Positions 1-64,000 of a stretch of DNA of 64,000 bases are shown piece by piece (the first letter of the stretch is position 1; every line of letters starts with the position of its first letter). This DNA comes from Rhizobium sp. 007 (GTDB lineage Bacteria; Pseudomonadota; Alphaproteobacteria; Rhizobiales; Rhizobiaceae), in the NCBI RefSeq assembly GCF_015353075.1, contig NZ_CP064187.1, positions 2,046,001 through 2,110,000 of the forward strand. Direction: 5' to 3'. The notes beneath the pieces are model-generated. The model did not search any database and was not told where the DNA came from. It saw only the letters and a list, made by a program, of their open reading frames with translations. The position numbers and the translations under genes are program-made.

Positions 1-1056
1 CGCCTTACAGGACGGCTTCTCCGACGACCTTGCCGCATCGCAGGCAGATGCGATGCTGGCGCTCTATACCGCGGCCAAGCGTCGGACGTCCGCCTCATCG
101 TCCAGATATCAGCAAACACGGATGCTCCAGTTGCCGACCTGCCGTTCCTCGCCACAAAACGCCGCGGCGACGATACCCTAGCGTCAAGTGGTTTACCTTA
201 CGTCATTTTGCGTCCGGCACTCGTTGTCGGGCGCAATTCCCATGGCGGCTCAGCGCTCTTGCGGGCGCTCGCATCAATGCCATTTGTGTTGCCGCTTTTC
301 CATTCGCAAAGCCCGGTCGAGACGATCGATATCAAAGATGTCGCTGCAGCCGTCAGCGCAGCAGTCTGCGGCGAAATTGCCAGCGGAAAAGATATTGCAC
401 TCGCATCCAGCGAGACGCTCATGCTCTCCGAGCTCGTGAAACTGCATCGCCAATGGCTAGGCCTTCCGCCCGCGCCCATCATCCCCATCCCAGCAGCGCT
501 GGCAAAACCCGTGACTTGGCTCGCCGATATTGCGGGGCGCCTCGGCTGGCGTTCGCCCTTGCGTTCGACCGCCATGGCCATCATATCCAAAGGCGTCACA
601 AGCAATGGAACGGTTCCAGCCATCCGCAGCGGCTCAGTCGCGGCCACGCTGGCAGCCAACCCGTCGGGCATTCAGGATCTGTGGTTCGCGCGCCTCTATC
701 TGCTGAAGCCGCTGATGGCCGCCGGCCTCGCTCTGTTTTGGCTGCTGTCCGGCATCATTCCGCTTCTGTCGCCACAGACGGCAAGTCAGCATCTTTTACC
801 CTTCATGCCGACCGCCACTGCAATGGCGCTCACGCTTTTCACGTGCGCCGTCGACATCGCGCTCGGTTCAGCACTCATTTTCCGGCCCATCGCCCGCAAA
901 GCCCTTCTCGCCATGTTCGCCGTCTCCCTCGCATATCTCGCGGGCGCAACCCTGCTCGAACCCTCACTCTGGCGCGATCCGCTGGGACCTCTCGTCAAGG
1001 TCCTCCCGTCGCTTCTGCTGACGCTCGTCACCCTTGCCATTCTGGATGAACGCTGA
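1..1056 (+). pseudogene. SDR oxidoreductase with DoxX-like C-terminus, frameshifted and 5'-partial
   Basis: The gene runs in from the left edge. The first stretch is readable in the frame starting at base 2 (ALQDGFSDDLAASQADAM ... LYTAAKR). From about base 82 the family continues in the frame starting at base 1 (SDVRLIVQISANTDAP, then LPYVILRPALVVGRNSHGG). One base is therefore missing near positions 79-85. The N-terminal part is an NAD(P)-binding atypical short-chain dehydrogenase. The last 130 or so residues contain four hydrophobic segments of DoxX-like type. The stop overlaps the start of the next gene by one base (TGATG), so the two were co-transcribed. It is either a real inactivating frameshift or a sequencing error. 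The substrate is unknown. Confidence 0.75.
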
Positions 1057-1532
1057 TGCTTGCAGAACTTCTACTGCTTGCCCACGTGATCGGCGCGACC
1101 GTGCTCTTGGGCACCGGTGCAGGGATCGCTTTTTTCATGGCAAAGGCGCACAGGACGCAAGCGCCGGAACTGATTGCGCATGTCGCGGGAACCGTTGTGA
1201 TCGCCGACACGATTTTCACCGCAACGGCTGTTTTTCTCCAGCCGGTGACAGGTTATCTGCTTGCCACCATCATCGGCTGGCCGCTCGGCGAAGGCTGGAT
1301 CGCCCTCTCGCTCATCCTCTATGTCGTTACCGGCCTTTTCTGGCTGCCGGTCGTCTGGATACAGGTCAGGCTTCGCGATCTTGCACGCGCAGCCGCCACT
1401 GCTGGCGAACAGCTGCCGCCGGAGTATTTCCGGCTCTACCACATCTGGTTCGCCTGCGGGTTTCCGGCCTTCTTGGCAGTGATCGGCATCCTCTGGCTGA
1501 TGGTCAACAAGCCTTCGATCACCCTGTTTTAG
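1056..1532 (+). CDS. DUF2269 family integral membrane protein
   Basis: A 158-residue protein with four predicted membrane helices, at about residues 3-24, 45-70, 80-105 and 128-150. The opening LLLLAHVIGATVLLGTG and the late FRLYHIWFACGFPAF are typical of DUF2269 (predicted integral membrane proteins). The function of the family is not established. The start overlaps the stop of the preceding SDR/DoxX gene by one base, so translation is probably coupled. DUF2269 proteins commonly sit beside SDR/DoxX genes, and the pair may act on a shared membrane or quinone-linked process; that link is inference. Confidence 0.8.
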   Translation: MLAELLLLAHVIGATVLLGTGAGIAFFMAKAHRTQAPELIAHVAGTVVIADTIFTATAVFLQPVTGYLLATIIGWPLGEGWIALSLILYVVTGLFWLPVVWIQVRLRDLARAAATAGEQLPPEYFRLYHIWFACGFPAFLAVIGILWLMVNKPSITLF

Positions 1533-1642
1533 CATCAGTCAAGTTAGGCAGCGTCCCCAAGGGCTAATCCCATTGCACCCGAGGTCCAATCGGGTTTGCG
1601 TGATATTCTCCGCCATCTCGCAAGTAGGGGAAAGGTATTGCG

Positions 1643-1900
1643 ATGAACAGGATCACTCTTCCCGCAGCAGCGCTCGGCGCTGTATTCGCTTCCTGGGCAA
1701 GCGCGGACGACTATCGCGATCTGAAAAAGGGCGAGTATCAGATCCCCGGACATCCCTATAAGTCCGCGGAGAACTGCCAGCGCACCGCTCCGGTCGGCAA
1801 GTTCGACCGCCGTTGCGACATTCCGCTCCTGGGCTTCCGCAACTTTACCGACCCGACGATCATCGTTCAGTCTGGCGGCATCGGCGGGTTCGGCATCTAA
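1643..1900 (+). CDS. Small secreted protein of unknown function
   Basis: An 85-residue protein beginning with a signal peptide (MNRITLPAAALGAVFASWASA, cleavage likely after ASA at about residue 21). The mature part is about 64 residues with two cysteines (CQRTAP and RRCDIPL), which could form a disulfide in the periplasm, and ends in a Gly-rich tail. A good ribosome site (AGGGGAAAGG) lies 7-16 bases ahead of the ATG. It is followed directly by a strong terminator, so it is probably a single-gene transcript. I do not recognise a named family; it looks like a conserved rhizobial hypothetical. Confidence 0.65.
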   Translation: MNRITLPAAALGAVFASWASADDYRDLKKGEYQIPGHPYKSAENCQRTAPVGKFDRRCDIPLLGFRNFTDPTIIVQSGGIGGFGI

Positions 1901-1908
1901 GCGCCTCT

Positions 1909-1939
1909 GCGGGCGGCCGCCTGGACCGTCCGCTTTTTT
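1909..1939 (+). terminator. Rho-independent terminator
   Basis: GCGGGCGG (1909-1916) pairs with CCGTCCGC (1926-1933) as an 8-bp stem with one G-U pair and a 9-base loop, followed by TTTTTT (1934-1939). It ends the transcript of the small secreted protein and abuts the stop codon of the convergent LysE gene. Confidence 0.8.
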
Positions 1940-2533
1940 CTATTTCAACATCGGCCAGAGGCTCAGCACCAAGAGCACCGCCATGGTGACGTTGAACCAT
2001 TTGAGCCGCACCGGGTCGGACAGCCATTTGCTCAATGCGGAACCGAAGCCGGCCCAGGTCGAAACGCTTGGAATGTTGACCGCGGCAAAGGCAAGGCCGA
2101 CGATCAGGACGCTGGCGAGATAGAGGTCGGGATTGGTGTAGGTCGCCATGGCCGTTACCGCCATGACCCAAGCCTTGGGATTGACCCACTGGAAGGCGGC
2201 AGCAGCAAGGAATGACATCGGCTTGACGCTGTCCTTGCCTCCGCTCAGCGCCCGCGACGTCGCGATCTTCCACGCGATCCAGACGAGATAAATGCCGCCC
2301 GCAAATTTCAGCGCCGTGTAAAGCGCAGGCACCGTTCGCAGCAACGCGCCGAGCCCAAGTCCGACGCCGAGAAGCAGCGAGAAAAAGCCGGCGCCGATGC
2401 CCAACATATGCGGGACCGTCCGACGAAAGCCGAAATTCACCCCGGATGCAAAGAGCATCATATTGTTCGGCCCCGGCGTGATCGATGTCGTGAAGGCAAA
2501 GAGAACGAGAGCCAGAAACGTATCCAGCGGCAT
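1940..2533 (-). CDS. LysE/RhtB family amino-acid exporter
   Basis: A 197-residue inner-membrane protein with about six hydrophobic segments. The family signature TSITPGPNNMMLFASG lies at residues 15-30, the usual Pro-Gly-Pro-Asn-Asn region of RhtB/LysE translocators, which export amino acids or their homologues using the proton gradient. The length is normal for the family (about 200). The start is supported by GGGAGG five bases upstream. The substrate cannot be told from sequence. It is divergent from the aldo/keto reductase next to it and has no regulator beside it. Confidence 0.88.
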   Translation of the reverse strand: MPLDTFLALVLFAFTTSITPGPNNMMLFASGVNFGFRRTVPHMLGIGAGFFSLLLGVGLGLGALLRTVPALYTALKFAGGIYLVWIAWKIATSRALSGGKDSVKPMSFLAAAAFQWVNPKAWVMAVTAMATYTNPDLYLASVLIVGLAFAAVNIPSVSTWAGFGSALSKWLSDPVRLKWFNVTMAVLLVLSLWPMLK

Positions 2534-2677
2534 GGAACCTCCCGTAGATCGTCAACCCATGACGATCCCTGTCGATTGAAATCCGCTAACCCGCCTGCAT
2601 TTCCTAAGCCAGATAATCATTGTCATGGTGACAGGATTGCTTGAAAGATGACGCGTCTGCGCAATCTTTGAGGAAAA

Positions 2678-3541
2678 ATGAAAGATTCGGCCATGCAAGA
2701 CGACCCTATCCCGGCGATCACCTTCCCGAACGGCATCGAAGTCCCCGCTCTCGGCCAGGGCACCTGGAACATGGGAGAACGGGCGTCGGAAGCCGAGCGA
2801 GAAATCGCAAGTCTCAAAGCCGGCATAGAGCTCGGCATGACGCTGATCGATACGGCCGAAATGTACGGCGAAGGCGATTCCGAGCGCATCGTCGGCCGCG
2901 CCATCAAGGGCCGACGCGACGGCCTGTTCATCGTCACCAAGGTCTATCCGTGGAATGCCAGCCGCAGGGGCACGATCGAAGCCTGCGAGCGGAGCCTTTC
3001 ACGTCTCGGCATCGACCAGATCGACCTCTACCTGCTGCATTGGCGGGGCGAGCATCCGCTGGCCGATACCGTCGAAGCCTTCGAGGACCTGAAGGACGCC
3101 GGAAAGATCGGCGCCTGGGGCGTTTCGAACTTCGATATCGGTGACATCGAGGAACTGCTTGCCGTTCCGGGCGGCCGGCATGTCGCTGCCAACCAGGTCC
3201 TCTACAATCTCGCGCGCCGCGGCATCGAATATGATCTCCTGCCCTGGTGCCAGGATCATGGTGTCCCGGTCATGGCCTATTCGCCGATCGAACAGGGCCG
3301 CATCCTGCACAATCCCGAGCTCATCCGCATCGCCAAGGCCAATCAGGCAACCCCGGCTCAGATTGCCCTTGCCTTCCTTCTCGAACGCGACGGCGTGATC
3401 GCCATTCCGAAGACGTCGAATGCCGACCGCGCCGCTGAAAACCGCGATTGCGTCTCGCTCGATATCAGCGACGAGGACTGGGCGGCGCTCGACGCCGCCT
3501 TCCCGCCGCCGACCCGCAAATCGGCGCTCGAAATGCTCTGA
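2678..3541 (+). CDS. Aldo/keto reductase
   Basis: A 287-residue NADPH-dependent aldo/keto reductase of the TIM-barrel superfamily. It reads [12 protein letters not shown] near the start, then [20 protein letters not shown] with the catalytic Asp and Tyr, [12 protein letters not shown] with the active-site Lys, and [13 protein letters not shown] with the His. The late segment [13 protein letters not shown] is the usual NADP phosphate-binding region. TTGAGG sits five bases before the chosen ATG; a second ATG five codons in is possible. The substrate is unknown. It is transcribed away from the LysE gene. Confidence 0.88.
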
Positions 3542-3576
3542 GACTTCAGGCTGCCGCGCGCTGGCCAGACGCCGGT

Positions 3577-4149
3577 TCACATCCCCTGCGGACCGCGGTT
3601 CATGGCGGCGATGCCGGTGCGGCAGACTTCGATCAAGCCGAGCGGCTTCATGATCGCCACGAACTGATCGATGTTGGAGGACTTGCCGGTGATCTCCAGA
3701 ATGAAATGATCGACAGTCGCGTCGACCACCTTGGCGTGAAAGGCATCGGCAAGACGCAGCGTCTCGGCCCGGGTTTCGCCGGTCCCGATCACCTTGACGA
3801 GCGCCACTTCCCGTTCGATCGGACGCTCCTGCCCGAGTTCGCGAGCACGCACCGTCAAGTCCACGACGCGGTGCACCGGCACGATGCGCTCGAGCTGGGC
3901 CTTGATCTGCTCCAGCACATGCGGCGTGCCTCGTGTCACGATGGTAATGCGCGACAGATGCGCCTGATGCTCGGTTTCGGAGACCGTGAGGCTTTCGATG
4001 TTGTAGCCCCGGCCGGAGAACAGGCCGATGACGCGGGCAAGGACGCCCGGCTCGTTATCGACGAGAATCGAGAGCGTATGGTTCTCGGCGGCTGCGGTTT
4101 CCGGCGAGATGAAGTAGGCGGAGCCTGTCGGCTGTAGATGTGCGTTCAT
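3577..4149 (-). CDS. ilvN: Acetolactate synthase, regulatory (small) subunit
   Basis: A 190-residue regulatory subunit of acetohydroxyacid synthase, the first common enzyme of valine, leucine and isoleucine synthesis. The ACT domain begins at HTLSILVDNEPGVLARVIGL, the region that binds feedback valine, and is followed by NIESLTVSETEH. The C-terminal ALS_SS domain (VDATVDHFILEITG) is intact. The start was placed at MNAHLQPTG because GAGGAAG lies 8 bases upstream; a longer in-frame extension reaches into ilvB and is not needed. It begins 25 bases after the ilvB stop and is co-transcribed with it under the upstream attenuator. The symbol ilvH is equally used. Confidence 0.95.
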   Translation of the reverse strand: MNAHLQPTGSAYFISPETAAAENHTLSILVDNEPGVLARVIGLFSGRGYNIESLTVSETEHQAHLSRITIVTRGTPHVLEQIKAQLERIVPVHRVVDLTVRARELGQERPIEREVALVKVIGTGETRAETLRLADAFHAKVVDATVDHFILEITGKSSNIDQFVAIMKPLGLIEVCRTGIAAMNRGPQGM

Positions 4150-4174
4150 TGTCTTGGCTTCCTCACCTTCGATA

Positions 4175-5968
4175 TCAAACGAGCTGACGGCCCTTGGCGT
4201 CGATCGCATTGGCGACCGCTTCGTCCGTGGCTTCGTCCGGCAGCAGCATCTCGTTATGCGCCTTGCCCGATGGGATCATCGGGAAGCAGTTGGCGAGATT
4301 GGCAACGCGGCAATCGAGGATGACCGGCCTCTTCACGTCGATCATCTCCTGGATCGTACCGTCGAGATCATCCGGCTTTTCGCAGCGCAGGCCGACGGCG
4401 CCATAGGCTTCCGCCAGCTTCACGAAATCCGGCATCGCCTCCGTATAGGAATTGGATAGCCGGTTGCCATGCAGCAGCTGCTGCCACTGGCGGACCATGC
4501 CCATGTACTGGTTGTTCATGATGAAGATCTTGATGGGCGCATTGTGCTGGATCGCCGCCGACATTTCCTGGATGCACATCTGGATCGAAGCATCGCCGGC
4601 AATATCGATGACGAGGCTATCAGGATGGGCGATCTGCACGCCGAGCGCTGCCGGCAGGCCGTAACCCATCGTGCCAAGGCCGCCTGAAGTCATCCAGCGG
4701 TTCGGCTGTTCGAAACCGAAGAACTGCGCCGCCCACATCTGATGCTGGCCGACTTCGGTCGTGATGTAGGTATCGCGGTCCTTCGTCAATTCGTACAGCC
4801 GCTCAAGCGCATATTGCGGCATGATGACGTCGTTGCTCTTCGTGTAGGCGAAGGAGTTGCGCGCACGCCAGCGGGCGATATTCGTCCACCAGTCGGAAAG
4901 CTGGCCCTTCTCCGGCCTCTTCGGCAGAGCACGCCAGAGGCGAACCATGTCTTCCAGAACGTGGGCGACATCGCCGCGGATCGGGATGTCGACGCGAACA
5001 TTCTTGTTGATCGAGGACGGGTCGATGTCGATGTGGATCTTCTTGGAATTCGGCGAGAAGGCATTGATGCGGCCGGTAATGCGGTCGTCGAAGCGGGCGC
5101 CAATGCAGACCATGACGTCGCAATCGTGCATCGCCATGTTGGCCTCGTAGGAACCGTGCATGCCGAGCATCTTCAGCCAGTTCTTGCCGGAGGCCGGATA
5201 GGCGCCGAGCCCCATCAGCGTCGAGGTAATCGGGAAGTCAGTGAGTTCGACCAGCTCGCGCAGCAGCTTGCAGGCTTCCGGACCGGAATTGACGACGCCG
5301 CCGCCGGAATAAATGACCGGACGACGCGCCCTGGCCATCAGCTCGATTGCCGCATGAATCTGATTGAGATCGCCCTGGAGTTTCGGCTGATAGCTCTTTT
5401 GGATCGCATGATCGGCCGGCGGCGTATAGGTGCCGGTCGCGAACTGGATGTCCTTTGGAATATCGACGACGACCGGGCCGGGACGGCCGGACTGCGCGAT
5501 ACGGAAGGCTTCATGGATGATGGCAGCGAGCTCGTTGACGTCCTTGACCAGCCAGTTGTGCTTGGTGCAGGGGCGTGTGATGCCGACGGTATCGCATTCC
5601 TGGAAGGCATCGGAACCGATGAGCGAGGTCGGTACCTGGCCAGTGAGGCAGACCAGCGGAATGGAGTCCATCAGCGCGTCCTGCAGCGGCGTGACGGCAT
5701 TGGTTGCACCCGGACCGGAGGTGACCAGCATGACGCCGACCTTGCCGGTGGAGCGGGCATAGCCTTCGGCCGCATGGCCGGCGCCCTGCTCGTGGCGGAC
5801 GAGGATATGCTTGATCTCCTCCTGCTGGAATATCTCGTCATAGATCGGCAGCACCGCACCGCCCGGATAGCCGAAGAGATGTTCGACACCGTTGTCCTTC
5901 AGCGCCCGCAGAACGATCTCCGCGCCTGTCATGCGAGTGTCTGGTGTCTGGTTGTCCGTGCCCGTCAT
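4175..5968 (-). CDS. ilvB: Acetolactate synthase, catalytic (large) subunit
   Basis: A 597-residue thiamine-diphosphate enzyme that joins two pyruvates, or pyruvate and 2-oxobutyrate. It has the N-terminal TPP-binding domain with catalytic Glu60 in RHEQGAGHAAEGYAR, a central FAD/cofactor domain, and the C-terminal TPP-Mg motif beginning GDA at residue 458 and ending NN at 486. The length is usual for the family. It is the first gene of the ilvB-ilvN operon. A leader peptide and terminator stand 66-180 bases upstream, so expression should respond to charged branched-chain tRNAs. The gene could also be called ilvI; the protein assignment is secure. Confidence 0.96.
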   Translation of the reverse strand: MTGTDNQTPDTRMTGAEIVLRALKDNGVEHLFGYPGGAVLPIYDEIFQQEEIKHILVRHEQGAGHAAEGYARSTGKVGVMLVTSGPGATNAVTPLQDALMDSIPLVCLTGQVPTSLIGSDAFQECDTVGITRPCTKHNWLVKDVNELAAIIHEAFRIAQSGRPGPVVVDIPKDIQFATGTYTPPADHAIQKSYQPKLQGDLNQIHAAIELMARARRPVIYSGGGVVNSGPEACKLLRELVELTDFPITSTLMGLGAYPASGKNWLKMLGMHGSYEANMAMHDCDVMVCIGARFDDRITGRINAFSPNSKKIHIDIDPSSINKNVRVDIPIRGDVAHVLEDMVRLWRALPKRPEKGQLSDWWTNIARWRARNSFAYTKSNDVIMPQYALERLYELTKDRDTYITTEVGQHQMWAAQFFGFEQPNRWMTSGGLGTMGYGLPAALGVQIAHPDSLVIDIAGDASIQMCIQEMSAAIQHNAPIKIFIMNNQYMGMVRQWQQLLHGNRLSNSYTEAMPDFVKLAEAYGAVGLRCEKPDDLDGTIQEMIDVKRPVILDCRVANLANCFPMIPSGKAHNEMLLPDEATDEAVANAIDAKGRQLV

Positions 5969-6033
5969 GTTTTCTGTTCCGTTTTGACTGCTGGAATTGA
6001 GGTCTTCGGTGCGGAAGCCTGGATTTCAGGCAT

Positions 6034-6056
6034 AAAAAAAGGCCCCAGAGGGAGCC
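6034..6056 (-). terminator. Attenuator terminator of the ilvB-ilvN operon
   Basis: Read on the minus strand, GGCTCC-CTCT-GGGGCC (6056-6041) forms a 6-bp stem with one G-U pair, followed by seven T (6040-6034). It stands between the leader peptide and ilvB, the expected place for a transcription attenuator. Confidence 0.85.
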
Positions 6057-6064
6057 TGTCAACT

Positions 6065-6114
6065 AGCGCATGGGTGGCTATCGCCGGATGGTTACACCAT
6101 CCTGCCCATGCGCT
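6065..6114 (-). promoter_or_regulatory. Pause hairpin of the ilv attenuator
   Basis: A perfect 10-bp inverted repeat AGCGCATGGG/CCCATGCGCT (6065-6074 and 6105-6114) encloses a second perfect repeat GGATGG/CCATCC (6086-6091 and 6097-6102). The stop codon of the leader peptide lies in the inner loop. Stacked stems covering the end of the leader frame are typical of amino-acid attenuators. The competing antiterminator would use the distal arm; I infer this and have not folded it. Confidence 0.75.
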
Positions 6115-6148
6115 TTCCCACCACAATAAGAGCTGCTGCTATTTTCAT
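6092..6148 (-). CDS. Branched-chain amino acid leader peptide
   Basis: An 18-codon frame, MKIAAALIVVGKRMGRMV, lies upstream of ilvB. Residues 3-10 are Ile-Ala-Ala-Ala-Leu-Ile-Val-Val, five of them branched-chain amino acids, the end products of the operon. Ribosome stalling here at low charged Leu, Ile or Val tRNA would free the downstream region to form an antiterminator. The frame is followed by a pause hairpin and a terminator, completing an attenuator. The ribosome site is weak. Similar ilv leaders have been predicted in alphaproteobacteria, and it is too short for usual gene finding. Confidence 0.85.
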   Translation of the reverse strand: MKIAAALIVVGKRMGRMV

Positions 6149-6317
6149 GGGCGCAATTGATAGACAGAAAATTTCACAGCGTCAACGCTTCCCGAAATAA
6201 AAAATCGGCGCGCGCTAAAGGATGTAGCGCCGGTTATCCCGCTAAAAAACAAGAGGCCCGAAGGGTTTTGTTAAAGGATAAATCATATGATCGCCTGCTA
6301 ACGCAGGGAGTAGGCCG

Positions 6318-8354
6318 TTGCTCAACAACGACTTGCAAACGTCAGGCAAAGCCAGCGAGCAGGATCGCCGCGACAACCTAACCCCCGGGAATCGCTTCCT
6401 CGGCCGCGTCGTCGCGTGCAGCGGCTCACGCGCGACCATCGCCGCCGTCGCAGAGGCCGGCGGCACCGATCTCACCGAACTCTGGTCCGTCGGCCGCCTG
6501 ATTTCGATCAGCGTCGGCCGAAACCGCGTCGTCGCCCTCGTTTACGCCATGAACACCGGCACGCATGCCTGGGGCGAGGGAGAGGACAACTATTTCAGGA
6601 TCGAGACCGAGCTGCTCGGCGAAGTCCGCGTCGAGGAAAATGGCCGCGAGGAATTCTCGACCGGCATCTCACGCTATCCCCATCTCGGCGCCATTGCGCA
6701 CCGCATCCGGGCCGCCGATCTGATGCGCATCTACGACGCAGGCACCGGGACGACGGCGGTCATCGGCAACCTCACCCAGGACGAAAGCATCGATGCGGCG
6801 ATCCACATCCCCTCGATGCTTTCCAAGCATTTCGCCATCGTCGGCTCCACGGGCGTCGGCAAATCCACGGCCGTCTCGCTGCTTTTGCACAAGGCGATCG
6901 AAGCCGATCCGAAGTTGCGCGTCCTGATCCTCGATCCGCACAACGAATTCGCCGCCGCTTTCCCGAAGCATTCGGTCGTCATCGATACCGACACGCTCGA
7001 CCTGCCCTTCTGGCTGATGCGGCTTGAAGAATTCGCAGAAGTCGTCTTCCGCGGCCGCGCGCCAGTGCCTGAGGAACTCGACATGCTTCGTGACATCATG
7101 CCGGACGCCAAGCGCGCCTTTCGCGGCAGCGACAATTCTCTGGTCCGCCGCACCACCGAGAAGAGCTCGATCACCGCCGACACGCCGGTCCCCTACCGCA
7201 TGGCCGACCTGCTGGCGCTTATCGACGAGCGCATCGGCCGTCTCGAAGGCCGCGCCGAGAAGCCCTTCCTGCGCTCGTTGAAGATGCGCATCATCGCGGC
7301 GATCAACGATCCGCGCTACCACTTCATGTTCTCCAACAACACGATCAGCGACACGATCATGGACACCGTGGCGCAGATATTCCGCATTCCTGGCGACGAC
7401 CGGCCGATCTGCACGTTCCAGCTTTCCGGTATCCCGTCGGAAGTGGTGAATTCGGTCGCCTCCGTCCTGTGCCGCATGGCCTTCGAAATCGGGCTCTGGA
7501 GCGACGGCGCTGTCCATATGCTCGTCGTCTGCGAAGAAGCGCACCGCTATGTTCCGGCCGATCCGAACCTCGGCTTCATCCCGACGCGCCAAGCCATCGC
7601 CCGCATCGCCAAGGAAGGCCGCAAGTACGGCGTCTCGCTCGGCATCATCACGCAGCGCCCCGGCGAACTCGACCAGACGATCCTCTCACAGTGCTCAACG
7701 CTGTTTGCCATGCGCCTTGCCAACGATCGCGACCAGGACATCATCCGCTCGGCAATCCCGAATTCGTCGATCTCGACGACGAGCTTCATTTCCTCGATCG
7801 GCAACGGCGAAGCGATCGCCTTCGGCGAGGCGATCAGCGTGCCGATGCGCATGCGTTTTTCGCGCGTCGAGCAGCATCTGCTGCCGAAGGCGAACGGGGC
7901 GACCGCCAAACATTCCGACGAGGATCCCGATACGGTCGATCTGCGCAAGATCGTGACGCGCATGCGCGCCGTCAGCGGCGGGCCGGATATTTCGTCTTTC
8001 CAGCAAAGCTACAGTGCCGCGCAGAGCGACATGCTGTTCGACGACGAAGAGCCGTCGGAGGATGCTCCCTATCCGGCATCCGTCTCTGCGCCGCCGCTGG
8101 CGCCGACCGTTTCCTACAGGCCGGACATGCTGCCGCGCAGCCATGCGCCGCGCGAGCCGCAAACCGCACCGGCGCAGACATCTTTGGATAGCCGCCTGGA
8201 AGCTCTCCGGCGAGAGATGCGCCGCGAGGAGACAACGTCCCAGCGGCCGGTGTTCTCTCAAGACCCGGCTGCCAGCCCGCACCGCGAACCCGGCATGTCG
8301 CTCCGCGAGAGCATTCTCAAGAAGCCGCTCAGGAGCCTCCATAACAAGGATTGA
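6318..8354 (+). CDS. HerA-like ATP-binding protein (DUF87)
   Basis: A 678-residue protein of the HerA/FtsK superfamily. It has an N-terminal HAS-barrel-like domain (residues 25-110), a Walker A GSTGVGKS at 176-183, a Walker B-like VVCEEAHRY and the segment IITQRPGELDQ typical of HerA ATPases. Archaeal HerA is a hexameric DNA translocase working with the NurA nuclease; no NurA lies nearby, so the role here is uncertain. The last 130 residues are low-complexity and probably disordered. The start is TTG, with AGGGAG seven bases upstream. It diverges from the ilv leader. The call is firm at superfamily level only. Confidence 0.85.
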   Translation: MLNNDLQTSGKASEQDRRDNLTPGNRFLGRVVACSGSRATIAAVAEAGGTDLTELWSVGRLISISVGRNRVVALVYAMNTGTHAWGEGEDNYFRIETELLGEVRVEENGREEFSTGISRYPHLGAIAHRIRAADLMRIYDAGTGTTAVIGNLTQDESIDAAIHIPSMLSKHFAIVGSTGVGKSTAVSLLLHKAIEADPKLRVLILDPHNEFAAAFPKHSVVIDTDTLDLPFWLMRLEEFAEVVFRGRAPVPEELDMLRDIMPDAKRAFRGSDNSLVRRTTEKSSITADTPVPYRMADLLALIDERIGRLEGRAEKPFLRSLKMRIIAAINDPRYHFMFSNNTISDTIMDTVAQIFRIPGDDRPICTFQLSGIPSEVVNSVASVLCRMAFEIGLWSDGAVHMLVVCEEAHRYVPADPNLGFIPTRQAIARIAKEGRKYGVSLGIITQRPGELDQTILSQCSTLFAMRLANDRDQDIIRSAIPNSSISTTSFISSIGNGEAIAFGEAISVPMRMRFSRVEQHLLPKANGATAKHSDEDPDTVDLRKIVTRMRAVSGGPDISSFQQSYSAAQSDMLFDDEEPSEDAPYPASVSAPPLAPTVSYRPDMLPRSHAPREPQTAPAQTSLDSRLEALRREMRREETTSQRPVFSQDPAASPHREPGMSLRESILKKPLRSLHNKD

Positions 8355-8358
8355 GGCC

Positions 8359-8619
8359 TCATTGCCCCTCAGATTGCCTGGCTGCAGCGGCAATGACACT
8401 CAGGTGGCGCTCTATCAGCGTCAGAAAGGCGATCGTTCCGCAGACCAGGGCGGCGACCACGATGCCGGCGATCGCGCCGAAAATCGCTCCGATCACGAAC
8501 ATTCCGGACCCGCCTTGAGCCGAGGCGGCGGTTGCGCCGGACAGCGTGAAGAAGGCCAGAATGACGATTGCAATCAGGGCATTGATGGAAGCAAGCGTCT
8601 TTGCGAGAAAATTGTTCAT
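8359..8619 (-). CDS. Small two-helix membrane protein
   Basis: An 86-residue protein with two hydrophobic helices, at about residues 10-32 and 40-66, joined by a Gly/Ser turn (AQGGSG). The first helix could also act as a signal sequence. AGGAG lies 7 bases before the ATG. It is convergent with the HerA-like gene, their stops being four bases apart, and lies downstream of miaA on the same strand. I do not recognise a family; it resembles short conserved rhizobial membrane proteins of unknown function. Confidence 0.6.
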   Translation of the reverse strand: MNNFLAKTLASINALIAIVILAFFTLSGATAASAQGGSGMFVIGAIFGAIAGIVVAALVCGTIAFLTLIERHLSVIAAAARQSEGQ

Positions 8620-8691
8620 GACATCTCCTGGCCGATGGTTTCCGTTCGCAATGATGATAACCAGCTGACCGACTTGAAGCTTACGCCCTGA

Positions 8692-9594
8692 TCACGGCTG
8701 CGGCGATGTCAGGCGCTTCCAGCTCTCGTCCATCTGATTGCGAAACCAGGTCATCTGCCGCTTGGCATATTGCCGTGTCGCGGCAGCACCCTTCTCGATC
8801 ACTTGGCTGCGCGTCATCTCGCCCTTCAGCATGGCTGCAATCTGCGAAACGCCGATCGCCTTCATCGCCGGCCTTTCCGATGAAAGGCCGAGTGCCAGCA
8901 GCGACTTGACTTCATCTTCCGCACCCTGCTCCAGCATTTTCTCGAAGCGCCCGTTGATGCGCTGGTGGAGCACGGCGCGTTCCGGCAGGACGATGATCTT
9001 TTCCGCACGCGCCGGATCGACGATCAGCGGCCCCGCCTGCCCTTGGAAGCGCAGGATCGATTGCCCCGTTGCCTCCACCACCTCCAAGGCACGCACGATG
9101 CGTTGCCCGTCCTGGATGCTGAGACTGCCGGCAGCGGCCGGATCGAGCTTGGCGAGTTCGGCATGCAGCGTTTCCGCGCCGTCATTCAGCAGGCGCGCCC
9201 GTAGCCGGTTGCGGATGTTTTCCGGTATCGCCGGCATATCCGACAGGCCGCCTGTCAGCGCCTTGAAATAAAGCCCCGTCCCGCCGACGAACACCGGCAA
9301 CTGTCCCTTGGCACGCAGACTGGGCAGCAATGCCGTGACATCCCGCAACCAGGTCCCCGTCGAATAGGCAGCGCCTGCTGGCACATGGCCGTACAGATGA
9401 TGTGGCACGCCCTGCATCTCCGCCTCGGACGGCCGCGCCGTCAGGATGCGCAGCGTGCCGTAGACCTGCATGCTGTCGGCGTTGATGACAGCGCCGCCGT
9501 GGCGTTTCGCCAGTTCCACGGCAAGCGCGGACTTGCCGCTGGCGGTCGGCCCGGTTATCAGGATCGCACTTGTTGCGCTCAGAAGGTTTTCCAT
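8692..9594 (-). CDS. miaA: tRNA dimethylallyltransferase
   Basis: A 300-residue enzyme that transfers a dimethylallyl group to N6 of adenosine-37 in tRNAs reading UNN codons. The P-loop GPTASGKS is at residues 15-22. It is followed by NADSMQVYGTLRILTARP, the substrate-Asp region, VGGTGLYFKALTGGLSDMP and a C-terminal TRQYAKRQMTWFRNQ that contacts the tRNA. The length is normal. The start codon abuts that of divergent serB with no bases between them, so its promoter must lie inside serB. Confidence 0.96.
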   Translation of the reverse strand: MENLLSATSAILITGPTASGKSALAVELAKRHGGAVINADSMQVYGTLRILTARPSEAEMQGVPHHLYGHVPAGAAYSTGTWLRDVTALLPSLRAKGQLPVFVGGTGLYFKALTGGLSDMPAIPENIRNRLRARLLNDGAETLHAELAKLDPAAAGSLSIQDGQRIVRALEVVEATGQSILRFQGQAGPLIVDPARAEKIIVLPERAVLHQRINGRFEKMLEQGAEDEVKSLLALGLSSERPAMKAIGVSQIAAMLKGEMTRSQVIEKGAAATRQYAKRQMTWFRNQMDESWKRLTSPQP

Positions 9595-10485
9595 ATGGCT
9601 CTCGTTGCCACGCTTGTTGCCAATCCGTCAAATCCCGTTCTCACGCCGAGGCTTGCCGAACAGGCCGCCGAAACCGTGACGGCATCCGGGCTCTACTGGC
9701 TGGCAGACGGCATCGCCTGCGATATCGCCCTTCGCGACGGCACCGATCCGCAAGCGGCGGAGGCGAATATCCTCGCGGCCATCGCCAGCGCACCGATCGA
9801 TCTGGTCGTCCAGGAGGCCGATACGCGCCGCAAGAAACTGCTGATCGCCGACATGGATTCGACGATGATCGGGCAGGAGTGCATTGACGAGCTCGCAGCC
9901 GAAGTCGGCCTTAAGGACAAGGTCGCCGCGATCACCGCCCGCGCCATGAACGGCGAGATCGCTTTCGAACCCGCACTGCGCGAACGCGTTGCACTCCTGA
10001 AAGGCCTGCCGGTTTCAGTTATCGACGAGGTTATCGCCAAGCGCATCACGCTGACGCCCGGCGGCCCGGAATTGATCGCCACGATGAAATCGAAGGGCTA
10101 TTATACCGCCCTCGTCTCCGGCGGCTTCACCGTCTTCACCAGCCGGATCGCCGCAACTCTGGGCTTCGACGAAAACCGCGCCAACATTCTTCTTGAAGAG
10201 GGAGCCTTGCTCTCCGGCTTCGTGGCCGAGCCGATCCTCGGCAAGCAGGCGAAGGTGGATGCACTCAGCGAAATTTCCGCAAGGCTCGGTATCTCCACCG
10301 AAGAAGCAATCGCCGTCGGCGACGGCGCCAACGATCTCGGCATGATCCACCTCGCCGGCTCCGGCGTCGCCCTGCACGCCAAACCCACCGTCGCCGCCGA
10401 AGCGAAAATGCGCATCAACCACGGCGATCTAACCGCCCTGCTTTATATCCAGGGTTACCGGAAGACGGATTTTGTGACGCCATGA
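9595..10485 (+). CDS. serB: Phosphoserine phosphatase
   Basis: A 296-residue HAD-family phosphatase that makes serine from phosphoserine. An N-terminal ACT-like domain (residues 1-75) is followed by the HAD core: motif I DMDSTM with nucleophile Asp86 and acid/base Asp88, motif II LVSGGFTVF and motif III GDGANDLGMI. The start MALVATLVANPSNP follows the family. Its ATG directly adjoins the miaA ATG (CATATG). It overlaps the following acetyltransferase by four bases (ATGA), so the two are probably translated together. Confidence 0.95.
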   Translation: MALVATLVANPSNPVLTPRLAEQAAETVTASGLYWLADGIACDIALRDGTDPQAAEANILAAIASAPIDLVVQEADTRRKKLLIADMDSTMIGQECIDELAAEVGLKDKVAAITARAMNGEIAFEPALRERVALLKGLPVSVIDEVIAKRITLTPGGPELIATMKSKGYYTALVSGGFTVFTSRIAATLGFDENRANILLEEGALLSGFVAEPILGKQAKVDALSEISARLGISTEEAIAVGDGANDLGMIHLAGSGVALHAKPTVAAEAKMRINHGDLTALLYIQGYRKTDFVTP

Positions 10486-11048
10486 CAGTGATCGCGACGA
10501 CGGACCGCCTGCTTTTGCGCAATTGGACAGATGCGGACCGGCCGCTTTTCCACGAGATCAATTCCGATCCTGAAGTGATGGAATTCTTCGCCTTTCGCCG
10601 CGACCGCGCCGAAGCAGATTCGATGCTGGATAATATCCGCAATGCCATCGCCACGGACGGGCTTGGTTTTTATGCCATGGCACTGAAAGAAACCGATGAG
10701 CCGATCGGCTTTTGCGGCCTCTGGAGGCCCGAACTCGAACCGTTCCTCCCGGCAGGCACCATCGAAATCGGCTGGCGTCTTGCCAAACGGCATTGGGGCA
10801 AGGGATATGTGACGGAAGCGGGAGAAGCATCACTTCGCCATGGTTTCACTCAGTTCAATCCTCCCGAAATCGTCTCTTTTGCGGTAGCGGACAATCATCG
10901 TTCCACCGCAGTCATGCGCCGACTTGGCCTACACCACGATCCGGACCGCGATTTCGATCATCCCCGAATTCCCGACACGCATCCGCATCTGAAACGCCAC
11001 GTGCTCTATGCGATCAGCCGTCAGCAATGGGAACGAACGATCGGCTGA
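10482..11048 (+). CDS. GNAT acetyltransferase, RimJ/RimL-like
   Basis: A 188-residue N-acetyltransferase. The N-terminal TDRLLLRNWTDAD is the usual opening of RimJ/RimL-type enzymes. The acetyl-CoA region reads EIGWRLAKRHWGKGYVTEAG, and VADNHRSTAVMRRLGL is the C-terminal core. The substrate could be a ribosomal protein, another protein or a small molecule; sequence does not decide. Its ATG overlaps the serB stop (ATGA), which suggests one operon. Confidence 0.88.
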   Translation: MTVIATTDRLLLRNWTDADRPLFHEINSDPEVMEFFAFRRDRAEADSMLDNIRNAIATDGLGFYAMALKETDEPIGFCGLWRPELEPFLPAGTIEIGWRLAKRHWGKGYVTEAGEASLRHGFTQFNPPEIVSFAVADNHRSTAVMRRLGLHHDPDRDFDHPRIPDTHPHLKRHVLYAISRQQWERTIG

Positions 11049-11174
11049 CACCGATTACCCATGCGCGACAGAGACAGGAGAATGTCGTGCTGTTGTCGTA
11101 TCGTCGTCACTGGCGCAGACATCGGTGCGGAGCGGTTCACCAGTTCCTGAAAGGATCAGCCATTCCGCGTTTTG

Positions 11175-12785
11175 TTATTCCATTGGCACTGCGATGAACC
11201 GCAGATCGCCGTTTGCCGAGGCGATCATCAGCTGCGCGTTGCGGCGGCCTTCCTGCTTCAACGACTGCACCTTCGCAGCCACGGCATCCGGCGACTTCAT
11301 GAATTCCTGGGCGACCTCGACGATCACGTCGCCGGCCTTCAGGCCCTTTTCGGCGGCGGCCGAGCCGGGTGCCACCTCGGTCACCACGACGCCGTCCACG
11401 CTTTCCGCAATGCCGAAGGTCTTGCGGATCTCGGGGCTGAGCTGCGACAGCGAGAGGCCGAGCACATCCTTCGGCGTCCTGGCATCGGGCGTCACCGGCG
11501 CCTGCTGATCGGTCTGGCCCTTGCCGTCGGGTGCCGGCTGGACCTGATCCTGATCGGGATTCGGCTCGTCCATGTCGTCGTTCTCCTCCGGATCAGGATT
11601 GATCACACCATCCGGAGAGGTATCAGCGTCGTTGGAAGCGGCCTGATCGCTGTCCTCCAGACGACCGAGCGTCACCTTGACAGTCTGCTCCTTGCCGTCA
11701 CGCAGCACCACGACGTCCACTTCCTTGCCGACTGGGCTTTCGGCCACGACACGCGGTAGGTCGCGCATCTCATTGACTGGCTTGCCGTCGAATTTCAGGA
11801 TGACGTCGCCCGCCTTGATCGAACCGTTGTCGACCGGCCCGCCCTTGATGACACCGGCGACGAGCGCACCCTTGGCGGTATCGAGACCCAGGCTGTCGGC
11901 CACGTCGTCGGTGACCGGCTGGATGCGCACGCCGAGCCAGCCGCGGCGCGTTTCTCCGAATTCGCGAAGCTGGTTGACCACTCCCGCAGCAAGCTCCGAA
12001 GGCACCGAAAAGCCGATACCGATCGAGCCGCCGCTCGGCGAAATGATGGCCGTGTTGATACCGATCACCTCGCCCTTCATGTTGAAGAGCGGACCGCCGG
12101 AATTGCCCTTGTTGATCGCCGCATCGGTCTGGATGAAGTTGTCGTACGGGCCTGCGTTGATATTGCGGCCGCGGCCGGAAATGATGCCGACAGTCACCGA
12201 CCCGCCGAAACCAAACGGATTGCCGATCGCCATCACCCAGTCGCCGATGCGCATGTCGCTAGAATCACCAAACTTCACGGCCGTCAGCGGCGTCCTCGGT
12301 TCGACCTTCAGTACCGAAAGATCGGTCTTCGTGTCCGTTCCGATGAGCTTGGCTTTCAGCTTGGTGCCATTGGCAAAATTGACCTCGATGTCGTCTGCGC
12401 CCTCGATCACGTGGTTGTTGGTGACGATATAACCCGATGGATCGATGACGAAGCCGGAGCCGAGCGAGCTGACATTGTGGTTGCCGCCCTGGCCGCCCTG
12501 CTGCTTATTGAAGAAGTCGTTGAAGAATTCCTGGAACGGCGAGCCGTCCGGTGCGCGCGGCGCCGGGCCGGCACCTTCATCGCCCTTGATGTTCTGCGAG
12601 GTGGAGATGTTCACCACCGCATCGAGAAGCCCTTCAGCAAGATCGGCAACAGAGGCCGGACCATTCAACGGAGGCGTGCTCTGCGCTTCAGCAGCGCCGG
12701 TCAGACCAATATTTGCCAGAAGTGCAACACCGGCCAGGAGAGCGAGCGATCGTCTGAAGGTCGGGCGTGTCGTGGGGGCCATCAA
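11175..12785 (-). CDS. degP: DegP/HtrA-type periplasmic serine protease
   Basis: A 536-residue Do-family protease. After a signal peptide (cleavage near AAEA at residue 34) comes a trypsin-like domain with His125 (TNNHVIEG), Asp155 (TDLSVLKV) and Ser229 (NKGNSGGPLF). Two PDZ domains follow, at about 275-365 and 440-525. Between them lies an unusual linker of about 60 residues that is very rich in Asp, Asn, Pro and Gln. The protein degrades or refolds damaged envelope proteins. It is downstream of hflK-hflC and a DUF2065 gene on the same strand, a common alphaproteobacterial quality-control cluster. Which of several rhizobial Do paralogues it is remains unclear. Confidence 0.93.
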   Translation of the reverse strand: MMAPTTRPTFRRSLALLAGVALLANIGLTGAAEAQSTPPLNGPASVADLAEGLLDAVVNISTSQNIKGDEGAGPAPRAPDGSPFQEFFNDFFNKQQGGQGGNHNVSSLGSGFVIDPSGYIVTNNHVIEGADDIEVNFANGTKLKAKLIGTDTKTDLSVLKVEPRTPLTAVKFGDSSDMRIGDWVMAIGNPFGFGGSVTVGIISGRGRNINAGPYDNFIQTDAAINKGNSGGPLFNMKGEVIGINTAIISPSGGSIGIGFSVPSELAAGVVNQLREFGETRRGWLGVRIQPVTDDVADSLGLDTAKGALVAGVIKGGPVDNGSIKAGDVILKFDGKPVNEMRDLPRVVAESPVGKEVDVVVLRDGKEQTVKVTLGRLEDSDQAASNDADTSPDGVINPDPEENDDMDEPNPDQDQVQPAPDGKGQTDQQAPVTPDARTPKDVLGLSLSQLSPEIRKTFGIAESVDGVVVTEVAPGSAAAEKGLKAGDVIVEVAQEFMKSPDAVAAKVQSLKQEGRRNAQLMIASANGDLRFIAVPME

Positions 12786-12884
12786 GCTTCCTCTTATGCG
12801 GTCAAAGCGGCAGTCTGACCATCAACATAGGGCGGAATGATGGAGCGTGAAATCACCTTTTCGCGAAATCCCGTGCAATCTGCG

Positions 12885-13070
12885 TCAGCGTCTGACGAAC
12901 CAGACAAGCACGACACCGAGCACGACGGCGCCAAGTCCGAAGATGCGTAGCTGGCGCTCCGGAACCGTCGGAAGCAGCCGGGCCATCTCGACAAGAAAAC
13001 GAGGGGCCAGTGCGTAGACCAGCCCCTCGATGATGAGAAAGAAAGCGATTCCTGTCAGGAAATCCTGCAT
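12885..13070 (-). CDS. DUF2065 family small membrane protein
   Basis: A 61-residue protein with two membrane helices (FLTGIAFFLIIEGLVYALAP and LRIFGLGAVVLGVVLVWFVR). The pattern IEGLVYALAP ... ERQLRIFGL identifies DUF2065. Members are typically encoded just after hflC, as here, ten bases after its stop, and probably act with the HflKC membrane complex, though no activity is known. Confidence 0.85.
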   Translation of the reverse strand: MQDFLTGIAFFLIIEGLVYALAPRFLVEMARLLPTVPERQLRIFGLGAVVLGVVLVWFVRR

Positions 13071-13079
13071 CCGGATGCG

Positions 13080-14012
13080 TCAGTTTGATGGGACCGCAGG
13101 TGCCGGGGCTTGAGGTGGAGCCGGAGGCGTCGTGCCCTTGGAATTGTCGAAATACCGGAAGAATTCCGTATTCGGCGACAGCACCAGCGTCGTATCCTGG
13201 GACGACAGCGCGGAGGAATAGGCCGCCATCGAGCGGTAGAACTCGAAGAACGACGGATCCTTGCTGAAGGAGTCTGCGAAGATGCGGTTGCGCTCGGCAT
13301 CGCCCTGACCGCGGATGATTTCCGCATCGCGCTGGGCTTCCGCCGTGAACTCGACCACCTGGCGATCGGCGATAGCCCGGCGCCGCTGGCCCTCTTCGGT
13401 GCCTTGCGCGCGCAGCAGCTCGGCCTCGGCGAGACGCTCGGCCCGCATGCGGCCATAAGTCTGCGGCGCCACCTGCTGAGTCAGGTCGGTCCGGCGGATA
13501 CGCACGTCCTGGATATTGATGCCGAGATTTTCGGCGTCGCCATGCAGGTCGTCGCGCACTTCGAGCATCATCGCCACGCGCTCGTCCGAAAGGGCGGCAT
13601 CAAAGTCGCGCAGACCGTAGACACGGCGGAGCGACGAATCGAGCTGGGTGCGAAGGCGCGCTTCGGCGGCCTCGCGGTCGCCCGATACCGTCTCGCGGAA
13701 CTTGCGCACGTCCTTGATGTCGTAGATCACGAAAGCATCGACGTCGAACGTCGAACCGCCGCGAACCTGGACGCGAATATTGTCAAGGTCGAAGCGCAGC
13801 GCCTGCTTCTCGACGATCTGGACGCGATCGGCATCCATGAAGGCGAGCGGCAGCTTGAAGTAGATGCCCGGCTCCGTCTTCACCGACTGGATCTGGCCGA
13901 AGCGCACGACGATTGCCTGCTCGCGCGCATTGACCACGAAGACCGAGGAATAAGCGATGACAAGCACAACGGCGAGCAGGATGATGATAACGGGAAGTCT
14001 GTTCGATGTCAT
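13080..14012 (-). CDS. hflC: HflC, SPFH-domain modulator of FtsH protease
   Basis: A 310-residue stomatin/prohibitin-family membrane protein with one N-terminal helix (residues 7-26). The SPFH domain follows (SVFVVNAREQAIVVRFGQ, then IYFKLPLAF and DVRIRRTDLTQQV), then a helical segment rich in Arg, Ala and Glu (YGRMRAERLAEAELLRAQG) and a Pro/Ala-rich end. With HflK it forms a large inner-membrane assembly that surrounds and restrains FtsH. It starts three bases after the hflK stop. Confidence 0.95.
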   Translation of the reverse strand: MTSNRLPVIIILLAVVLVIAYSSVFVVNAREQAIVVRFGQIQSVKTEPGIYFKLPLAFMDADRVQIVEKQALRFDLDNIRVQVRGGSTFDVDAFVIYDIKDVRKFRETVSGDREAAEARLRTQLDSSLRRVYGLRDFDAALSDERVAMMLEVRDDLHGDAENLGINIQDVRIRRTDLTQQVAPQTYGRMRAERLAEAELLRAQGTEEGQRRRAIADRQVVEFTAEAQRDAEIIRGQGDAERNRIFADSFSKDPSFFEFYRSMAAYSSALSSQDTTLVLSPNTEFFRYFDNSKGTTPPAPPQAPAPAVPSN

Positions 14013-14015
14013 GGC

Positions 14016-15095
14016 TCAACCTCCCTGCTGTGCCGGTTTGCCGATCTCGTTGAGCGGCAGGTAGGGAACGATCCCCTGCTTCTCATCGATCACGACCTTC
14101 TTGGAATTCTTCAGCACCTGTTCCATCGTCTCGAGGAACAGGCGCTTGCGGGTCACTTCGGGAGCCTTCGAATATTCTTCGTTGATGGCAGTGAACCGCT
14201 GCGCCTCACCGTCCGCTTCCTTGACGACACGGTCCTTGTAGGCAGCCGCTGCTTCGCGAATCTGGGCCGCGTCGCCTCGTGCCTGGCCGAGCTTCTGGTT
14301 GGCATACTGGTTCGCTTCTTCGACGAGGCGTTGCTTGTCCTGTTCGGCGCGCTGCACCTCTTCGAAGGCATCGGCGACATCGCGCGGCGGCGCCACGTCC
14401 TGAATGGTGACCGCGGTTACCGCCATGCCCGCATTGTAACGGTCCATCGTGCCCTGCACGATGGCGGCAACCTCCGTTTCGATCGGCTGGCGGTTGTTGC
14501 GGAAGGCATCCTGCGCCGGGCGCCGGCCAATGATTTCGCGCATGGCGCTTTCAGCCACCTGCTGCAGCGTTTCGGCCGGGTTTTCGACGTTGAAGAGATA
14601 GGCCTTGGGATCGATGACGGTGAAGAAGACCGAGAACTCGACGTTCAGGATGTTCTGGTCGCCCGACAGCATGAGACCTGTCGAAGACGATGCCGACGTC
14701 GAACCGATATTCTGCTGCTGCACCGTCACCTTGACGATCTCGACGGTTTCCATCGGCCAGAGGTGGAAATGCAGCCCCGGCGTCGAAATCTCTTCCTTCG
14801 GCTGGCCAAAGCGAAGCTCGACACCACGCTCGTCCGGCTGGACGATGTAGATGCATTGGAAAAGCCAGAAGACGACAAGAACCGCGGCAATAATCACTGC
14901 CACGCCGCCGTTGAAACCGCCGGGTACGATGTTGCGGAGCTGATCCTGGCCGCGTCGGATGATATCTTCCAGATCGGGCGGCCCGCCCCGGCCGCCGCGC
15001 GGGCGGTTCGGCCCCTGCCCCCACGGTCCCTGATTATTACCGCCGCCGCCGCCCCATGGGCCGCCGCCGCCATTCTGATTGCTCCAGGGCATCAA
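14016..15095 (-). CDS. hflK: HflK, SPFH-domain modulator of FtsH protease
   Basis: A 359-residue partner of HflC. The first 40 residues are nearly all Gly, Asn, Pro and Trp, a typical HflK N-terminus on the cytoplasmic side. One membrane helix spans about residues 63-84 and leads into the SPFH domain (VQPDERGVELRFGQPKEE, then GLHFHLWPMETVEIV). A long coiled region follows (VQRAEQDKQRLVEEANQYAN). It heads the hflK-hflC-DUF2065-degP group. folA lies upstream on the same strand, separated by 146 bases that probably hold the promoter. Confidence 0.95.
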   Translation of the reverse strand: MMPWSNQNGGGGPWGGGGGNNQGPWGQGPNRPRGGRGGPPDLEDIIRRGQDQLRNIVPGGFNGGVAVIIAAVLVVFWLFQCIYIVQPDERGVELRFGQPKEEISTPGLHFHLWPMETVEIVKVTVQQQNIGSTSASSSTGLMLSGDQNILNVEFSVFFTVIDPKAYLFNVENPAETLQQVAESAMREIIGRRPAQDAFRNNRQPIETEVAAIVQGTMDRYNAGMAVTAVTIQDVAPPRDVADAFEEVQRAEQDKQRLVEEANQYANQKLGQARGDAAQIREAAAAYKDRVVKEADGEAQRFTAINEEYSKAPEVTRKRLFLETMEQVLKNSKKVVIDEKQGIVPYLPLNEIGKPAQQGG

Positions 15096-15241
15096 AACCT
15101 CGTTGTTCGTTAAACTCCCAATCGCATCGTGCCCGCGGGGGCGGCAGGCTTTAAGCGATTGTGACCGTTATAGGTATCGCCGCAGCTGCTTTCAACGCGG
15201 CATGAAGAACTTGGCGATATTTATTGATAAATATTTCGTTT

Positions 15242-15760
15242 TCAGGCGCTGCGGCGCTCATAGACGACGAAGCGCGTCGGATAATTGTCCTTTTCCCCTG
15301 CCGGTACATCGATTTCTTCAATTACCATCCAGGCGGCAGGGTCGATCGAAGGGAAGGATGTGTCGCCCGCAACATGGGTTTGCACATGCGTGACGCACAT
15401 CCGGTCTGCAAGCGCCATTGCCTGCGCATAGATTTCTCCGCCGCCGGCGATGATGATCTCGGTCTGGCCAGTCTCGCGCGCCAGCCTTTCGGCAATCCCG
15501 ATCGCCTCGGGAAAAGAACGCGCCATTGTCACATCCGATTGCTCGATCGTCGCGTGCCGGGAAATCACCACATGCGGGCGCCCGGGCAGCGGCTTGCCAA
15601 AACTCTCATATGTCTTGCGCCCGACCACGAGCGGCTTGCCGAGCGTCATTGCCTTGAAGCGCTTGAGATCGGTCGAAAGCCGCCAGGGCATATCGCCGTC
15701 GCGTCCGATGACGCCATTTTCGGCCACGGCAACGACGATGGTCTTTCTGATGTCGGACAT
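15242..15760 (-). CDS. folA: Dihydrofolate reductase
   Basis: A 172-residue enzyme that reduces dihydrofolate to tetrahydrofolate with NADPH. It shows VVAVAENGVIGRDGDMPWRL, with the catalytic Asp in the DLKRFK helix region, VVGRKTYESFG for NADPH, and IIIAGGGEIYAQAM. AGGAAG lies five bases ahead of the chosen start. It lies near thyA, which produces dihydrofolate, with two small genes between; this proximity is common. Confidence 0.94.
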   Translation of the reverse strand: MSDIRKTIVVAVAENGVIGRDGDMPWRLSTDLKRFKAMTLGKPLVVGRKTYESFGKPLPGRPHVVISRHATIEQSDVTMARSFPEAIGIAERLARETGQTEIIIAGGGEIYAQAMALADRMCVTHVQTHVAGDTSFPSIDPAAWMVIEEIDVPAGEKDNYPTRFVVYERRSA

Positions 15761-15962
15761 GAACTTCCTGAGGTTGAAGGGACGGCTTGGCCCGCCGGAT
15801 CTACCGCCGGGCCGGCCAACAAGCAAGAGAGGCTCGATAAAATCCCGTCCACGCCTGCGGGCACGTCCGAATGCGAGATATCGCAACGCAGCATAAGCAA
15901 TTCGTAAACCACGCCGTACGTTTCAATTTTACTCCAGAAAATGCTACGTTAAGTTGAGTTTT

Positions 15963-16229
15963 ATGGGAAACAGATCTGCGCAAAACAATCGGCCGAGCCG
16001 CATCGACCTCGTCATCGTCGCCATGGCGGCGGGGCTTTTCGCGTGGGTTGTCACAGGCGGCAAGGCCGGTTCTCCGGTAACGACAGGCCTGGGCACGGCA
16101 TTCGCCTGGCATTTTATGGGCTTTCCGATCATCCCCGTGAAACGCAAGGAACGCATGCTCGGTCGGTTCGGAAAGCGTCTGTTAACGGCTGTCGGCCTAA
16201 TCCGGAAAGATGACGGAAGGCTGATGTGA
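15963..16229 (+). CDS. Small membrane protein of unknown function
   Basis: An 88-residue protein with a hydrophobic segment near residues 16-35 (LVIVAMAAGLFAWVVTGG) and a weaker one near 45-60, and a basic C-terminal half (PVKRKERMLGRFGKRLL). No family recognised. The ATG is chosen over a TTG nine bases upstream; neither has a strong ribosome site. The next small gene begins immediately at its stop codon, so the two form a pair between folA and thyA. Expression is not proven. Confidence 0.5.
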   Translation: MGNRSAQNNRPSRIDLVIVAMAAGLFAWVVTGGKAGSPVTTGLGTAFAWHFMGFPIIPVKRKERMLGRFGKRLLTAVGLIRKDDGRLM

Positions 16230-16445
16230 ATGATGAATGCGATGCCTCGATTTGACGTGATCTGCGACCCGATGAACCAATGGATCGTCTGGGACCACGT
16301 CACGGAGTCGCCTGCGTCGTTCGGCGGACAGATCCTCGACGGGCTGGACGAGCAGGAGGCAGGCCGGCTCGCGAAAGTCATGAACGAGCTTCACGGAAGT
16401 CAGCAAGCACTTGCCGATTGCAACGGAAAGCGCTCGGTCCGCTAG
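16230..16445 (+). CDS. Small protein of unknown function
   Basis: A 71-residue soluble protein starting directly after the stop of the preceding gene. The phrase DVICDPMNQWIVWDHVTESPASFGGQ is followed by a short helix (LDEQEAGRLAKVMNELHG). The MNQWIVWD-like core suggests a conserved short domain, but I cannot name it. It is convergent with thyA, their ends being 12 bases apart. Confidence 0.5.
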   Translation: MMNAMPRFDVICDPMNQWIVWDHVTESPASFGGQILDGLDEQEAGRLAKVMNELHGSQQALADCNGKRSVR

Positions 16446-16457
16446 GACAATCGTCCG

Positions 16458-17375
16458 TCAGACGGCGACCGGGGCATCGATCCGATCGTGCGACTGATAT
16501 CCTACGACCTCGAAATCGTCGATCCGATAACCGTCGATCTCGTCGGGCTCGCGCGTCAGCACCAGCTTGGGAAAGGGCATGGGCTTGCGCGCAAGCTGCT
16601 CTTTGGCCTGATCGAGGTGGTTCAGGTAGAGATGCGTATCGCCTCCGACCCAGATGAGTTCACCCCGATCCATCTGCACCTGCTGGGCGACCATAGCAAG
16701 CAATGCTGCCTGCTGGCATATATTGAAAGGCGCGCCAAGGAAAATATCGCAGGAGCGCTGGTTCACGAGCATGGAAAGCTGCGGCCGGCCGCTGCCGCGC
16801 TGCAGTCCGGAAACGTGAAACTGATAGGTCATATGGCACGGAGGAAGCGCCATCTGATCAATCTCGCCCACATTCCAGGCGTGGAACAGCATGCGCCGGC
16901 TCGTCGGATTGGTCTTGAGGCTATGGACGAGCGCGCCGATCTGATCGTGTTCAACCCCGTTCCGGTCAAGCCACCGCCTCCACTGCTTGCCGTAGACCGG
17001 TCCGAGATCGCCCCATTTCGCCGCGAAAGCGTCGTCTTCGAGAACGCGCTTTTCGAACCGGTCCTGGGATATCTCCTCGCCCGTCGCCTTGCGGTAAGCA
17101 GCAAGCGGCCAGTCCGTCCATATCTTGACGTTTTCCTTGAGCAGCGACTGGATGTTCGTCTGCCCGGTCAGAAACCAGAGCATCTCCTTCACCGCCGTCT
17201 TCCAGAAGACCTTCTTGGTCGTAAACGCCGGGAAGCTGCCGTCCGAAAGATCGAAGCGCATCATCGCGCCGAACGTCGAAAGCGTGCCCTCGCCGGTGCG
17301 ATCCATCCGCCGATCGCCCTTCTCCAGCAGATGGGACATGATGTCTAGATATTGATATTCAGGATGACGCTGCAT
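16458..17375 (-). CDS. thyA: Thymidylate synthase
   Basis: A 305-residue folate-dependent enzyme that methylates dUMP to dTMP. It has RTGEGTLSTFGAMMRFDL at the phosphate/Arg region, catalytic Cys180 in MALPPCHMTYQF, and RSCDIFLGAPFNI for substrate binding. It carries the longer insert between residues 75 and 125 (NIQSLLKENVKIW ... KWGDLGPVYGKQWRRW), as in the roughly 316-residue Lactobacillus casei type, not the 264-residue E. coli form. The start is at MQRHPEYQYL; an upstream extension is not family-like. It is divergent from the tmRNA gene. Confidence 0.95.
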   Translation of the reverse strand: MQRHPEYQYLDIMSHLLEKGDRRMDRTGEGTLSTFGAMMRFDLSDGSFPAFTTKKVFWKTAVKEMLWFLTGQTNIQSLLKENVKIWTDWPLAAYRKATGEEISQDRFEKRVLEDDAFAAKWGDLGPVYGKQWRRWLDRNGVEHDQIGALVHSLKTNPTSRRMLFHAWNVGEIDQMALPPCHMTYQFHVSGLQRGSGRPQLSMLVNQRSCDIFLGAPFNICQQAALLAMVAQQVQMDRGELIWVGGDTHLYLNHLDQAKEQLARKPMPFPKLVLTREPDEIDGYRIDDFEVVGYQSHDRIDAPVAV

Positions 17376-17549
17376 CCGTGTCTCCCCGTGTGCGATCACA
17401 TGGTCGCGGCCGATTCCGTTTCCCAATTTAGGCGCTTCTGCCGCTGAAACCAACTGTGCGGAGGCTTATCCCGGCAATTCTCATGCTGCCTGCAACGGTT
17501 TTGTGACGTATCCCCTTTCCATGCGCTTCGGAAAACACTATATCAGCCT

Positions 17550-17876
17550 TGCCGGTTTTCGGACCGGCTATGGCGATAAATGAGCGGTGTAATAAACCTA
17601 TTGGACCCGGGGGCGGTACCCGGCGCCTCCACCAAAAACAGCCGGTTCACGACTGCTTTTGATGGGGGCGAAACAGGATCGACAAGGGTGTAAAGATCGA
17701 CTTTTTGCTCGGCATGATACCGCCGTTATCGGGTCACAAGTGTAGTTGCAAACGACAACAACGCTAAGGAATATGCTCTCGCTGCCTAACGGCGGTGCGG
17801 GAATTCCGCTCTAAGTCCTTTTGGTTAGCACCTTAAGGCGGGGTCCGAAGGCACCTGGCAACAGAAGCCTTCACCT
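17550..17876 (+). ncRNA. ssrA: tmRNA, permuted two-piece form
   Basis: The acceptor piece comes first. It ends GCGCCTCCACCA (to 17634) and carries a T-arm-like CCGGG-GGCGGTA-CCCGG. After a 29-base spacer the coding piece starts at 17664 with GGGGGCG, which pairs with CGCCTCC to make the acceptor stem, followed by GAAACAGGATCGACAAGGG. The tag frame (17748-17789) encodes ANDNNAKEYALAA and a TAA stop. TTCGGACC (17558-17565) can pair with GGTCCGAA (17842-17849), holding the two pieces together. This inverted order is the alphaproteobacterial form. The outer ends are approximate. It rescues stalled ribosomes and marks products for ClpXP; sspB is next. Confidence 0.95.
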
Positions 17877-18003
17877 TCTCCCTGCCGCCCAAATCATGTA
17901 TTGTTTGTGAAGCTGACTCGGACACTTAGCCTTTCCCAAGGCCGCCGGACATGGCATATACCCTTGTGAAAAGACTTCCGAACCAAAGAAAGACAGGAAA
18001 AGT

Positions 18004-18516
18004 ATGGGGCAGGACCACATCCGCTACGACATTCTGGCACAGGACGCGCTGCGTGGCGTGATCCGCAAGGTCTTGTCCGAAGTCGCAACGACGGGCCGCT
18101 TGCCCGGCGACCATCATTTCTTCATTACGTTTCTGACCGGTGCACCCGGCGTCCGCATCTCGCAGCATCTGAAATCCAAGTATCCGGAGCAGATGACCAT
18201 CGTGATCCAGCACCAGTTCTGGGATCTGAAGATCACCGAATCGCTGTTCGAGATCGGCCTTTCCTTCTCCGACGTGCCCGAAAAGCTGGTCATCCCCTTC
18301 AATGCCATCCGTGGATTCTATGACCCTTCGGTCAATTTCGAACTTGAATTCGACGTGCCGCTGACAGACGGCGAGGAAGTTCCCGCGGCCGAAATCACCG
18401 CCTATCCGGTCGCACCCGAAAAAGGCGAGGAACCGCCGGCGGCAAAACCCGCCGAGGGTGACGAGAAGAAGCCGGGATCCGTCGTGTCGCTCGACGCCTT
18501 CCGCAAGAAGCAGTAG
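18004..18516 (+). CDS. sspB: SspB, ClpXP adaptor for ssrA-tagged proteins
   Basis: A 170-residue adaptor of the alphaproteobacterial SspB type. The folded domain covers residues 1-125 (IRYDILAQDALRGVIRKVL, FFITFLTGAPGVRIS, MTIVIQHQFWDL, LVIPFNAIRGFYDPSVNF). An acidic, Pro/Ala-rich linker leads to the tail SVVSLDAFRKKQ, the short motif that docks on the ClpX N-domain. It grips the AND part of the ssrA tag and hands substrates to ClpXP. It sits about 130 bases after ssrA on the same strand. Confidence 0.95.
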   Translation: MGQDHIRYDILAQDALRGVIRKVLSEVATTGRLPGDHHFFITFLTGAPGVRISQHLKSKYPEQMTIVIQHQFWDLKITESLFEIGLSFSDVPEKLVIPFNAIRGFYDPSVNFELEFDVPLTDGEEVPAAEITAYPVAPEKGEEPPAAKPAEGDEKKPGSVVSLDAFRKKQ

Positions 18517-18580
18517 ATGCCAAGGGAAGCAGACGCTTCCCTTTTTCATGTGCCCTTTTCCAGCCGGACGGAGGCAAGCC

Positions 18581-18775
18581 ATGAGCGCAGAAATCGTTAA
18601 TCTCCGCCAGTTCAAGAAGAAGCAGGCCCGTTCCGAAAAGGACAAACAGGCCGAGCAGAATCGTATCCGTTTCGGCCTCACCAAGACCGAGAAGCAGCTG
18701 ACCAAAGCGCTGAACGAGAAGGCCGAAAAAGCACACCGACAAGGCCGAATCGAAAAGGACGAAGGCGGCGAATGA
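18581..18775 (+). CDS. DUF4169 family protein
   Basis: A 64-residue, highly charged protein (EIVNLRQFKKKQARSEKDKQ then KAEKAHRQGRIEKDE) of the DUF4169 family, common beside sspB in rhizobia. It is predicted helical and has no membrane segment. GGAGG lies seven bases ahead of the ATG. Its function is unknown; the charge pattern would suit a nucleic-acid or protein contact, which is only a guess. It follows sspB by 64 bases. Confidence 0.8.
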   Translation: MSAEIVNLRQFKKKQARSEKDKQAEQNRIRFGLTKTEKQLTKALNEKAEKAHRQGRIEKDEGGE

Positions 18776-18872
18776 CGGCGCAGACGGGCCGAAAAGAATC
18801 CGCAGTCAATCGCTTGGCGGTATTTCCTCCCTCAATCTGTGAACTCCGCGAAAAAGGCCTGCGGAAAGCCCG

Positions 18873-19085
18873 ATGATCCGCAAGCATTCCGCCAGCCTGC
18901 ATGGACACCGCACCAGCTTCTCGCTGGAGGACGAATTCTGGGCCGAGCTGAAAGCGATCGCCACAGCCCGCGCCATTCCGCTTGCGGCCCTCATATCCGA
19001 AATCGACGACCGGCGAGAGCCGGAAAGCAACCTCTCCTCCGCGCTGCGGATCCATGTCTTGAGCTGGTTGAAAAACCGCAGCTAG
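18873..19085 (+). CDS. Ribbon-helix-helix domain protein (RHH_4)
   Basis: A 70-residue protein matching the RHH_4 group: RKHSASLHGHRTSFSLEDEF for the beta strand and first helix, then FWAELKAIATARAIPLAALI and SALRIHVLSWLKN. Such proteins are thought to bind DNA as dimers, but targets are unknown for this group. It commonly follows the DUF4169 gene, as here. The stop is nine bases from the convergent AsmA gene. Confidence 0.8.
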   Translation: MIRKHSASLHGHRTSFSLEDEFWAELKAIATARAIPLAALISEIDDRREPESNLSSALRIHVLSWLKNRS

Positions 19086-19094
19086 AGCGAGCCT

Positions 19095-22000
19095 TTACTG
19101 CGGCAACGGCACGCCCGGCAAGGCATCGAAATTCAGCCGGTTGCCGGTTATCGGTGGTGGCTGGTTGAGCTGCTGCGCGCGGCGCGCCGCCTCCTCAGCA
19201 GCGGCGTTCGCCTCGGCCTCCGCCTTCGCCTTTGCTTCAGCCTTCGCCTCCGCCTCGGCCTTTTGCCGCGCAGCTTCCGCGGCAAGTGCGCGCAGGCGCT
19301 CCTCTTCGGCCTTGCGCTGCGCCTCGATCGCCGCGGCTCTTGCGCGTTCCGCATCGTTGAACTTGTAAAGCGCCACCTCGCGCCGCAACCGCTGCTTTTC
19401 CAGGACGTTCGACTGCAGCCGCTCGACACGCCGGCGTTCGCGTTCGAATGCACGAAGCGACAGATATCCGGCGAGATCGGTTACATCCATCGTCCGGCCG
19501 GGCGATGCGAGCAATCCGGAATAGTTGAGCCGCAGCGCGGGCTCCGAGCCTGCAAGCGCTTCCTCGCCCGGATTGAGAGTGATGTTCAGCGATGCGTTGA
19601 TGCGCTCCTGCGGCAGGCTGAGTTGCGCATTGCCGGTGACCTTGGCGAGTTCGTTGGTAACGGTGACGTTCTGCACGCGGAGCACGCCGTCGGTGATGTT
19701 GAACGGAATGCCCGTCGGCGGAAGTTTCGCCTCTCCATTGTTGAGCAGCGTTTCGACGATCGGATGTATCTTTCCGGCATTGAGCTGGTCCTGCATCGGA
19801 TCCGTTGCAGCAAGTAGCGGCGGCAGGATCGCAAGGTTCAGCCCGCGCACGGTAGTCTCGCCAAGCCGCAGCTCGCCGGAGCCCGTGAGCGAGCTCACGA
19901 GGTCCGTCATCGTCTTGCCGGAGGCTTCCATACCGAGAGAAAGCCCGAACTTGCCGTTCGCAACCGGCGCGCCGTCGCGCGGCCAGACGACGCCGGCGAG
20001 ATCGGAATCGGCAAGCGAAAGCTTCGTTTGGAAGAAGCCGGTGCCCTCGGCATTGGTAAAAAGCAGGTTGCCGGAAAGCTGGCCGCCGTCCCAGCCGCCC
20101 TTCATGTCGTTGAGCTGCAGTTCGTCGCCCTTGTAGACAGCATTGGTGGTGAAGCCGGTTACGGCTGCCGACCATCCCGGCCAGAACTCCTTGGACGAAA
20201 ACTTCAGGTTGACATCCATATCCTTGAACACCGGCTGCCCAAGTACTGCGGTCGAGAAGTTGCCCGTCGCAGCATCTGTCATCGGGCCATAGACGGCCTC
20301 GCCCAGCCAGGCCGCGTCGGCGCGGTCAAGCGCAAGTTCGCCGCTCGCTGTCGTCCTGTCTGTCTTGCGATTGACCGTCAGCGCACCCGAAAACTGATTT
20401 TCCGCGGCATGACCCTTGAGGTCGGAGAAGACGACCTTGTCGCCATCGATGGTTGCCGTTGTTTGCAGCCCGAAAGGCAGCCCGGTTCCCATCTGCGGCA
20501 GCGCAATGCCGTTCATCACGAGATACGGATCGAGATCGGCGCTCTCGAGCGAGACGCCGATCTGGCCGTTCATGAAATTCCCGGGACGGACATCGACCTT
20601 GCCATTCGCAGTAAAGGACGTCCGGTCCGTCGCAAAGGTCAGCGATGCATCGGCCGGATCGGTACCGCTTGCCTGGACTTTCAGGGCGAGCCGGCCGTTG
20701 GCATCAGCTTCGACCGGAAGCGGATCGAGGCCCGCCTGCCCGAACAGGATCGAAGTCGTTCTGTTTTCAAGCGTCGCCTCCAGATTGGTCGTGCCCTTGC
20801 CCGTCAGCGCCAACAGATCCGACATGCGGTAGTCGAGGTTCACGCGGCTTCCGTTGGAAACGCCGGCAAGCGTCAGCGCAAGCCCGTCGCCCTCGTCGCC
20901 GCCAAGCGTCAGCGCACCGCGCAGCGCCGTGTTGGTGTACCAGGCGGCATTGCGCACCAGCCGGTCCATCACCGGATGCTGCGGCAGATGCTCCTTCAGC
21001 ATCGTGAAGAAAGGTCCCGGATCGGCGGACTTCAAGGTGATCTCCCCCGAGCCCTTGTAATCGAGCAAGGAGCCTTCGGCGCGGCCGGTGGCGGTGATTT
21101 CGGCGCCCGCCAGATTTTTGGCGACCAGCTTGTCGACGGCAAGCGCCCCGTCTGCGATCGTAAAGCTGGTTTCGACATTCTCTGCCTCGACGCCGAAGGC
21201 GCTGAACTTATCCGCCTTCAGCTGTGCCGTAATCTTGTGGTCGAGCACATTTTCGCCTGCGTCCTGCCCCGTGAACAGACCCGTCAGCGCCCTCAGCGCA
21301 TCGAGGTCGATCGCATCGCCGGCAAGGTCGACGTTCAGCAGGGGCGGCTGGTTCTCCAGCGCTTGCCGTTCCAGCTTGCCCTTCAGCGTAGCGGGGCCGA
21401 TGGCAATCTCCAGATTGTTGAAGCGCTGCTGCTGATGCGTCAGGCTGACATCGGCGGAAAAGCCCGCCTGCTTCAATTGACGGATCGCGGGGTCGACCGA
21501 ACCCGCAAGCCAGGAGGCAAGCCCCGAGGGCTGATTGGAGGCAACGGTAATCTGCCCGTTGAAGGAAGGGTCGCCCCTTAGCGTCAGCTGGCCCCGGCCC
21601 TCCACCTGGGTGCGCCCGGGCAGCGTCCCGACGGCATTGTCGATCGTCCAGCCGTTGCCGGCCGGCTGCAGATCGAGCTGCACGTCGCGGATGGTCGTAT
21701 CCCCGGCAACGATCGCCGGCAGCTTGACGCTCGCCTTGCCCTGCACCTGCGGCACGGGAATCTGGGCGATGATGCTGATCAGTGAATTGAGCCGCTGCCG
21801 GGCGGACAGGCCGGGATCGCGCGCGGTCTTGCCGCCTGCGCCCTGATTGCCGATCCTGTTCACATCGATCTGCTGGCCGTCGGCGATCAGCAGGAACTCG
21901 GGCGCGTTGCCGGTATCGAGCGTCGCCTCGCCGGTGATCACATAGGGATCGTCCACTGAGCCGATTTCCATCCGGTACTCGGAAAGCCGGATGCGCTCGT

Positions 22001-22817
22001 TGGTCAGTTCGAAGCGGCCCTTGAGGCGCGGCGGCAGTGCATTCTTGTCGTCGGATTTGGCCGCGCCGCGGTTCTCGACCGCAGCCGACATGAGGCCCTG
22101 ATAATTCGGCTTTCTGTCGGCCAGCTTCAGCTGACCATCGAGATCGATTTTGACCGGACGCTGATCGGGTATCAGCTGCGTCCTGACCTGCAGCGCGCCG
22201 GTTTCGTCGGGCTGTCCGCTGGAAATCGAAAAGCTGCCATGCTCGCCGTCGAGCGCCGCATCGCCTTCGATCCGCCAGGGGCCTGCCAGCGACCGGGCGG
22301 ACATTTCCGCGTTCAACCCCGTAATGCTGCGGGCGCGGCCCGACTGATCGTCGATGAACTGCACGTCGCCGCCGGTGACATGCACACTTTCCAGAACGAC
22401 GGTCTTTGCAGGAATCTCCGGCCGGCTGCCGCGCATCCAATCGAGCGTGCCGTCCTTCAACAGGCGAAGACGCAGCTTCGGATTGACGACGCGCATATCG
22501 AAAATAAGCGCCTCGCCGGAAAGGAACGGCGCAAGTTCGGCATCCATGGCGAATTGCTCGATCTGCACGATCGGCTGGCCGTTGGATTCCTGCCCGACAC
22601 GCACGTCATGCAGCGTTACCGACGGAAAAGGCAAAAGGCGCGCATCGACCGTGCCATGCACCGTCACCTTCTTGCCGATGATGCGGCTTGCCTGCTCTTC
22701 GAAATTCCTGCGAAAGTCAGTCCAGTCGATGAAAAGCGGCGCGAGCAGTGCCACGAAGAGCACTACGACGATCACTCCCCCCAAAAAGACGAGGAACCGG
22801 CCCATCAAATCAAGCAT
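19095..22817 (-). CDS. Large AsmA family protein
   Basis: A 1240-residue envelope protein. One N-terminal helix (FLVFLGGVIVVVLFVALLAP) is followed by the AsmA start FIDWTDFRRNFEEQASRIIGKKV, a long repetitive beta region, and AsmA_2-type domains to about residue 1110. AsmA-like proteins are now viewed as bridge-like carriers or regulators of lipid movement between the membranes. The last 130 residues are unusual: a helix built of Ala, Glu, Lys and Arg (for example EAEAKAEAKAKAEAEANAAA) resembling the TolA middle, then a Pro-rich tip. Either of two close ATGs (residue 1 or 5) could start it. Confidence 0.88.
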   Translation of the reverse strand: MLDLMGRFLVFLGGVIVVVLFVALLAPLFIDWTDFRRNFEEQASRIIGKKVTVHGTVDARLLPFPSVTLHDVRVGQESNGQPIVQIEQFAMDAELAPFLSGEALIFDMRVVNPKLRLRLLKDGTLDWMRGSRPEIPAKTVVLESVHVTGGDVQFIDDQSGRARSITGLNAEMSARSLAGPWRIEGDAALDGEHGSFSISSGQPDETGALQVRTQLIPDQRPVKIDLDGQLKLADRKPNYQGLMSAAVENRGAAKSDDKNALPPRLKGRFELTNERIRLSEYRMEIGSVDDPYVITGEATLDTGNAPEFLLIADGQQIDVNRIGNQGAGGKTARDPGLSARQRLNSLISIIAQIPVPQVQGKASVKLPAIVAGDTTIRDVQLDLQPAGNGWTIDNAVGTLPGRTQVEGRGQLTLRGDPSFNGQITVASNQPSGLASWLAGSVDPAIRQLKQAGFSADVSLTHQQQRFNNLEIAIGPATLKGKLERQALENQPPLLNVDLAGDAIDLDALRALTGLFTGQDAGENVLDHKITAQLKADKFSAFGVEAENVETSFTIADGALAVDKLVAKNLAGAEITATGRAEGSLLDYKGSGEITLKSADPGPFFTMLKEHLPQHPVMDRLVRNAAWYTNTALRGALTLGGDEGDGLALTLAGVSNGSRVNLDYRMSDLLALTGKGTTNLEATLENRTTSILFGQAGLDPLPVEADANGRLALKVQASGTDPADASLTFATDRTSFTANGKVDVRPGNFMNGQIGVSLESADLDPYLVMNGIALPQMGTGLPFGLQTTATIDGDKVVFSDLKGHAAENQFSGALTVNRKTDRTTASGELALDRADAAWLGEAVYGPMTDAATGNFSTAVLGQPVFKDMDVNLKFSSKEFWPGWSAAVTGFTTNAVYKGDELQLNDMKGGWDGGQLSGNLLFTNAEGTGFFQTKLSLADSDLAGVVWPRDGAPVANGKFGLSLGMEASGKTMTDLVSSLTGSGELRLGETTVRGLNLAILPPLLAATDPMQDQLNAGKIHPIVETLLNNGEAKLPPTGIPFNITDGVLRVQNVTVTNELAKVTGNAQLSLPQERINASLNITLNPGEEALAGSEPALRLNYSGLLASPGRTMDVTDLAGYLSLRAFERERRRVERLQSNVLEKQRLRREVALYKFNDAERARAAAIEAQRKAEEERLRALAAEAARQKAEAEAKAEAKAKAEAEANAAAEEAARRAQQLNQPPPITGNRLNFDALPGVPLPQ

Positions 22818-22897
22818 TCTCCATTCGGGATTCCGTTGCCGACACTACTGTTATTCATGCCGGGAGCAAAGCCGAAGATCATGAGATTGTTCCGTTT

Positions 22898-24310
22898 TCA
22901 CACAAGATGAAAAATCTTGCCTGGATTGAAGATATTGTCAGGATCGAGCGCCCGCTTGACCTGCCGCATAAGATCGACTGCACCGCCGAGTTCCTGCTCG
23001 AGAAACGCCATCTTTCCCTGTCCTATCCCATGCTCTCCGGTGCATGTTCCATCCATCGCGAGAGCCCGCTGGTTGAGCCGCACCACGAAATTCTCCGCAA
23101 CCGCGACACCTTCCGCCGTCTTGTCGTCGAACAGGAGAAGCACGTGAAAATTGCCATCTCCTGCATGGCCGACAATCGGCGCCAGCAGACCATGTTCCTG
23201 GATATCGGCCTGCGTCTCGGCAACGCAATCGGCAAGCCGTGATATCGGAACACAAACATCGGTCGAAAGTGCGGCAAGCCCGGGCGCCAGCGCGCGGCAG
23301 GCCCAATAAGCATCGTGCCGTGCCTTCCAGAGCTTGTTGCGTTCCTCGGCGTTTGCCGTCCAAAGGAATTCGCCGCCACCGCATTCGGCCGCGATCTCGG
23401 CAAACTGCGCCGATTGAAGCTCGACGGTCTCGTCGGTTCCGTGGAATTCTAGGAACAGCGTCGGGCTCTCGGCGTAGGTCAGACCCGAATAGGCGTTACA
23501 TGCCCGCATCTGCACGTCATCGAGCAATTCGATGCGCGCGACCGGAATGCCCATCTGGATTGTCATGATGACCGCGTCGCAGGCGGCTTTGATTGTCGGG
23601 AAGGAGCAAGCCCCGCCGGCGATCTTCTGGGGAATTCCCTGCAGCCGCAGCGTCACCGAGGTCAAAATCCCGAGCGTGCCTTCGGCGCCGACGAAAAGGC
23701 GCGTCAGGTCGTAACCCGCCGAGGATTTGCGCGCCCGGCGCGCGGTGCGGATTTCCTTGCCGTTGGCCGTCACGGCCGTAACCGAGAGCACATTGTCCTT
23801 CATCGTGCCATAGCGCACGGCGTTGGTTCCGGACGCCCGCGTCGAAGCCATGCCGCCGATCGAGGCATTCGCGCCGGGGTCGATGGGAAAAAAGAGGCCG
23901 GTATCGCGGAGATAAACGTTCAGTTCCTCGCGCGTGATGCCCGGCTCGACGGTACAATCGAGGTCTTCGGCATTCACTTCGAGAACCCGGTTCATCCGGC
24001 TGAAATCGATCGAAACCCCGCCATTCGGGGCATTCACCTGCCCCTCCAGCGAAGAACCGGTGCCAAAGCCGATCACCGGCACCTTGTGTTCGGCACAGAC
24101 CTTGACGGCGGCCTTCACGTCGTCGGCCGTCTCGGCAAACAGCACACCGTCGGGCAACTGCGCGGGAATGTAGGTGGTCGTATGCGCATGCTGGGCGCGG
24201 AAGGATTCGCCGGTCTGGAAGCGCTCGCCGAAGCGCTGTTTCAAGATGCCGACGACCGCGAAAATGCCCTCCTCGTTGCGTTTTCCAGCCTTTGCATCGC
24301 TGAGCGCCAT
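22898..24310 (-). CDS. FAD-linked oxidase, D-lactate dehydrogenase/GlcD type
   Basis: A 470-residue flavoprotein of the FAD-binding type 4 family. The FAD domain holds VIGFGTGSSLEGQVN (pyrophosphate loop), PGANASIGGMASTRASGTNA and LFVGAEGTLGILTSVTLRLQ. The C-terminal domain ends with VGHAGDGNFHVLLLFD and GTCTGEHGIGQGK, typical of D-lactate and glycolate oxidases. It probably oxidises a D-2-hydroxyacid and passes electrons to a quinone or cytochrome. No glcE or glcF partners are adjacent, which favours a single-subunit D-lactate dehydrogenase. Confidence 0.88.
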   Translation of the reverse strand: MALSDAKAGKRNEEGIFAVVGILKQRFGERFQTGESFRAQHAHTTTYIPAQLPDGVLFAETADDVKAAVKVCAEHKVPVIGFGTGSSLEGQVNAPNGGVSIDFSRMNRVLEVNAEDLDCTVEPGITREELNVYLRDTGLFFPIDPGANASIGGMASTRASGTNAVRYGTMKDNVLSVTAVTANGKEIRTARRARKSSAGYDLTRLFVGAEGTLGILTSVTLRLQGIPQKIAGGACSFPTIKAACDAVIMTIQMGIPVARIELLDDVQMRACNAYSGLTYAESPTLFLEFHGTDETVELQSAQFAEIAAECGGGEFLWTANAEERNKLWKARHDAYWACRALAPGLAALSTDVCVPISRLADCVAETQADIQEHGLLAPIVGHAGDGNFHVLLLFDDKTAEGVAVAENFVVRLNQRALAMDGTCTGEHGIGQGKMAFLEQELGGAVDLMRQVKRALDPDNIFNPGKIFHLV

Positions 24311-24401
24311 CCTGTTGATCTCCCATACTATCCGCCGTCACGGGCAGGTTGGTATGGGACAACGGATGGCGCCTGTCCAGTCAAGAGTCTCGTGAGATGG
24401 C

Positions 24402-25436
24402 TCAAACGAGCGGTGGATTGAGCCGCGCGAAGCCTTCCTGCCGCCTGTATGGGAAATACGGATAAGGCGCCGACACCGCGCTGACCTTTTCGAGCCTTTC
24501 GACCTGCTCCTTCGTCAGCGACCAACCGACGGCACCGAGGTTCTGGCGCAGCTGCTCCTCGTTGCGCGCCCCGATGATGACACTGGACACGGTTGGCCGG
24601 GCGGTCAGCCAGTTGATGGCGATCTGCGGCACCGTCTTGCCCGTCTCCACGGCAATCTCATCGAGAATGTCGACGATGTTGAAGAGCATTTCGTCATCGA
24701 CCGGCGGGCCGTATTCCGCCGTCAGGTGCAGCCGGCTTCCTTCCGGTATCGGCTGGCCGCGGCGGATCCGGCCGGTCAGCCTGCCCCAGGCAAGCGGGCT
24801 CCAGACAAGCGCACCCACGCCTTGGTCGGCGGCGAGCGGCATCAGCTCCCATTCGTAGTCCCGGCCCGCCAGCGAATAATAGACCTGATGGGCCACGTAC
24901 CGCGCGTAGCCATGCCGCTCCGAGACGGCGAGCGATTTCATCAGCTCCCAGCCGGCGAAATTCGACGCGCCGATATAGCGCAGCTTGCCGGCAGCAACGA
25001 GTCGATCGAGCGTCGAAAGCATCTCCTCGACCGGCGTCGAGGCATCAAAGGCATGCAGTTGCAGCAAATCGATATAGTCTGTGCCGAGGCGGCGAAGCGC
25101 GTCATCGACGGATTTGATCAGCCGCAAGCGCGAGGTTCCCCAATCTGCCGGCCCGTCACCCATCGGCAAGGCCATCTTCGTGGAGATGAGCACGGCGTCG
25201 CGCTTGCCGCCGATCGCCTGCCCCAGAACCTCCTCCGATGCGCCCGCCGAATAGACGTCGGCGGTATCGAAGAGATTGACACCTGCCTCGAGGCAGATAT
25301 CGACCAGACGCCGCGCCTGCGCCGCGTCGGTATTGCCCCATGCGCCGAACAATGGGCCGCTGCCGCCGAAGGTGCCCGCGCCGAAACTCAAGACCGGCAC
25401 TTTGAGGCCGGATGCACCGAGATTTCTGTATTCCAT
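24402..25436 (-). CDS. Aldo/keto reductase (YghZ/Kv-beta-like)
   Basis: A 344-residue aldo/keto reductase, longer than the one at 2.7 kb. It opens MEYRNLGASGLKVPVLSFGAGTF as AKR family 7/11-like members do. The catalytic elements are LFDTADVYSAG, VLISTKMALPMG and DLLQLHAFD, and the cofactor end is VSSVIIGARNEEQLRQNL. AGGAGA lies eight bases before the chosen start. It is divergent from a LysR regulator 90 bases away that probably controls it. The substrate is unknown. Confidence 0.9.
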   Translation of the reverse strand: MEYRNLGASGLKVPVLSFGAGTFGGSGPLFGAWGNTDAAQARRLVDICLEAGVNLFDTADVYSAGASEEVLGQAIGGKRDAVLISTKMALPMGDGPADWGTSRLRLIKSVDDALRRLGTDYIDLLQLHAFDASTPVEEMLSTLDRLVAAGKLRYIGASNFAGWELMKSLAVSERHGYARYVAHQVYYSLAGRDYEWELMPLAADQGVGALVWSPLAWGRLTGRIRRGQPIPEGSRLHLTAEYGPPVDDEMLFNIVDILDEIAVETGKTVPQIAINWLTARPTVSSVIIGARNEEQLRQNLGAVGWSLTKEQVERLEKVSAVSAPYPYFPYRRQEGFARLNPPLV

Positions 25437-25450
25437 GGACTGTCTCCTGT

Positions 25451-25468
25451 TGTCTTGAGAGATAGACA
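25451..25468. promoter_or_regulatory. Possible LysR operator
   Basis: TGTCT-N8-AGACA (25451-25455 and 25464-25468), an inverted repeat in the 90-base gap between the divergent aldo/keto reductase and LysR genes. Short dyads in such gaps are where LysR regulators often bind. The spacing is not the classic T-N11-A with certainty, so the call is weak. Confidence 0.35.
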
Positions 25469-25526
25469 CTCGCTAAGGCGCGATATAGATTGCCAGCGAG
25501 AAAGTCATTTGTGATTTGAATTCATC

Positions 25527-26429
25527 ATGAGCCGTCAGGACATCAATCGCGCCGGCGAAATGGACGTCTTCGTGCGCGCCGTCGAGCTCGGCGGCTTTAG
25601 CGCCGCGGCAACCGCCTGCCGGATGACCCCGTCGGCCGTCAGCAAGCTCATCGCCCGCCTCGAAGCTCGGCTTGGCACACGTCTCATCAACCGCTCGACG
25701 CGGCGCCTGCAACTCACGCCGGAGGGTTGCGCATTCTACGAAAGGAGCGTCTCCATCCTTGCCGATATCGCCGAGGCCGAGCGCTATGCCTCGGCAGGCG
25801 AACAGGCGGCCGGGCCGATCCGTATCAATACCAGCGCGTCCTTCGGCAATCATGTGCTCGCGCCCCTCCTATCATCCTTCATGGCGCTTTATCCGGCCGT
25901 GACGCTCGACATTTCCTACACGGACAAGGTCGTCGATCTCATGGAGGTGCGCGCCGACGTCGCAATCCGAGCCGGACCGCTGAAGAATTCCAGCCTGATC
26001 GCCCGCAAGCTCGGTGCAGCCCGCAAGCTCATCGTGGCCTCGCCGGACTACCTTCGCCGCCATGGTGAACCGAAGTCGATCGCCGATCTCCAACAGCACT
26101 GCCGCATCGGCTTTTCCTATTCCCGCGCCATCGGCGGCTGGCCGCTACTTGATCAAGACGACACGGTGCTTGTGACGGTGTCGCCGGGCATTCAGGTCGG
26201 CGACGGCGAAGGGATGCGCCACCTGGCACTTTCCGGCGCCGGCCTGGCGCGCCTTGCCGTCTTCACTGTCCGCGCCGATATCGCCGCAGGAAGACTGGTA
26301 TCTGTCCTTGAAGATCTGAACCCCGGCGACCTTGAGGAATTCTATGCCGTCTATATCGGCCAAGGCGGCCCGCTGCCCGCCCGCGTCCGCGCACTGCTCG
26401 ATTTTCTCGCAGCCAACGTTCGTCTCTAG
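25527..26429 (+). CDS. LysR family transcriptional regulator
   Basis: A 300-residue regulator. The winged helix-turn-helix is at residues 10-70 (FVRAVELGGFSAAATACRMT, then SAVSKLIARLEARLGTRLIN), and the ligand-binding domain runs from GPIRINTSASFGNHVL to the end. The pattern of the second domain resembles the group that controls adjacent oxidoreductases. It probably senses a small molecule and controls the divergent aldo/keto reductase; the ligand is unknown. No clear ribosome site precedes the ATG. Confidence 0.92.
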   Translation: MSRQDINRAGEMDVFVRAVELGGFSAAATACRMTPSAVSKLIARLEARLGTRLINRSTRRLQLTPEGCAFYERSVSILADIAEAERYASAGEQAAGPIRINTSASFGNHVLAPLLSSFMALYPAVTLDISYTDKVVDLMEVRADVAIRAGPLKNSSLIARKLGAARKLIVASPDYLRRHGEPKSIADLQQHCRIGFSYSRAIGGWPLLDQDDTVLVTVSPGIQVGDGEGMRHLALSGAGLARLAVFTVRADIAAGRLVSVLEDLNPGDLEEFYAVYIGQGGPLPARVRALLDFLAANVRL

Positions 26430-26643
26430 CCCGAGCCTTGCGCCTGTCGCAACGCTGCTATTCGGCTGGCGCGCGCCAGGCGGAATTTTCGCCAACGCGG
26501 CCATATTTCGCAATTGCGGCCGGCTTAACCTGCCCATATACCGGCGATAGATTTCCGGCTGCTCCCGCCGGGTCCTTATGTTGCTACCGATGAATTTCTA
26601 TGCCGTTCACCGCGGCCCATCGGACGGAAAAGACAGGCGTTCG

Positions 26644-27735
26644 ATGCCGTTTAAAGCCGCAAGCCGAGCCATACGAGAAGCCAGCCTGCCGAGATGGGTT
26701 CTGCTGCTAAGCCTCTCCACCTCTCTCGTTGTCGTTCTTGAAGTTTTCGCCCTTCCGGCATCGCTGCTCGTTGGGCCGATGATCGCGGCGATCTTTCTCG
26801 CCTTGATGATCGGCAAGGGCCAGATGCGCGTACCCTACTGGTCCTTGCAATTCGGGCAGGCTCTGGTCGGCCTGATGATGGCGCGCGCCATCACGCCGGA
26901 CATTCTCGCCACGATGGCCAAGGATGCGCCGCTCTTCATGCTGGTCATCGTCTCGGTGATCGCCATCGCAGGCGTGCTCGGCTATCTCCTGACCCGGCTG
27001 CAGGTGCTGCCCGGCACCACCGCCGTCTGGGGCTCCTCCCCCGGCGGCGCCTCGGCCATGGTCATCATGTCAGAGGCCTATGGCGCCGATGCCCGCCTTG
27101 TCGCCTTCATGCAGTATCTGCGCGTCGTCTTCGTCTGCGTGGCCGCTTCCGCCGTCTCGCGCCTCTGGGTCGCCGCCGACGGCGAGCTGCCACCGCTTAT
27201 TCTCTTCCCGCCGATCGACTGGCCGGCATTTGCCGCGACTGTGCTGCTTGCCTGCAGTTGCGTCTATGCCGCCTTCCGTTTCCGAGTCCAGGGCGGCACC
27301 ATCATCCTGCCGCTTCTCGCAGGCTCTCTGTTGCAGGGTTTCGACCTCCTGACGATCGAGCTGCCGATGTGGCTGCTCGCGATCAGCTATGCCCTGATCG
27401 GCTGGAGCATCGGGCTGCGTTTCACCCGTTCGATCCTGAAGCATGCCGCCCGCGCTCTGCCGCGCGTCTCCGCCTCCATCCTGCTTTTGATGTCGATCTG
27501 CGGGCTGATGGCCGTGGCCCTGCACAAATTCGCGGGCATCGATCCGCTGACAGCCTATCTCGCGACCAGCCCTGGCGGTGCGGATTCGGTTGCCATCATC
27601 GCCGCCTCTAGCGATGTCGACTTGCCCTTCGTCATGGCGATGCAGGTGGGGCGGTTTGTGGTGATCCTGTTTACCGGGCCGATGCTCGCGCGCTTCATCG
27701 CGCGGAGGAGCGGCCTGGCCGAGAACCCCGCCTGA
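26644..27735 (+). CDS. AbrB-type membrane transporter
   Basis: A 363-residue membrane protein with about ten helices in two repeats. Each repeat holds a Gly-rich loop (GTTAVWGSSPGGASAMVIMS and YLATSPGGADSVAIIAAS), the hallmark of the AbrB family often mislabelled ammonia monooxygenase. Members may transport organic acids or similar; the function is unproven. The start is placed at MPFKAASR; an ATG 22 codons upstream also fits. Its 3' end overlaps the convergent AraC gene by 41 bases. Confidence 0.82.
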   Translation: MPFKAASRAIREASLPRWVLLLSLSTSLVVVLEVFALPASLLVGPMIAAIFLALMIGKGQMRVPYWSLQFGQALVGLMMARAITPDILATMAKDAPLFMLVIVSVIAIAGVLGYLLTRLQVLPGTTAVWGSSPGGASAMVIMSEAYGADARLVAFMQYLRVVFVCVAASAVSRLWVAADGELPPLILFPPIDWPAFAATVLLACSCVYAAFRFRVQGGTIILPLLAGSLLQGFDLLTIELPMWLLAISYALIGWSIGLRFTRSILKHAARALPRVSASILLLMSICGLMAVALHKFAGIDPLTAYLATSPGGADSVAIIAASSDVDLPFVMAMQVGRFVVILFTGPMLARFIARRSGLAENPA

Positions 27736-28600
27736 GCGCGGCCCATTGGCCGGGCGTCATGCCGTAGGCTTTCTTGAAATGCCGGTTCAGGTGGCTCTGA
27801 TCCGCAAAGCCGGTGGCAAAGGCGACGTCCGATAGCTCGCTGCCCTCGCCGATCATCGCCCGCGCCTGCTGCAGCCGCCGCATCAGAAGGTAGCGATGCG
27901 GACTGGTCGCGAATGCGGCCCGGAAATGCCGCGACAACGCAAAGCGGTCGAGTCCTGTTACCGATTCAAGCTCGCCGGAACGCACCGTTCGCGTCGCATG
28001 TGCTTCAAGGTAGTCGCGGGCGCAACGGGCCTGATTCCAGGCGATACTGGCGGGCAGCCTGCGCAATGCCTTCGCGTGCCTTACAAGCCCGTCGGCTATG
28101 CGCATCAGGAAATCGTCGACGAAGAGCTCGTCGAGCTCTCCATCGAGATCAGTCAGTGCGCCAAGCAGGACGCCGGCAAGAACCGCATCGCTGATGACAG
28201 GCTGGTCGACAAAAGGCAGCCCGAGTTTCCCGGCTTCCAGGCATTCGGCAAGCAGCGAGGGCTCCAGGTAGAGAATACGGTATTGCAGCCCGTCATTGGT
28301 GCCCGCCCCGCCGTCATGCACCTCGTCTGGATGCAGCACGATCACCTGACCGGGCATGCTGAAGCGCCTTTCGCCGCGATACGAGAAGGCCTGCACGCCC
28401 TTCAGCGTCACACCGAGCCCATAAGTGTCGTGCCGGTGCGGCTCGAAGGCATTTCCGCTGAATTTCGCCTCGATGCGCTCGATCCCGGGAAAGGCTGGCG
28501 CTGCCACAATGCCGTCGCCGCCCTGCGGCACGCACAAACGTTCAAGACCCTCGAAGACCTGCGGCGTTACATCCTGGCTCAACGCGACCTCGAACCGCAT
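27695..28600 (-). CDS. AraC family transcriptional regulator
   Basis: A 301-residue regulator with an N-terminal cupin-type sensor domain (EPHRHDTYGLGVTLKGVQAF, then VIVLHPDEVHDGG) and a C-terminal AraC DNA-binding domain (LSRHFRAAFATSPHRYLLMR, then LSDVAFATGFADQSHLNRHF). This is the architecture of regulators of amino-acid exporters and other small genes. Its start lies 13 bases from the divergent DUF2000 gene, so it probably controls that gene and itself. Its 3' end overlaps the AbrB-type gene by 41 bases. Confidence 0.92.
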   Translation of the reverse strand: MRFEVALSQDVTPQVFEGLERLCVPQGGDGIVAAPAFPGIERIEAKFSGNAFEPHRHDTYGLGVTLKGVQAFSYRGERRFSMPGQVIVLHPDEVHDGGAGTNDGLQYRILYLEPSLLAECLEAGKLGLPFVDQPVISDAVLAGVLLGALTDLDGELDELFVDDFLMRIADGLVRHAKALRRLPASIAWNQARCARDYLEAHATRTVRSGELESVTGLDRFALSRHFRAAFATSPHRYLLMRRLQQARAMIGEGSELSDVAFATGFADQSHLNRHFKKAYGMTPGQWAALRRGSRPGRSSAR

Positions 28601-28613
28601 GAAAGAGACTGGA

Positions 28614-29021
28614 ATGTTTGATACCAAAATTGCGATCGTTCTGCGAAACAATCTTGCGTCATGGCAGAAGCTGAATGTAACCGCCTTTTTGATGAGCGGC
28701 ATCGCCGGGCAAAATCCCGCGATCATCGGCGAGGCCTACAGGGACCGCGCCGGCAACACCTACAATGCCATGTCAGTCCAGCCGATCATCGTGCTATCGG
28801 CCGATGAGGCGACGATTTCAGCGATACATCGCCGCGTGCTGGAGCGCGAGATTCCATCCTCGCTGTTCATCGAGGAGATGTTTGCAACCGGCCATGACGC
28901 CGCCAATCGCGCGGTATTTGCCGAATACGCGCCGGAAGATGCCAAGGTCGTGGGCGTCGCTCTGCGCGCCGGCAAGAAGATCGTCGACAAAATCACTAAG
29001 GGCGCGACGATGCATGCCTGA
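28614..29021 (+). CDS. DUF2000 family protein
   Basis: A 135-residue protein. MFDTKIAIVLRNNLASWQKLNVTAFL and the following IAGQNPAIIGEAYRDRAG define DUF2000, a compact alpha/beta fold with peptidyl-tRNA hydrolase 2-like topology. Its activity is unknown. It starts 13 bases from the divergent AraC gene. In other genomes DUF2000 genes often lie next to AraC regulators, consistent with joint control. Confidence 0.85.
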   Translation: MFDTKIAIVLRNNLASWQKLNVTAFLMSGIAGQNPAIIGEAYRDRAGNTYNAMSVQPIIVLSADEATISAIHRRVLEREIPSSLFIEEMFATGHDAANRAVFAEYAPEDAKVVGVALRAGKKIVDKITKGATMHA

Positions 29022-29073
29022 AACGAAAGACGGCCGGCGATGATCCGGCCGTCTTTGATAAATGTGGCGCAGT

Positions 29074-29739
29074 TCAGCTCTGCGTGATCGGCGCGATCTG
29101 AATCTCGACACGGCGGTTCTGGGCGCGGCCAGCCTCCGTCGCGTTCGACGCGACCGGTTGCGACGGGCCAAAGCCGACGGCAGAGACGCGACGCTGGTCG
29201 ATACCCTGTCCGCCGAGATAACCGGCAACCGAAAGGGCGCGGCGCTGCGACAGATCCTGGTTATGCTGCAGGCTGCCGGTGGAATCCGTATGGCCGTTGA
29301 CATCGATCAATGTGCGGTTGAACTTCCTGAGCACGATCGCTACCGAGTTCAGCGTCGGATAGAAGCCCGGCTTCACGGCGTCCTGGTCGATGTCGAAGGT
29401 GATGTTCGACGGCATGTTCAGGATGATGTTGTCGCCGTTACGCGTCACCGAAATGCCGGTGCCCTGGAGCTGGGCGCGGAGTTCCGCTTCCTGCTGGTCC
29501 ATGTAGTTGCCGATCGCGCCGCCTGCGAGCGCGCCGAGGCCCGCGCCGATCAGCGCCGCATTGCGCGGGCCATGCCCGCGTCCGCCAAGGGCGGCACCCG
29601 CAAGCGCTCCGCCGACAGCTCCGAGCATTGCCCCGCCTGCGGTATTCGACATTTTCTGCTCGCCCGTATAGGGGTCGGTCGTGGTGCAGGCGGTCAGGTA
29701 GCTGGCGGCCATCGCCAGAAGTACGAATTTCTTGATCAT
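29074..29739 (-). CDS. OmpA-like outer-membrane lipoprotein (YiaD type)
   Basis: A 221-residue lipoprotein. The signal peptide ends in the lipobox LTAC with Cys18 as the lipidated residue. A Gly/Ala-rich glycine-zipper region follows (GGAMLGAVGGALAGAALGG, then GAGLGALAGGAIGNYMD), then an OmpA C-terminal peptidoglycan-binding domain (DVNGHTDSTGSLQHNQDLSQ, then SAVGFGPSQPVASN and NRRVEIQI). It links the outer membrane to the wall. GGAGAG lies ten bases before the ATG. Confidence 0.9.
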   Translation of the reverse strand: MIKKFVLLAMAASYLTACTTTDPYTGEQKMSNTAGGAMLGAVGGALAGAALGGRGHGPRNAALIGAGLGALAGGAIGNYMDQQEAELRAQLQGTGISVTRNGDNIILNMPSNITFDIDQDAVKPGFYPTLNSVAIVLRKFNRTLIDVNGHTDSTGSLQHNQDLSQRRALSVAGYLGGQGIDQRRVSAVGFGPSQPVASNATEAGRAQNRRVEIQIAPITQS

Positions 29740-29935
29740 GGACAGAAAGCTCTCCGTTCGAAGCTGGCCCGAGCAAATATTATGGAATGCGGCAACAAGA
29801 TGAACGCGTCCCCTCCGATAAAACAAAATCAGTAGAATGGACACGTCTCGCTTGCACAAATCCCGAGGATATCGCCAATTTGCCACAGCAGTCTCGACAG
29901 GCTCGATAATATCGAGACGGGCGGGTCGCATGCGC

Positions 29936-30934
29936 TTAGAAGGCCTGGAAGAGCTGTCTTACGGTGTCGTAGCTGGCATTGGCGATCGAGAGCGCCTGCA
30001 GGCCAAGTTGCCGCTGCGTCTGCAACGCCGTGAGCTTGCTCGACTCCTCTTCCATATCGGCATCGACCAGACGCCCGATGCCTGAGCTGTACGCGTCGAA
30101 AAGCGTTTTCGCGAACTCGTTCTGCAGCTCGATGCGTTTTTCCAGCGCACCAAAAGCCGAGCCCACGGTGGTCGCCTGCCTGAGAATGCCGTCCACTACG
30201 CTGATCATCTCATCGACCTGATCTTTTGTCGTCGAGGATGAAAGCCCGATCTCCACTTGTCCGGCGGTATTGCCCGCCTTGCTCAAAATCATGACGTAGT
30301 TCTGCGAAGCGCCCATTTCCGTCGCGAAATAGGATGATGTCAGAGCGCCGTATTCGCCGCTCCCGCCGGAACGGTCGTCGACGAGGTAGCGGGCATCCTT
30401 CGATGTGGTGACGCCCGTCGACGGCAGGTCGATATGATAGGTCAGCGTGCCAACGGTGACGGTGCCGTCGGCATTGCGGATATAGGACGCCGGAATCTGC
30501 TTCGGCTCGGTGGGATTGTCTTCATCCGTAAGGACGACCCAGTTGTCGCTGTTGAAGGCTGCCGCTTCGGCGACGGAGCGCAACTGTGCCTTCAGCTGCG
30601 TCAGCTCCTCATTGATCTTTTCCTTGTCCACACCCTGTTCGGTCGCAGCGACAAGTTTCGCCTTGATTTCGGAAACGACGTCAACGGCGCGGGCAACGCC
30701 CGTATAGGCCGTACCCATTGTGGCGGCCGCCATGCCGAGCGCATCCTGAATGGCAGCATGCGCCCTATTGTCGGAGCGGGCCGTCGTCGCCACCGACCAG
30801 TAGGCGGCGTTGTCGCGGGCCTGTTCGACGCGAAAGCCGGACGAGACGCGGTTCTGCGTCCGCGTCAGGCTGTGGTTGATATCACGAAGCGTATGCAGCG
30901 CCGCATCGACAGATGTGCGTTGAAAAATACTCAC
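29936..30934 (-). CDS. Divergent flagellin
   Basis: A 332-residue flagellin with the conserved D0/D1 helices at both ends (ALHTLRDINHSLTRTQNRVS, then AAYWSVATTARSDNRAHAAI; C-terminal QRQLGLQALSIANASYDTVR) and a short variable centre. It is shaped like rhizobial Fla proteins, but the opening MSIFQRTSVDAAL and the end QLFQAF differ from the usual major flagellins. No other flagellar gene lies in the window, so it is an orphan copy, perhaps a minor filament subunit. I find no clear sigma-28 promoter in the 265 bases upstream. Confidence 0.88.
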   Translation of the reverse strand: MSIFQRTSVDAALHTLRDINHSLTRTQNRVSSGFRVEQARDNAAYWSVATTARSDNRAHAAIQDALGMAAATMGTAYTGVARAVDVVSEIKAKLVAATEQGVDKEKINEELTQLKAQLRSVAEAAAFNSDNWVVLTDEDNPTEPKQIPASYIRNADGTVTVGTLTYHIDLPSTGVTTSKDARYLVDDRSGGSGEYGALTSSYFATEMGASQNYVMILSKAGNTAGQVEIGLSSSTTKDQVDEMISVVDGILRQATTVGSAFGALEKRIELQNEFAKTLFDAYSSGIGRLVDADMEEESSKLTALQTQRQLGLQALSIANASYDTVRQLFQAF

Positions 30935-31199
30935 GGGAACGGAACTCCGAACACAACTACATGCTACTCACAAACAGCGAACCGTGTCCGCGAAACGTCA
31001 TGTTCGGGCGCTGAAATCAGCGGGTGGGCGAGCCTCCGAAACGCTGAGGCATCTGATCGGTTACGGGTAGATCATTGCGTTTTATGCTTAAGAAACATCT
31101 AACGTTCAGAAGAAATTTATTCTGTTTTGCAACGTTCATTGACCACGAACACGCCGCCGCGATGGGAGGCGGCGACGTTTTAAGCAGACGGCGTCAAAT

Positions 31200-34100
31200 C
31201 TATTCCGCTGCCTGCAGATGCTTGGGATCGGGCACCGGTTTCGGCCGTGCCGCAATCGCCATCTCCTCGTGCAAACGGGCTTCCTCATGCGCATGTGGCT
31301 TGGCAAAGCGCGCCACCAGAAGATAGGCGACCGGCGTGATAAGGAGCGTGACCAGCGTTGCGAAACCCAGTCCGCCGACGATCACCCAGCCGAGCGCGAT
31401 ACGCGCTTCCGCGCCTGCGCCATGCGCAAAGACCAGCGGAACGCCGCCGAGGATGGTGGCGATCATCGTCATCATGACCGGGCGTAGCCGCAGTGCACAG
31501 GCGCGTTCGATCGCCTCGCGCACTTCTACCCCGCGGTCGCGGAGCTGGTTGGCGAACTCGACGATTAAGATACCGTTCTTTGCCATGACGCCGACGAGCA
31601 GCACGAGGCCGATCTGGCTGTAGATGTTGAGGCTCGATCCCGTGATAATGAGCGCGAAGACGGCGCAGGCAAGCCCAAGCGGCACGGTCGACATGATGAT
31701 CAGCGAGGACAGCACGCTTTCGAACTGCGCCGCCAGCACCAGGAAGATGATCACGATCGCAAAGCCGAAGGTGAGTGCCATGCCGCTGGAGTTCTCTTCG
31801 AGGGTTGCCGCTTCGGCAAGCGGAATAAGACGCGCCCCTGGCGGCAGGATCGGCTCGGCAAGTTCCGTCACCTGCTTGACGGCATCGCCGAGCGACATGC
31901 CCTCTTTAAGGCCTGCCGTGATCGCGACGGAAGCGAGTTGCGATTCACGGTTCAGCTGCGGCGCAACCGCGCCTTCCTTCATCGAAGCGATGACCGACAT
32001 CGGTACGATCTTGCCCTCGCCGGTCTTCAGGAAGACGTTTTCGAGATCCGTCGGATCATCGATCGGCCGCATGGTCGAAGTGAGCAGAACCGGATAGGCA
32101 TCGCCATTGACGAAGACGTCGACGACGGAGCGTCCCTCGAGCAGCGACTGCATCGCCGTCGAAAGCCCGGTGATATCGATGCCGAGATCGGAAGCCCGCT
32201 CGCGGTCGATCGTGACCGAGACCTGCGCCTGCGTCGGCTCGTTGGTCAGGCGCGGCGTATCATACTGCCCGGTCGCGTCCAGCGCCTGCACCAGCTCGAC
32301 GGCGGCAGCCGTCAGGCGGTCGTAGTCATTGCCGACGAGCGCCATCTGCAGGCCGCTGCCGGCGCCGCGAATGCGCAGGCTGTTCGAGGATATCGCATTG
32401 CCGCGAAGTGCGGGCACGCGCGATGCCGCCCGGTTGATGTCCTGGACGATCTCCGCCTGCGTGCGCTCGCGCTCGCCCCAAGGCGCCAGCGTCAGCACCA
32501 TGAAGCCGCTATTGGCCGAGCCGCCCTGGCCGGAGATCGAAAAGACGTTCCTGATGTCGCCGCTGTCGACCAGCGGCTGCAGGTATTCTTCGACGAGCTG
32601 CAGCTTGTCGCGCGTATATTCGAGGCTCGATCCCTGCGGTGCGGTGAGCCGCATCATCACCACGGCGCGGTCCTCGTTCGGCGTAAGCTCGCTCTTGACC
32701 GTCGAGAAGGCGACAAGCGCCGCCCCGGCAAAGAAAACCGACGCGACAATGACGACCAAGGGCGCGTTGAGGCAACGCTGCAGGCTCCATTGGTAGACAC
32801 GCGCAAACGCTCCGCCGAAGTGGCCGAGCGCGCCATGATCCTCCAGCATTGGCTTCGTCAGCATGCGCGAGGCGAGCATCGGACAAAGCGTCAGCGCGAC
32901 GATCGACGAGAGACCGACCGAGAAGGCCAGCACGAAGCCGAACTCCCGGAAGAGACCGCCCACCTGCCCCGGCAGGAATGACAGCGGAATGAAGACAGCG
33001 GCAAGCGTTGCCGTGGTCGCGATGACCGCGAAGAAGACCTCGCGCGTGCCGAGGACGGCGGCCGCCCGCGGCCCCATGCCTTCGGCGCGCCGGCGCACGA
33101 TGTTCTCGAGCACCACGATCGCATCGTCGACGACAAGACCTGTCGCCAGGACGATGGCGAGCAGCGTCAGGATATTGATCGAAAAGCCCACGAGATAGAT
33201 CGCAGCCAGCGTGCCGATCAAAGCCACCGGCATGCTGACCGCGGGGATCAAGGTAGCCCGCCAGTCTCGCAGGAAGAGGTAGATGACGCCGGTGACGATG
33301 ACGCCGGCAAGGATCAGCGCCAGCACGACCTCGTGGATCGCTCCCTGGATGAACACGGCGTCGTCGCTGGTGATCGCGATCTTCGTGCCTTCCGGCAGCG
33401 CCTTCGAAAGCTGCTCGACCACCGTCTTGATGCCGCTCGAAATATTGAGCGTATTTGATTGCGCCTGGCGGATGACGCCGAGGCCGATGCCGCGCTTGCC
33501 ATTGGAGCGCAGCGCCGTATCGCCGTCACGCGGCCCGAGCGTCACCGTCGCGACGTCGCCGAGACGCACGCGGTCCTGCAGGATGACATTGGCGAAATCC
33601 TCCGGCTTCTGCAGGCTCGCCGTGGCGCGCACCACGATGTCCTGTGTCGTGCTCTTCAGCGATCCGGCAGGAACGTCGAGGGCGGAGTTGTCGAGCGCCT
33701 CCGTCAGATCGCCGACCGTCAGCCCGCGGCTTGCGAGAGCGCCCTGGTCGACATCGACCCGGAAGATCTTTTCCTGGTCGCCATATTGCTCGACATCGGC
33801 AACGCCATCGACGGAGGCCAGCCGGTCGACGATCTCGTTTTCGACGAGGAGCGTCAGGTCATCCATGTCGAGCTTGGTCGAGGTGACCGCAAGACGCATG
33901 ATCGGCTGTGAATCCGCATCCGCCTTGACGATCTGCGGGGCGTCGGCATCGTCCGGAAGCTGCTCCATGATGCGCCCGATCGCATCGCGCACGTCGTTTG
34001 CGGCGACGGCGAGATCGACGGTGTCGGAGAACTCCAGCGTCACGCGGCTTTGGCCGAACTGCGATTGCGAGGAGATCGATTTCAGCCCGCTAACGCGCGC

Positions 34101-34358
34101 AACTGCGCCTTCGATGACCTTCGTCAGCTCTTGATCGATCGTCTGCGGTGCAGCGCCGTCGAACATGGTGCGCACGGTCACGACCGGGCGGTCGACATCC
34201 GGCAGTTCGCGCACTTCGACCCCGGCATAGGCAGCAAGACCCGCCACCACCATCAGCGTATTGAAAACCAGCGCCAGGATCGGGCGGCGCACGAAGAGTG
34301 CCGTAAAGGTCTGCTTGCCGGAGGCTCTCTCTGGAAGTTCGGTGACGGTCACGTTCAT
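31200..34358 (-). CDS. RND efflux pump, inner-membrane permease
   Basis: A 1052-residue AcrB/MexB-like transporter of the HAE-1/MFP-linked type. It shows the N-terminal FVRRPILALVFNTLMVVAGL, twelve helices in two halves, DVRDAIGRIMEQLPDDADAP in the pore domain, and LLAIVLATGLVVDDAIVVLENI with the proton-relay Asp pair in helix 4. It exports drugs or other amphiphiles by proton exchange as a trimer. It overlaps the adaptor gene upstream by four bases (ATGA). No outer-membrane TolC gene is adjacent, so a shared TolC must complete the pump. Confidence 0.95.
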   Translation of the reverse strand: MNVTVTELPERASGKQTFTALFVRRPILALVFNTLMVVAGLAAYAGVEVRELPDVDRPVVTVRTMFDGAAPQTIDQELTKVIEGAVARVSGLKSISSQSQFGQSRVTLEFSDTVDLAVAANDVRDAIGRIMEQLPDDADAPQIVKADADSQPIMRLAVTSTKLDMDDLTLLVENEIVDRLASVDGVADVEQYGDQEKIFRVDVDQGALASRGLTVGDLTEALDNSALDVPAGSLKSTTQDIVVRATASLQKPEDFANVILQDRVRLGDVATVTLGPRDGDTALRSNGKRGIGLGVIRQAQSNTLNISSGIKTVVEQLSKALPEGTKIAITSDDAVFIQGAIHEVVLALILAGVIVTGVIYLFLRDWRATLIPAVSMPVALIGTLAAIYLVGFSINILTLLAIVLATGLVVDDAIVVLENIVRRRAEGMGPRAAAVLGTREVFFAVIATTATLAAVFIPLSFLPGQVGGLFREFGFVLAFSVGLSSIVALTLCPMLASRMLTKPMLEDHGALGHFGGAFARVYQWSLQRCLNAPLVVIVASVFFAGAALVAFSTVKSELTPNEDRAVVMMRLTAPQGSSLEYTRDKLQLVEEYLQPLVDSGDIRNVFSISGQGGSANSGFMVLTLAPWGERERTQAEIVQDINRAASRVPALRGNAISSNSLRIRGAGSGLQMALVGNDYDRLTAAAVELVQALDATGQYDTPRLTNEPTQAQVSVTIDRERASDLGIDITGLSTAMQSLLEGRSVVDVFVNGDAYPVLLTSTMRPIDDPTDLENVFLKTGEGKIVPMSVIASMKEGAVAPQLNRESQLASVAITAGLKEGMSLGDAVKQVTELAEPILPPGARLIPLAEAATLEENSSGMALTFGFAIVIIFLVLAAQFESVLSSLIIMSTVPLGLACAVFALIITGSSLNIYSQIGLVLLVGVMAKNGILIVEFANQLRDRGVEVREAIERACALRLRPVMMTMIATILGGVPLVFAHGAGAEARIALGWVIVGGLGFATLVTLLITPVAYLLVARFAKPHAHEEARLHEEMAIAARPKPVPDPKHLQAAE

Positions 34359-35539
34359 TGTGTCGCGACCCCGTTGTTCGAGGCCAGTTCATTGCCGGTC
34401 CGCACTGGCCCGCCCTCGCGGACGCGCTGCAGACCCTGCGTCACGATGGCGTCCCCATCCTTGATGCCGGCCTTCACGAGCACGAAATCCGGATTGCGTT
34501 GCACGATGCTGACGCGCACCTTGTGCGACTTGCCGTCGACCACCTGCCAGACGAACGAGCCCTGCGAATCCCACTGAACGGAAACCGGATCGACCGCAGG
34601 ATATTTGTCGCCTGCGAACTTCATGCTGACATTGAAGGACATGCCGGCGCGAAGCTCGTCGGCGCGGTTGTCGATCTTGGCGCGGATGCGCAGCGTCCGG
34701 CTGGCCGCGTCGATGCGGTTGTCGACTGCCTGGACCTCTCCGGTGAACACCTGTCCCGGCCGCGCGACCGACGTTACCTCAACCGGCTGGCCGACGGAAA
34801 CCGTATTGGCGAAGCGCTCCGGCACCCAGTAGTCGACCAGGATTTCCGAGCGGTCGTCGAGCGTCACGATCGGCGTGCTGGTGGTCACGTTGTCGCCGAT
34901 GTTGACTGGGACGATGCCGACGATACCGTCGATGGGCGCCACGATATTGCGCCGGGTGAGATTGAGCTCGGCGGCCTGCAGCTGCAGCCGCGCGCCCTGC
35001 TCGGCAATCTCGGCATCGAATACGTCCATGCGCGCAACGCTGGATTTAATGTTGTGATAGAGATTGGATTTCTCGATCGCGCTCTTCAGCGCCACTTCGG
35101 CCTGCCCCTTGGCGATCACCTGCTCCTCGCTGTCGAGCTTGGCAAGCACCTGACCCTGCTTGACCTTGTCGCCGGACTTGATGAGGATTTCACGGATCGT
35201 GCCCATTGCCTGCGGCGTCACCGCCACCGAGCGGATCGCGTCGCCTGTGCCGATCGCGTTCAGCCGGTCGTTGACCACGCCCTGCACGACGGCCTGTGTC
35301 ACGACTAGAACGGCGCTGTTGCGCCCGCCGCCATTGCGTCCTCCGCCGCCCTGGGCGCCCTCGCCTTGCCCCGACGCACCGCCACCGGGCTCCACGGGAG
35401 GAGCCATCTTGGCGACAATGTTTTCCGGGACGCCGGCATTTCTCAAAACATCAGCCGCACCCGGCACAAGAAAAATCCATCCGGCAAAGCCGGCCGCAAT
35501 AACGATAAGAGAAAGAACAAACTGCTTCCAAAAAGCCAT
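34355..35539 (-). CDS. RND efflux pump, periplasmic adaptor
   Basis: A 394-residue membrane-fusion protein. An N-terminal anchor (VLSLIVIAAGFAGWIFLVPG) is followed by a Gly/Gln-rich spacer at about residues 52-75. Then come the lipoyl half-motifs (KSGDKVKQGQVLAKLDSEEQ and RRNIVAPIDGIVGIVPVNIG), a helical hairpin and the beta-barrel/membrane-proximal domain (ILVDYWVPERFANTVSVGQP). It links the permease, encoded next with a 4-base overlap, to a TolC-type channel. Confidence 0.94.
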   Translation of the reverse strand: MAFWKQFVLSLIVIAAGFAGWIFLVPGAADVLRNAGVPENIVAKMAPPVEPGGGASGQGEGAQGGGGRNGGGRNSAVLVVTQAVVQGVVNDRLNAIGTGDAIRSVAVTPQAMGTIREILIKSGDKVKQGQVLAKLDSEEQVIAKGQAEVALKSAIEKSNLYHNIKSSVARMDVFDAEIAEQGARLQLQAAELNLTRRNIVAPIDGIVGIVPVNIGDNVTTSTPIVTLDDRSEILVDYWVPERFANTVSVGQPVEVTSVARPGQVFTGEVQAVDNRIDAASRTLRIRAKIDNRADELRAGMSFNVSMKFAGDKYPAVDPVSVQWDSQGSFVWQVVDGKSHKVRVSIVQRNPDFVLVKAGIKDGDAIVTQGLQRVREGGPVRTGNELASNNGVATQ

Positions 35540-35891
35540 TCACGTCTCCGAAGGGACCAAGGGGGCAGACCTGGGACGATCGAAAGAGCGCCTTTAGACA
35601 TATTCCCCACCTGACTGCGGCAATATCGCCCCTTTACAAGCGGCCATCAAGCGCACGTGCCAGTCATTACAGAATTGTAATCTCCATCCTCGCGAAAACA
35701 GGTCACTTTTGCTTGAGCGGAAGCGTATTTCCGGCCTGAATTGCCAATCGCTACTTTAGGGGATTGGATAGGCATGTGCCGCCGCCCCAAATGCGCCGCG
35801 CCGGCAAGGTCGGCTTTCGTCCTGGAGGCGCTGGAATGAACCAAGAACATCTTTTCTGGCCTTTCCATCCCGAATCACTACATTACGCGCC
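35540..35891. promoter_or_regulatory. Divergent promoter region, efflux operon and helicase
   Basis: This 352-base gap separates the efflux adaptor and the helicase gene, which point away from each other. It holds a perfect dyad ATTACA-GAAT-TGTAAT at 35666-35681, about 127 bases upstream of the adaptor start, a plausible operator for a response regulator of the OmpR/CopR kind. No TetR or two-component gene is adjacent. I see no gene in it; short open stretches lack ribosome sites. Confidence 0.5.
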
Positions 35892-38483
35892 ATGAGCAAT
35901 AGTTTCGACGATATCCCCTTCTTCGACGAAGAACCGGGTGAAGCGCCGCGCAAGCCGCAGGCGCCCGCCCCTGCAGCCGGAGGGATTGCCGCCCGCGCCA
36001 TGGCTGCCCGCGACGGCGGCAAGCGGCCGGACTACCTCGCAGGCCTGAACCCCGAACAGACCGAAGCGGTCGAAACGCTGGAAGGCCCGGTCCTCGTGCT
36101 GGCGGGCGCCGGCACTGGCAAGACCCGCGTGCTGACGACCCGCATCGCGCATATCTTGAGCACCGGGCGCGCCTTCCCCTCGCAGATCCTCGCCGTCACC
36201 TTCACCAACAAGGCGGCGCGCGAAATGAAGGAGCGCATCGCGCTACTCGTCGGCGGCGCCGTCGAAGGCATGCTCTGGCTCGGCACCTTCCACTCGATCG
36301 GCGTCAAGGTGCTTCGCCGCCACGCCGAGCTCGTTAACTTGCGGTCCGATTTCACCATCCTCGATACCGACGACGTCGTGCGCCTCATCAAGCAGCTGAT
36401 CCAGGCCGAGGGCCTCGACGACAAGCGCTGGCCGGCCAAGCAATTCGCCGGCATGATCGATACGTGGAAAAACAAGGGCCTCGGCCCCGCCGACATTCCC
36501 GAAGGCGACGCCCGCGCCTTTGCCAACGGCAAGGGCCGGGAACTCTACTTCGCCTATCAGGCGCGATTGATGACCTTGAACGCCTGCGATTTTGGCGATC
36601 TGCTGATGCATCCCATCGCTATCTTCCGCAAGAACCCGGACTTGCTCAAGGAATACCACCAGCGCTTCCGCTATATCCTCGTCGACGAATACCAAGATAC
36701 CAACACTGCGCAGTACATGTGGCTGCGGCTGTTGGCACAGCGGCCGAGCCGCAAGTCGATCTCCCCCCTTGTGGGAGAAATGCCCGGCAAGGCAGAGGGC
36801 GATATCCCCTCGGACAGCGGCGCGAGTACACCCGCCTCGGTCGGCTCCCCCGACATCTTCCCCACAAGGGGGGAGATCAGGGACACCACCATCAACATCT
36901 GCTGCGTCGGCGACGACGACCAGTCGATCTATGGCTGGCGCGGCGCGGAAGTGGACAATATCCTGCGCTTCGAGAAAGATTTCCCGGGCGCCAAGGTCAT
37001 CAAGCTGGAGCGCAACTACCGCTCGACCGAACACATCCTCGGCGCCGCCGCGCATCTAATCGCGCACAACGAAGGCCGGCTCGGCAAGACGCTGTTCACC
37101 GACCGCGTCGATCCCGAAGACGTCAAGGTGCAGGTGCATGCCTCCTGGGACAGCGAAGAGGAAGCCCGCGCCATCGGCGAGGAGATTGAGGCCCTGCAGC
37201 GCAAGCAGCATAACCTCAACGACATGGCGATCCTGGTGCGCGCCTCCTTCCAGATGCGCGAATTCGAAGATCGCTTCGTGACGCTCGGCCTCAACTACCG
37301 CGTCATCGGCGGCCCGCGCTTTTACGAGCGCCTCGAAATCCGCGATGCCATGGCCTATTTCCGCCTCGTCGCCCAGCCCGCCGACGACCTCGCCTTCGAG
37401 CGCATCATCAACACCCCGAAGCGCGGCCTCGGCGACACGACCGTGCGCGCGCTGCACGACTACGCCCGTGCCCGCGACATCCCGATGCTCGCCGCAGCCG
37501 CCGACATCATTGAAACGGACGAGCTGAAACCGAAGGCGCGCAAGGCGCTCTTCGACGTGGTGCATAGCTTCAGGAACTGGCAGCAAAGGCTTGAAACGAC
37601 TCCGCATACCGAACTTGCCGAGCAGATCCTCGAGGAGTCCGGCTACACCGACATGTGGAAGGCCGACAAGACGGCGGAAGCGCCCGGCCGGCTGGAAAAC
37701 CTCAAGGAACTCATCCGCTCGATGGAGAGCTTCGAGTCGTTGCGTGGCTTCCTGGAGCACGTCGCGCTGGTCATGGATGCCGAGCAGAACGAAGACCTCG
37801 ACGCCGTCTCGATCATGACGCTGCATTCGGCCAAGGGGTTGGAATTCGACACTGTTTTCCTGCCAGGCTGGGAAGAAGGCCTCTTCCCGCATCAGCGCTC
37901 GCTCGACGAAAGCGGCCGCGCCGGGCTTGAGGAGGAGCGCCGCCTCGCCTATGTCGGCATCACCCGCGCCAAGCGCCGCTGCCACATCTGGTTCGTCTCC
38001 AACCGCCGCATCCACGGCCTCTGGCAATCGACCATCCCCTCGCGCTTCCTCGACGAACTGCCGGAAACCCATGTCGAAGTCGCCGAAGTCGAGCAGAGCT
38101 ACGGCGGTTACGGCCGCGGCGGCTACGGCCAGTCGCGCTTCGACAAGGCCGACCCCTTCGCCAATTCCTATTCCACCCCCGGCTGGAAACGCGCCCAAGC
38201 CAACAAGACCGACGCCACCCGCGACAATTGGGGCACCCGCTCGGGCCACGCGGTCGAACGTATCGGCTACGGCGAAAGCGGCCCCAGGGGCCGCACCATC
38301 GAAGGCGAACTCGTTGCCAAATCCACCTCCACCGAACCCTCCCGCTTCCAGATGGGCGACCGCGTCTTCCACCTGAAATTCGGCAATGGGAATATTACCG
38401 GGATCGAGGGCAACAAGCTGACGATCGATTTTGATCGGGCCGGGCAGAAGAGGGTGTTGGATGGGTTTGTCGAGCGTGTTTGA
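35892..38483 (+). CDS. uvrD: UvrD/Rep/PcrA-type helicase with in-frame palindromic insert
   Basis: An 863-residue SF1A helicase acting 3'-5' in DNA repair and replication restart. It shows the Q motif LNPEQTEAVETLEGP, Walker A AGAGTGKT at 71-78, motif II VDEYQDTN from 264, motif III GDDDQSIYGWRGAE from 340, VSIMTLHSAKGLEFDTVFLP (motif V) and ITRAKRRCHIWF (motif VI). The C-terminus ends in a Gly/Tyr/Arg stretch and a Tudor-like segment (GDRVFHLKFGNGNITGIEG). Residues about 289-330, between motifs II and III, are encoded by a palindromic element and have no helicase counterpart. No good ribosome site precedes the ATG. Confidence 0.93.
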   Translation: MSNSFDDIPFFDEEPGEAPRKPQAPAPAAGGIAARAMAARDGGKRPDYLAGLNPEQTEAVETLEGPVLVLAGAGTGKTRVLTTRIAHILSTGRAFPSQILAVTFTNKAAREMKERIALLVGGAVEGMLWLGTFHSIGVKVLRRHAELVNLRSDFTILDTDDVVRLIKQLIQAEGLDDKRWPAKQFAGMIDTWKNKGLGPADIPEGDARAFANGKGRELYFAYQARLMTLNACDFGDLLMHPIAIFRKNPDLLKEYHQRFRYILVDEYQDTNTAQYMWLRLLAQRPSRKSISPLVGEMPGKAEGDIPSDSGASTPASVGSPDIFPTRGEIRDTTINICCVGDDDQSIYGWRGAEVDNILRFEKDFPGAKVIKLERNYRSTEHILGAAAHLIAHNEGRLGKTLFTDRVDPEDVKVQVHASWDSEEEARAIGEEIEALQRKQHNLNDMAILVRASFQMREFEDRFVTLGLNYRVIGGPRFYERLEIRDAMAYFRLVAQPADDLAFERIINTPKRGLGDTTVRALHDYARARDIPMLAAAADIIETDELKPKARKALFDVVHSFRNWQQRLETTPHTELAEQILEESGYTDMWKADKTAEAPGRLENLKELIRSMESFESLRGFLEHVALVMDAEQNEDLDAVSIMTLHSAKGLEFDTVFLPGWEEGLFPHQRSLDESGRAGLEEERRLAYVGITRAKRRCHIWFVSNRRIHGLWQSTIPSRFLDELPETHVEVAEVEQSYGGYGRGGYGQSRFDKADPFANSYSTPGWKRAQANKTDATRDNWGTRSGHAVERIGYGESGPRGRTIEGELVAKSTSTEPSRFQMGDRVFHLKFGNGNITGIEGNKLTIDFDRAGQKRVLDGFVERV
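36758..36878 (+). repeat. Palindromic element inserted in the helicase coding frame
   Basis: The perfect 18-bp inverted repeat GATCTCCCCCCTTGTGGG (36758-36775) and CCCACAAGGGGGGAGATC (36861-36878) flanks 85 bases. The element keeps the reading frame open and adds about 40 residues (beginning SISPLVGEMPGKAEGD and ending DIFPTRGEI). CTCCCC...GGGGAG palindromes of this kind are common between rhizobial genes; here one lies inside a conserved gene. Confidence 0.85.
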
Positions 38484-38923
38484 CGAGCCGGCCCGCGCGG
38501 CACGAGGCATCTCGTCAAAAGGCTGACCCTGACATTCACAGCCGGCTTTTTTCGCGTTTATGCCGCCCCATTGCTTGAAGCAAAAAGCCGTCTCGGAATC
38601 GTCACACGCAACCCTGATTTCATTGTATCCATGCGACATCCATCGGCCACCTAGGCTTGTTTTGAAGCACCTTCGTACAGAAATTTGCGCAGTTAAATAC
38701 GGATCAAGCTTAATCGTCGTATAGGCACTGCAATAAAACCCTGAATTTAGATTGAATGTATCCGGCATTTGGCAATCGTTGCAGACGAGAGCTCGAGACG
38801 CTGTTCGAACGGGCTGGGGCCTCATTCCGACATCGGCGTAAACTGCACCTCACCCCCATTCGTGACTTCCCCCTCCGAGCTCCCTCCCCCATACTCCCTT
38901 CGGGCTGGAATAGGAGGATAGAG
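38484..38923. other. Intergenic region downstream of the helicase
   Basis: These 440 bases contain no convincing gene. AGCCGGCTTTTTT near 38540 can pair with GCCGGC near 38490 across a long loop and may be a weak terminator. The middle part (38570-38760) is AT-richer than its surroundings and could hold the promoter for the small peptide gene. The last 60 bases are C-rich (CCCCCTCCGAGCTCCCTCCC) and look like a repeat fragment. Confidence 0.4.
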
Positions 38924-39028
38924 ATGAAACGCTATTCACTATCGGTGATTGGTCTGTCTCTGGTGATTGCCGTTCTCAGCAATCCGGGCATTGCACTGGC
39001 AGCTTGCAACAAGCTTATTGGGACCTGA
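38924..39028 (+). CDS. Very small secreted peptide or truncated gene
   Basis: A 34-residue frame with a near-perfect ribosome site (AGGAGG, six bases before ATG) and a complete signal peptide (MKRYSLSVIGLSLVIAVLSN, cleavage probably after ALA at residue 27). Only CNKLIGT or thereabouts would remain after cleavage. It may be a real tiny exported peptide or the surviving front of a longer secreted protein. The strong initiation site argues for translation. Confidence 0.45.
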   Translation: MKRYSLSVIGLSLVIAVLSNPGIALAACNKLIGT

Positions 39029-39142
39029 CCTCTTCAACCATCCATGCGGACGGCGACGCGACGGCGCTGCGCCCAAAGCGGAACCTGACGGCCGGGTAGA
39101 AGCGTGTGCCGAGCGTCTTGTGGAGCGGGCATGAATGCCCGC

Positions 39143-39490
39143 TCACCCCAGCATCGGCATCTTGCCCATCCCCAGAATATCGTTGACGAGCGCGATGGCG
39201 ATGCCGATGGCGACGATGCCTAATCCGATCAGGAAGAGCCGCCGCGACCGGTCGTATTTGGCAGCAATCAGCGAATCCCGCGCCAAAAGGTCGGCGAAGA
39301 CCTTCACCTGCAGACCGATGCCGACGGTCAGGAGCAGCATCGGCAGGATGTCGATGCGGCTCCAGTCGTTCGGGTTGGAGACCCAGCGGCTGATGAAGCT
39401 CAGCGAAAAGCCGAGAATGATGCCCGCAGCCGTCAGCGAGCCGTTGCGGAAGGTGGCGTCGATCTTCTCTTCTGGCCCTGGCTCGGTCAT
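39143..39490 (-). CDS. Small membrane protein of unknown function
   Basis: A 115-residue protein with three or four hydrophobic helices (AAGIILGFSLSFISRWV, IDILPMLLLTVGIGLQVKVF and LFLIGLGIVAIGIAIALVND). The first 20 residues are acidic. I do not recognise a named family, although similar short proteins are widespread in rhizobia. The start is placed at MTEPGPEEK; an upstream ATG ten codons earlier is possible. Confidence 0.6.
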   Translation of the reverse strand: MTEPGPEEKIDATFRNGSLTAAGIILGFSLSFISRWVSNPNDWSRIDILPMLLLTVGIGLQVKVFADLLARDSLIAAKYDRSRRLFLIGLGIVAIGIAIALVNDILGMGKMPMLG

Positions 39491-39565
39491 GGCTTGCTCC
39501 CGGCTGCTCTTCGTGGCCAAGGAAGGCAGAAATAACCGGGATCGGCAAGAGAGCGCATCTGCCGC

Positions 39566-39967
39566 CTAGGCGCTGGCCTTCGCCGTGAGCTGCGCGCCAC
39601 GCTCCGCAAGAAGCCCGCGCAGCAGGCTGCGGTGGCAGCGGCTTTCGTTTTCGCAGTAGCAGCCGACGGCGAAGTTGGCGGTGTGCGAGAGTGCGGCCAG
39701 CGTGTCGAGGACCCGACTGGTGTCGGGTGCGGCCATTTCCTTGCGATAGGCGCGGGAAAAGGCCTTCCACTGGGCTTCGGTCTGCGCTGCCTTCGCCTCG
39801 GCCACCAGCTCCTGGCTCGGCGACAGCATCGGCAGCCAGACGTCGTAATAGTCGCGGCTCGCAAACTCCCCCTTCGGCACGCCGCGCGGCGGGCGGCGCA
39901 CGGTGCCGATGCGCAAGCCCTCGTCCTTGCTCCGTGGCGAGCCCAGTTGCACGATGCTGATTGCCAT
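39566..39967 (-). CDS. DUF488 family protein
   Basis: A 133-residue protein. RIGTVRRPPRGVPKGEFASR and YDVWLPMLSP at the front, and GCYCENESRCHRSLLRGLL near the end with paired cysteines, place it in DUF488, short proteins often annotated as uroporphyrin-III methyltransferase-like without proof. The start MAISIVQLGSPRSKDEG follows the family. The function is unknown. Confidence 0.85.
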   Translation of the reverse strand: MAISIVQLGSPRSKDEGLRIGTVRRPPRGVPKGEFASRDYYDVWLPMLSPSQELVAEAKAAQTEAQWKAFSRAYRKEMAAPDTSRVLDTLAALSHTANFAVGCYCENESRCHRSLLRGLLAERGAQLTAKASA

Positions 39968-40127
39968 TGTGGTCTCCTCGACTGGCCGGACGAGAAATCT
40001 AGCGCGATGGCCGTGTTTTCGCCAGCGGGCAAGACACACCCCCGTGGGTGCATGAGCCGGTTGGCGTCCAATCCGCTCGCGGGCCGGGCATTACAAAACC
40101 TTCGTTTTAAAATCATGTTTTATCCTT

Positions 40128-40526
40128 GCCAAGCCGCCGAGCGATCGACTGGTATCTGCTTGTCGGCGACGAGACCGCCTTCCCGCGATCGGCCGCCGCC
40201 TCGAGGAACTACCGGCTTTCGCCCATGCGCTCGTCGTCGCCGAAGTTGCAGGCCCCGAAGAGGAGCCGGCGCTGGAAAGCAAGGCCAGGCTGACGACACT
40301 CTGGCTTCATCGCGGCGCGGCACCGGCCGGTACCACGGATCAGCTCGACCAGGCTTTGCGTGGCCTCACGCTTCCCGCCGGCGACGGATATGTCTGGATC
40401 GCTTGCGAAGCCCTCGTCGCCAAGCGCTTGCGCGCCATCATGGTCGATGAACGCCAGCATCCGAAAGCCTGGATCAAAGCAGCGGGCTTCTTCTGTAACG
40501 GGCCTTCCCGACTCAATCCCTTATGA
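40128..40526 (+). pseudogene. Siderophore-interacting protein, C-terminal fragment
   Basis: This is the back half of a ViuB/SIP-family ferric-siderophore reductase. IDWYLLVGDETA is read in one frame. After one missing base near 40177 it continues in another: PAIGRRLEELPAFAHALVVA, LTTLWLHRGAAPAGTT, GDGYVWIACEALVAKRLRAI and AAGFFCNGPSRLNPL, then TGA. The FAD-binding front half is absent, its place being taken by the oppositely oriented DUF488 gene. Both the truncation and the frameshift make it non-functional. Confidence 0.8.
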
Positions 40527-40755
40527 GCTTATCCCTCGCCGAGTGCTTGCTTCTGTCCGCAGTCGGCGCTGGGATAGGCTTGGGGCCTGCGTTACCCGAA
40601 TGAGGCGCCGCGCGGCAGGCCGCGTCGCGCCATCTCACTCGCGGCGCATGCGCGCTTCCTCCAAAAAAAGCTTGCGCTTGACCACTTGCAAATCCACTAG
40701 TTGATAGCGGCATATCCGCTTGGCATGCTGCACCGCAAACGTATGGAGTCGCCGG

Positions 40756-41382
40756 ATGAAAGCGTTATTGCTGGTCGATATTCAGAATGGTTTTTGCCCA
40801 GGCGGCAATCTTCCGGTGCCGGACGGCGATCAGGTGGTGCCGGTCGCAAACAAGCTGATCGACAGCGGCAAATACGATCTGATCGTCGCCTCGCAGGACT
40901 GGCATCCACCCGGCCACGGAAGCTTTGCCTCCTCCCATCCGGGCAAGAAGCCTTTCGAAATGGGCGAGCTTTCCGGCAAGCCGCAGATGATGTGGCCGGA
41001 TCACTGCGTAAAGAACACCCTCGACGCCGAACTGCATCCGGCGCTGAAATCCGAAGAGATCGACCTCATCCAGCAAAAGGGCGAAAATCCGCTGGTGGAC
41101 AGCTATTCCGCCTTCCGCGACAACGACCAGGATGCCTCGACCGGGCTTTCCGATTTCCTCGAAGACCAGGGCGTGACAGAGCTCGACGTCTGCGGCCTGG
41201 CGACAGACTATTGCGTCAAATTCTCGGCGCTCGATGCGCTGGAGATGATGCCCGGGATCAAGGTCCGCTTCATCGAGGATGCAAGCCGCGGCATCACGCC
41301 TGAAGGGGTGGCTGCCGCAATCGACGAGATGCACGCACGCGGCATCGAGATCATCGACAGCCAAAAGGCTCTCGCCGGCTGA
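40756..41382 (+). CDS. pncA: Nicotinamidase
   Basis: A 208-residue isochorismatase-fold amidase that converts nicotinamide to nicotinate for NAD salvage, and also activates pyrazinamide. It shows catalytic Asp8 in LLLVDIQNGF, the metal ligands in SQDWHPPGHGSF, MMWPDHCVKN, and the nucleophilic Cys in VCGLATDYCVKFSALDA. The length is usual. GGAG lies seven bases ahead of the chosen start; a longer form would add twelve atypical residues. Confidence 0.93.
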   Translation: MKALLLVDIQNGFCPGGNLPVPDGDQVVPVANKLIDSGKYDLIVASQDWHPPGHGSFASSHPGKKPFEMGELSGKPQMMWPDHCVKNTLDAELHPALKSEEIDLIQQKGENPLVDSYSAFRDNDQDASTGLSDFLEDQGVTELDVCGLATDYCVKFSALDALEMMPGIKVRFIEDASRGITPEGVAAAIDEMHARGIEIIDSQKALAG

Positions 41383-41385
41383 GGC

Positions 41386-41634
41386 TCAGTCCCGCGCCGC
41401 CTGCTCCAGCCCGTAGATATCGTCTGCAAGGTCGTCGGCACGCTTCAGAAACGCCGCATGTGCATCCTGCAGGCCCTGCTTGTAATAGGCGGCGCCGATC
41501 TCCTTGGCGAAGAAGTCGAGGACCAGTTCCGACTTGAGCAGCCCGACCGGCTGATCCAGTTCCTTGTCGAAGAAGTGCTGGATCCGCGCAATCAGCGCCG
41601 CCTTATCGTCCTTGGAAAAGTCTATCGGCTTCAT
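41386..41634 (-). CDS. DUF2164 family protein
   Basis: An 82-residue helical protein. IDFSKDDKAALIARIQHFFD and DQPVGLLKSELVLDFFAKEI followed by AAYYKQGLQDAHA are the DUF2164 pattern. The function is unknown. AGGAG is eight bases before the ATG. It is convergent with pncA (stops three bases apart) and divergent from azlC. Confidence 0.82.
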   Translation of the reverse strand: MKPIDFSKDDKAALIARIQHFFDKELDQPVGLLKSELVLDFFAKEIGAAYYKQGLQDAHAAFLKRADDLADDIYGLEQAARD

Positions 41635-41765
41635 CGTCTCGTCTCCTGCCATTGTCAGAGGTTCCCACCGTTCAGCGAAATCGATCGGTCGATCAAGGAA
41701 ATTCGATTGCGGCGGAGGCGCCGGGCACATAGAGCAGGTTCGTTTTTGAAGGAGGACAGCTGCCG

Positions 41766-42485
41766 ATGAGTCGCGGGGATTTCGTCGAGGGTTTGCGGGG
41801 CGGCTTCACAGTCGCCGTGGCGTCCGCGCCTTTCGCAGCGCTATTCGGCGCGCTTGCCGTTGATAACGGCATGTCGCTCGGCGAGCTGACGCTGATGAGC
41901 GCCACCGTGTATGCGGGTGCCAGCCAGATGGTCGGCATCGAGCTTTTCGGGAACAACGTCCAGGCCTGGCTCATCGTCGCCTCCATTCTCGCAGTCAATT
42001 TCCGCCATGTTCTCTACTCGGCGGCGATCGCGCGCTACGTCCGCCATTTCACGCCGCTGCAGAAGTTCTTCACCTTCTTCCTGCTCGTCGACCCGCAATT
42101 CGCCGAGATGGTGAAGCGCGGCGAGGAGGGCAAGCCGGTCACCTTCATCTGGTATCTCGGCTTCGGCATCATCATCTACGTGCCCTGGGTGCTGGTCAGC
42201 CTTCTCGGCGGGCTGCTCGGCAGCTTCATCGGCGACCCGAAGGCGCTCGGCCTTGATATCCTGCTGCCCGCCTATTTCCTTGGTATCGTGCTCGGCTTCC
42301 GCAACCGCGACAACTTCCTGCCGGTCGCCCTCGTCAGTGCCGTCGCCTCTGCGATCGCCTACCATTATGTTGGCTCACCCTGGCATGTCAGCCTGGGTGC
42401 TGCGGCCGGCATCACCTTGGCTGCACTGCTGCCATTGCCTGGCGCGCTCAAGCCCGAACCCGAAAACGAACCGCACGAGGTCTGA
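41766..42485 (+). CDS. azlC: AzlC family branched-chain amino acid exporter subunit
   Basis: A 239-residue membrane protein with about eight helices. It opens GDFVEGLRGGFTVAVASAPF and has SATVYAGASQMVGIELF and VNFRHVLYSAAIARYVRH, the signatures of AzlC. With its small partner AzlD it exports branched-chain or similar amino acids. GGAGGA sits seven bases upstream. azlD follows after one base. Confidence 0.92.
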   Translation: MSRGDFVEGLRGGFTVAVASAPFAALFGALAVDNGMSLGELTLMSATVYAGASQMVGIELFGNNVQAWLIVASILAVNFRHVLYSAAIARYVRHFTPLQKFFTFFLLVDPQFAEMVKRGEEGKPVTFIWYLGFGIIIYVPWVLVSLLGGLLGSFIGDPKALGLDILLPAYFLGIVLGFRNRDNFLPVALVSAVASAIAYHYVGSPWHVSLGAAAGITLAALLPLPGALKPEPENEPHEV

Positions 42486-42486
42486 C

Positions 42487-42795
42487 ATGGAATTCGATCT
42501 CCAGATGGTCCTTGTGATCCTCGCATCGGCTGTTGCGACCTATGCAACGCGCATTGGCGGCTATGTGCTCATCACCACGATGAAACGCATCCCGCCGCGC
42601 ATGGAGGCAGCCCTCAACGCCGTCCCTGCCGCCGTGCTGACGACCATCGTCGCACCGGCCTTCTTCGACGGCGGTTGGGATTCCAAGCTGGCGCTTGTCG
42701 TCGCCCTCATCGTCGGTCTCAGGGTGTCGCACACCTGGATGCTCGTCGCGGCCTGGCTTGTCGTCATGGCCTGGCGCCGCACGATCGGATTCTAG
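42487..42795 (+). CDS. azlD: AzlD family branched-chain amino acid exporter subunit
   Basis: A 102-residue membrane protein with four helices. LVILASAVATYATRIGGYVL and PPRMEAALNAVPAAVLTTIV are the AzlD pattern, including the Arg and Pro that contact AzlC. It begins one base after the azlC stop, so expression is coupled. Confidence 0.9.
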   Translation: MEFDLQMVLVILASAVATYATRIGGYVLITTMKRIPPRMEAALNAVPAAVLTTIVAPAFFDGGWDSKLALVVALIVGLRVSHTWMLVAAWLVVMAWRRTIGF

Positions 42796-42816
42796 GGCCG
42801 CGCGGCGCTTTAAACC

Positions 42817-44652
42817 TCAATATTCCAGCGGCAGCGTCGCATTCTCCAGCCAGGCTTTGACGTCCTCGTCGTGGATTAGCGGCATCAGCGCTTCGCGGGT
42901 GCGGGCGTGATAATCGTTGAACCAGTGCAGCTCGTCATGCGTCAGTAGTTCGGGAATAACGATCGTGCGGTCGATCGGGCAGAAGGTCAGCGTCTCGAAG
43001 CCCAGCATCGGCATGTCGCCGCCATCGATGTCCTCCGCCTCGCGCACATAGATCAGGTTTTCTGTGCGGATACCGAAGCTGCCCGGCCGGTAATAACCCG
43101 GCTCGTTGGAAAGGATCATGCCGGGCAGCAGTTCCTGCGTCGAAAGCCTCGATATGCGCTGCGGCCCCTCGTGCACGGAAAGATACGAGCCGACGCCGTG
43201 GCCAGTTCCGTGCCCGAAATCGACGCCCGCCCGCCAGAGCGCGATGCGCGCCAGCGGGTCGAGATCGCAGCCCCGCGTGCCCTTCGGAAAGCGCGCCGTA
43301 CTGATCTGGATCATGCCCTTCAGCACCAGTGTGAAATAGCGCTTCTGCTCTTCCGAAACCGCGCCGATGCCGACGGTGCGGGTGATGTCCGTAGTGCCGT
43401 TGATGTATTGAGCGCCGGAATCGATCAGGAAAAGCTCGCCAGCATTGATCGTCCGGTCGGTGTCGACCGTCACGCGGTAGTGCATGATCGCGGCATGCTC
43501 GCCGGCGCCGGAAATCGTGTCGAAGGAAACATCCTTGAGCGGGTTCTGCATGTTCTGGCCGACGCTGGCGCGCACGGCCTCCAGCTTCTCGGCCGCGGCA
43601 ATCTCCGTCACCGTGCCCGGCTTTTCCTGCGACAGCCAGTAGAGGAACTCGACCATCGCCGCGCCGTCCTGCAGGTGGGCCGCCGCCGAGCCGTTGAGTT
43701 CAACGCTGTTCTTCACCGCCCGCGGCAGCTTGGCAGGATCGGCACCCTCCACCACTTCGCCGCCTGCCTTGCGGATGATGTCGGCAAGCGCATAGGAGGC
43801 GATGTCCGGATCGATCATAACCCGGCGGCCATCCTTCGACACGGCCGCAAGCCTTTCGTCGAGCGAAGACGGCGGCAGTTGCACGCATATCTGCGCAAGA
43901 TAGGCCTCCGGCTCGATGCTGGTCTTGCGCTTATCAAGGAACAGCTCGGCCTTGCCGTCTGCATGGATGATGGCACGGGCAAGCGGATGCGGCGTATGCG
44001 GAACGTCGGCACCGCGGATATTGAAGATCCACGCAATCGAAGACGGATCGGCGATCAGCACGGCTGCCGCATTCTTCTTGGCGAGATCGGCGGCAATCGT
44101 CGCAAGCTTGTCCTTTGCCAGCGTGCCGGCCTGGGCGACATTCTGGATGACGACGGCCCCGAGCGGTTCGGCCGGCCGATCCGTCCAGAGCCTGTCGAGC
44201 GGATTGTGCGGCAGGATCACCAGCGTGCCGCCGATCTCGGCAAGCGCCTTTTCAAGACGCCGCACGTCGGCGCCCGAATGCAGCCACGGATCGATGCCGA
44301 GACGCATGCCCTGCTTGCCGTTCTTGGGAATCCAGACATGCGGCGGCTCGTTGACGAGGTCGCCGCCGGTAAAGACGGAACTATCAACCTGCTCGGCAAG
44401 CTGCGTGACGTAGCGGCCGTCGACGAAAATGATCGCCTGGCTATGGGTGATGAGCGCAATGCCCGCAGACCCGGTGAAGCCGGTCAGCCACGCCAGGCGC
44501 TCCGCTCCCGCCGGCACATATTCGCCGTTGTACTCATCGGCACGCGGCACGAGAAAGGCGTCAATGCCGAGCGCCTCGAAACTCGCGCGCAGTTGCCCGA
44601 CCCGATCGCGGCCGAATTGTGGCGTGGAGGTGACCTCAAAAGACTGGAACAT
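42817..44652 (-). CDS. Xaa-Pro aminopeptidase, long form (M24B)
   Basis: A 611-residue metallopeptidase resembling eukaryotic cytosolic aminopeptidase P rather than the 440-residue PepP. Two creatinase-like N-terminal domains precede the pita-bread domain, with metal ligands in LIDSGAQYINGTTDITRT (two Asp), GTGHGVGSYLSVHEGP (His) and a late Glu in RTENLIYV. It releases an N-terminal residue ahead of proline. The start is at MFQSFEVTSTPQ. It is divergent from the sigma-54-linked small gene. Confidence 0.92.
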   Translation of the reverse strand: MFQSFEVTSTPQFGRDRVGQLRASFEALGIDAFLVPRADEYNGEYVPAGAERLAWLTGFTGSAGIALITHSQAIIFVDGRYVTQLAEQVDSSVFTGGDLVNEPPHVWIPKNGKQGMRLGIDPWLHSGADVRRLEKALAEIGGTLVILPHNPLDRLWTDRPAEPLGAVVIQNVAQAGTLAKDKLATIAADLAKKNAAAVLIADPSSIAWIFNIRGADVPHTPHPLARAIIHADGKAELFLDKRKTSIEPEAYLAQICVQLPPSSLDERLAAVSKDGRRVMIDPDIASYALADIIRKAGGEVVEGADPAKLPRAVKNSVELNGSAAAHLQDGAAMVEFLYWLSQEKPGTVTEIAAAEKLEAVRASVGQNMQNPLKDVSFDTISGAGEHAAIMHYRVTVDTDRTINAGELFLIDSGAQYINGTTDITRTVGIGAVSEEQKRYFTLVLKGMIQISTARFPKGTRGCDLDPLARIALWRAGVDFGHGTGHGVGSYLSVHEGPQRISRLSTQELLPGMILSNEPGYYRPGSFGIRTENLIYVREAEDIDGGDMPMLGFETLTFCPIDRTIVIPELLTHDELHWFNDYHARTREALMPLIHDEDVKAWLENATLPLEY

Positions 44653-44801
44653 CTGAAAACCCAATAGCTGTATCCGAATCCGCCAAAAAGCGGGGCGGCC
44701 CATGTTATCGAAAAATCAGGGCAATGGGAGAAAAAGCAGCCACTTTGCCCCATGTCAGGCCGCTCAATATTTTGGCAGAAATGTGACAAGAAAACCGAAA
44801 C

Positions 44802-44817
44802 TGGCACGCTTTATGCA
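44802..44817 (+). promoter_or_regulatory. Sigma-54 (RpoN) -24/-12 promoter
   Basis: TGGCACGCTTTATGCA matches the RpoN consensus TGGCACGNNNNTTGCW at every defined base but one. The essential GG and GC are at the correct spacing. It lies 112 bases upstream of, and points to, the small gene at 44.93 kb. I found no clear enhancer (TGT-N10-ACA) close by. Confidence 0.7.
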
Positions 44818-44929
44818 TTCAACGCATGGCTCCCATGAATGAAACCCTCTGCCTCAGGATTTGGGAATAGCTATATACGGCGCATCAAACGGCTTCGGAA
44901 ACCGAGCCTGCAACGAAAAGGAAATGAAA

Positions 44930-45103
44930 ATGACTGCCTCTCTGTCGCGCTTCGCTTACAGCAGCCCGGTGCAGGCTGGCGAACGCCAGACTGTGCATCA
45001 CGTCATCGGTGCCCGCCGCCCGCTCAATGGGGATAGCCTCAAGATGCTCGGCACGGGCCACAAAGTTACGCACCACAAGGGTGTACCCAGCTACGCGTTC
45101 TGA
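44930..45103 (+). CDS. Small protein downstream of a sigma-54 promoter
   Basis: A 57-residue soluble protein starting MTASLSRFAYSSPVQAGERQ, with several His and Gly residues (TVHHVIGARRP, then GHKVTHHKGVPSYAF). AAGGAA lies about eight bases upstream; an ATG two codons earlier is too close to it. It is preceded by a near-consensus RpoN promoter and followed by a strong terminator, so it is a complete single-gene unit likely induced by a sigma-54 activator such as NtrC. Unknown family; the repeated His might bind metal, which is only a guess. Confidence 0.65.
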   Translation: MTASLSRFAYSSPVQAGERQTVHHVIGARRPLNGDSLKMLGTGHKVTHHKGVPSYAF

Positions 45104-45217
45104 GCTATTTGCCGTTTCGTTTCTCCTCCTCCCTCAACGGACCGGCAATCAGAACTGTAGAGCCCGCTCGAGCGCTCCTCCTCCTTCGAGCTCGCGGGCA
45201 TGGCCGTTTAACGGTCG

Positions 45218-45250
45218 AAGGCGGTGCCAATGGCACCGCCTTCTTTTTTT
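45218..45250 (+). terminator. Strong Rho-independent terminator
   Basis: AAGGCGGTGCC and GGCACCGCCTT (45218-45242) form an 11-bp perfect stem with a very short loop, followed by CTTTTTTT. It closes the small sigma-54-linked gene unit and faces the end of prmA, which it may also serve. Confidence 0.9.
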
Positions 45251-45259
45251 GCCGGTAGC

Positions 45260-46138
45260 TTACGGACGGTCGAGATGGATCGTCACCCAGCCGTTTCGCC
45301 AGATGGTGCGGACGTGGCGGAGCTTCGCGCCATTATAGGCCGAAAGCACCTTCCAGCGCTGTTCTGCGAGGATGCCTGACAGGATCACCGAACCGGAAGG
45401 CGCCAGGTGCTCGGCCAGCTTCGGCGCCATCTTGATCAGCGGCCGCGCCAGAATATTGGCGATGATAAGGTCGAACGGCCCGTGTTCCGCAAAGGCCGTC
45501 GAATGAAAGCCTGGCGCAGTCTTCGCAACGATCCCCGAGGCAATGCCGTTCCGCCGCACGTTTTCGGCCGCGACACGCGTGGCGATCGGGTCGATGTCGG
45601 TTGCGAGAACTGGGATATTCTTGAGCTTGCGCACCGCAATCGCCAGGACGCCGCTGCCCGTGCCGAGGTCCAGCGCATTGCCGACCGGCCGCGAACGCAA
45701 CACGCTGTCGATCACCTCCAGGCAGCCGGCCGTCGTGCCATGATGGCCGGTGCCGAAAGCCTGCCCCGCATCGATTTCGATACCGATATCCCCGGGGCGG
45801 ACCTTGCCGCGATCATGCGAGCCATGCACGAGGAAGCGCCCTGCCCGGACAGGCTTCAGGCCTTCAAGGGATTTCGCCACCCAATCGATATCGGGAATGA
45901 CTTCGCGCTCGACCCTCAGGTCGGGGAACGGCGCCTTAAGCGCCTCCTCGACGCGAAGGCGAACCTCGTCCTCGTCCTCCCTCATCATATAGACGGAGGC
46001 TTCCCAGATATCCTTCTTCTCATCGATCTCGGTCGTCGCAATCGCGAAGTCCTCTTCACCGAAAACTTCGGTCAGAAGATCGAGAACCTGCCCGGCCTTT
46101 TTTTCGGCCGTCGTCACATACAGGCGAATTTCACTCAC
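45260..46138 (-). CDS. prmA: Ribosomal protein L11 methyltransferase
   Basis: A 292-residue SAM-dependent enzyme that trimethylates ribosomal protein L11. It shows AGQAFGTGHHGTTAGCLEVI, the SAM loop ALDLGTGSGVLAIAVRKL, and FDLIIANILARPLIKMAPKL (the NxxL-type catalytic motif). A substrate-binding N-terminal domain occupies residues 1-100. It is the last gene of a minus-strand group with a monooxygenase and a SCO protein, 17 bases after the former. Confidence 0.95.
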   Translation of the reverse strand: MSEIRLYVTTAEKKAGQVLDLLTEVFGEEDFAIATTEIDEKKDIWEASVYMMREDEDEVRLRVEEALKAPFPDLRVEREVIPDIDWVAKSLEGLKPVRAGRFLVHGSHDRGKVRPGDIGIEIDAGQAFGTGHHGTTAGCLEVIDSVLRSRPVGNALDLGTGSGVLAIAVRKLKNIPVLATDIDPIATRVAAENVRRNGIASGIVAKTAPGFHSTAFAEHGPFDLIIANILARPLIKMAPKLAEHLAPSGSVILSGILAEQRWKVLSAYNGAKLRHVRTIWRNGWVTIHLDRP

Positions 46139-46155
46139 TCGAACTTTTCCTATTT

Positions 46156-47283
46156 CTATTGCGCGCCGTCGATCCAGACCGGCGGCGGCGTGTCATAACC
46201 GGCAACGCTGCGAAGAAACCGCCTGGCAAAGCCCGGAACGCGGATCAGCAGCGGTGTGAAAAAATTGCGAAGGCCGATCGCAACCGGATGATGCATGGTC
46301 ACCAGCCTCGTTAGCCCATAGGTCTGCTTCAAGACCATTTTGACCGCCGGCATTCGAAGGTCCGCATAGTCCTGTTCCCTGCCTTCCGATATCAGATAGG
46401 CGAGCCAACAGGCATCCTCGATGCCGAGATTCATGCCACGGGCGCCCGCCGGCGAATGGATATGCGCCGCATCACCAGCGAGGAAGACGTTACCCTTCGA
46501 CATGCGCTCGACATGCCGGAAATGGATGCGGAAATTCGCGGTCCACACCAATTCGCCGCCAGGCACCGGATGGGCGATGCGGCTTTCGAAATCGGGAAGC
46601 GTCGAGAGGTAGCGCACAGAATCACCGGAAACGGGAATCCGACCGACCATGCCGGGATTGAACAGGCTGATCTCGACGTAACGCGGATCGATCGGCTGCG
46701 GATAGCGGTAGTCCGCAAGATAGAAGGCCTTTTCGATCGCCTCGCCCGGGAAGCCGAGGCCTGCAGCCTTGCGCACGGTGGAATGTGCGCCATCGGCACC
46801 GATCAGGATATCGAGGTCGACTTCCTCGCGGGAGCCATCTGCGCGGCGCAGCGTCACATGCGGTCGGTCCATCGTGCCGGTGACGCTTTCAAGCACCGTC
46901 TGCCATTCAGGCTCGACTTCATAGTCGGAAAGCTTGCCGAGCAGCAGCCGTTCCGTATAGCCCTGCGCAAGCACCTGGATTGCCGGAAAGCGGCCGTCGA
47001 TTTTGGAAGGATCGATCTCGAAAAGCACTTTCTTGCCCGACCGTACCCGAAAGCGATCGATCCGATAGGCCTCCTGCTGGATTGCGTCAGCGGCCCGGGA
47101 AGGCGAAAGCAAGGTCAGCGTGCGCGCATTGATGCCGAGCGCCCGGCTTTCCGAAAGCGGCACCGGGCCTACATCGCTGTCGATGATGCGCGGGCGAAAG
47201 CCTCGCCGGGCAAGCTCGATTGCTACCGCAAGACCCGTCGCGCCGGCACCGGCGATCAGGATGTTGCGATGCCCGGCCCCCAT
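46156..47283 (-). CDS. FAD-dependent aromatic monooxygenase-like protein
   Basis: A 375-residue flavoprotein of the PHBH/UbiH group. It has the Rossmann GAGATGLAVAIELARRGFRP, the DG motif DILIGADGAHSTVRKAAGLG, and the FAD ribityl segment GNVFLAGDAAHIHSPAGARG. It probably hydroxylates an aromatic or similar compound using NAD(P)H; the substrate is unknown. It starts four bases after the SCO gene, so the two are co-transcribed. Confidence 0.88.
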   Translation of the reverse strand: MGAGHRNILIAGAGATGLAVAIELARRGFRPRIIDSDVGPVPLSESRALGINARTLTLLSPSRAADAIQQEAYRIDRFRVRSGKKVLFEIDPSKIDGRFPAIQVLAQGYTERLLLGKLSDYEVEPEWQTVLESVTGTMDRPHVTLRRADGSREEVDLDILIGADGAHSTVRKAAGLGFPGEAIEKAFYLADYRYPQPIDPRYVEISLFNPGMVGRIPVSGDSVRYLSTLPDFESRIAHPVPGGELVWTANFRIHFRHVERMSKGNVFLAGDAAHIHSPAGARGMNLGIEDACWLAYLISEGREQDYADLRMPAVKMVLKQTYGLTRLVTMHHPVAIGLRNFFTPLLIRVPGFARRFLRSVAGYDTPPPVWIDGAQ

Positions 47284-47287
47284 AGTT

Positions 47288-47893
47288 TCATCCCTTGCTG
47301 ATCAAATTCTCCAGCTTCTTTACCGCCGTGTCCGGGTTTTCGCCATAGGCGATCGTGCCGGCGAAACGGCCCTCGGAATCAAGGAGGAAGACAGATGCCG
47401 TGTGATCCATCGTATATTCACCATTCGGATCCTTCTCATCGACCGGCACCTTCTTGGCGTAGACGCGGAAGCCCTTGATGACGTCGGCAACCTTCTCCGG
47501 CGGACCGGAGATGCCGGTGATGCGCTTCGAAACGTTCGAGACATACTGGTTCATGATTTCCGGCGTATCGCGCTCCGGATCGACCGTGACGAAATAGGCC
47601 TGTATCTTGTCGCCCGCCGGATCGACTTTCTCCATCCAGCCATTGAGCTCGAAGAGCGTCGTCGGGCAAACCTCGGGGCAATGCGTGAAGCCGAAGAACA
47701 CCGCGGTCGGCTTGCCGCGCAACGCCTGCTCGGTGATCGGCTCGCCGCTTTGGGAAACGAGCGTGAACGGAACGCCGAACGGCCCCTCGGCGAGCGGCAT
47801 ATCCCTCGTCTTCGTGATGTTCAGCGTCAGCCATCCGAGCACCGCCGCGACGATGATGACGGCCACCCAAACAGCAACACGGAAATTCTTCAT
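47288..47893 (-). CDS. SCO1/SenC family copper chaperone
   Basis: A 201-residue thioredoxin-fold protein anchored by one N-terminal helix (VAVWVAVIIVAAVLGWL). The copper-binding motif is FFGFTHCPEVCPTTLFEL (CxxxC), and a late His lies in TMDHTASVFLLD. SCO proteins deliver copper to the CuA site of cytochrome c oxidase and act as thiol-disulfide partners. The start is at MKNFRVAVWV. It is the first gene of the sco-monooxygenase-prmA group. Confidence 0.93.
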   Translation of the reverse strand: MKNFRVAVWVAVIIVAAVLGWLTLNITKTRDMPLAEGPFGVPFTLVSQSGEPITEQALRGKPTAVFFGFTHCPEVCPTTLFELNGWMEKVDPAGDKIQAYFVTVDPERDTPEIMNQYVSNVSKRITGISGPPEKVADVIKGFRVYAKKVPVDEKDPNGEYTMDHTASVFLLDSEGRFAGTIAYGENPDTAVKKLENLISKG

Positions 47894-48238
47894 GTCTGCG
47901 ACCCCTGAAAGCAAGCGGACGGCGCGGCCCGCGACTGCCCGCCTGATAGCTCTTCGGCGCCACGCAGGCAATTCAACATCCCGTTTTCCCGCCCGTGATT
48001 AATCGCCTCACCCTCCGCTTTGGCAGATGTTTGCGTATCGGCGGTGCACGTTAAATCAATCGTAACCTCTGCGAGCGAAAAATCCGTTGGACTGAACGAC
48101 ATCAACACTGCCATCAGCCACGGACGCCGAAATCCGATCCGCTGGGTAGGCAGTTCAAGACCGGCGAGGGCATGAACGCCCGTCACCCGCCGCGAGAAGC
48201 AACCGCCGCCTCGCATCCGAAACCTTTCACCTGCACGG
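47894..48238. other. Intergenic region between sco and cheW units
   Basis: This stretch separates the minus-strand SCO gene and the plus-strand chemoreceptor remnant. It should hold the promoter for the SCO-monooxygenase-prmA group on the minus strand. I see no recognisable gene, repeat or hairpin with a T run, and no chemoreceptor signalling-domain sequence in any frame. Confidence 0.4.
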
Positions 48239-48331
48239 AGCCTGATTGGCGAAGTCGCGGGCGCATTCAGTGGCGGCGCCGCCGCCAAAGCCGTGGCCGC
48301 TTCGGCCGGAGACAACTGGGAAGAATTCTGA
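48239..48331 (+). pseudogene. Apparent C-terminal fragment of a chemoreceptor
   Basis: The frame SLIGEVAGAFSGG followed by an Ala-rich stretch and DNWEEF, then a stop, is in a different frame from cheW and ends three bases before its start. Rhizobial methyl-accepting proteins end in an Ala-rich tether and an NWEEF/DWEEF pentapeptide that docks CheR. A stop at 48173 closes the frame upstream, and no receptor body is present. It is best read as the remnant of a deleted mcp gene formerly co-transcribed with cheW. Confidence 0.55.
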
Positions 48332-48333
48332 TC

Positions 48334-48801
48334 ATGACAAGCGCCATCATCACACAGGCCGGTTCCCATCTCGAAATCGTTTCCTTTCATCTCGCCGAAC
48401 AGGAATTCTGCATCGACATCATGGCGATCCGCGAAATCCGCGGATGGGCGCCGGTGACGCCAATGCCGCACACGCCGCCCTACGTGCTCGGCCTCATCAA
48501 CCTTCGCGGTGCAGTGATCCCGGTCATCGACATGGCCTGCCGTCTCGGCATGAAGATGACGGAGCCGTCGGAGCGCTCCGCCATCATCGTCACCGACATC
48601 GCCGGCAAGCTCGTCGGCCTCCTCGTCGAGCAGGTTTCCGACATGATGACCATCAAGAGCGAAGACCTGCAGCCGCCGCCGGAAATCATCCCGGAAGCCC
48701 AGCGCGCCTTCTGCCGCGGCATCGTGGCGCTGGAAAAGACCATGGTCTGCTTCCTGAACCTCGACACTGTCATCGCCGACGAACTGGCACAGGCTGCGTA
48801 A
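48334..48801 (+). CDS. cheW: CheW chemotaxis coupling protein
   Basis: A 155-residue scaffold that links chemoreceptors to the CheA kinase. It shows FHLAEQEFCIDIMAIREIRG, PHTPPYVLGLINLRGAVIPV and AFCRGIVALEKTMVCFLNLD, the typical CheW blocks. No other che genes are in the window, so this is a separate copy from the main chemotaxis operon. It follows a chemoreceptor tail by three bases, which suggests an old mcp-cheW pair. Confidence 0.94.
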   Translation: MTSAIITQAGSHLEIVSFHLAEQEFCIDIMAIREIRGWAPVTPMPHTPPYVLGLINLRGAVIPVIDMACRLGMKMTEPSERSAIIVTDIAGKLVGLLVEQVSDMMTIKSEDLQPPPEIIPEAQRAFCRGIVALEKTMVCFLNLDTVIADELAQAA

Positions 48802-48850
48802 GAAGCCTTCCGCTCAAAACCAGGGGCCCGGCGAAAACCGGGCCTTTTCG

Positions 48851-49345
48851 TTATTGCGGCTTGCCGTTCTTCCAGGTGACGTTCTGGCCGTAGAGCGGGA
48901 TCGTCGAGATCGACATCTTCGCCGAGCCATCCGTCAGCTCGCGCGAATGTGCGAGATAGATCAGCGTGTCGTTGGACTTGTCGTAGATGCGGTTAACGAC
49001 CAGCTTCTTCCAGATGAGCGACATGCCCGCCTTGAACACCTCGTCGCCATCTCTCGAGAGATTGATGTCACCGATTTCGATCGGTCCCGTCTGGCGGCAG
49101 GCGATCGAATTGTTCGAGGGATCCTCGAACCAGTTGCCGTTTTTCACCCGGTCGATCACGCTGCGGTCGAAATAAGTGACGTGGCAGGTCACGCCCTTCA
49201 CCTCCGGATCGGCGATGGCATCGACGATGATGTCGTTGCCGATCCAGTCGACGCCGACCTTGCCGACGACCTCGGCAGACGCGGCCCCTGCGCTAAGCGC
49301 GGCAACCGAAGCGGCGGAAAGAACAAGCTTGCGCAAAGTGGACAT
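48851..49345 (-). CDS. creA: CreA family periplasmic protein
   Basis: A 164-residue protein with a signal peptide (cleavage near GAASA, residue 24). The CreA pattern is GVDWIGNDIIVDAIADPEVK, CHVTYFDRSVIDRVKNGNWF with a cysteine, and DPSNNSIACRQTGPIEIGDI. The function is not known; in enterobacteria it belongs to the cre locus. GGAG is six bases before the ATG. Confidence 0.9.
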   Translation of the reverse strand: MSTLRKLVLSAASVAALSAGAASAEVVGKVGVDWIGNDIIVDAIADPEVKGVTCHVTYFDRSVIDRVKNGNWFEDPSNNSIACRQTGPIEIGDINLSRDGDEVFKAGMSLIWKKLVVNRIYDKSNDTLIYLAHSRELTDGSAKMSISTIPLYGQNVTWKNGKPQ

Positions 49346-49409
49346 GGCGGCTCCGTGAATAATCCGCTTCACTAGATAAGTACGGCCACCGCCAAAACAA
49401 GAAAGCTGG

Positions 49410-50000
49410 CTATGCCTTGCGGCAGGTGCAGGGTTCGTAGCCGTTTGCGGTGAGCCTGCCGGGTGTCATGCCGATTGCCGCGGGAATGGCATGCACCGCA
49501 ACGGCCTTGACGGCCCTTGCCATCTCGATCGCCGCATGGGCGCAGACGGCAGCATCCTCCGCGGCATTGTGGTGGGAAAAGCGCAGGCCGAGATGCTCGG
49601 CGATCACGTTCAATCTGTGCGAGAGGAACTGCGGCCAGATGCGCTGCGCCATCTTGAGGCTGCAGAGATAACTGAGTTCCGGATAGGACTGGCGATAAAG
49701 GTCGAGCGAAGCGCGCCAGACGCTGAAATCGAAGGCGGCATTGTGCGCGATCATCGTCGCGCCCCGGAAATCATCGTGGAATTCCTCCATGACTTCCGGA
49801 AATTCCGGCGCATCTTCCACATGCTCGGGCCGGATGCCGTGGATTGCGATATTCATCCCGGAAAAACGCATATCCTTCGGCCGGATCAGCCGTTCCTCGA
49901 CACGAGTGACCCTGCCCTCATCGATCCAGGCAAGCCCGACCGAACAGGCGCTGCCGCGCTGCTCATTGGCCGTTTCGAAATCGATGGCGATGGTCTTCAA
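49410..50000 (-). CDS. 3'-5' exonuclease, DnaQ-like
   Basis: A 196-residue DEDDh-type exonuclease. It shows AIDFETANEQRGSACSVGLA (first Asp/Glu), IAHNAAFDFSVW (second Asp) and SHHNAAEDAAVCAHAAI (His and final Asp). The C-terminus GRLTANGYEPCTCRKA adds a Cys pair. It resembles stand-alone epsilon-like proteins, probably acting on DNA or RNA ends in repair. It is not the polymerase III proofreading subunit, which is longer. Confidence 0.9.
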   Translation of the reverse strand: MKTIAIDFETANEQRGSACSVGLAWIDEGRVTRVEERLIRPKDMRFSGMNIAIHGIRPEHVEDAPEFPEVMEEFHDDFRGATMIAHNAAFDFSVWRASLDLYRQSYPELSYLCSLKMAQRIWPQFLSHRLNVIAEHLGLRFSHHNAAEDAAVCAHAAIEMARAVKAVAVHAIPAAIGMTPGRLTANGYEPCTCRKA

Positions 50001-50205
50001 GGCTGCTCCGCGATTCTGCCGTCAACGACAGGCTTATCGCGCGGCTTCAGCCAGGCAAATGCCGCAGGTTGACTTTCGCGAAAGGATCAACGACTTTTTG
50101 CTGATGATCCGATCGAACATCATTCCCACGGCCATCCATATGACCACGACCCATGCAGGGTGCGGGGCAGCATTGGCACGTTAGCCGTCCGATCAGTCCC
50201 GAAAG

Positions 50206-50229
50206 CCCTGCCGAGGTGAGCAGGGTTTT
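50206..50229 (+). terminator. Rho-independent terminator ahead of an acetyltransferase gene
   Basis: CCCTGC-CGAGGTGA-GCAGGG followed by TTTTT lies 40 bases upstream of the acetyltransferase start, within a 268-base gap without a recognised gene. It could end a small RNA made from the gap, or act as an attenuator for the acetyltransferase. Confidence 0.65.
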
Positions 50230-50268
50230 TGAAGTCTGCTCTCCTCTTTCAAATTCAAGGAGAGCATT

Positions 50269-50802
50269 TTGAAAGCGATAGAAAACAATCCATCCGAACG
50301 TCCGCCAGCGATGGCAGGCTTGACCATTCGGGCGTTGCGCGCCTCCGATATCGAGGCAGTGACGGCGCTCATCAACCTGCCAGGCTTCCGCTTCGGCACC
50401 CTGCGCCTGCCCTATCAAACCGTCGACGAAACCCGCAAACGCTTCGAAAACGCCGGCCCTGGCCAGGTCAACCTCGTTGCGGAATTGGACGACCGGATCG
50501 TCGGTGACGCAGGCATGATGCGCTATCTGGGGCGGCGCAGCCATGCAGCCAGCATCGGCATGGGGGTCCACGACGATTTCACCGGCAAGGGCATCGGCAG
50601 CGCATTGCTCGCCGAACTCATCGACATGGCCGACAACTGGATGAACATAAAACGACTGGAACTATCGGTGTACACCGACAACGAGGCCGCGATCGCCCTC
50701 TACAGAAGATTCGGCTTCGAAGAGGAAGGCCTGCTCAAGGCCTTTGCCTTCCGTGCCGGGGGGTATGTCGACGCTTATGCGATGGCGCGGGTGCGCCTCT
50801 AG
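50269..50802 (+). CDS. GNAT acetyltransferase
   Basis: A 177-residue N-acetyltransferase. The acetyl-CoA motif A reads SIGMGVHDDFTGKGIGSALL, followed by LELSVYTDNEAAIALYRRFG and FEEEGLLKAFAFRAGGYVDA. The pattern is close to YhhY/SpeG-like enzymes; the substrate is not clear. The start is TTG, supported by AAGGAGAG a few bases upstream; an internal ATG at residue 15 is the alternative. The decayed HigA gene is just downstream. Confidence 0.87.
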   Translation: MKAIENNPSERPPAMAGLTIRALRASDIEAVTALINLPGFRFGTLRLPYQTVDETRKRFENAGPGQVNLVAELDDRIVGDAGMMRYLGRRSHAASIGMGVHDDFTGKGIGSALLAELIDMADNWMNIKRLELSVYTDNEAAIALYRRFGFEEEGLLKAFAFRAGGYVDAYAMARVRL

Positions 50803-50808
50803 CCGGTC

Positions 50809-51184
50809 TAAGCCAGGGCCAGCTTGTAAGGCTTTCCGAGGCGATCGGCCAGAATGGCCCCATGCCTCGTTGAGCTTAACGATCATTTCCACCGTAAGCG
50901 CGCGCTTGCGACGGAGAATCTCGAAGGCCCGGGAACGGGATCCAAAAACATCGCCGAGGTCAGCCTGCGTGCGGCCGGCATGTCCATGAAGGCATGAAGA
51001 AAGTCGACCGGCTCCACTTCGGCCGCCGGAAAGTGCCGGCTTTCATAGGCTTCGATCGGATCGGAAAGCACTCGGATCGATCCGCCTCCGCGCAGCCGGT
51101 TGCCAGAGGCGCACCGAAATACGGTGTGATTTCGCCAATCGCCCAAGCGAGATCAGCATCGCTTCCAATCGGCCCGATGTCCGT
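50809..51184 (-). pseudogene. Decayed HigA-type antitoxin
   Basis: Segments of one HigA-like protein appear in successive frames: DIGPIGSDADLAWAIGEITP and APLATGCAEADR; then RVLSDPIEAYESRHFPAAEV and EPVDFLHAFM; then AGRTQADLGDVFGSRSRAFE and RRKRALTVEMIVKLNEAWG; then ILADRLGKPYKLALA and a stop. At least three frameshifts are needed. The expected start codon reads ACG instead of ATG at the usual overlap with the toxin stop (TAACG where TAATG is expected). Confidence 0.85.
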
Positions 51185-51449
51185 TACACAATCTGCGGAT
51201 CGATCCTGTCACATTCAGCATGCGTCCCGACAAATTTGATCAGCCCACGCCATAACTATGCGCGACATGCACGATCAACCGGTATTTTGCGGCCGATGTC
51301 GAAGATCACCCTGTGATAGCCAGCGAGATCGACGTTGGTGCCGAATGTCTTCTTGATATCTGACGGTCCCGTCCGGTTCGCCTTGCTGACGATTGAATAC
51401 CGAACGCCTAAAGGCACCTTCGCCCGAGGATGCCGCTCCTCAAGTGAGC
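51184..51449 (-). pseudogene. Decayed HigB-type toxin
   Basis: This is a HigB mRNA-interferase remnant: RHPRAKVPLGVRYSIVSKAN, DIKKTFGTNVDLAGYHRVIF and DIGRK in one frame, YRLIVHVAHSYGVG in a second, and LIKFVGTHAECDRIDPQIV plus stop in a third. The first dozen residues are missing, the remnant running straight into the end of ligA. The toxin-first order is that of higBA loci. It is not functional. Confidence 0.82.
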
Positions 51450-53612
<2,163 letters not shown>

Positions 53613-53694
53613 TCACTCCAGAGAATCTGGAATCGTTTTAGAGCAAAAATTATGGATTGAAAGAGAGGTGGATGAGGCCGCCCTTCTTCCGCCT

Positions 53695-53822
53695 GCCGGC
53701 ACCTTCTCCCCGTTGTGACGGGGAGAAGGTATATGCCCGCGCCGTTTCAGCAGTACGTCCGCTTGAGTGAAGCACGTCCCCTCTCCCGTCAAAACGGGGG
53801 AGAAGTTGGGGTGAAGATCAAT
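53695..53822. repeat. Two-hairpin rhizobial intergenic element (RIME-like)
   Basis: The first palindrome is ACCTTCTCCCCGT (53701-53713) with ACGGGGAGAAGGT (53718-53730), perfect over 13 bp. The second is CTCTCCCGT (53781-53789) with ACGGGGGAG (53794-53802), 9 bp with one wobble. A spacer of about 50 bases lies between. The twin large palindromes fit the description of Rhizobium intergenic mosaic elements. It fills the recN-ligA gap and may act as a partial terminator or RNA-stability element. Confidence 0.75.
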
Positions 53823-53842
53823 CCCACGGCATGACCTTGTGC

Positions 53843-55516
53843 CTAACCATTTCCCGCCAACAGCCGAGCCGCAGCCGCCCTCGCCTCTTCGGTCACGGAG
53901 GCTCCAGCAAGCATGCGGGCGATTTCTTCCGTGCGGTCCTTGTGCACCATCGTCGCGACGCGCGTGGCAATCTTTTCAGAGCCGTCGGAAACCGGTCCCT
54001 TGGAGATAAGCAGGTGCGTTGCTGCACGCGCGGCGACCTGCGGGGCATGGGTGACCGAGAGAACCTGCACGCGGTCGGAGAGCCGCTTCAGTCGCTGGCC
54101 GATCGCATCGGCAACGGCACCACCGACACCGGTGTCGATTTCGTCAAAGACGAGCGTCGGCGCCGAACCGCGATCGGCAAGCGCCACTTTCAGAGCAAGC
54201 AGGAAGCGCGAAAGCTCGCCGCCCGATGCCACCTTCATGATCGAGCCCGGACGCGTCCCGGGGTTCGTCTGAACGTGAAACTCGACGACATCGATGCCCT
54301 CGGCCGTTGCGTCTGCCGCGTCGGTCGTCATCTCGATCATGAAGCGCGCACGCTCCAGCTTGAGCGCCGGCAATTCCGCCATGACGGCGGCGGCGAGCGC
54401 TTCGCCTGCGTGGTGACGCTTGTCCGAAAGCGAGCGGGCCGCGGCATCGTAATTCGCCTTGGCGACACCCACCTCGGCTTCGAGCTTCACCAGCTTCTCC
54501 TCGCCGGCATCGAGATCGGCAAGGTCGGCGATCATTCGCACGGCAAGCGCCGGAAGCTCGGTCACAGGCACGGAATATTTGCGGGACGCGGCGCGCAGGG
54601 CAAAGAGTCGCTCCTCGACGCGCTCCAGTTCCTTCGGATCGTATTCCGTCTTTCGGAGTGCTGCCTCCACTTCCATCTGCGCGTTGGAAAGCTGGTCCAG
54701 AGCCGCATCGAGCAGCGCCACCGTGTCTTCCAGCAGTCCAGGCGCCTCGTGGCTCTTGCGCTCCAGGCGGCGCACCAGCGAGGCGATATGCGGCACCGGA
54801 GAGGCATTGCCGTTCAAAAACTCGGAGGCCTCGGCGATGTCGCCTGCAATGCGTTGCGCTTTCATCATCTTCTGGCGGCGGTCGGCAAGCTCCTCCTCCT
54901 CGCCGTCCTGCGGCGAGAGCTTTTCCAACTCGTCGACGGAGGACCGGAGATAGTCGGCTTCGCGGGCCGCGTTCTCCACCTTTTCGCGATGCTTTTTCAG
55001 CGTTCGCTCCGCGTCGCGCCAGATGCGGTAAAGCTCGGACACCGCCGCCGCATCCTCGTTGATGCCGGCGAAGGCATCGAGCAGAAGCCGGTGCGCATGC
55101 GTATCGACAAGCGCACGGTCATCGTGCTGGCCGTGGATTTCGACGAGCATCTGCCCGGCCTGGCGCATCAGCTGCACGCTCACCGGCTGATCGTTGACAT
55201 AGGCCTTGGTGCGGCCGTCGGCCGATTGCTGGCGCCGGAAGATGAGGTCGCCCTCGTCATCAATCCCGTTCTCGCGCAGAAGCTGGCGGACACCGTGATC
55301 CATCGGCACGTCGAAGACGGCCGTCACCTGCCCTTTGTCCTCGCCGTGGCGCACGAGACCGCCGTCGCCGCGCCCGCCAAGCGCCAGCGAAAGACTGTCG
55401 AGGAGAATGGATTTGCCGGCACCGGTTTCGCCCGTCAGAACCGAGAGCCCGGTTTCGAAGGCAAGATCCAGCCGCTCGATCAGAACGATATCGCGGATCG
55501 AAAGCTGGATCAGCAT
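53843..55516 (-). CDS. recN: DNA repair protein RecN
   Basis: A 557-residue SMC-like ATPase for double-strand break repair. The N-terminal Walker A is GETGAGKS at residues 29-36 (after LIERLDLAFETGLSVLTG), long coiled coils occupy about 160-370, and the C-terminal half has the signature VASGGELSRFLLALKVAL and Walker B LVFDEIDTGVGG. It begins 13 bases after the bamD stop, so the two are probably translated from one message. Confidence 0.96.
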   Translation of the reverse strand: MLIQLSIRDIVLIERLDLAFETGLSVLTGETGAGKSILLDSLSLALGGRGDGGLVRHGEDKGQVTAVFDVPMDHGVRQLLRENGIDDEGDLIFRRQQSADGRTKAYVNDQPVSVQLMRQAGQMLVEIHGQHDDRALVDTHAHRLLLDAFAGINEDAAAVSELYRIWRDAERTLKKHREKVENAAREADYLRSSVDELEKLSPQDGEEEELADRRQKMMKAQRIAGDIAEASEFLNGNASPVPHIASLVRRLERKSHEAPGLLEDTVALLDAALDQLSNAQMEVEAALRKTEYDPKELERVEERLFALRAASRKYSVPVTELPALAVRMIADLADLDAGEEKLVKLEAEVGVAKANYDAAARSLSDKRHHAGEALAAAVMAELPALKLERARFMIEMTTDAADATAEGIDVVEFHVQTNPGTRPGSIMKVASGGELSRFLLALKVALADRGSAPTLVFDEIDTGVGGAVADAIGQRLKRLSDRVQVLSVTHAPQVAARAATHLLISKGPVSDGSEKIATRVATMVHKDRTEEIARMLAGASVTEEARAAAARLLAGNG

Positions 55517-55529
55517 TGCGTGTCAGGCC

Positions 55530-56375
55530 TCACGAGCCGAGCAGCAGCTTCCTGCCGGCTGCGGAAATCCAGGAGCCCTTGTTCTCCCGGGGCTCCGCAC
55601 CGCCCGACTGCAGCAGCTTGAAGGAATCGGCATACCACTGGCTATCCGGATAGTTGTGACCGAGAACGGCGGCTGCCGTCTGGGCTTCTTCGACGATTCC
55701 CATCGCGTAATAGGCCTCGACGAGACGCGCCAGCGCTTCCTCGATCTGATTCGTGTTCGGATACTTCTCAACCACGATACGGAAGCGGGAGACGGCTGCA
55801 AGATATTCCTTGCGCTCGAGATAATAACGGCCGACCTGCATTTCCTTGCCGGCGAGCTGGTCGCGGGCGTAGCGGATCTTGGCCTGCGCGTCGTCGACAT
55901 ATTCGGAGTCCGGATAGTTGTCGATGACGGCCTGCATGGCTTCGATGGTCTTGGAGGAAGCCCGCTGATCCTGCGTCACGTCGGAAATCTGCTTCGAATA
56001 GCTGAGGCCGATCAGATACTGAACATATGCCGCATCTTCAGACTTCGGATATTGCGCCATATAGCGGTTGCCCGATGCGAGGGCGTCGTCGATCTTGCCC
56101 TGGCGGTACTTCACGAAGGTGCTCATCACGAGAGCCTTGCGCGCCCATTCGGAGAACGGGTTTTCGCGGTCGATCGCGTCGAACTTGCGCGCGGCTTCGG
56201 CCATGTTGCCGGCCTTCATGTTGGCAAGCGCCTGGTTGTAGAGGACGTCCGGCGGATCGTTGTTAAGGCCGAGCTTGGTGATGTCGATATCAGGGTCCGA
56301 CTGGCAACCGGAAATCAAGGCGCCTGCACTCAAAATCACGAGCGATGCGAGCAAAGCGCGCGCTGTCTTCATCAT
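55530..56375 (-). CDS. bamD: Outer-membrane assembly lipoprotein BamD
   Basis: A 281-residue lipoprotein of the BAM complex, which inserts beta-barrel proteins in the outer membrane. The signal peptide ends in the lipobox LISGC with Cys24 lipidated. TPR-like helices follow ([40 protein letters not shown] and [20 protein letters not shown]). Either of two consecutive ATGs may start it. It is upstream of recN. Confidence 0.94.
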
Positions 56376-56610
56376 ACCTTCAGACCTTGCATAATCCATA
56401 GAAGAATCCCAACTGCCGCTACCCCACCCTGCGGCAGCCACACCTCGCGGGCGTTTCTAGCCACAAATGTGTGGCGAGAGCAACGCAATGATGAGCCATT
56501 AACGCATTTTTGTGGCAGCAAGCGTCAGAATATCCCGGTTTTTGACTTTAATCGGACCTGTTGCTCCTAAGCATATGCTGCAGAACAGTTATCGGCTTAC
56601 GGAAGTGCTT

Positions 56611-56639
56611 AAAAAAAAACCGCCTCCCGAAAGAGGCGG
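56611..56639 (-). terminator. Rho-independent terminator of lpxC
   Basis: On the minus strand CCGCCTC-TTTCGG-GAGGCGG forms a 7-bp stem followed by nine T (56619-56611), 27 bases after the lpxC stop. It separates lpxC from the bamD-recN group. Confidence 0.9.
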
Positions 56640-56665
56640 CCCTGGCCTGAAATTTGGTGTGGAGG

Positions 56666-57622
56666 TCATGCCGACCAGGGGGCGAATCCGGGAGCGTTAA
56701 CGGCGACGAAATCGCGGGGTGTAACGCGCGGGCGCGCAGCAGAAGTCTCGACAACTTCGTAGGCAGTCGTGTCGCTGAGCAGCGCCTTCAAAGCATTGGC
56801 ATTCATCTTGTGACCACCGCGATAAGAGCGGTAGCAGCCGATGAAGGGAGCGCCGGCAAGTGCCAGGTCGCCGACGGCATCGAGCGCCTTGTGACGCACG
56901 AACTCATCCTTTGCGTAGCGCAAGCCTTCGACGTTGATGACCGTATTGTCGTCGGAGATGACGACTGAATTCTCAAGTGACGAACCGAGCGCATGGCCGG
57001 AGGCCCAGAGACGCTCCACGTCACGCATGAAGCCGAAGGTGCGTGCGCGCGACAGTTCGGACTTGAAGGTCGCTGCCGTCAGATTTCCTTCCCATTTCTG
57101 ATGGCCGATCAGCGGGCATTCGAAATCGATCTCGACTTCGAAGCGCGTGCCGTCATACGGACGGAACTCGCTCCAGGAGCCGCCATGCTCGATGCGAACC
57201 GGCTTGGTGATGCGGATATAGCGGCGCTTCACGCCGAGCGAAACGAGGCCAATCTGCTCGATCGCCTCGATAAAGGGTGCCGAACTGCCGTCCATGATCG
57301 GCATTTCGGCGCCGTAAACCTCGATCACGACGTTATCGAGGCCGAGCGCGTAGAGCGCTGCCATGACATGTTCGATCGTCGCAACCGAATGCGCCGGGGA
57401 AAAGCCAAGGACGGTGCAGAGATCGGTGCTGCCGACCTGAGCGGAGACGGCACGCAGCTCGGTGACGCTGCCGTCGTCATGCATGCGATGGAAAACGACG
57501 CCGGTATCGACTTCAGCCGGATTGAAAGTAATGGTGACTTCCGCGCCGGAATGGACGCCGGTGCCCGAAAGCGTCACCGGGCGCGAAACCGTCGTCTGGA
57601 AGCCAAGCATGCCAATAACCAT
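56666..57622 (-). CDS. lpxC: UDP-3-O-acyl-N-acetylglucosamine deacetylase
   Basis: A 318-residue zinc enzyme performing the committed step of lipid A synthesis. The zinc ligands are His85 (TIEHVMAALYALG), His244 and Asp248 (RHKALDAVGD), and the catalytic His is 271 (YRGGHKMN), each six above the E. coli numbering. It is transcribed as a single gene with its own terminator, following ftsZ after a 289-base gap. An alternative start four codons in (MLGFQTT) is possible. Confidence 0.97.
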   Translation of the reverse strand: MVIGMLGFQTTVSRPVTLSGTGVHSGAEVTITFNPAEVDTGVVFHRMHDDGSVTELRAVSAQVGSTDLCTVLGFSPAHSVATIEHVMAALYALGLDNVVIEVYGAEMPIMDGSSAPFIEAIEQIGLVSLGVKRRYIRITKPVRIEHGGSWSEFRPYDGTRFEVEIDFECPLIGHQKWEGNLTAATFKSELSRARTFGFMRDVERLWASGHALGSSLENSVVISDDNTVINVEGLRYAKDEFVRHKALDAVGDLALAGAPFIGCYRSYRGGHKMNANALKALLSDTTAYEVVETSAARPRVTPRDFVAVNAPGFAPWSA

Positions 57623-57911
57623 AAAATTCTGCCTTTATTGCATTTACGGTCCGTAGCGCCAAAAGCACCGAATAACCAACCGCCAACCTATTTTGCCCAT
57701 CGCCGAATTGTCGCCATGAAGGCGGCAAGGCACGGTCCCATGACGTCATTCATACGTGCGGCCGGGCTCCAATCCAAATCACTGTTCGTTTCGCTTTGTT
57801 ACGAAACCATCCGCTTGAAATGATTTAGGAATCATCAACTTATATGACACTTTGAAACAGCTGCGCCCGGAACCGTGATCCCGGGCACATGCGTGGCGAT
57901 TCTGTGTCCGC

Positions 57912-59618
57912 TCAGTTCGACTGGCGGCGCAAGAAGGCAGGAATCTCAAGCTGGTCGTCTTCCTGCATCATGCGGGCCTGCGGAACACTGCGGCCCTGGT
58001 CGTCGAGATTGCCGCGGCGTGGCGCATAAAGGCTCGCCTCGGGCGAGAGCGGGCGGCGCTGCTGCGAAGCGGCGGCAGGCGCTGCCGTCATCTCGGGAGC
58101 GACTTCCTCTTCGCGGCGGCCGAGCGAATTGGTGATTCGCTTCAGCAGGCCCATCGGGCCGCGCTCCTCATGCGCCTGTGCGGCAGCTGGTTGGGCGCGG
58201 TGATCGATCTCGGCCTGAACGACCGGCGGGAAGTCCTCGACCTTCGGCATGCGGACCGGCTGCTGCATGGCAGGTTCCTGGCGAACCGGCTGCTGCTGCA
58301 TGACCGGCTGCGGCGCCGGCTGGCTCATAACGGGTGCCGGCGCGGGCTGCACCGGAGCCGGACGAGCGGCCGGAGCTTCTTGAGCGGCTGCGAAGATGCG
58401 GCTCTGCGGACGGAACGCGTCCTGAGCAACAGGCTGCTGAACCGGAGCTGCAGGCCGCGGAGCCGGGATTTCGAGCTCGCGTTCGATCTCGGCTTCTGCC
58501 ATGCGGATGGTCTGCGCGATCGGATCGGCCGGCTTCGGTGCCTGCATGATTGGCGCAGGCTGAACTGCGGCCGGTGCCGGAGCAACGGCCGCGGAAGGAC
58601 GGATAGTCGGCTTGGCGGCAGGCTGGAAGTTCTTGGCAGCAGCTTCGTTCATCGCACGGTCGATACCGGTCGCAACGACAGAGACACGGATGATGCCTTC
58701 GAGCGATTCGTCGAAGGTCGCGCCGAGGATGATGTTGGCATCCGGATCGACTTCTTCGCGAATGCGGGTCGCAGCCTCGTCGACTTCGAAGAGCGTCAGG
58801 TCGCGGCCGCCGGTGATGGAGATCAGGAGGCCCTGAGCACCCTTCATCGAGGTTTCATCGAGCAGCGGGTTGGCGATTGCAGCTTCGGCAGCCTGCATCG
58901 CGCGTCCCTGGCCGGATGCTTCGCCGGTGCCCATCATCGCGCGGCCCATTTCGCGCATGACCGAGCGGACGTCGGCGAAATCGAGGTTGATGAGACCTTC
59001 CTTCACCATCAGATCCGTGATGCAGGCAACGCCCGAATAGAGAACCTGGTCGGCCATGGCGAAAGCATCGGCGAAGGTCGTCTTGTCGTTTGCGATACGG
59101 AAGAGGTTCTGGTTCGGAATGACGATCAGCGTATCGACTGACTTCTGCAGTTCCTCGATGCCGGATTCGGCAAGACGCATGCGGCGGCCGCCTTCGAAGT
59201 GGAACGGCTTGGTGACGACGCCGACGGTCAGGATGCCCTTGTTGCGCGCGGCCTGCGCGACGACCGGCGCAGCACCCGTACCTGTGCCGCCGCCCATGCC
59301 GGCGGTGACGAAGCACATATGCGTGCCGTTGAGGTGATCGATGATCTCATCGATGCACTCTTCGGCGGCTGCGCGGCCGACTTCCGGCTGCGAACCGGCA
59401 CCGAGACCCTCGGTGACGTTGGCGCCGAGCTGGATGATGCGTTCGGCCTTCGTCATGGTCAGCGCCTGGGCATCCGTATTGGCAACGACGAAGTCGACGC
59501 CCTGGAGACCGGCAGAGATCATGTTGTTGACAGCATTGCCGCCGCCGCCGCCGACACCGAACACGGTGATACGCGGCTTCAGCTCAGTGATATCCGGCTT
59601 TTGCAGCTTGATAGTCAT
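57912..59618 (-). CDS. ftsZ: Cell division protein FtsZ
   Basis: A 568-residue tubulin-like GTPase forming the division ring. The GTP loop GGGTGTG is at 109-115 ([20 protein letters not shown]), and the T7 loop lies in [12 protein letters not shown]. The core ends near residue 320. A linker of about 230 residues, rich in Ala, Pro and Gln, follows, then the C-terminal peptide [13 protein letters not shown] that binds FtsA and other partners. The linker is long even for alphaproteobacteria. The ribosome site AGGAACAGG is clear. It lies last in ddl-ftsQ-ftsA-ftsZ. Confidence 0.97.
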
Positions 59619-59674
59619 GGTACCTGTTCCTTCTCTTTATGGCCGCATCGCCACGCCGGCCAATTCACTCAATA

Positions 59675-61006
59675 TCAGAAGCTTTCCTTCAGCCACTGGC
59701 CCATCCGGGCGATGCGGCTGTTATTACCCCCAAGCGACATGAGCAGACCGCTCTGTGACGCATGTGTTTCCATGTCCGCGACCTGCGGATAGATCATCAG
59801 TCCGACCGCCGTCGAAAACGCCGGTCCCTTGGCTGCCGTCGGCAGACCCGAGACGCCCATCGGACGGCCGATGCGGACGTTGCGCGCCAGGATGCGCCGC
59901 GCCACTTCCGCAAGACCGGTCAACTGGCTTGCGCCGCCCGTCAGCACGACGCGCTTTCCGACGATCGGGCTGAAGCCCGAGCGCTGGATCCGGTCGCGGA
60001 TCAATTCCATCGTTTCCTCGATGCGTGCACCGACGATGCGCGAAACGAGCGCGCGCGGCACCTGCGTCGGCTGATCGCGCTCGTCTTCCCCGATCGGCGG
60101 GATCGAGATGAGCTCGCGCTCGTCAGAGGAGTTCGAGAATGCCGAAGCGTGAACCACTTTCAGGCGCTCCGCGTCTTCGATGCGGGTCGAAAGGCCGCGC
60201 GCCAGATCGGTCGTGACGTGAAGGCCCCCAAGACCGACGGCATCCGTATGGACCAGCTTGCCTTCGGCAAAGACCGAGATCGTCGTCGCGCCGCCGCCCA
60301 TATCGATCGCGCAGCAGCCGAGCTCGACCTCGTCGTCGACGAGAGCCGCCAGCCCGGAGGCGTAAGGTGTCGCAACGATGCCCTCGACGGAGAGATGCGC
60401 GCGATTGACGCTGAGCTCGAGGTTCTTCAATGCGGCACGTTCGGCGGTCACGACATGCATGTCGACGCCAAGCACATCGCCATACATCGCCAGCGGGTCG
60501 CGGATACCGCGTTCGCCATCGAGCGAGAAGCCGGTTGCGAGAGAGTGCAGCACGGCGCGATCCTGGCGCAGCGACTGCTGGCAGGCGGCTGCAAGCACCT
60601 TCTTGAGATCGTTGAGTTCGACTTCCTGGCCGCCGAGATCAATCGTCGCCGTGTAGATGTCGCTGCCCAGACGGCCGGCCGTCAGATTGACAATCAGGCT
60701 TTCGACGGTAAGGCCCGCCATACGCTCGGCCGCATCGACGGCAAGTCGGATGACGCCTTCGAGCGCATCGAGATCGGCGATGACGCCGGTCTTGATGCCG
60801 CGGGAGCGCTGGTGGCCGATGCCGATGATTTCGATGTCGTGCGTGCGGCCCGGAAGAATCTCGCTCTCTTCGCGGGGCGTCAGGCGGCCGATCATGCAAA
60901 CGACCTTGGTCGATCCGATGTCGAGCACCGAAACGATATGCGACCGCTTCGACGACAGCGGCTTCAGGCGCGGCAATCCGAAATGGGACGAACCGAACAA
61001 GCTCAT
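59675..61006 (-). CDS. ftsA: Cell division protein FtsA
   Basis: A 443-residue actin-like protein that tethers FtsZ to the membrane. It shows VSVLDIGSTKVVCMIGRL (phosphate 1), GCCAIDMGGGATTISVFAEG (phosphate 2) and VVLTGGASQLTGLAEVA (adenosine). The C-terminal MGQWLKESF is the amphipathic membrane-targeting helix. It overlaps the ftsQ stop by four bases and precedes ftsZ by 56 bases. Confidence 0.97.
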   Translation of the reverse strand: MSLFGSSHFGLPRLKPLSSKRSHIVSVLDIGSTKVVCMIGRLTPREESEILPGRTHDIEIIGIGHQRSRGIKTGVIADLDALEGVIRLAVDAAERMAGLTVESLIVNLTAGRLGSDIYTATIDLGGQEVELNDLKKVLAAACQQSLRQDRAVLHSLATGFSLDGERGIRDPLAMYGDVLGVDMHVVTAERAALKNLELSVNRAHLSVEGIVATPYASGLAALVDDEVELGCCAIDMGGGATTISVFAEGKLVHTDAVGLGGLHVTTDLARGLSTRIEDAERLKVVHASAFSNSSDERELISIPPIGEDERDQPTQVPRALVSRIVGARIEETMELIRDRIQRSGFSPIVGKRVVLTGGASQLTGLAEVARRILARNVRIGRPMGVSGLPTAAKGPAFSTAVGLMIYPQVADMETHASQSGLLMSLGGNNSRIARMGQWLKESF

Positions 61007-61935
61007 ATATTCTGCCCCGCCTTCTTCAAATCCTTGGTCCGCTGATCGACAACGACCTGCCGGCGCGCCATCGCCTCCGGGGTCAGTTGGATCGCGGTCC
61101 TGTCCACCAGCCTGAGATCGACCGCTGCGATGTCGCGCGCCAGAAGATCCTGTTCCTTGTTGAATTTCGACAGCCTGGCGAGCGCCTGATCGACATCGTC
61201 GGACGGCAGCTTCACCACCACGCCGTTATCCATGTGCAGGTCCCAGCGGCGGCCGGAGACCCAGACGTAAGCCTTCACGCGCGACGTGATGTCCGGCCAC
61301 TTCGAAAACTCGCCTTCGAGCGAAGCCGCAGCACTTTCTGCATCTCGGCCGACAACGAGCGGCAACGTCGAAAACTTGTTGTCGCGAAGCGGCGCAATGA
61401 CGCTGCCATTCCTTTCGATCAGCGAAAGCTCCTGCCCGTGCTGCCAGATCGCATAGGCCTGGCGCTCCTTGAGCTTGACCTCGATCGTCTTCGGATAAAT
61501 CTTCCTGACCTCGACGCTTTCGACCCACGGAAGCTTGACGATCTTCCGGCGCGCAGCATCGACATCGAGCGCCACCAGCGACGTCGTTCCGTCGAGACCA
61601 AGAAGTTCAAAGATTTCGATTTCGGAGGTTTCGGAATTGCCCGAAACCTTCACATCCTCGATGGCGAAACCGGCAGCCGTCGTCGCCGCCTGCGCGACTG
61701 TTTCCGTATGGCCGCCGAGCGACATGCCGTAGAGGCCGGTCGCCGCGAAGAATGCAAGGGCAGAAATCGTCCCGGCATGCGCAGGAATATGGATCCGGCC
61801 AGTTCCGAGACTGACGAGGAAGCGCACCGCACGGCGCAGCGGACGCGGGAGAACCATCCGCCCATCGCCCTCAGCAAGAGCGACGCTCGGTTGACGGCTT
61901 GGGCGCCCTATCCTTTTGACCGTCAACGAGAACAA
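61003..61935 (-). CDS. ftsQ: Cell division protein FtsQ
   Basis: A 310-residue bitopic division protein. A basic cytoplasmic end ([18 protein letters not shown]) precedes one helix ([17 protein letters not shown]). The POTRA domain ([20 protein letters not shown]) and the FtsQ domain ([20 protein letters not shown]) follow in the periplasm. The start is uncertain: TTG at 61935 has GGAGGA six bases upstream and gives [10 protein letters not shown]; a TTG seven codons earlier overlaps ddl more. It overlaps the end of ddl either way. Confidence 0.92.
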
Positions 61936-62849
61936 GAGGCGTCCTCCACCATCCAACGCAAGAATTCACCAAAGGAATAACCGGCATGGCCGGCCATTTC
62001 GGGCACAAGGGAGGTTGGCGTCATGCCCGGCTGGGTATTCACTTCCAGCCAGATAACTTCACCATCTTCGGAGAACCGGTCGTCGTAACGGAAGTCGGAC
62101 CGACTGACCCCACGACAACCAATTGCTTGATGCGCCCTTAACGCCAATGTTTGTATTTTTTGGTAAATATTCGGTGAAATTTTCGCCGGGATGACGTGTT
62201 TTGAGCCGCCCGCAGCATACTTGGCATCATAGTCATAGAAGTTGTGACCCTGCGGCACCACTTCGGTCACGCCGAGAGCCTTGTCGCCCATGACACCGCA
62301 TGTCAGTTCGCGGCCATAGACATACCGCTCGACGATGACCTCTTCGCCATAGCGCCACTCCGGCGAACTGATGATCTGCGGCGGATGGGCCTGATCCTCG
62401 TGAACGATCACGACACCGAAACTGGAGCCCTCCCGGACAGGCTTCACGACATAGGGCGGCTTCATTGGATGCTCGGCCGGAAAGGCGAAGCGATTGATGA
62501 CTTCCGATTGCGCCACAGGGACGCCGGCCGCCGCCGCAACCCCCTTGGCCTTGCCCTTGTCCATCGCAAGCGCAGAGGCAAGAACGCCGGAATGCGTGTA
62601 GGGAATTTCGAGATATTCGAGGATGCCCTGGATGGTGCCATCCTCACCGAAGGGGCCATGCAGCGCATTGAAGGCGACATCGGGACGAAGCCCCGCCAGC
62701 TTCGCAGAAATATCGCGATCGACATCGATCCGCGTAACCTGGAAGCCCTCGCCCTCGAGAGCATCCGCGCAAGCCGTTCCCGAAGACAGGCTCACCGGCC
62801 GCTCCGAGGAAAATCCGCCCATCAGGACAGCGACATGCTTGCGACTCAT
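61923..62849 (-). CDS. ddl: D-alanine--D-alanine ligase
   Basis: A 308-residue ATP-grasp enzyme that joins two D-alanines for peptidoglycan. It shows [55 protein letters not shown] and [18 protein letters not shown]. The length is normal for the DdlB type. The start MSRKHVAV is preceded by a GGGGG stretch. It is the first cell-wall gene of the run; murB, which usually precedes it in alphaproteobacteria, is not next to it here. Confidence 0.96.
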
Positions 62850-63093
62850 ACGAACCCCCAAAATAAACCTCAGCCTGATTTTCGAGGCTTGCACCAAGCT
62901 TGCCCGCGAATCCGCTTCGCCTCAGACATGGGAGGGATATGACAACATTATGGTTAATGAAGTGTTTACTTTTATTAACCGGGTGCCTTCCCGAAAGGTT
63001 TCCACCCCTCAGGAACCCCTCTCGGCCTGCATGTTTCCGACTCGAAATCAGCGCGTTGGGGCGACATGCTGAAGTTCGCTCACAGCATGAAAA

Positions 63094-63120
63094 AACCCGC
63101 ACAGATGATCCATGCGGGTT
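63094..63120 (-). terminator. Rho-independent terminator of aqpZ
   Basis: On the minus strand AACCCGCA and TGCGGGTT (63120-63113 and 63101-63094) form an 8-bp stem with an 11-base loop, followed by a T run (63094-63090). It stands 27 bases after the aqpZ stop and isolates it from ddl. Confidence 0.85.
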
Positions 63121-63147
63121 CGCCCGGACAGGCGGCGAAGGCCGCCC

Positions 63148-63834
63148 TCAGTCGTCCTTGTCGAGCAGGTTCCAGACAAGCCCGCCAAGCGCACCGCCGG
63201 CGATCGGCGCCAGCCAGAAGAGCCAAAGCTGCTGCAGGGCCCAGCCGCCGACAAAGAGAGCCTGGCCTGTCGAGCGGGCGGGATTGACGGATGTGTTCGT
63301 CACCGGGATCGAGATCAGGTGGATCAGCGTCAGCGCCAGGCCGATCGCAAGCGGCGCAAAGCCAGCGGGTGCCCTGCCATGCGTGGAGCCCAAAATGACG
63401 ATCAGGAAGACCAGCGTCAGAGCGACTTCGATGACCAATGCCGAAGTCAGCGAATAGCCGCCGGGAGAATGCTCCCCATAGCCGTTGGAGGCAAAGCCTC
63501 CCAATTCAAAGCCGGCCTTGCCGCTTGCAACGAGATAGAGGAGAGCGGCGGCCGCAATGGCACCGATCACCTGCACGACGATATAGGGAACGAGGCGTCC
63601 CACCGGGAATCGGCCGGCGACCGCAAGGCCGACGGAAACGGCCGGATTGAAATGGCCCCCCGAAACGCCGCCCACGGCGTAAGCCATCGTCAGCACGGTC
63701 AGGCCGAATGCCAGTGAAACACCGGCAAAGCCGATTCCAAGGTCCGGAAAGGCTGCAGCAAGAACGGCACTGCCGCATCCGCCAAAGACCAGCCAGAACG
63801 TCCCCAAAAACTCTGCAATAAGCCTTTTCTGCAT
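63148..63834 (-). CDS. aqpZ: Aquaporin Z
   Basis: A 228-residue water channel of the MIP family with six helices and the two half-helix motifs [10 protein letters not shown] and [14 protein letters not shown]. The selectivity-filter residues around them and the short loops fit the water-specific AqpZ type, not a glycerol facilitator. GGAAG lies close upstream of the ATG. It lies between ddl and the right edge and has its own terminator. Confidence 0.94.
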
Positions 63835-64000
63835 ATTTCTTCCTTCAATCTCAATCAGAGAGCGAAGAAGGAAGTCGCCTAAAACTGATTCCCGTCAATC
63901 CCCTCAATTTCAGGTAGCGTTGGCCACGCAGCTAATCATAGTACGCGAGACGAAAATCATCGCGGTGCGGCGGCATCGGATTTCATCACTTTCTTGCCCA
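63835..64000. other. Right edge, no gene seen
   Basis: These 166 bases precede aqpZ on the minus strand and should contain its promoter. I recognise no coding sequence up to the end of the window. Confidence 0.4.

Follow-up and report, generated by a model that had tools for sequence, protein, structure and literature searches.

The DNA-repair helicase gene of the soil bacterium Rhizobium sp. 007 which we have studied contains a palindromic repeat inside its coding region. The repeat belongs to a dispersed family, leaves the reading frame open and is found at a site where many related species have other, unrelated repeats. Very probably, dispersed palindromic repeats insert widely and survive where the frame is kept in a disordered loop, the insert being most likely a tolerated passenger of the helicase. 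The insert is a single member of such a dispersed family, of the RIME, MITE or REP kind and probably not autonomous. The common ancestor of the seven related Rhizobium species that have it acquired it either through an insertion or through recombination with another, related genus. Its translation gives about 44 additional residues in a disordered loop, probably at the surface, which lies between a helix and the strand leading to motif III. No other place of the helicase core bears long insertions in the sampled order, and unrelated palindromic families have repeatedly been fixed in this loop in Rhizobiaceae and in Bradyrhizobium and its relatives. Selection acts mainly on the reading frame.

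The helicase gene and its palindrome

The window, i.e. the whole stretch of 64,000 nt which was analysed, contains an open reading frame of 863 amino acids in positions 35892–38483 of the plus strand. Its best profile is PcrA (TIGR01073), with E 9e-234 and 778 bits, under the curated cut-off of 911. The nearest solved structures are PcrA (1pjr, E 1.5e-154) and UvrD of E. coli, so that both family profile and fold place the protein among the PcrA/UvrD helicases. The sequence VDEYQDTN (residues 264–271, positions 36681–36704, plus strand) is helicase motif II; GDDDQSIY (residues 340–347, positions 36909–36932, plus strand) is motif III. Between them there is a variable loop of 48 codons, residues 286–333, in positions 36747–36890 of the plus strand. 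The span from VDEYQDTN to GDDDQSIY has 84 residues here versus 40 in 23 other loci of the same genus; the excess is therefore 44 codons. On the PcrA structure 1pjr the insert is found between residues 242 and 245.

The loop contains a perfect inverted repeat of 18 bp, with a left arm in positions 36758–36775 (plus strand) and a right arm in positions 36861–36878 (minus strand). The arms are separated by 85 bases and the whole element measures 121 bp from arm to arm; if imperfect pairing is allowed, the arms reach 30 nt (83%). Of the 16 inverted repeats detected in the window with arms of at least 15 nt within 250 bases, this one is the longest. When the codons of the loop were shuffled 200 times, no 18-bp repeat arose (p = 0.005). 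The original prediction, made from the sequence alone, had described such a repeat around 85 bases between motifs II and III, with the frame open and about 40 residues added. All of this was confirmed, the frame being open across the insert and throughout the whole gene. On the minus strand there is also an open frame of 589 codons antisense to the helicase gene, in positions 37056–38825, which is probably a by-product of the high G+C content.

Module structure and copies in the genome

In the insert a module of about 46 bp is present twice, the copies facing each other across a short spacer. The left module (36758–36803, plus strand) has its GATCTCCCCC end outside, it is followed by an inner spacer (36804–36829, plus strand), and the right module (36830–36878, minus strand) is the left one inverted. 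These limits were set by comparison with other copies, above all with the pcrA gene of a related genus (genome G536, locus L353), in which the same composite of module, spacer and inverted module is found in a nearly pristine state and with a similar spacer. The terminal inverted repeats expected of a MITE are present: the outer arms form 18 perfect pairs in the helicase copy and 17 of 18 in L353. In the loop alignments, inspected by eye, the element has no visible target-site duplication at its sides; the flanks there are too diverged from the empty site. Three sub-threshold Rfam matches over the element were taken as chance.

With the L353 copy as query we found 27 matches at 11 places in the genome of Rhizobium sp. 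007 (E up to 0.05), a count which includes both strands of one palindrome. All 27 are found in a single contig (C1) and none in the other four, unlike the plasmids of related rhizobia, which are rich in the element. Each of the 16 rhizobial genomes tested contains the family, with 7–133 matches. A set of 186 plasmid records, of which 145 are from Rhizobium or Sinorhizobium, carries it at 992 places. The helicase copy is convergent; most other copies in its own genome are divergent pairs.

Three of the 11 places are inside genes with the frame kept: pcrA and two others, ribD and ftsY, both named by NCBIfam. The eight remaining places were judged from open frames alone; one of them, at 4075.7 kb, coincides with the beginning of an open frame, so that its status is ambiguous. 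It had been suggested that such palindromes are normally intergenic in rhizobia. This is partly right, with three of the 11 places inside genes.

Distribution in the genus and route into the clade

Each of the 148 genomes of the genus gave a match to a query of 601 bp spanning the loop. The alignment runs through the insert in seven of them (G000, which is Rhizobium sp. 007 itself, G021, G024, G041, G052, G137 and G138), with E values of 8e-239 or lower. For the remaining 141 genomes no match is better than 9e-85 and, among the matches listed, the alignments break at the insert. The insert is thus not common to the related helicases. The span between the two motifs is 84 residues in the carriers, except for one with 78 after an in-frame deletion of 18 bp. 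The seven carriers are monophyletic with support 96 in a FastTree of 330 helicases, built from 343 rows after identical ones were dropped and with the loop left out. Identity among their inserts is 77–96%.

In the same tree G536 groups with Ensifer (support 99), and the two rows nearest to it (L083 and L354) carry other inserts. Its own insert is 83–87% identical to those of five of the seven species, and 80 and 77% to the remaining two. A short segment of pcrA may thus have recombined into the Rhizobium clade from this Ensifer-related genus, with no new insertion, a route for which we judge the chances to be even. It concerns the way in which the element arrived, not its nature. The shared composite and the position of G536 in the tree are in its favour, as is a window of 150 columns directly behind the insert, in which a clade member is 90.8% identical to G536 and 81.0 and 84.8% identical to two insert-free Rhizobium. 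On the other hand, the window of raised identity is short and similar values are reached in other windows. Further convergent copies are known (L477 and L479), which leaves room for two separate insertions of the composite. We regard this double insertion and a short intergeneric recombination as about equally likely.

The same loop in related species

In an alignment of 84 genes, those of the named genomes plus the seven carriers, the loop is the only position of the core with an insert of more than 6 residues; the alignment runs from about residue 52 onward. The loop has at least 10 extra residues in 41 of the 84 genes and at least 30 in 34 of them, with up to 75. The remaining variable places are found in the C-terminal linker.

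Long loops are unevenly distributed. The sample at the level of class, formed by the 28 best-scoring loci of other orders and one locus of the same order from 135 matching genomes, has a loop of 36–41 residues in all 29 loci. In the order we read 142 loops out of 147 loci of 152 matching genomes, five being missed by the motif search: 108 have the shortest form of 36 residues, and nine, our own included, have at least 50, in four family labels. In the family Rhizobiaceae loops of at least 50 residues were found in 46 of 88 further loci, taken from 109 matching genomes of which mainly the lowest-scoring were left out. Among the named genomes this is the case for 31 of the 79 loci read, out of a total of 80. 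On these counts, Rhizobiaceae and the Bradyrhizobium group often have long loops, and few are found in the rest of the sample; since the loop is mostly short outside these groups, the site is not used everywhere. The largest insert which we have detected, in the pcrA gene of genome G565, reaches about 95 extra residues. In this gene (L422:722-1021) three types of repeat follow each other in series over about 100 residues, in one open frame.

The change between long and short loops requires at least 26 events on the tree, and the own type of repeat alone (class F1, see below) requires 11, although such counts can be inflated by errors in the tree, recombination and loose classes. The loop looks like a recurrent landing site, in which repeats are tolerated in a working protein. 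It might instead be a preferential target in Rhizobiaceae and Bradyrhizobium, with insertion favoured, or the insertions favoured, where palindromes, replication forks and the helicase meet, so that unrelated families colonise it, replace each other, are exchanged and modulate repair. We consider this rather unlikely; the recurrence of the acceptor loop is probably set by tolerance.

Sequence classes of the inserts

The 93 rows with a loop of at least 50 residues were sorted by short DNA motifs, with codon shuffles as controls. Seven motif classes cover 61 of them and 32 fit none; the counts are partly circular, because the motifs were written from the inserts themselves, and at least seven of the 93 rows duplicate a gene obtained from a second collection. 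One such duplicate pair (L088/L379) appears in two classes, since its insert holds both motifs. The classes are F1, our own type (19 rows), F2, of Ensifer type (4), F3, of Mesorhizobium type (5), F4 (16), and three of Bradyrhizobium type, F5 (6), F6 (6) and F7 (5). No motif is common to all the inserts at the loop.

The folding z is below -3 in 49 of the 93 long rows. Values of -3 or less are found in 16 of 19 rows of F1, 4 of 4 of F2, 5 of 5 of F3, 5 of 6 of F5, 5 of 6 of F6 and 5 of 5 of F7. Six of the seven classes are thus mostly hairpin-forming; F4, with 2 of 16, is the exception. Among the unassigned rows it is the case for 7 of 32.

Several classes are dispersed. The F2 insert of Ensifer BR816 has 88 matches in its own genome, and for F5 the 10 genomes tested gave 2–71 matches each. 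G565 has a composite insert, mainly of type F3, with 30 matches in its own genome and 0, 2, 6, 8, 8, 18, 87, 91 and 135 in nine others. In these whole-genome counts a palindrome is counted on both strands, and the copy in the helicase is included. Among the collected loci only, copies outside pcrA loops were found for all six rows of F6 and all five of F7. With the pcrA loops masked, the collected loci also gave copies for 9 of the 16 rows of F4, of which seven owe their copy to a single uvrB locus (L447) and two to other repeats contained in the same insert; it is doubtful that F4 is a dispersed repeat.

The ordinary expansion of a linker of high G+C content and low complexity could also yield palindromes by chance. 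The 32 long loops without a class, with a median folding z of -1.3, agree with such an expansion, and only 9 of them have a copy elsewhere in the collected loci (pcrA loops masked). As an explanation we find it extremely unlikely: the 18-bp palindrome of our own copy is absent from the codon shuffles and belongs to a dispersed family, and the inserts of Ensifer BR816, of Bradyrhizobium type and of G565 are dispersed as well. For the helicase copy the dispersed family leads us to reject it, and it stays as a reading for the unassigned loops and in part for F4. With 32 of 93 rows unassigned and F4 hardly forming hairpins, some of the loop inserts may be other than palindromes.

In-frame copies in other genes

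Elements of the same types are also read in frame in other genes. In ribD the peptide of our own type of element is found by eye at one site in all 20 loci inspected, the best 20 of 148 matched genomes with our own included (L048:719-1975). These shared sites suggest that the ribD insertion is older than the one in pcrA. In these same ribD genes of 20 Rhizobium genomes (L491-L510) the element is in frame as a divergent pair. In ftsY of genome G510 (L479:1140-2876) several modules of our own type follow each other in a row in the N-terminal part, in one open frame.

In G536 a convergent copy of our own type is found in a C-terminal extension of uvrB (L477:1-1935) and an F4 stretch in an N-terminal extension of uvrB (L447:1200-3077), both outside the part matched by the UvrB profile. 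This genome thus has two genes of nucleotide excision repair, pcrA and uvrB, both with elements. The F3 repeat is in frame in ileS of G497 (L442), besides pcrA, and in glyS of G565 (L450) and of G497 (L451 and L459); in the latter it appears at two points 1.2 kb apart. Its peptide, SGPSGHLLPQGEKEG...SPLVGEGGSARSAETDEG, is therefore present in two tRNA synthetase genes and in pcrA. One of the ten element-bearing frames tested (L455) had no family match.

Drift of the insert and predicted structure

Among the seven species the pN/pS ratio, pooled over pairs which are not independent, is 0.62 in the insert and 0.048 in the remaining gene. The C-terminal linker has 0.08 and the first 45 codons 0.11. 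The insert thus drifts in a nearly neutral way; its ratio is below 1, which may indicate a weak constraint on the peptide. The hairpin also decays. The 18 Watson-Crick pairs of the palindrome become 15, 16, 11, 14 and 12 in five sister species, with 0 to 3 further pairs as G-T, and among these five no compensating double change was found. In a sixth sister most of the left arm has been lost by the in-frame deletion of 18 bp. We conclude that selection acts on the frame and on the lack of stop codons, and on little else. Given this almost neutral drift of the peptide and the uncompensated decay of the hairpin, we take the insert most likely to be a passenger which the helicase tolerates.

The decay of the hairpin also bears on a possible action at the level of RNA or DNA, in which the hairpin would slow translation or mark the DNA and the peptide would be incidental. 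Many inserts fold strongly, as is apparent from the 49 rows mentioned above, but a function of this kind is hard to reconcile with uncompensated loss of pairs and with the loss of 18 bp of an arm in frame, and it appears very unlikely.

In the AlphaFold model pLDDT is below 50 over residues 288–330, between a helix (272–282) and a strand (336–340). The model is poorly packed (pTM 0.42), and for this reason we have used only the local disorder of the loop. In a RecA-type fold such a turn from helix to strand is on the face opposite to the ATP site, and the loop is probably at the surface. The original prediction had left two possibilities, a loop tolerated on the surface or one which alters the helicase. 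The pN/pS ratio and the low pLDDT of the predicted structure favour the first and speak against the second, so that the insert would have no effect on the helicase.

It has nevertheless been considered that repeats in repair genes are not passengers. Di Nocera et al. 2013 describe REPs in the UvrABCD and recBCD genes, doubt that this is fortuitous and speculate on mutators (PMC3733652). Accordingly, the insertions could alter the repair protein and be kept for the mutator or recombination phenotype which a changed UvrD/PcrA, and UvrB, would confer. Repair genes do recur in our data, with pcrA and with the two different elements in uvrB of G536. However, the peptide of the insert drifts almost neutrally, differing families and peptides with no common motif are found at one site, and the loop is disordered in the model. 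Besides, ribD, ftsY, ileS and glyS are also struck, and both uvrB copies are outside the part matched by the profile. We regard an altered repair protein as unlikely, and tolerated passengers remain the explanation which we prefer.

Relation with known repeats

According to PMC2229807 and PMC10969869, palindromes that code for protein are an established feature of Rickettsia (RPE) and Wolbachia. The same sources describe RPEs (Ogata et al. 2000, 2002) as elements of 105–146 bp, found in frame in unrelated conserved genes and also in intergenic regions, and report that a guanylate kinase bearing an RPE insert is still active, with a changed substrate affinity. Our element is also a palindrome within about 100–150 bp and is in frame in several unrelated conserved genes of one genome (pcrA, ribD and ftsY). 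It differs in the order of its host, and RPEs, as far as these texts describe them, are spread over many genes, whereas the rhizobial loop is also reused by unrelated families. A rhizobial analogue of RPEs had been proposed, and by behaviour it exists, because relatives are found without the insert and similar elements are found elsewhere, two of them in frame. The likeness is one of behaviour.

The REPs tagged by GTAG/CGTC are a second term of comparison. Di Nocera et al. 2013 find them inside replication and repair genes, the UvrD/REP helicase included, and CGTC families are found in Bradyrhizobium (PMC3733652). They are short palindromes, often dimers, which resemble our inserts by their presence in repair genes such as the UvrD/REP helicase and uvrB. 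The difference, as described in that text, is that REPs in repair genes are found at differing sites, except for recB of two Xanthomonas, whereas the rhizobial inserts share one site. An unpaired GTAG or CGTC end is absent by eye in L353 and in the modules inspected in our own genome, which end in GATC/AATC and GGGGGGT. The species with a REP in UvrD in that paper may overlap with ours.

Two other groups were compared by description. RIME (Osteras et al. 1995) are cited as annotated intergenic repeats of rhizobia in PMC2573895; like our element they are dispersed rhizobial repeats, but they are described there as intergenic. ERIC and other MITEs with open frames (Delihas 2007, as cited in PMC2229807) are small non-autonomous repeats fused in frame in genes, as is probably our element, in enterobacterial rather than rhizobial hosts. 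Our element may be mobile. Among the open-licence papers searched we found none which describes the reuse of a single helicase loop by unrelated palindromic families, or this rhizobial family in frame in genes; REPs in UvrD were noticed only in Di Nocera et al. 2013 (PMC3733652).

Significance

The results extend protein-coding palindromes from intracellular Rickettsia and Wolbachia to the large genomes of free-living soil bacteria. The loop is a site of PcrA/UvrD which bears up to about 95 extra residues, as in L422 above, and it is useful for tagging. With at least 26 changes between short and long forms, nature has in addition provided a series in which a single site of a well-studied enzyme bears different inserts. 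It can therefore be tested whether the repeats found in repair genes are passengers in permissive loops or modifiers of repair.
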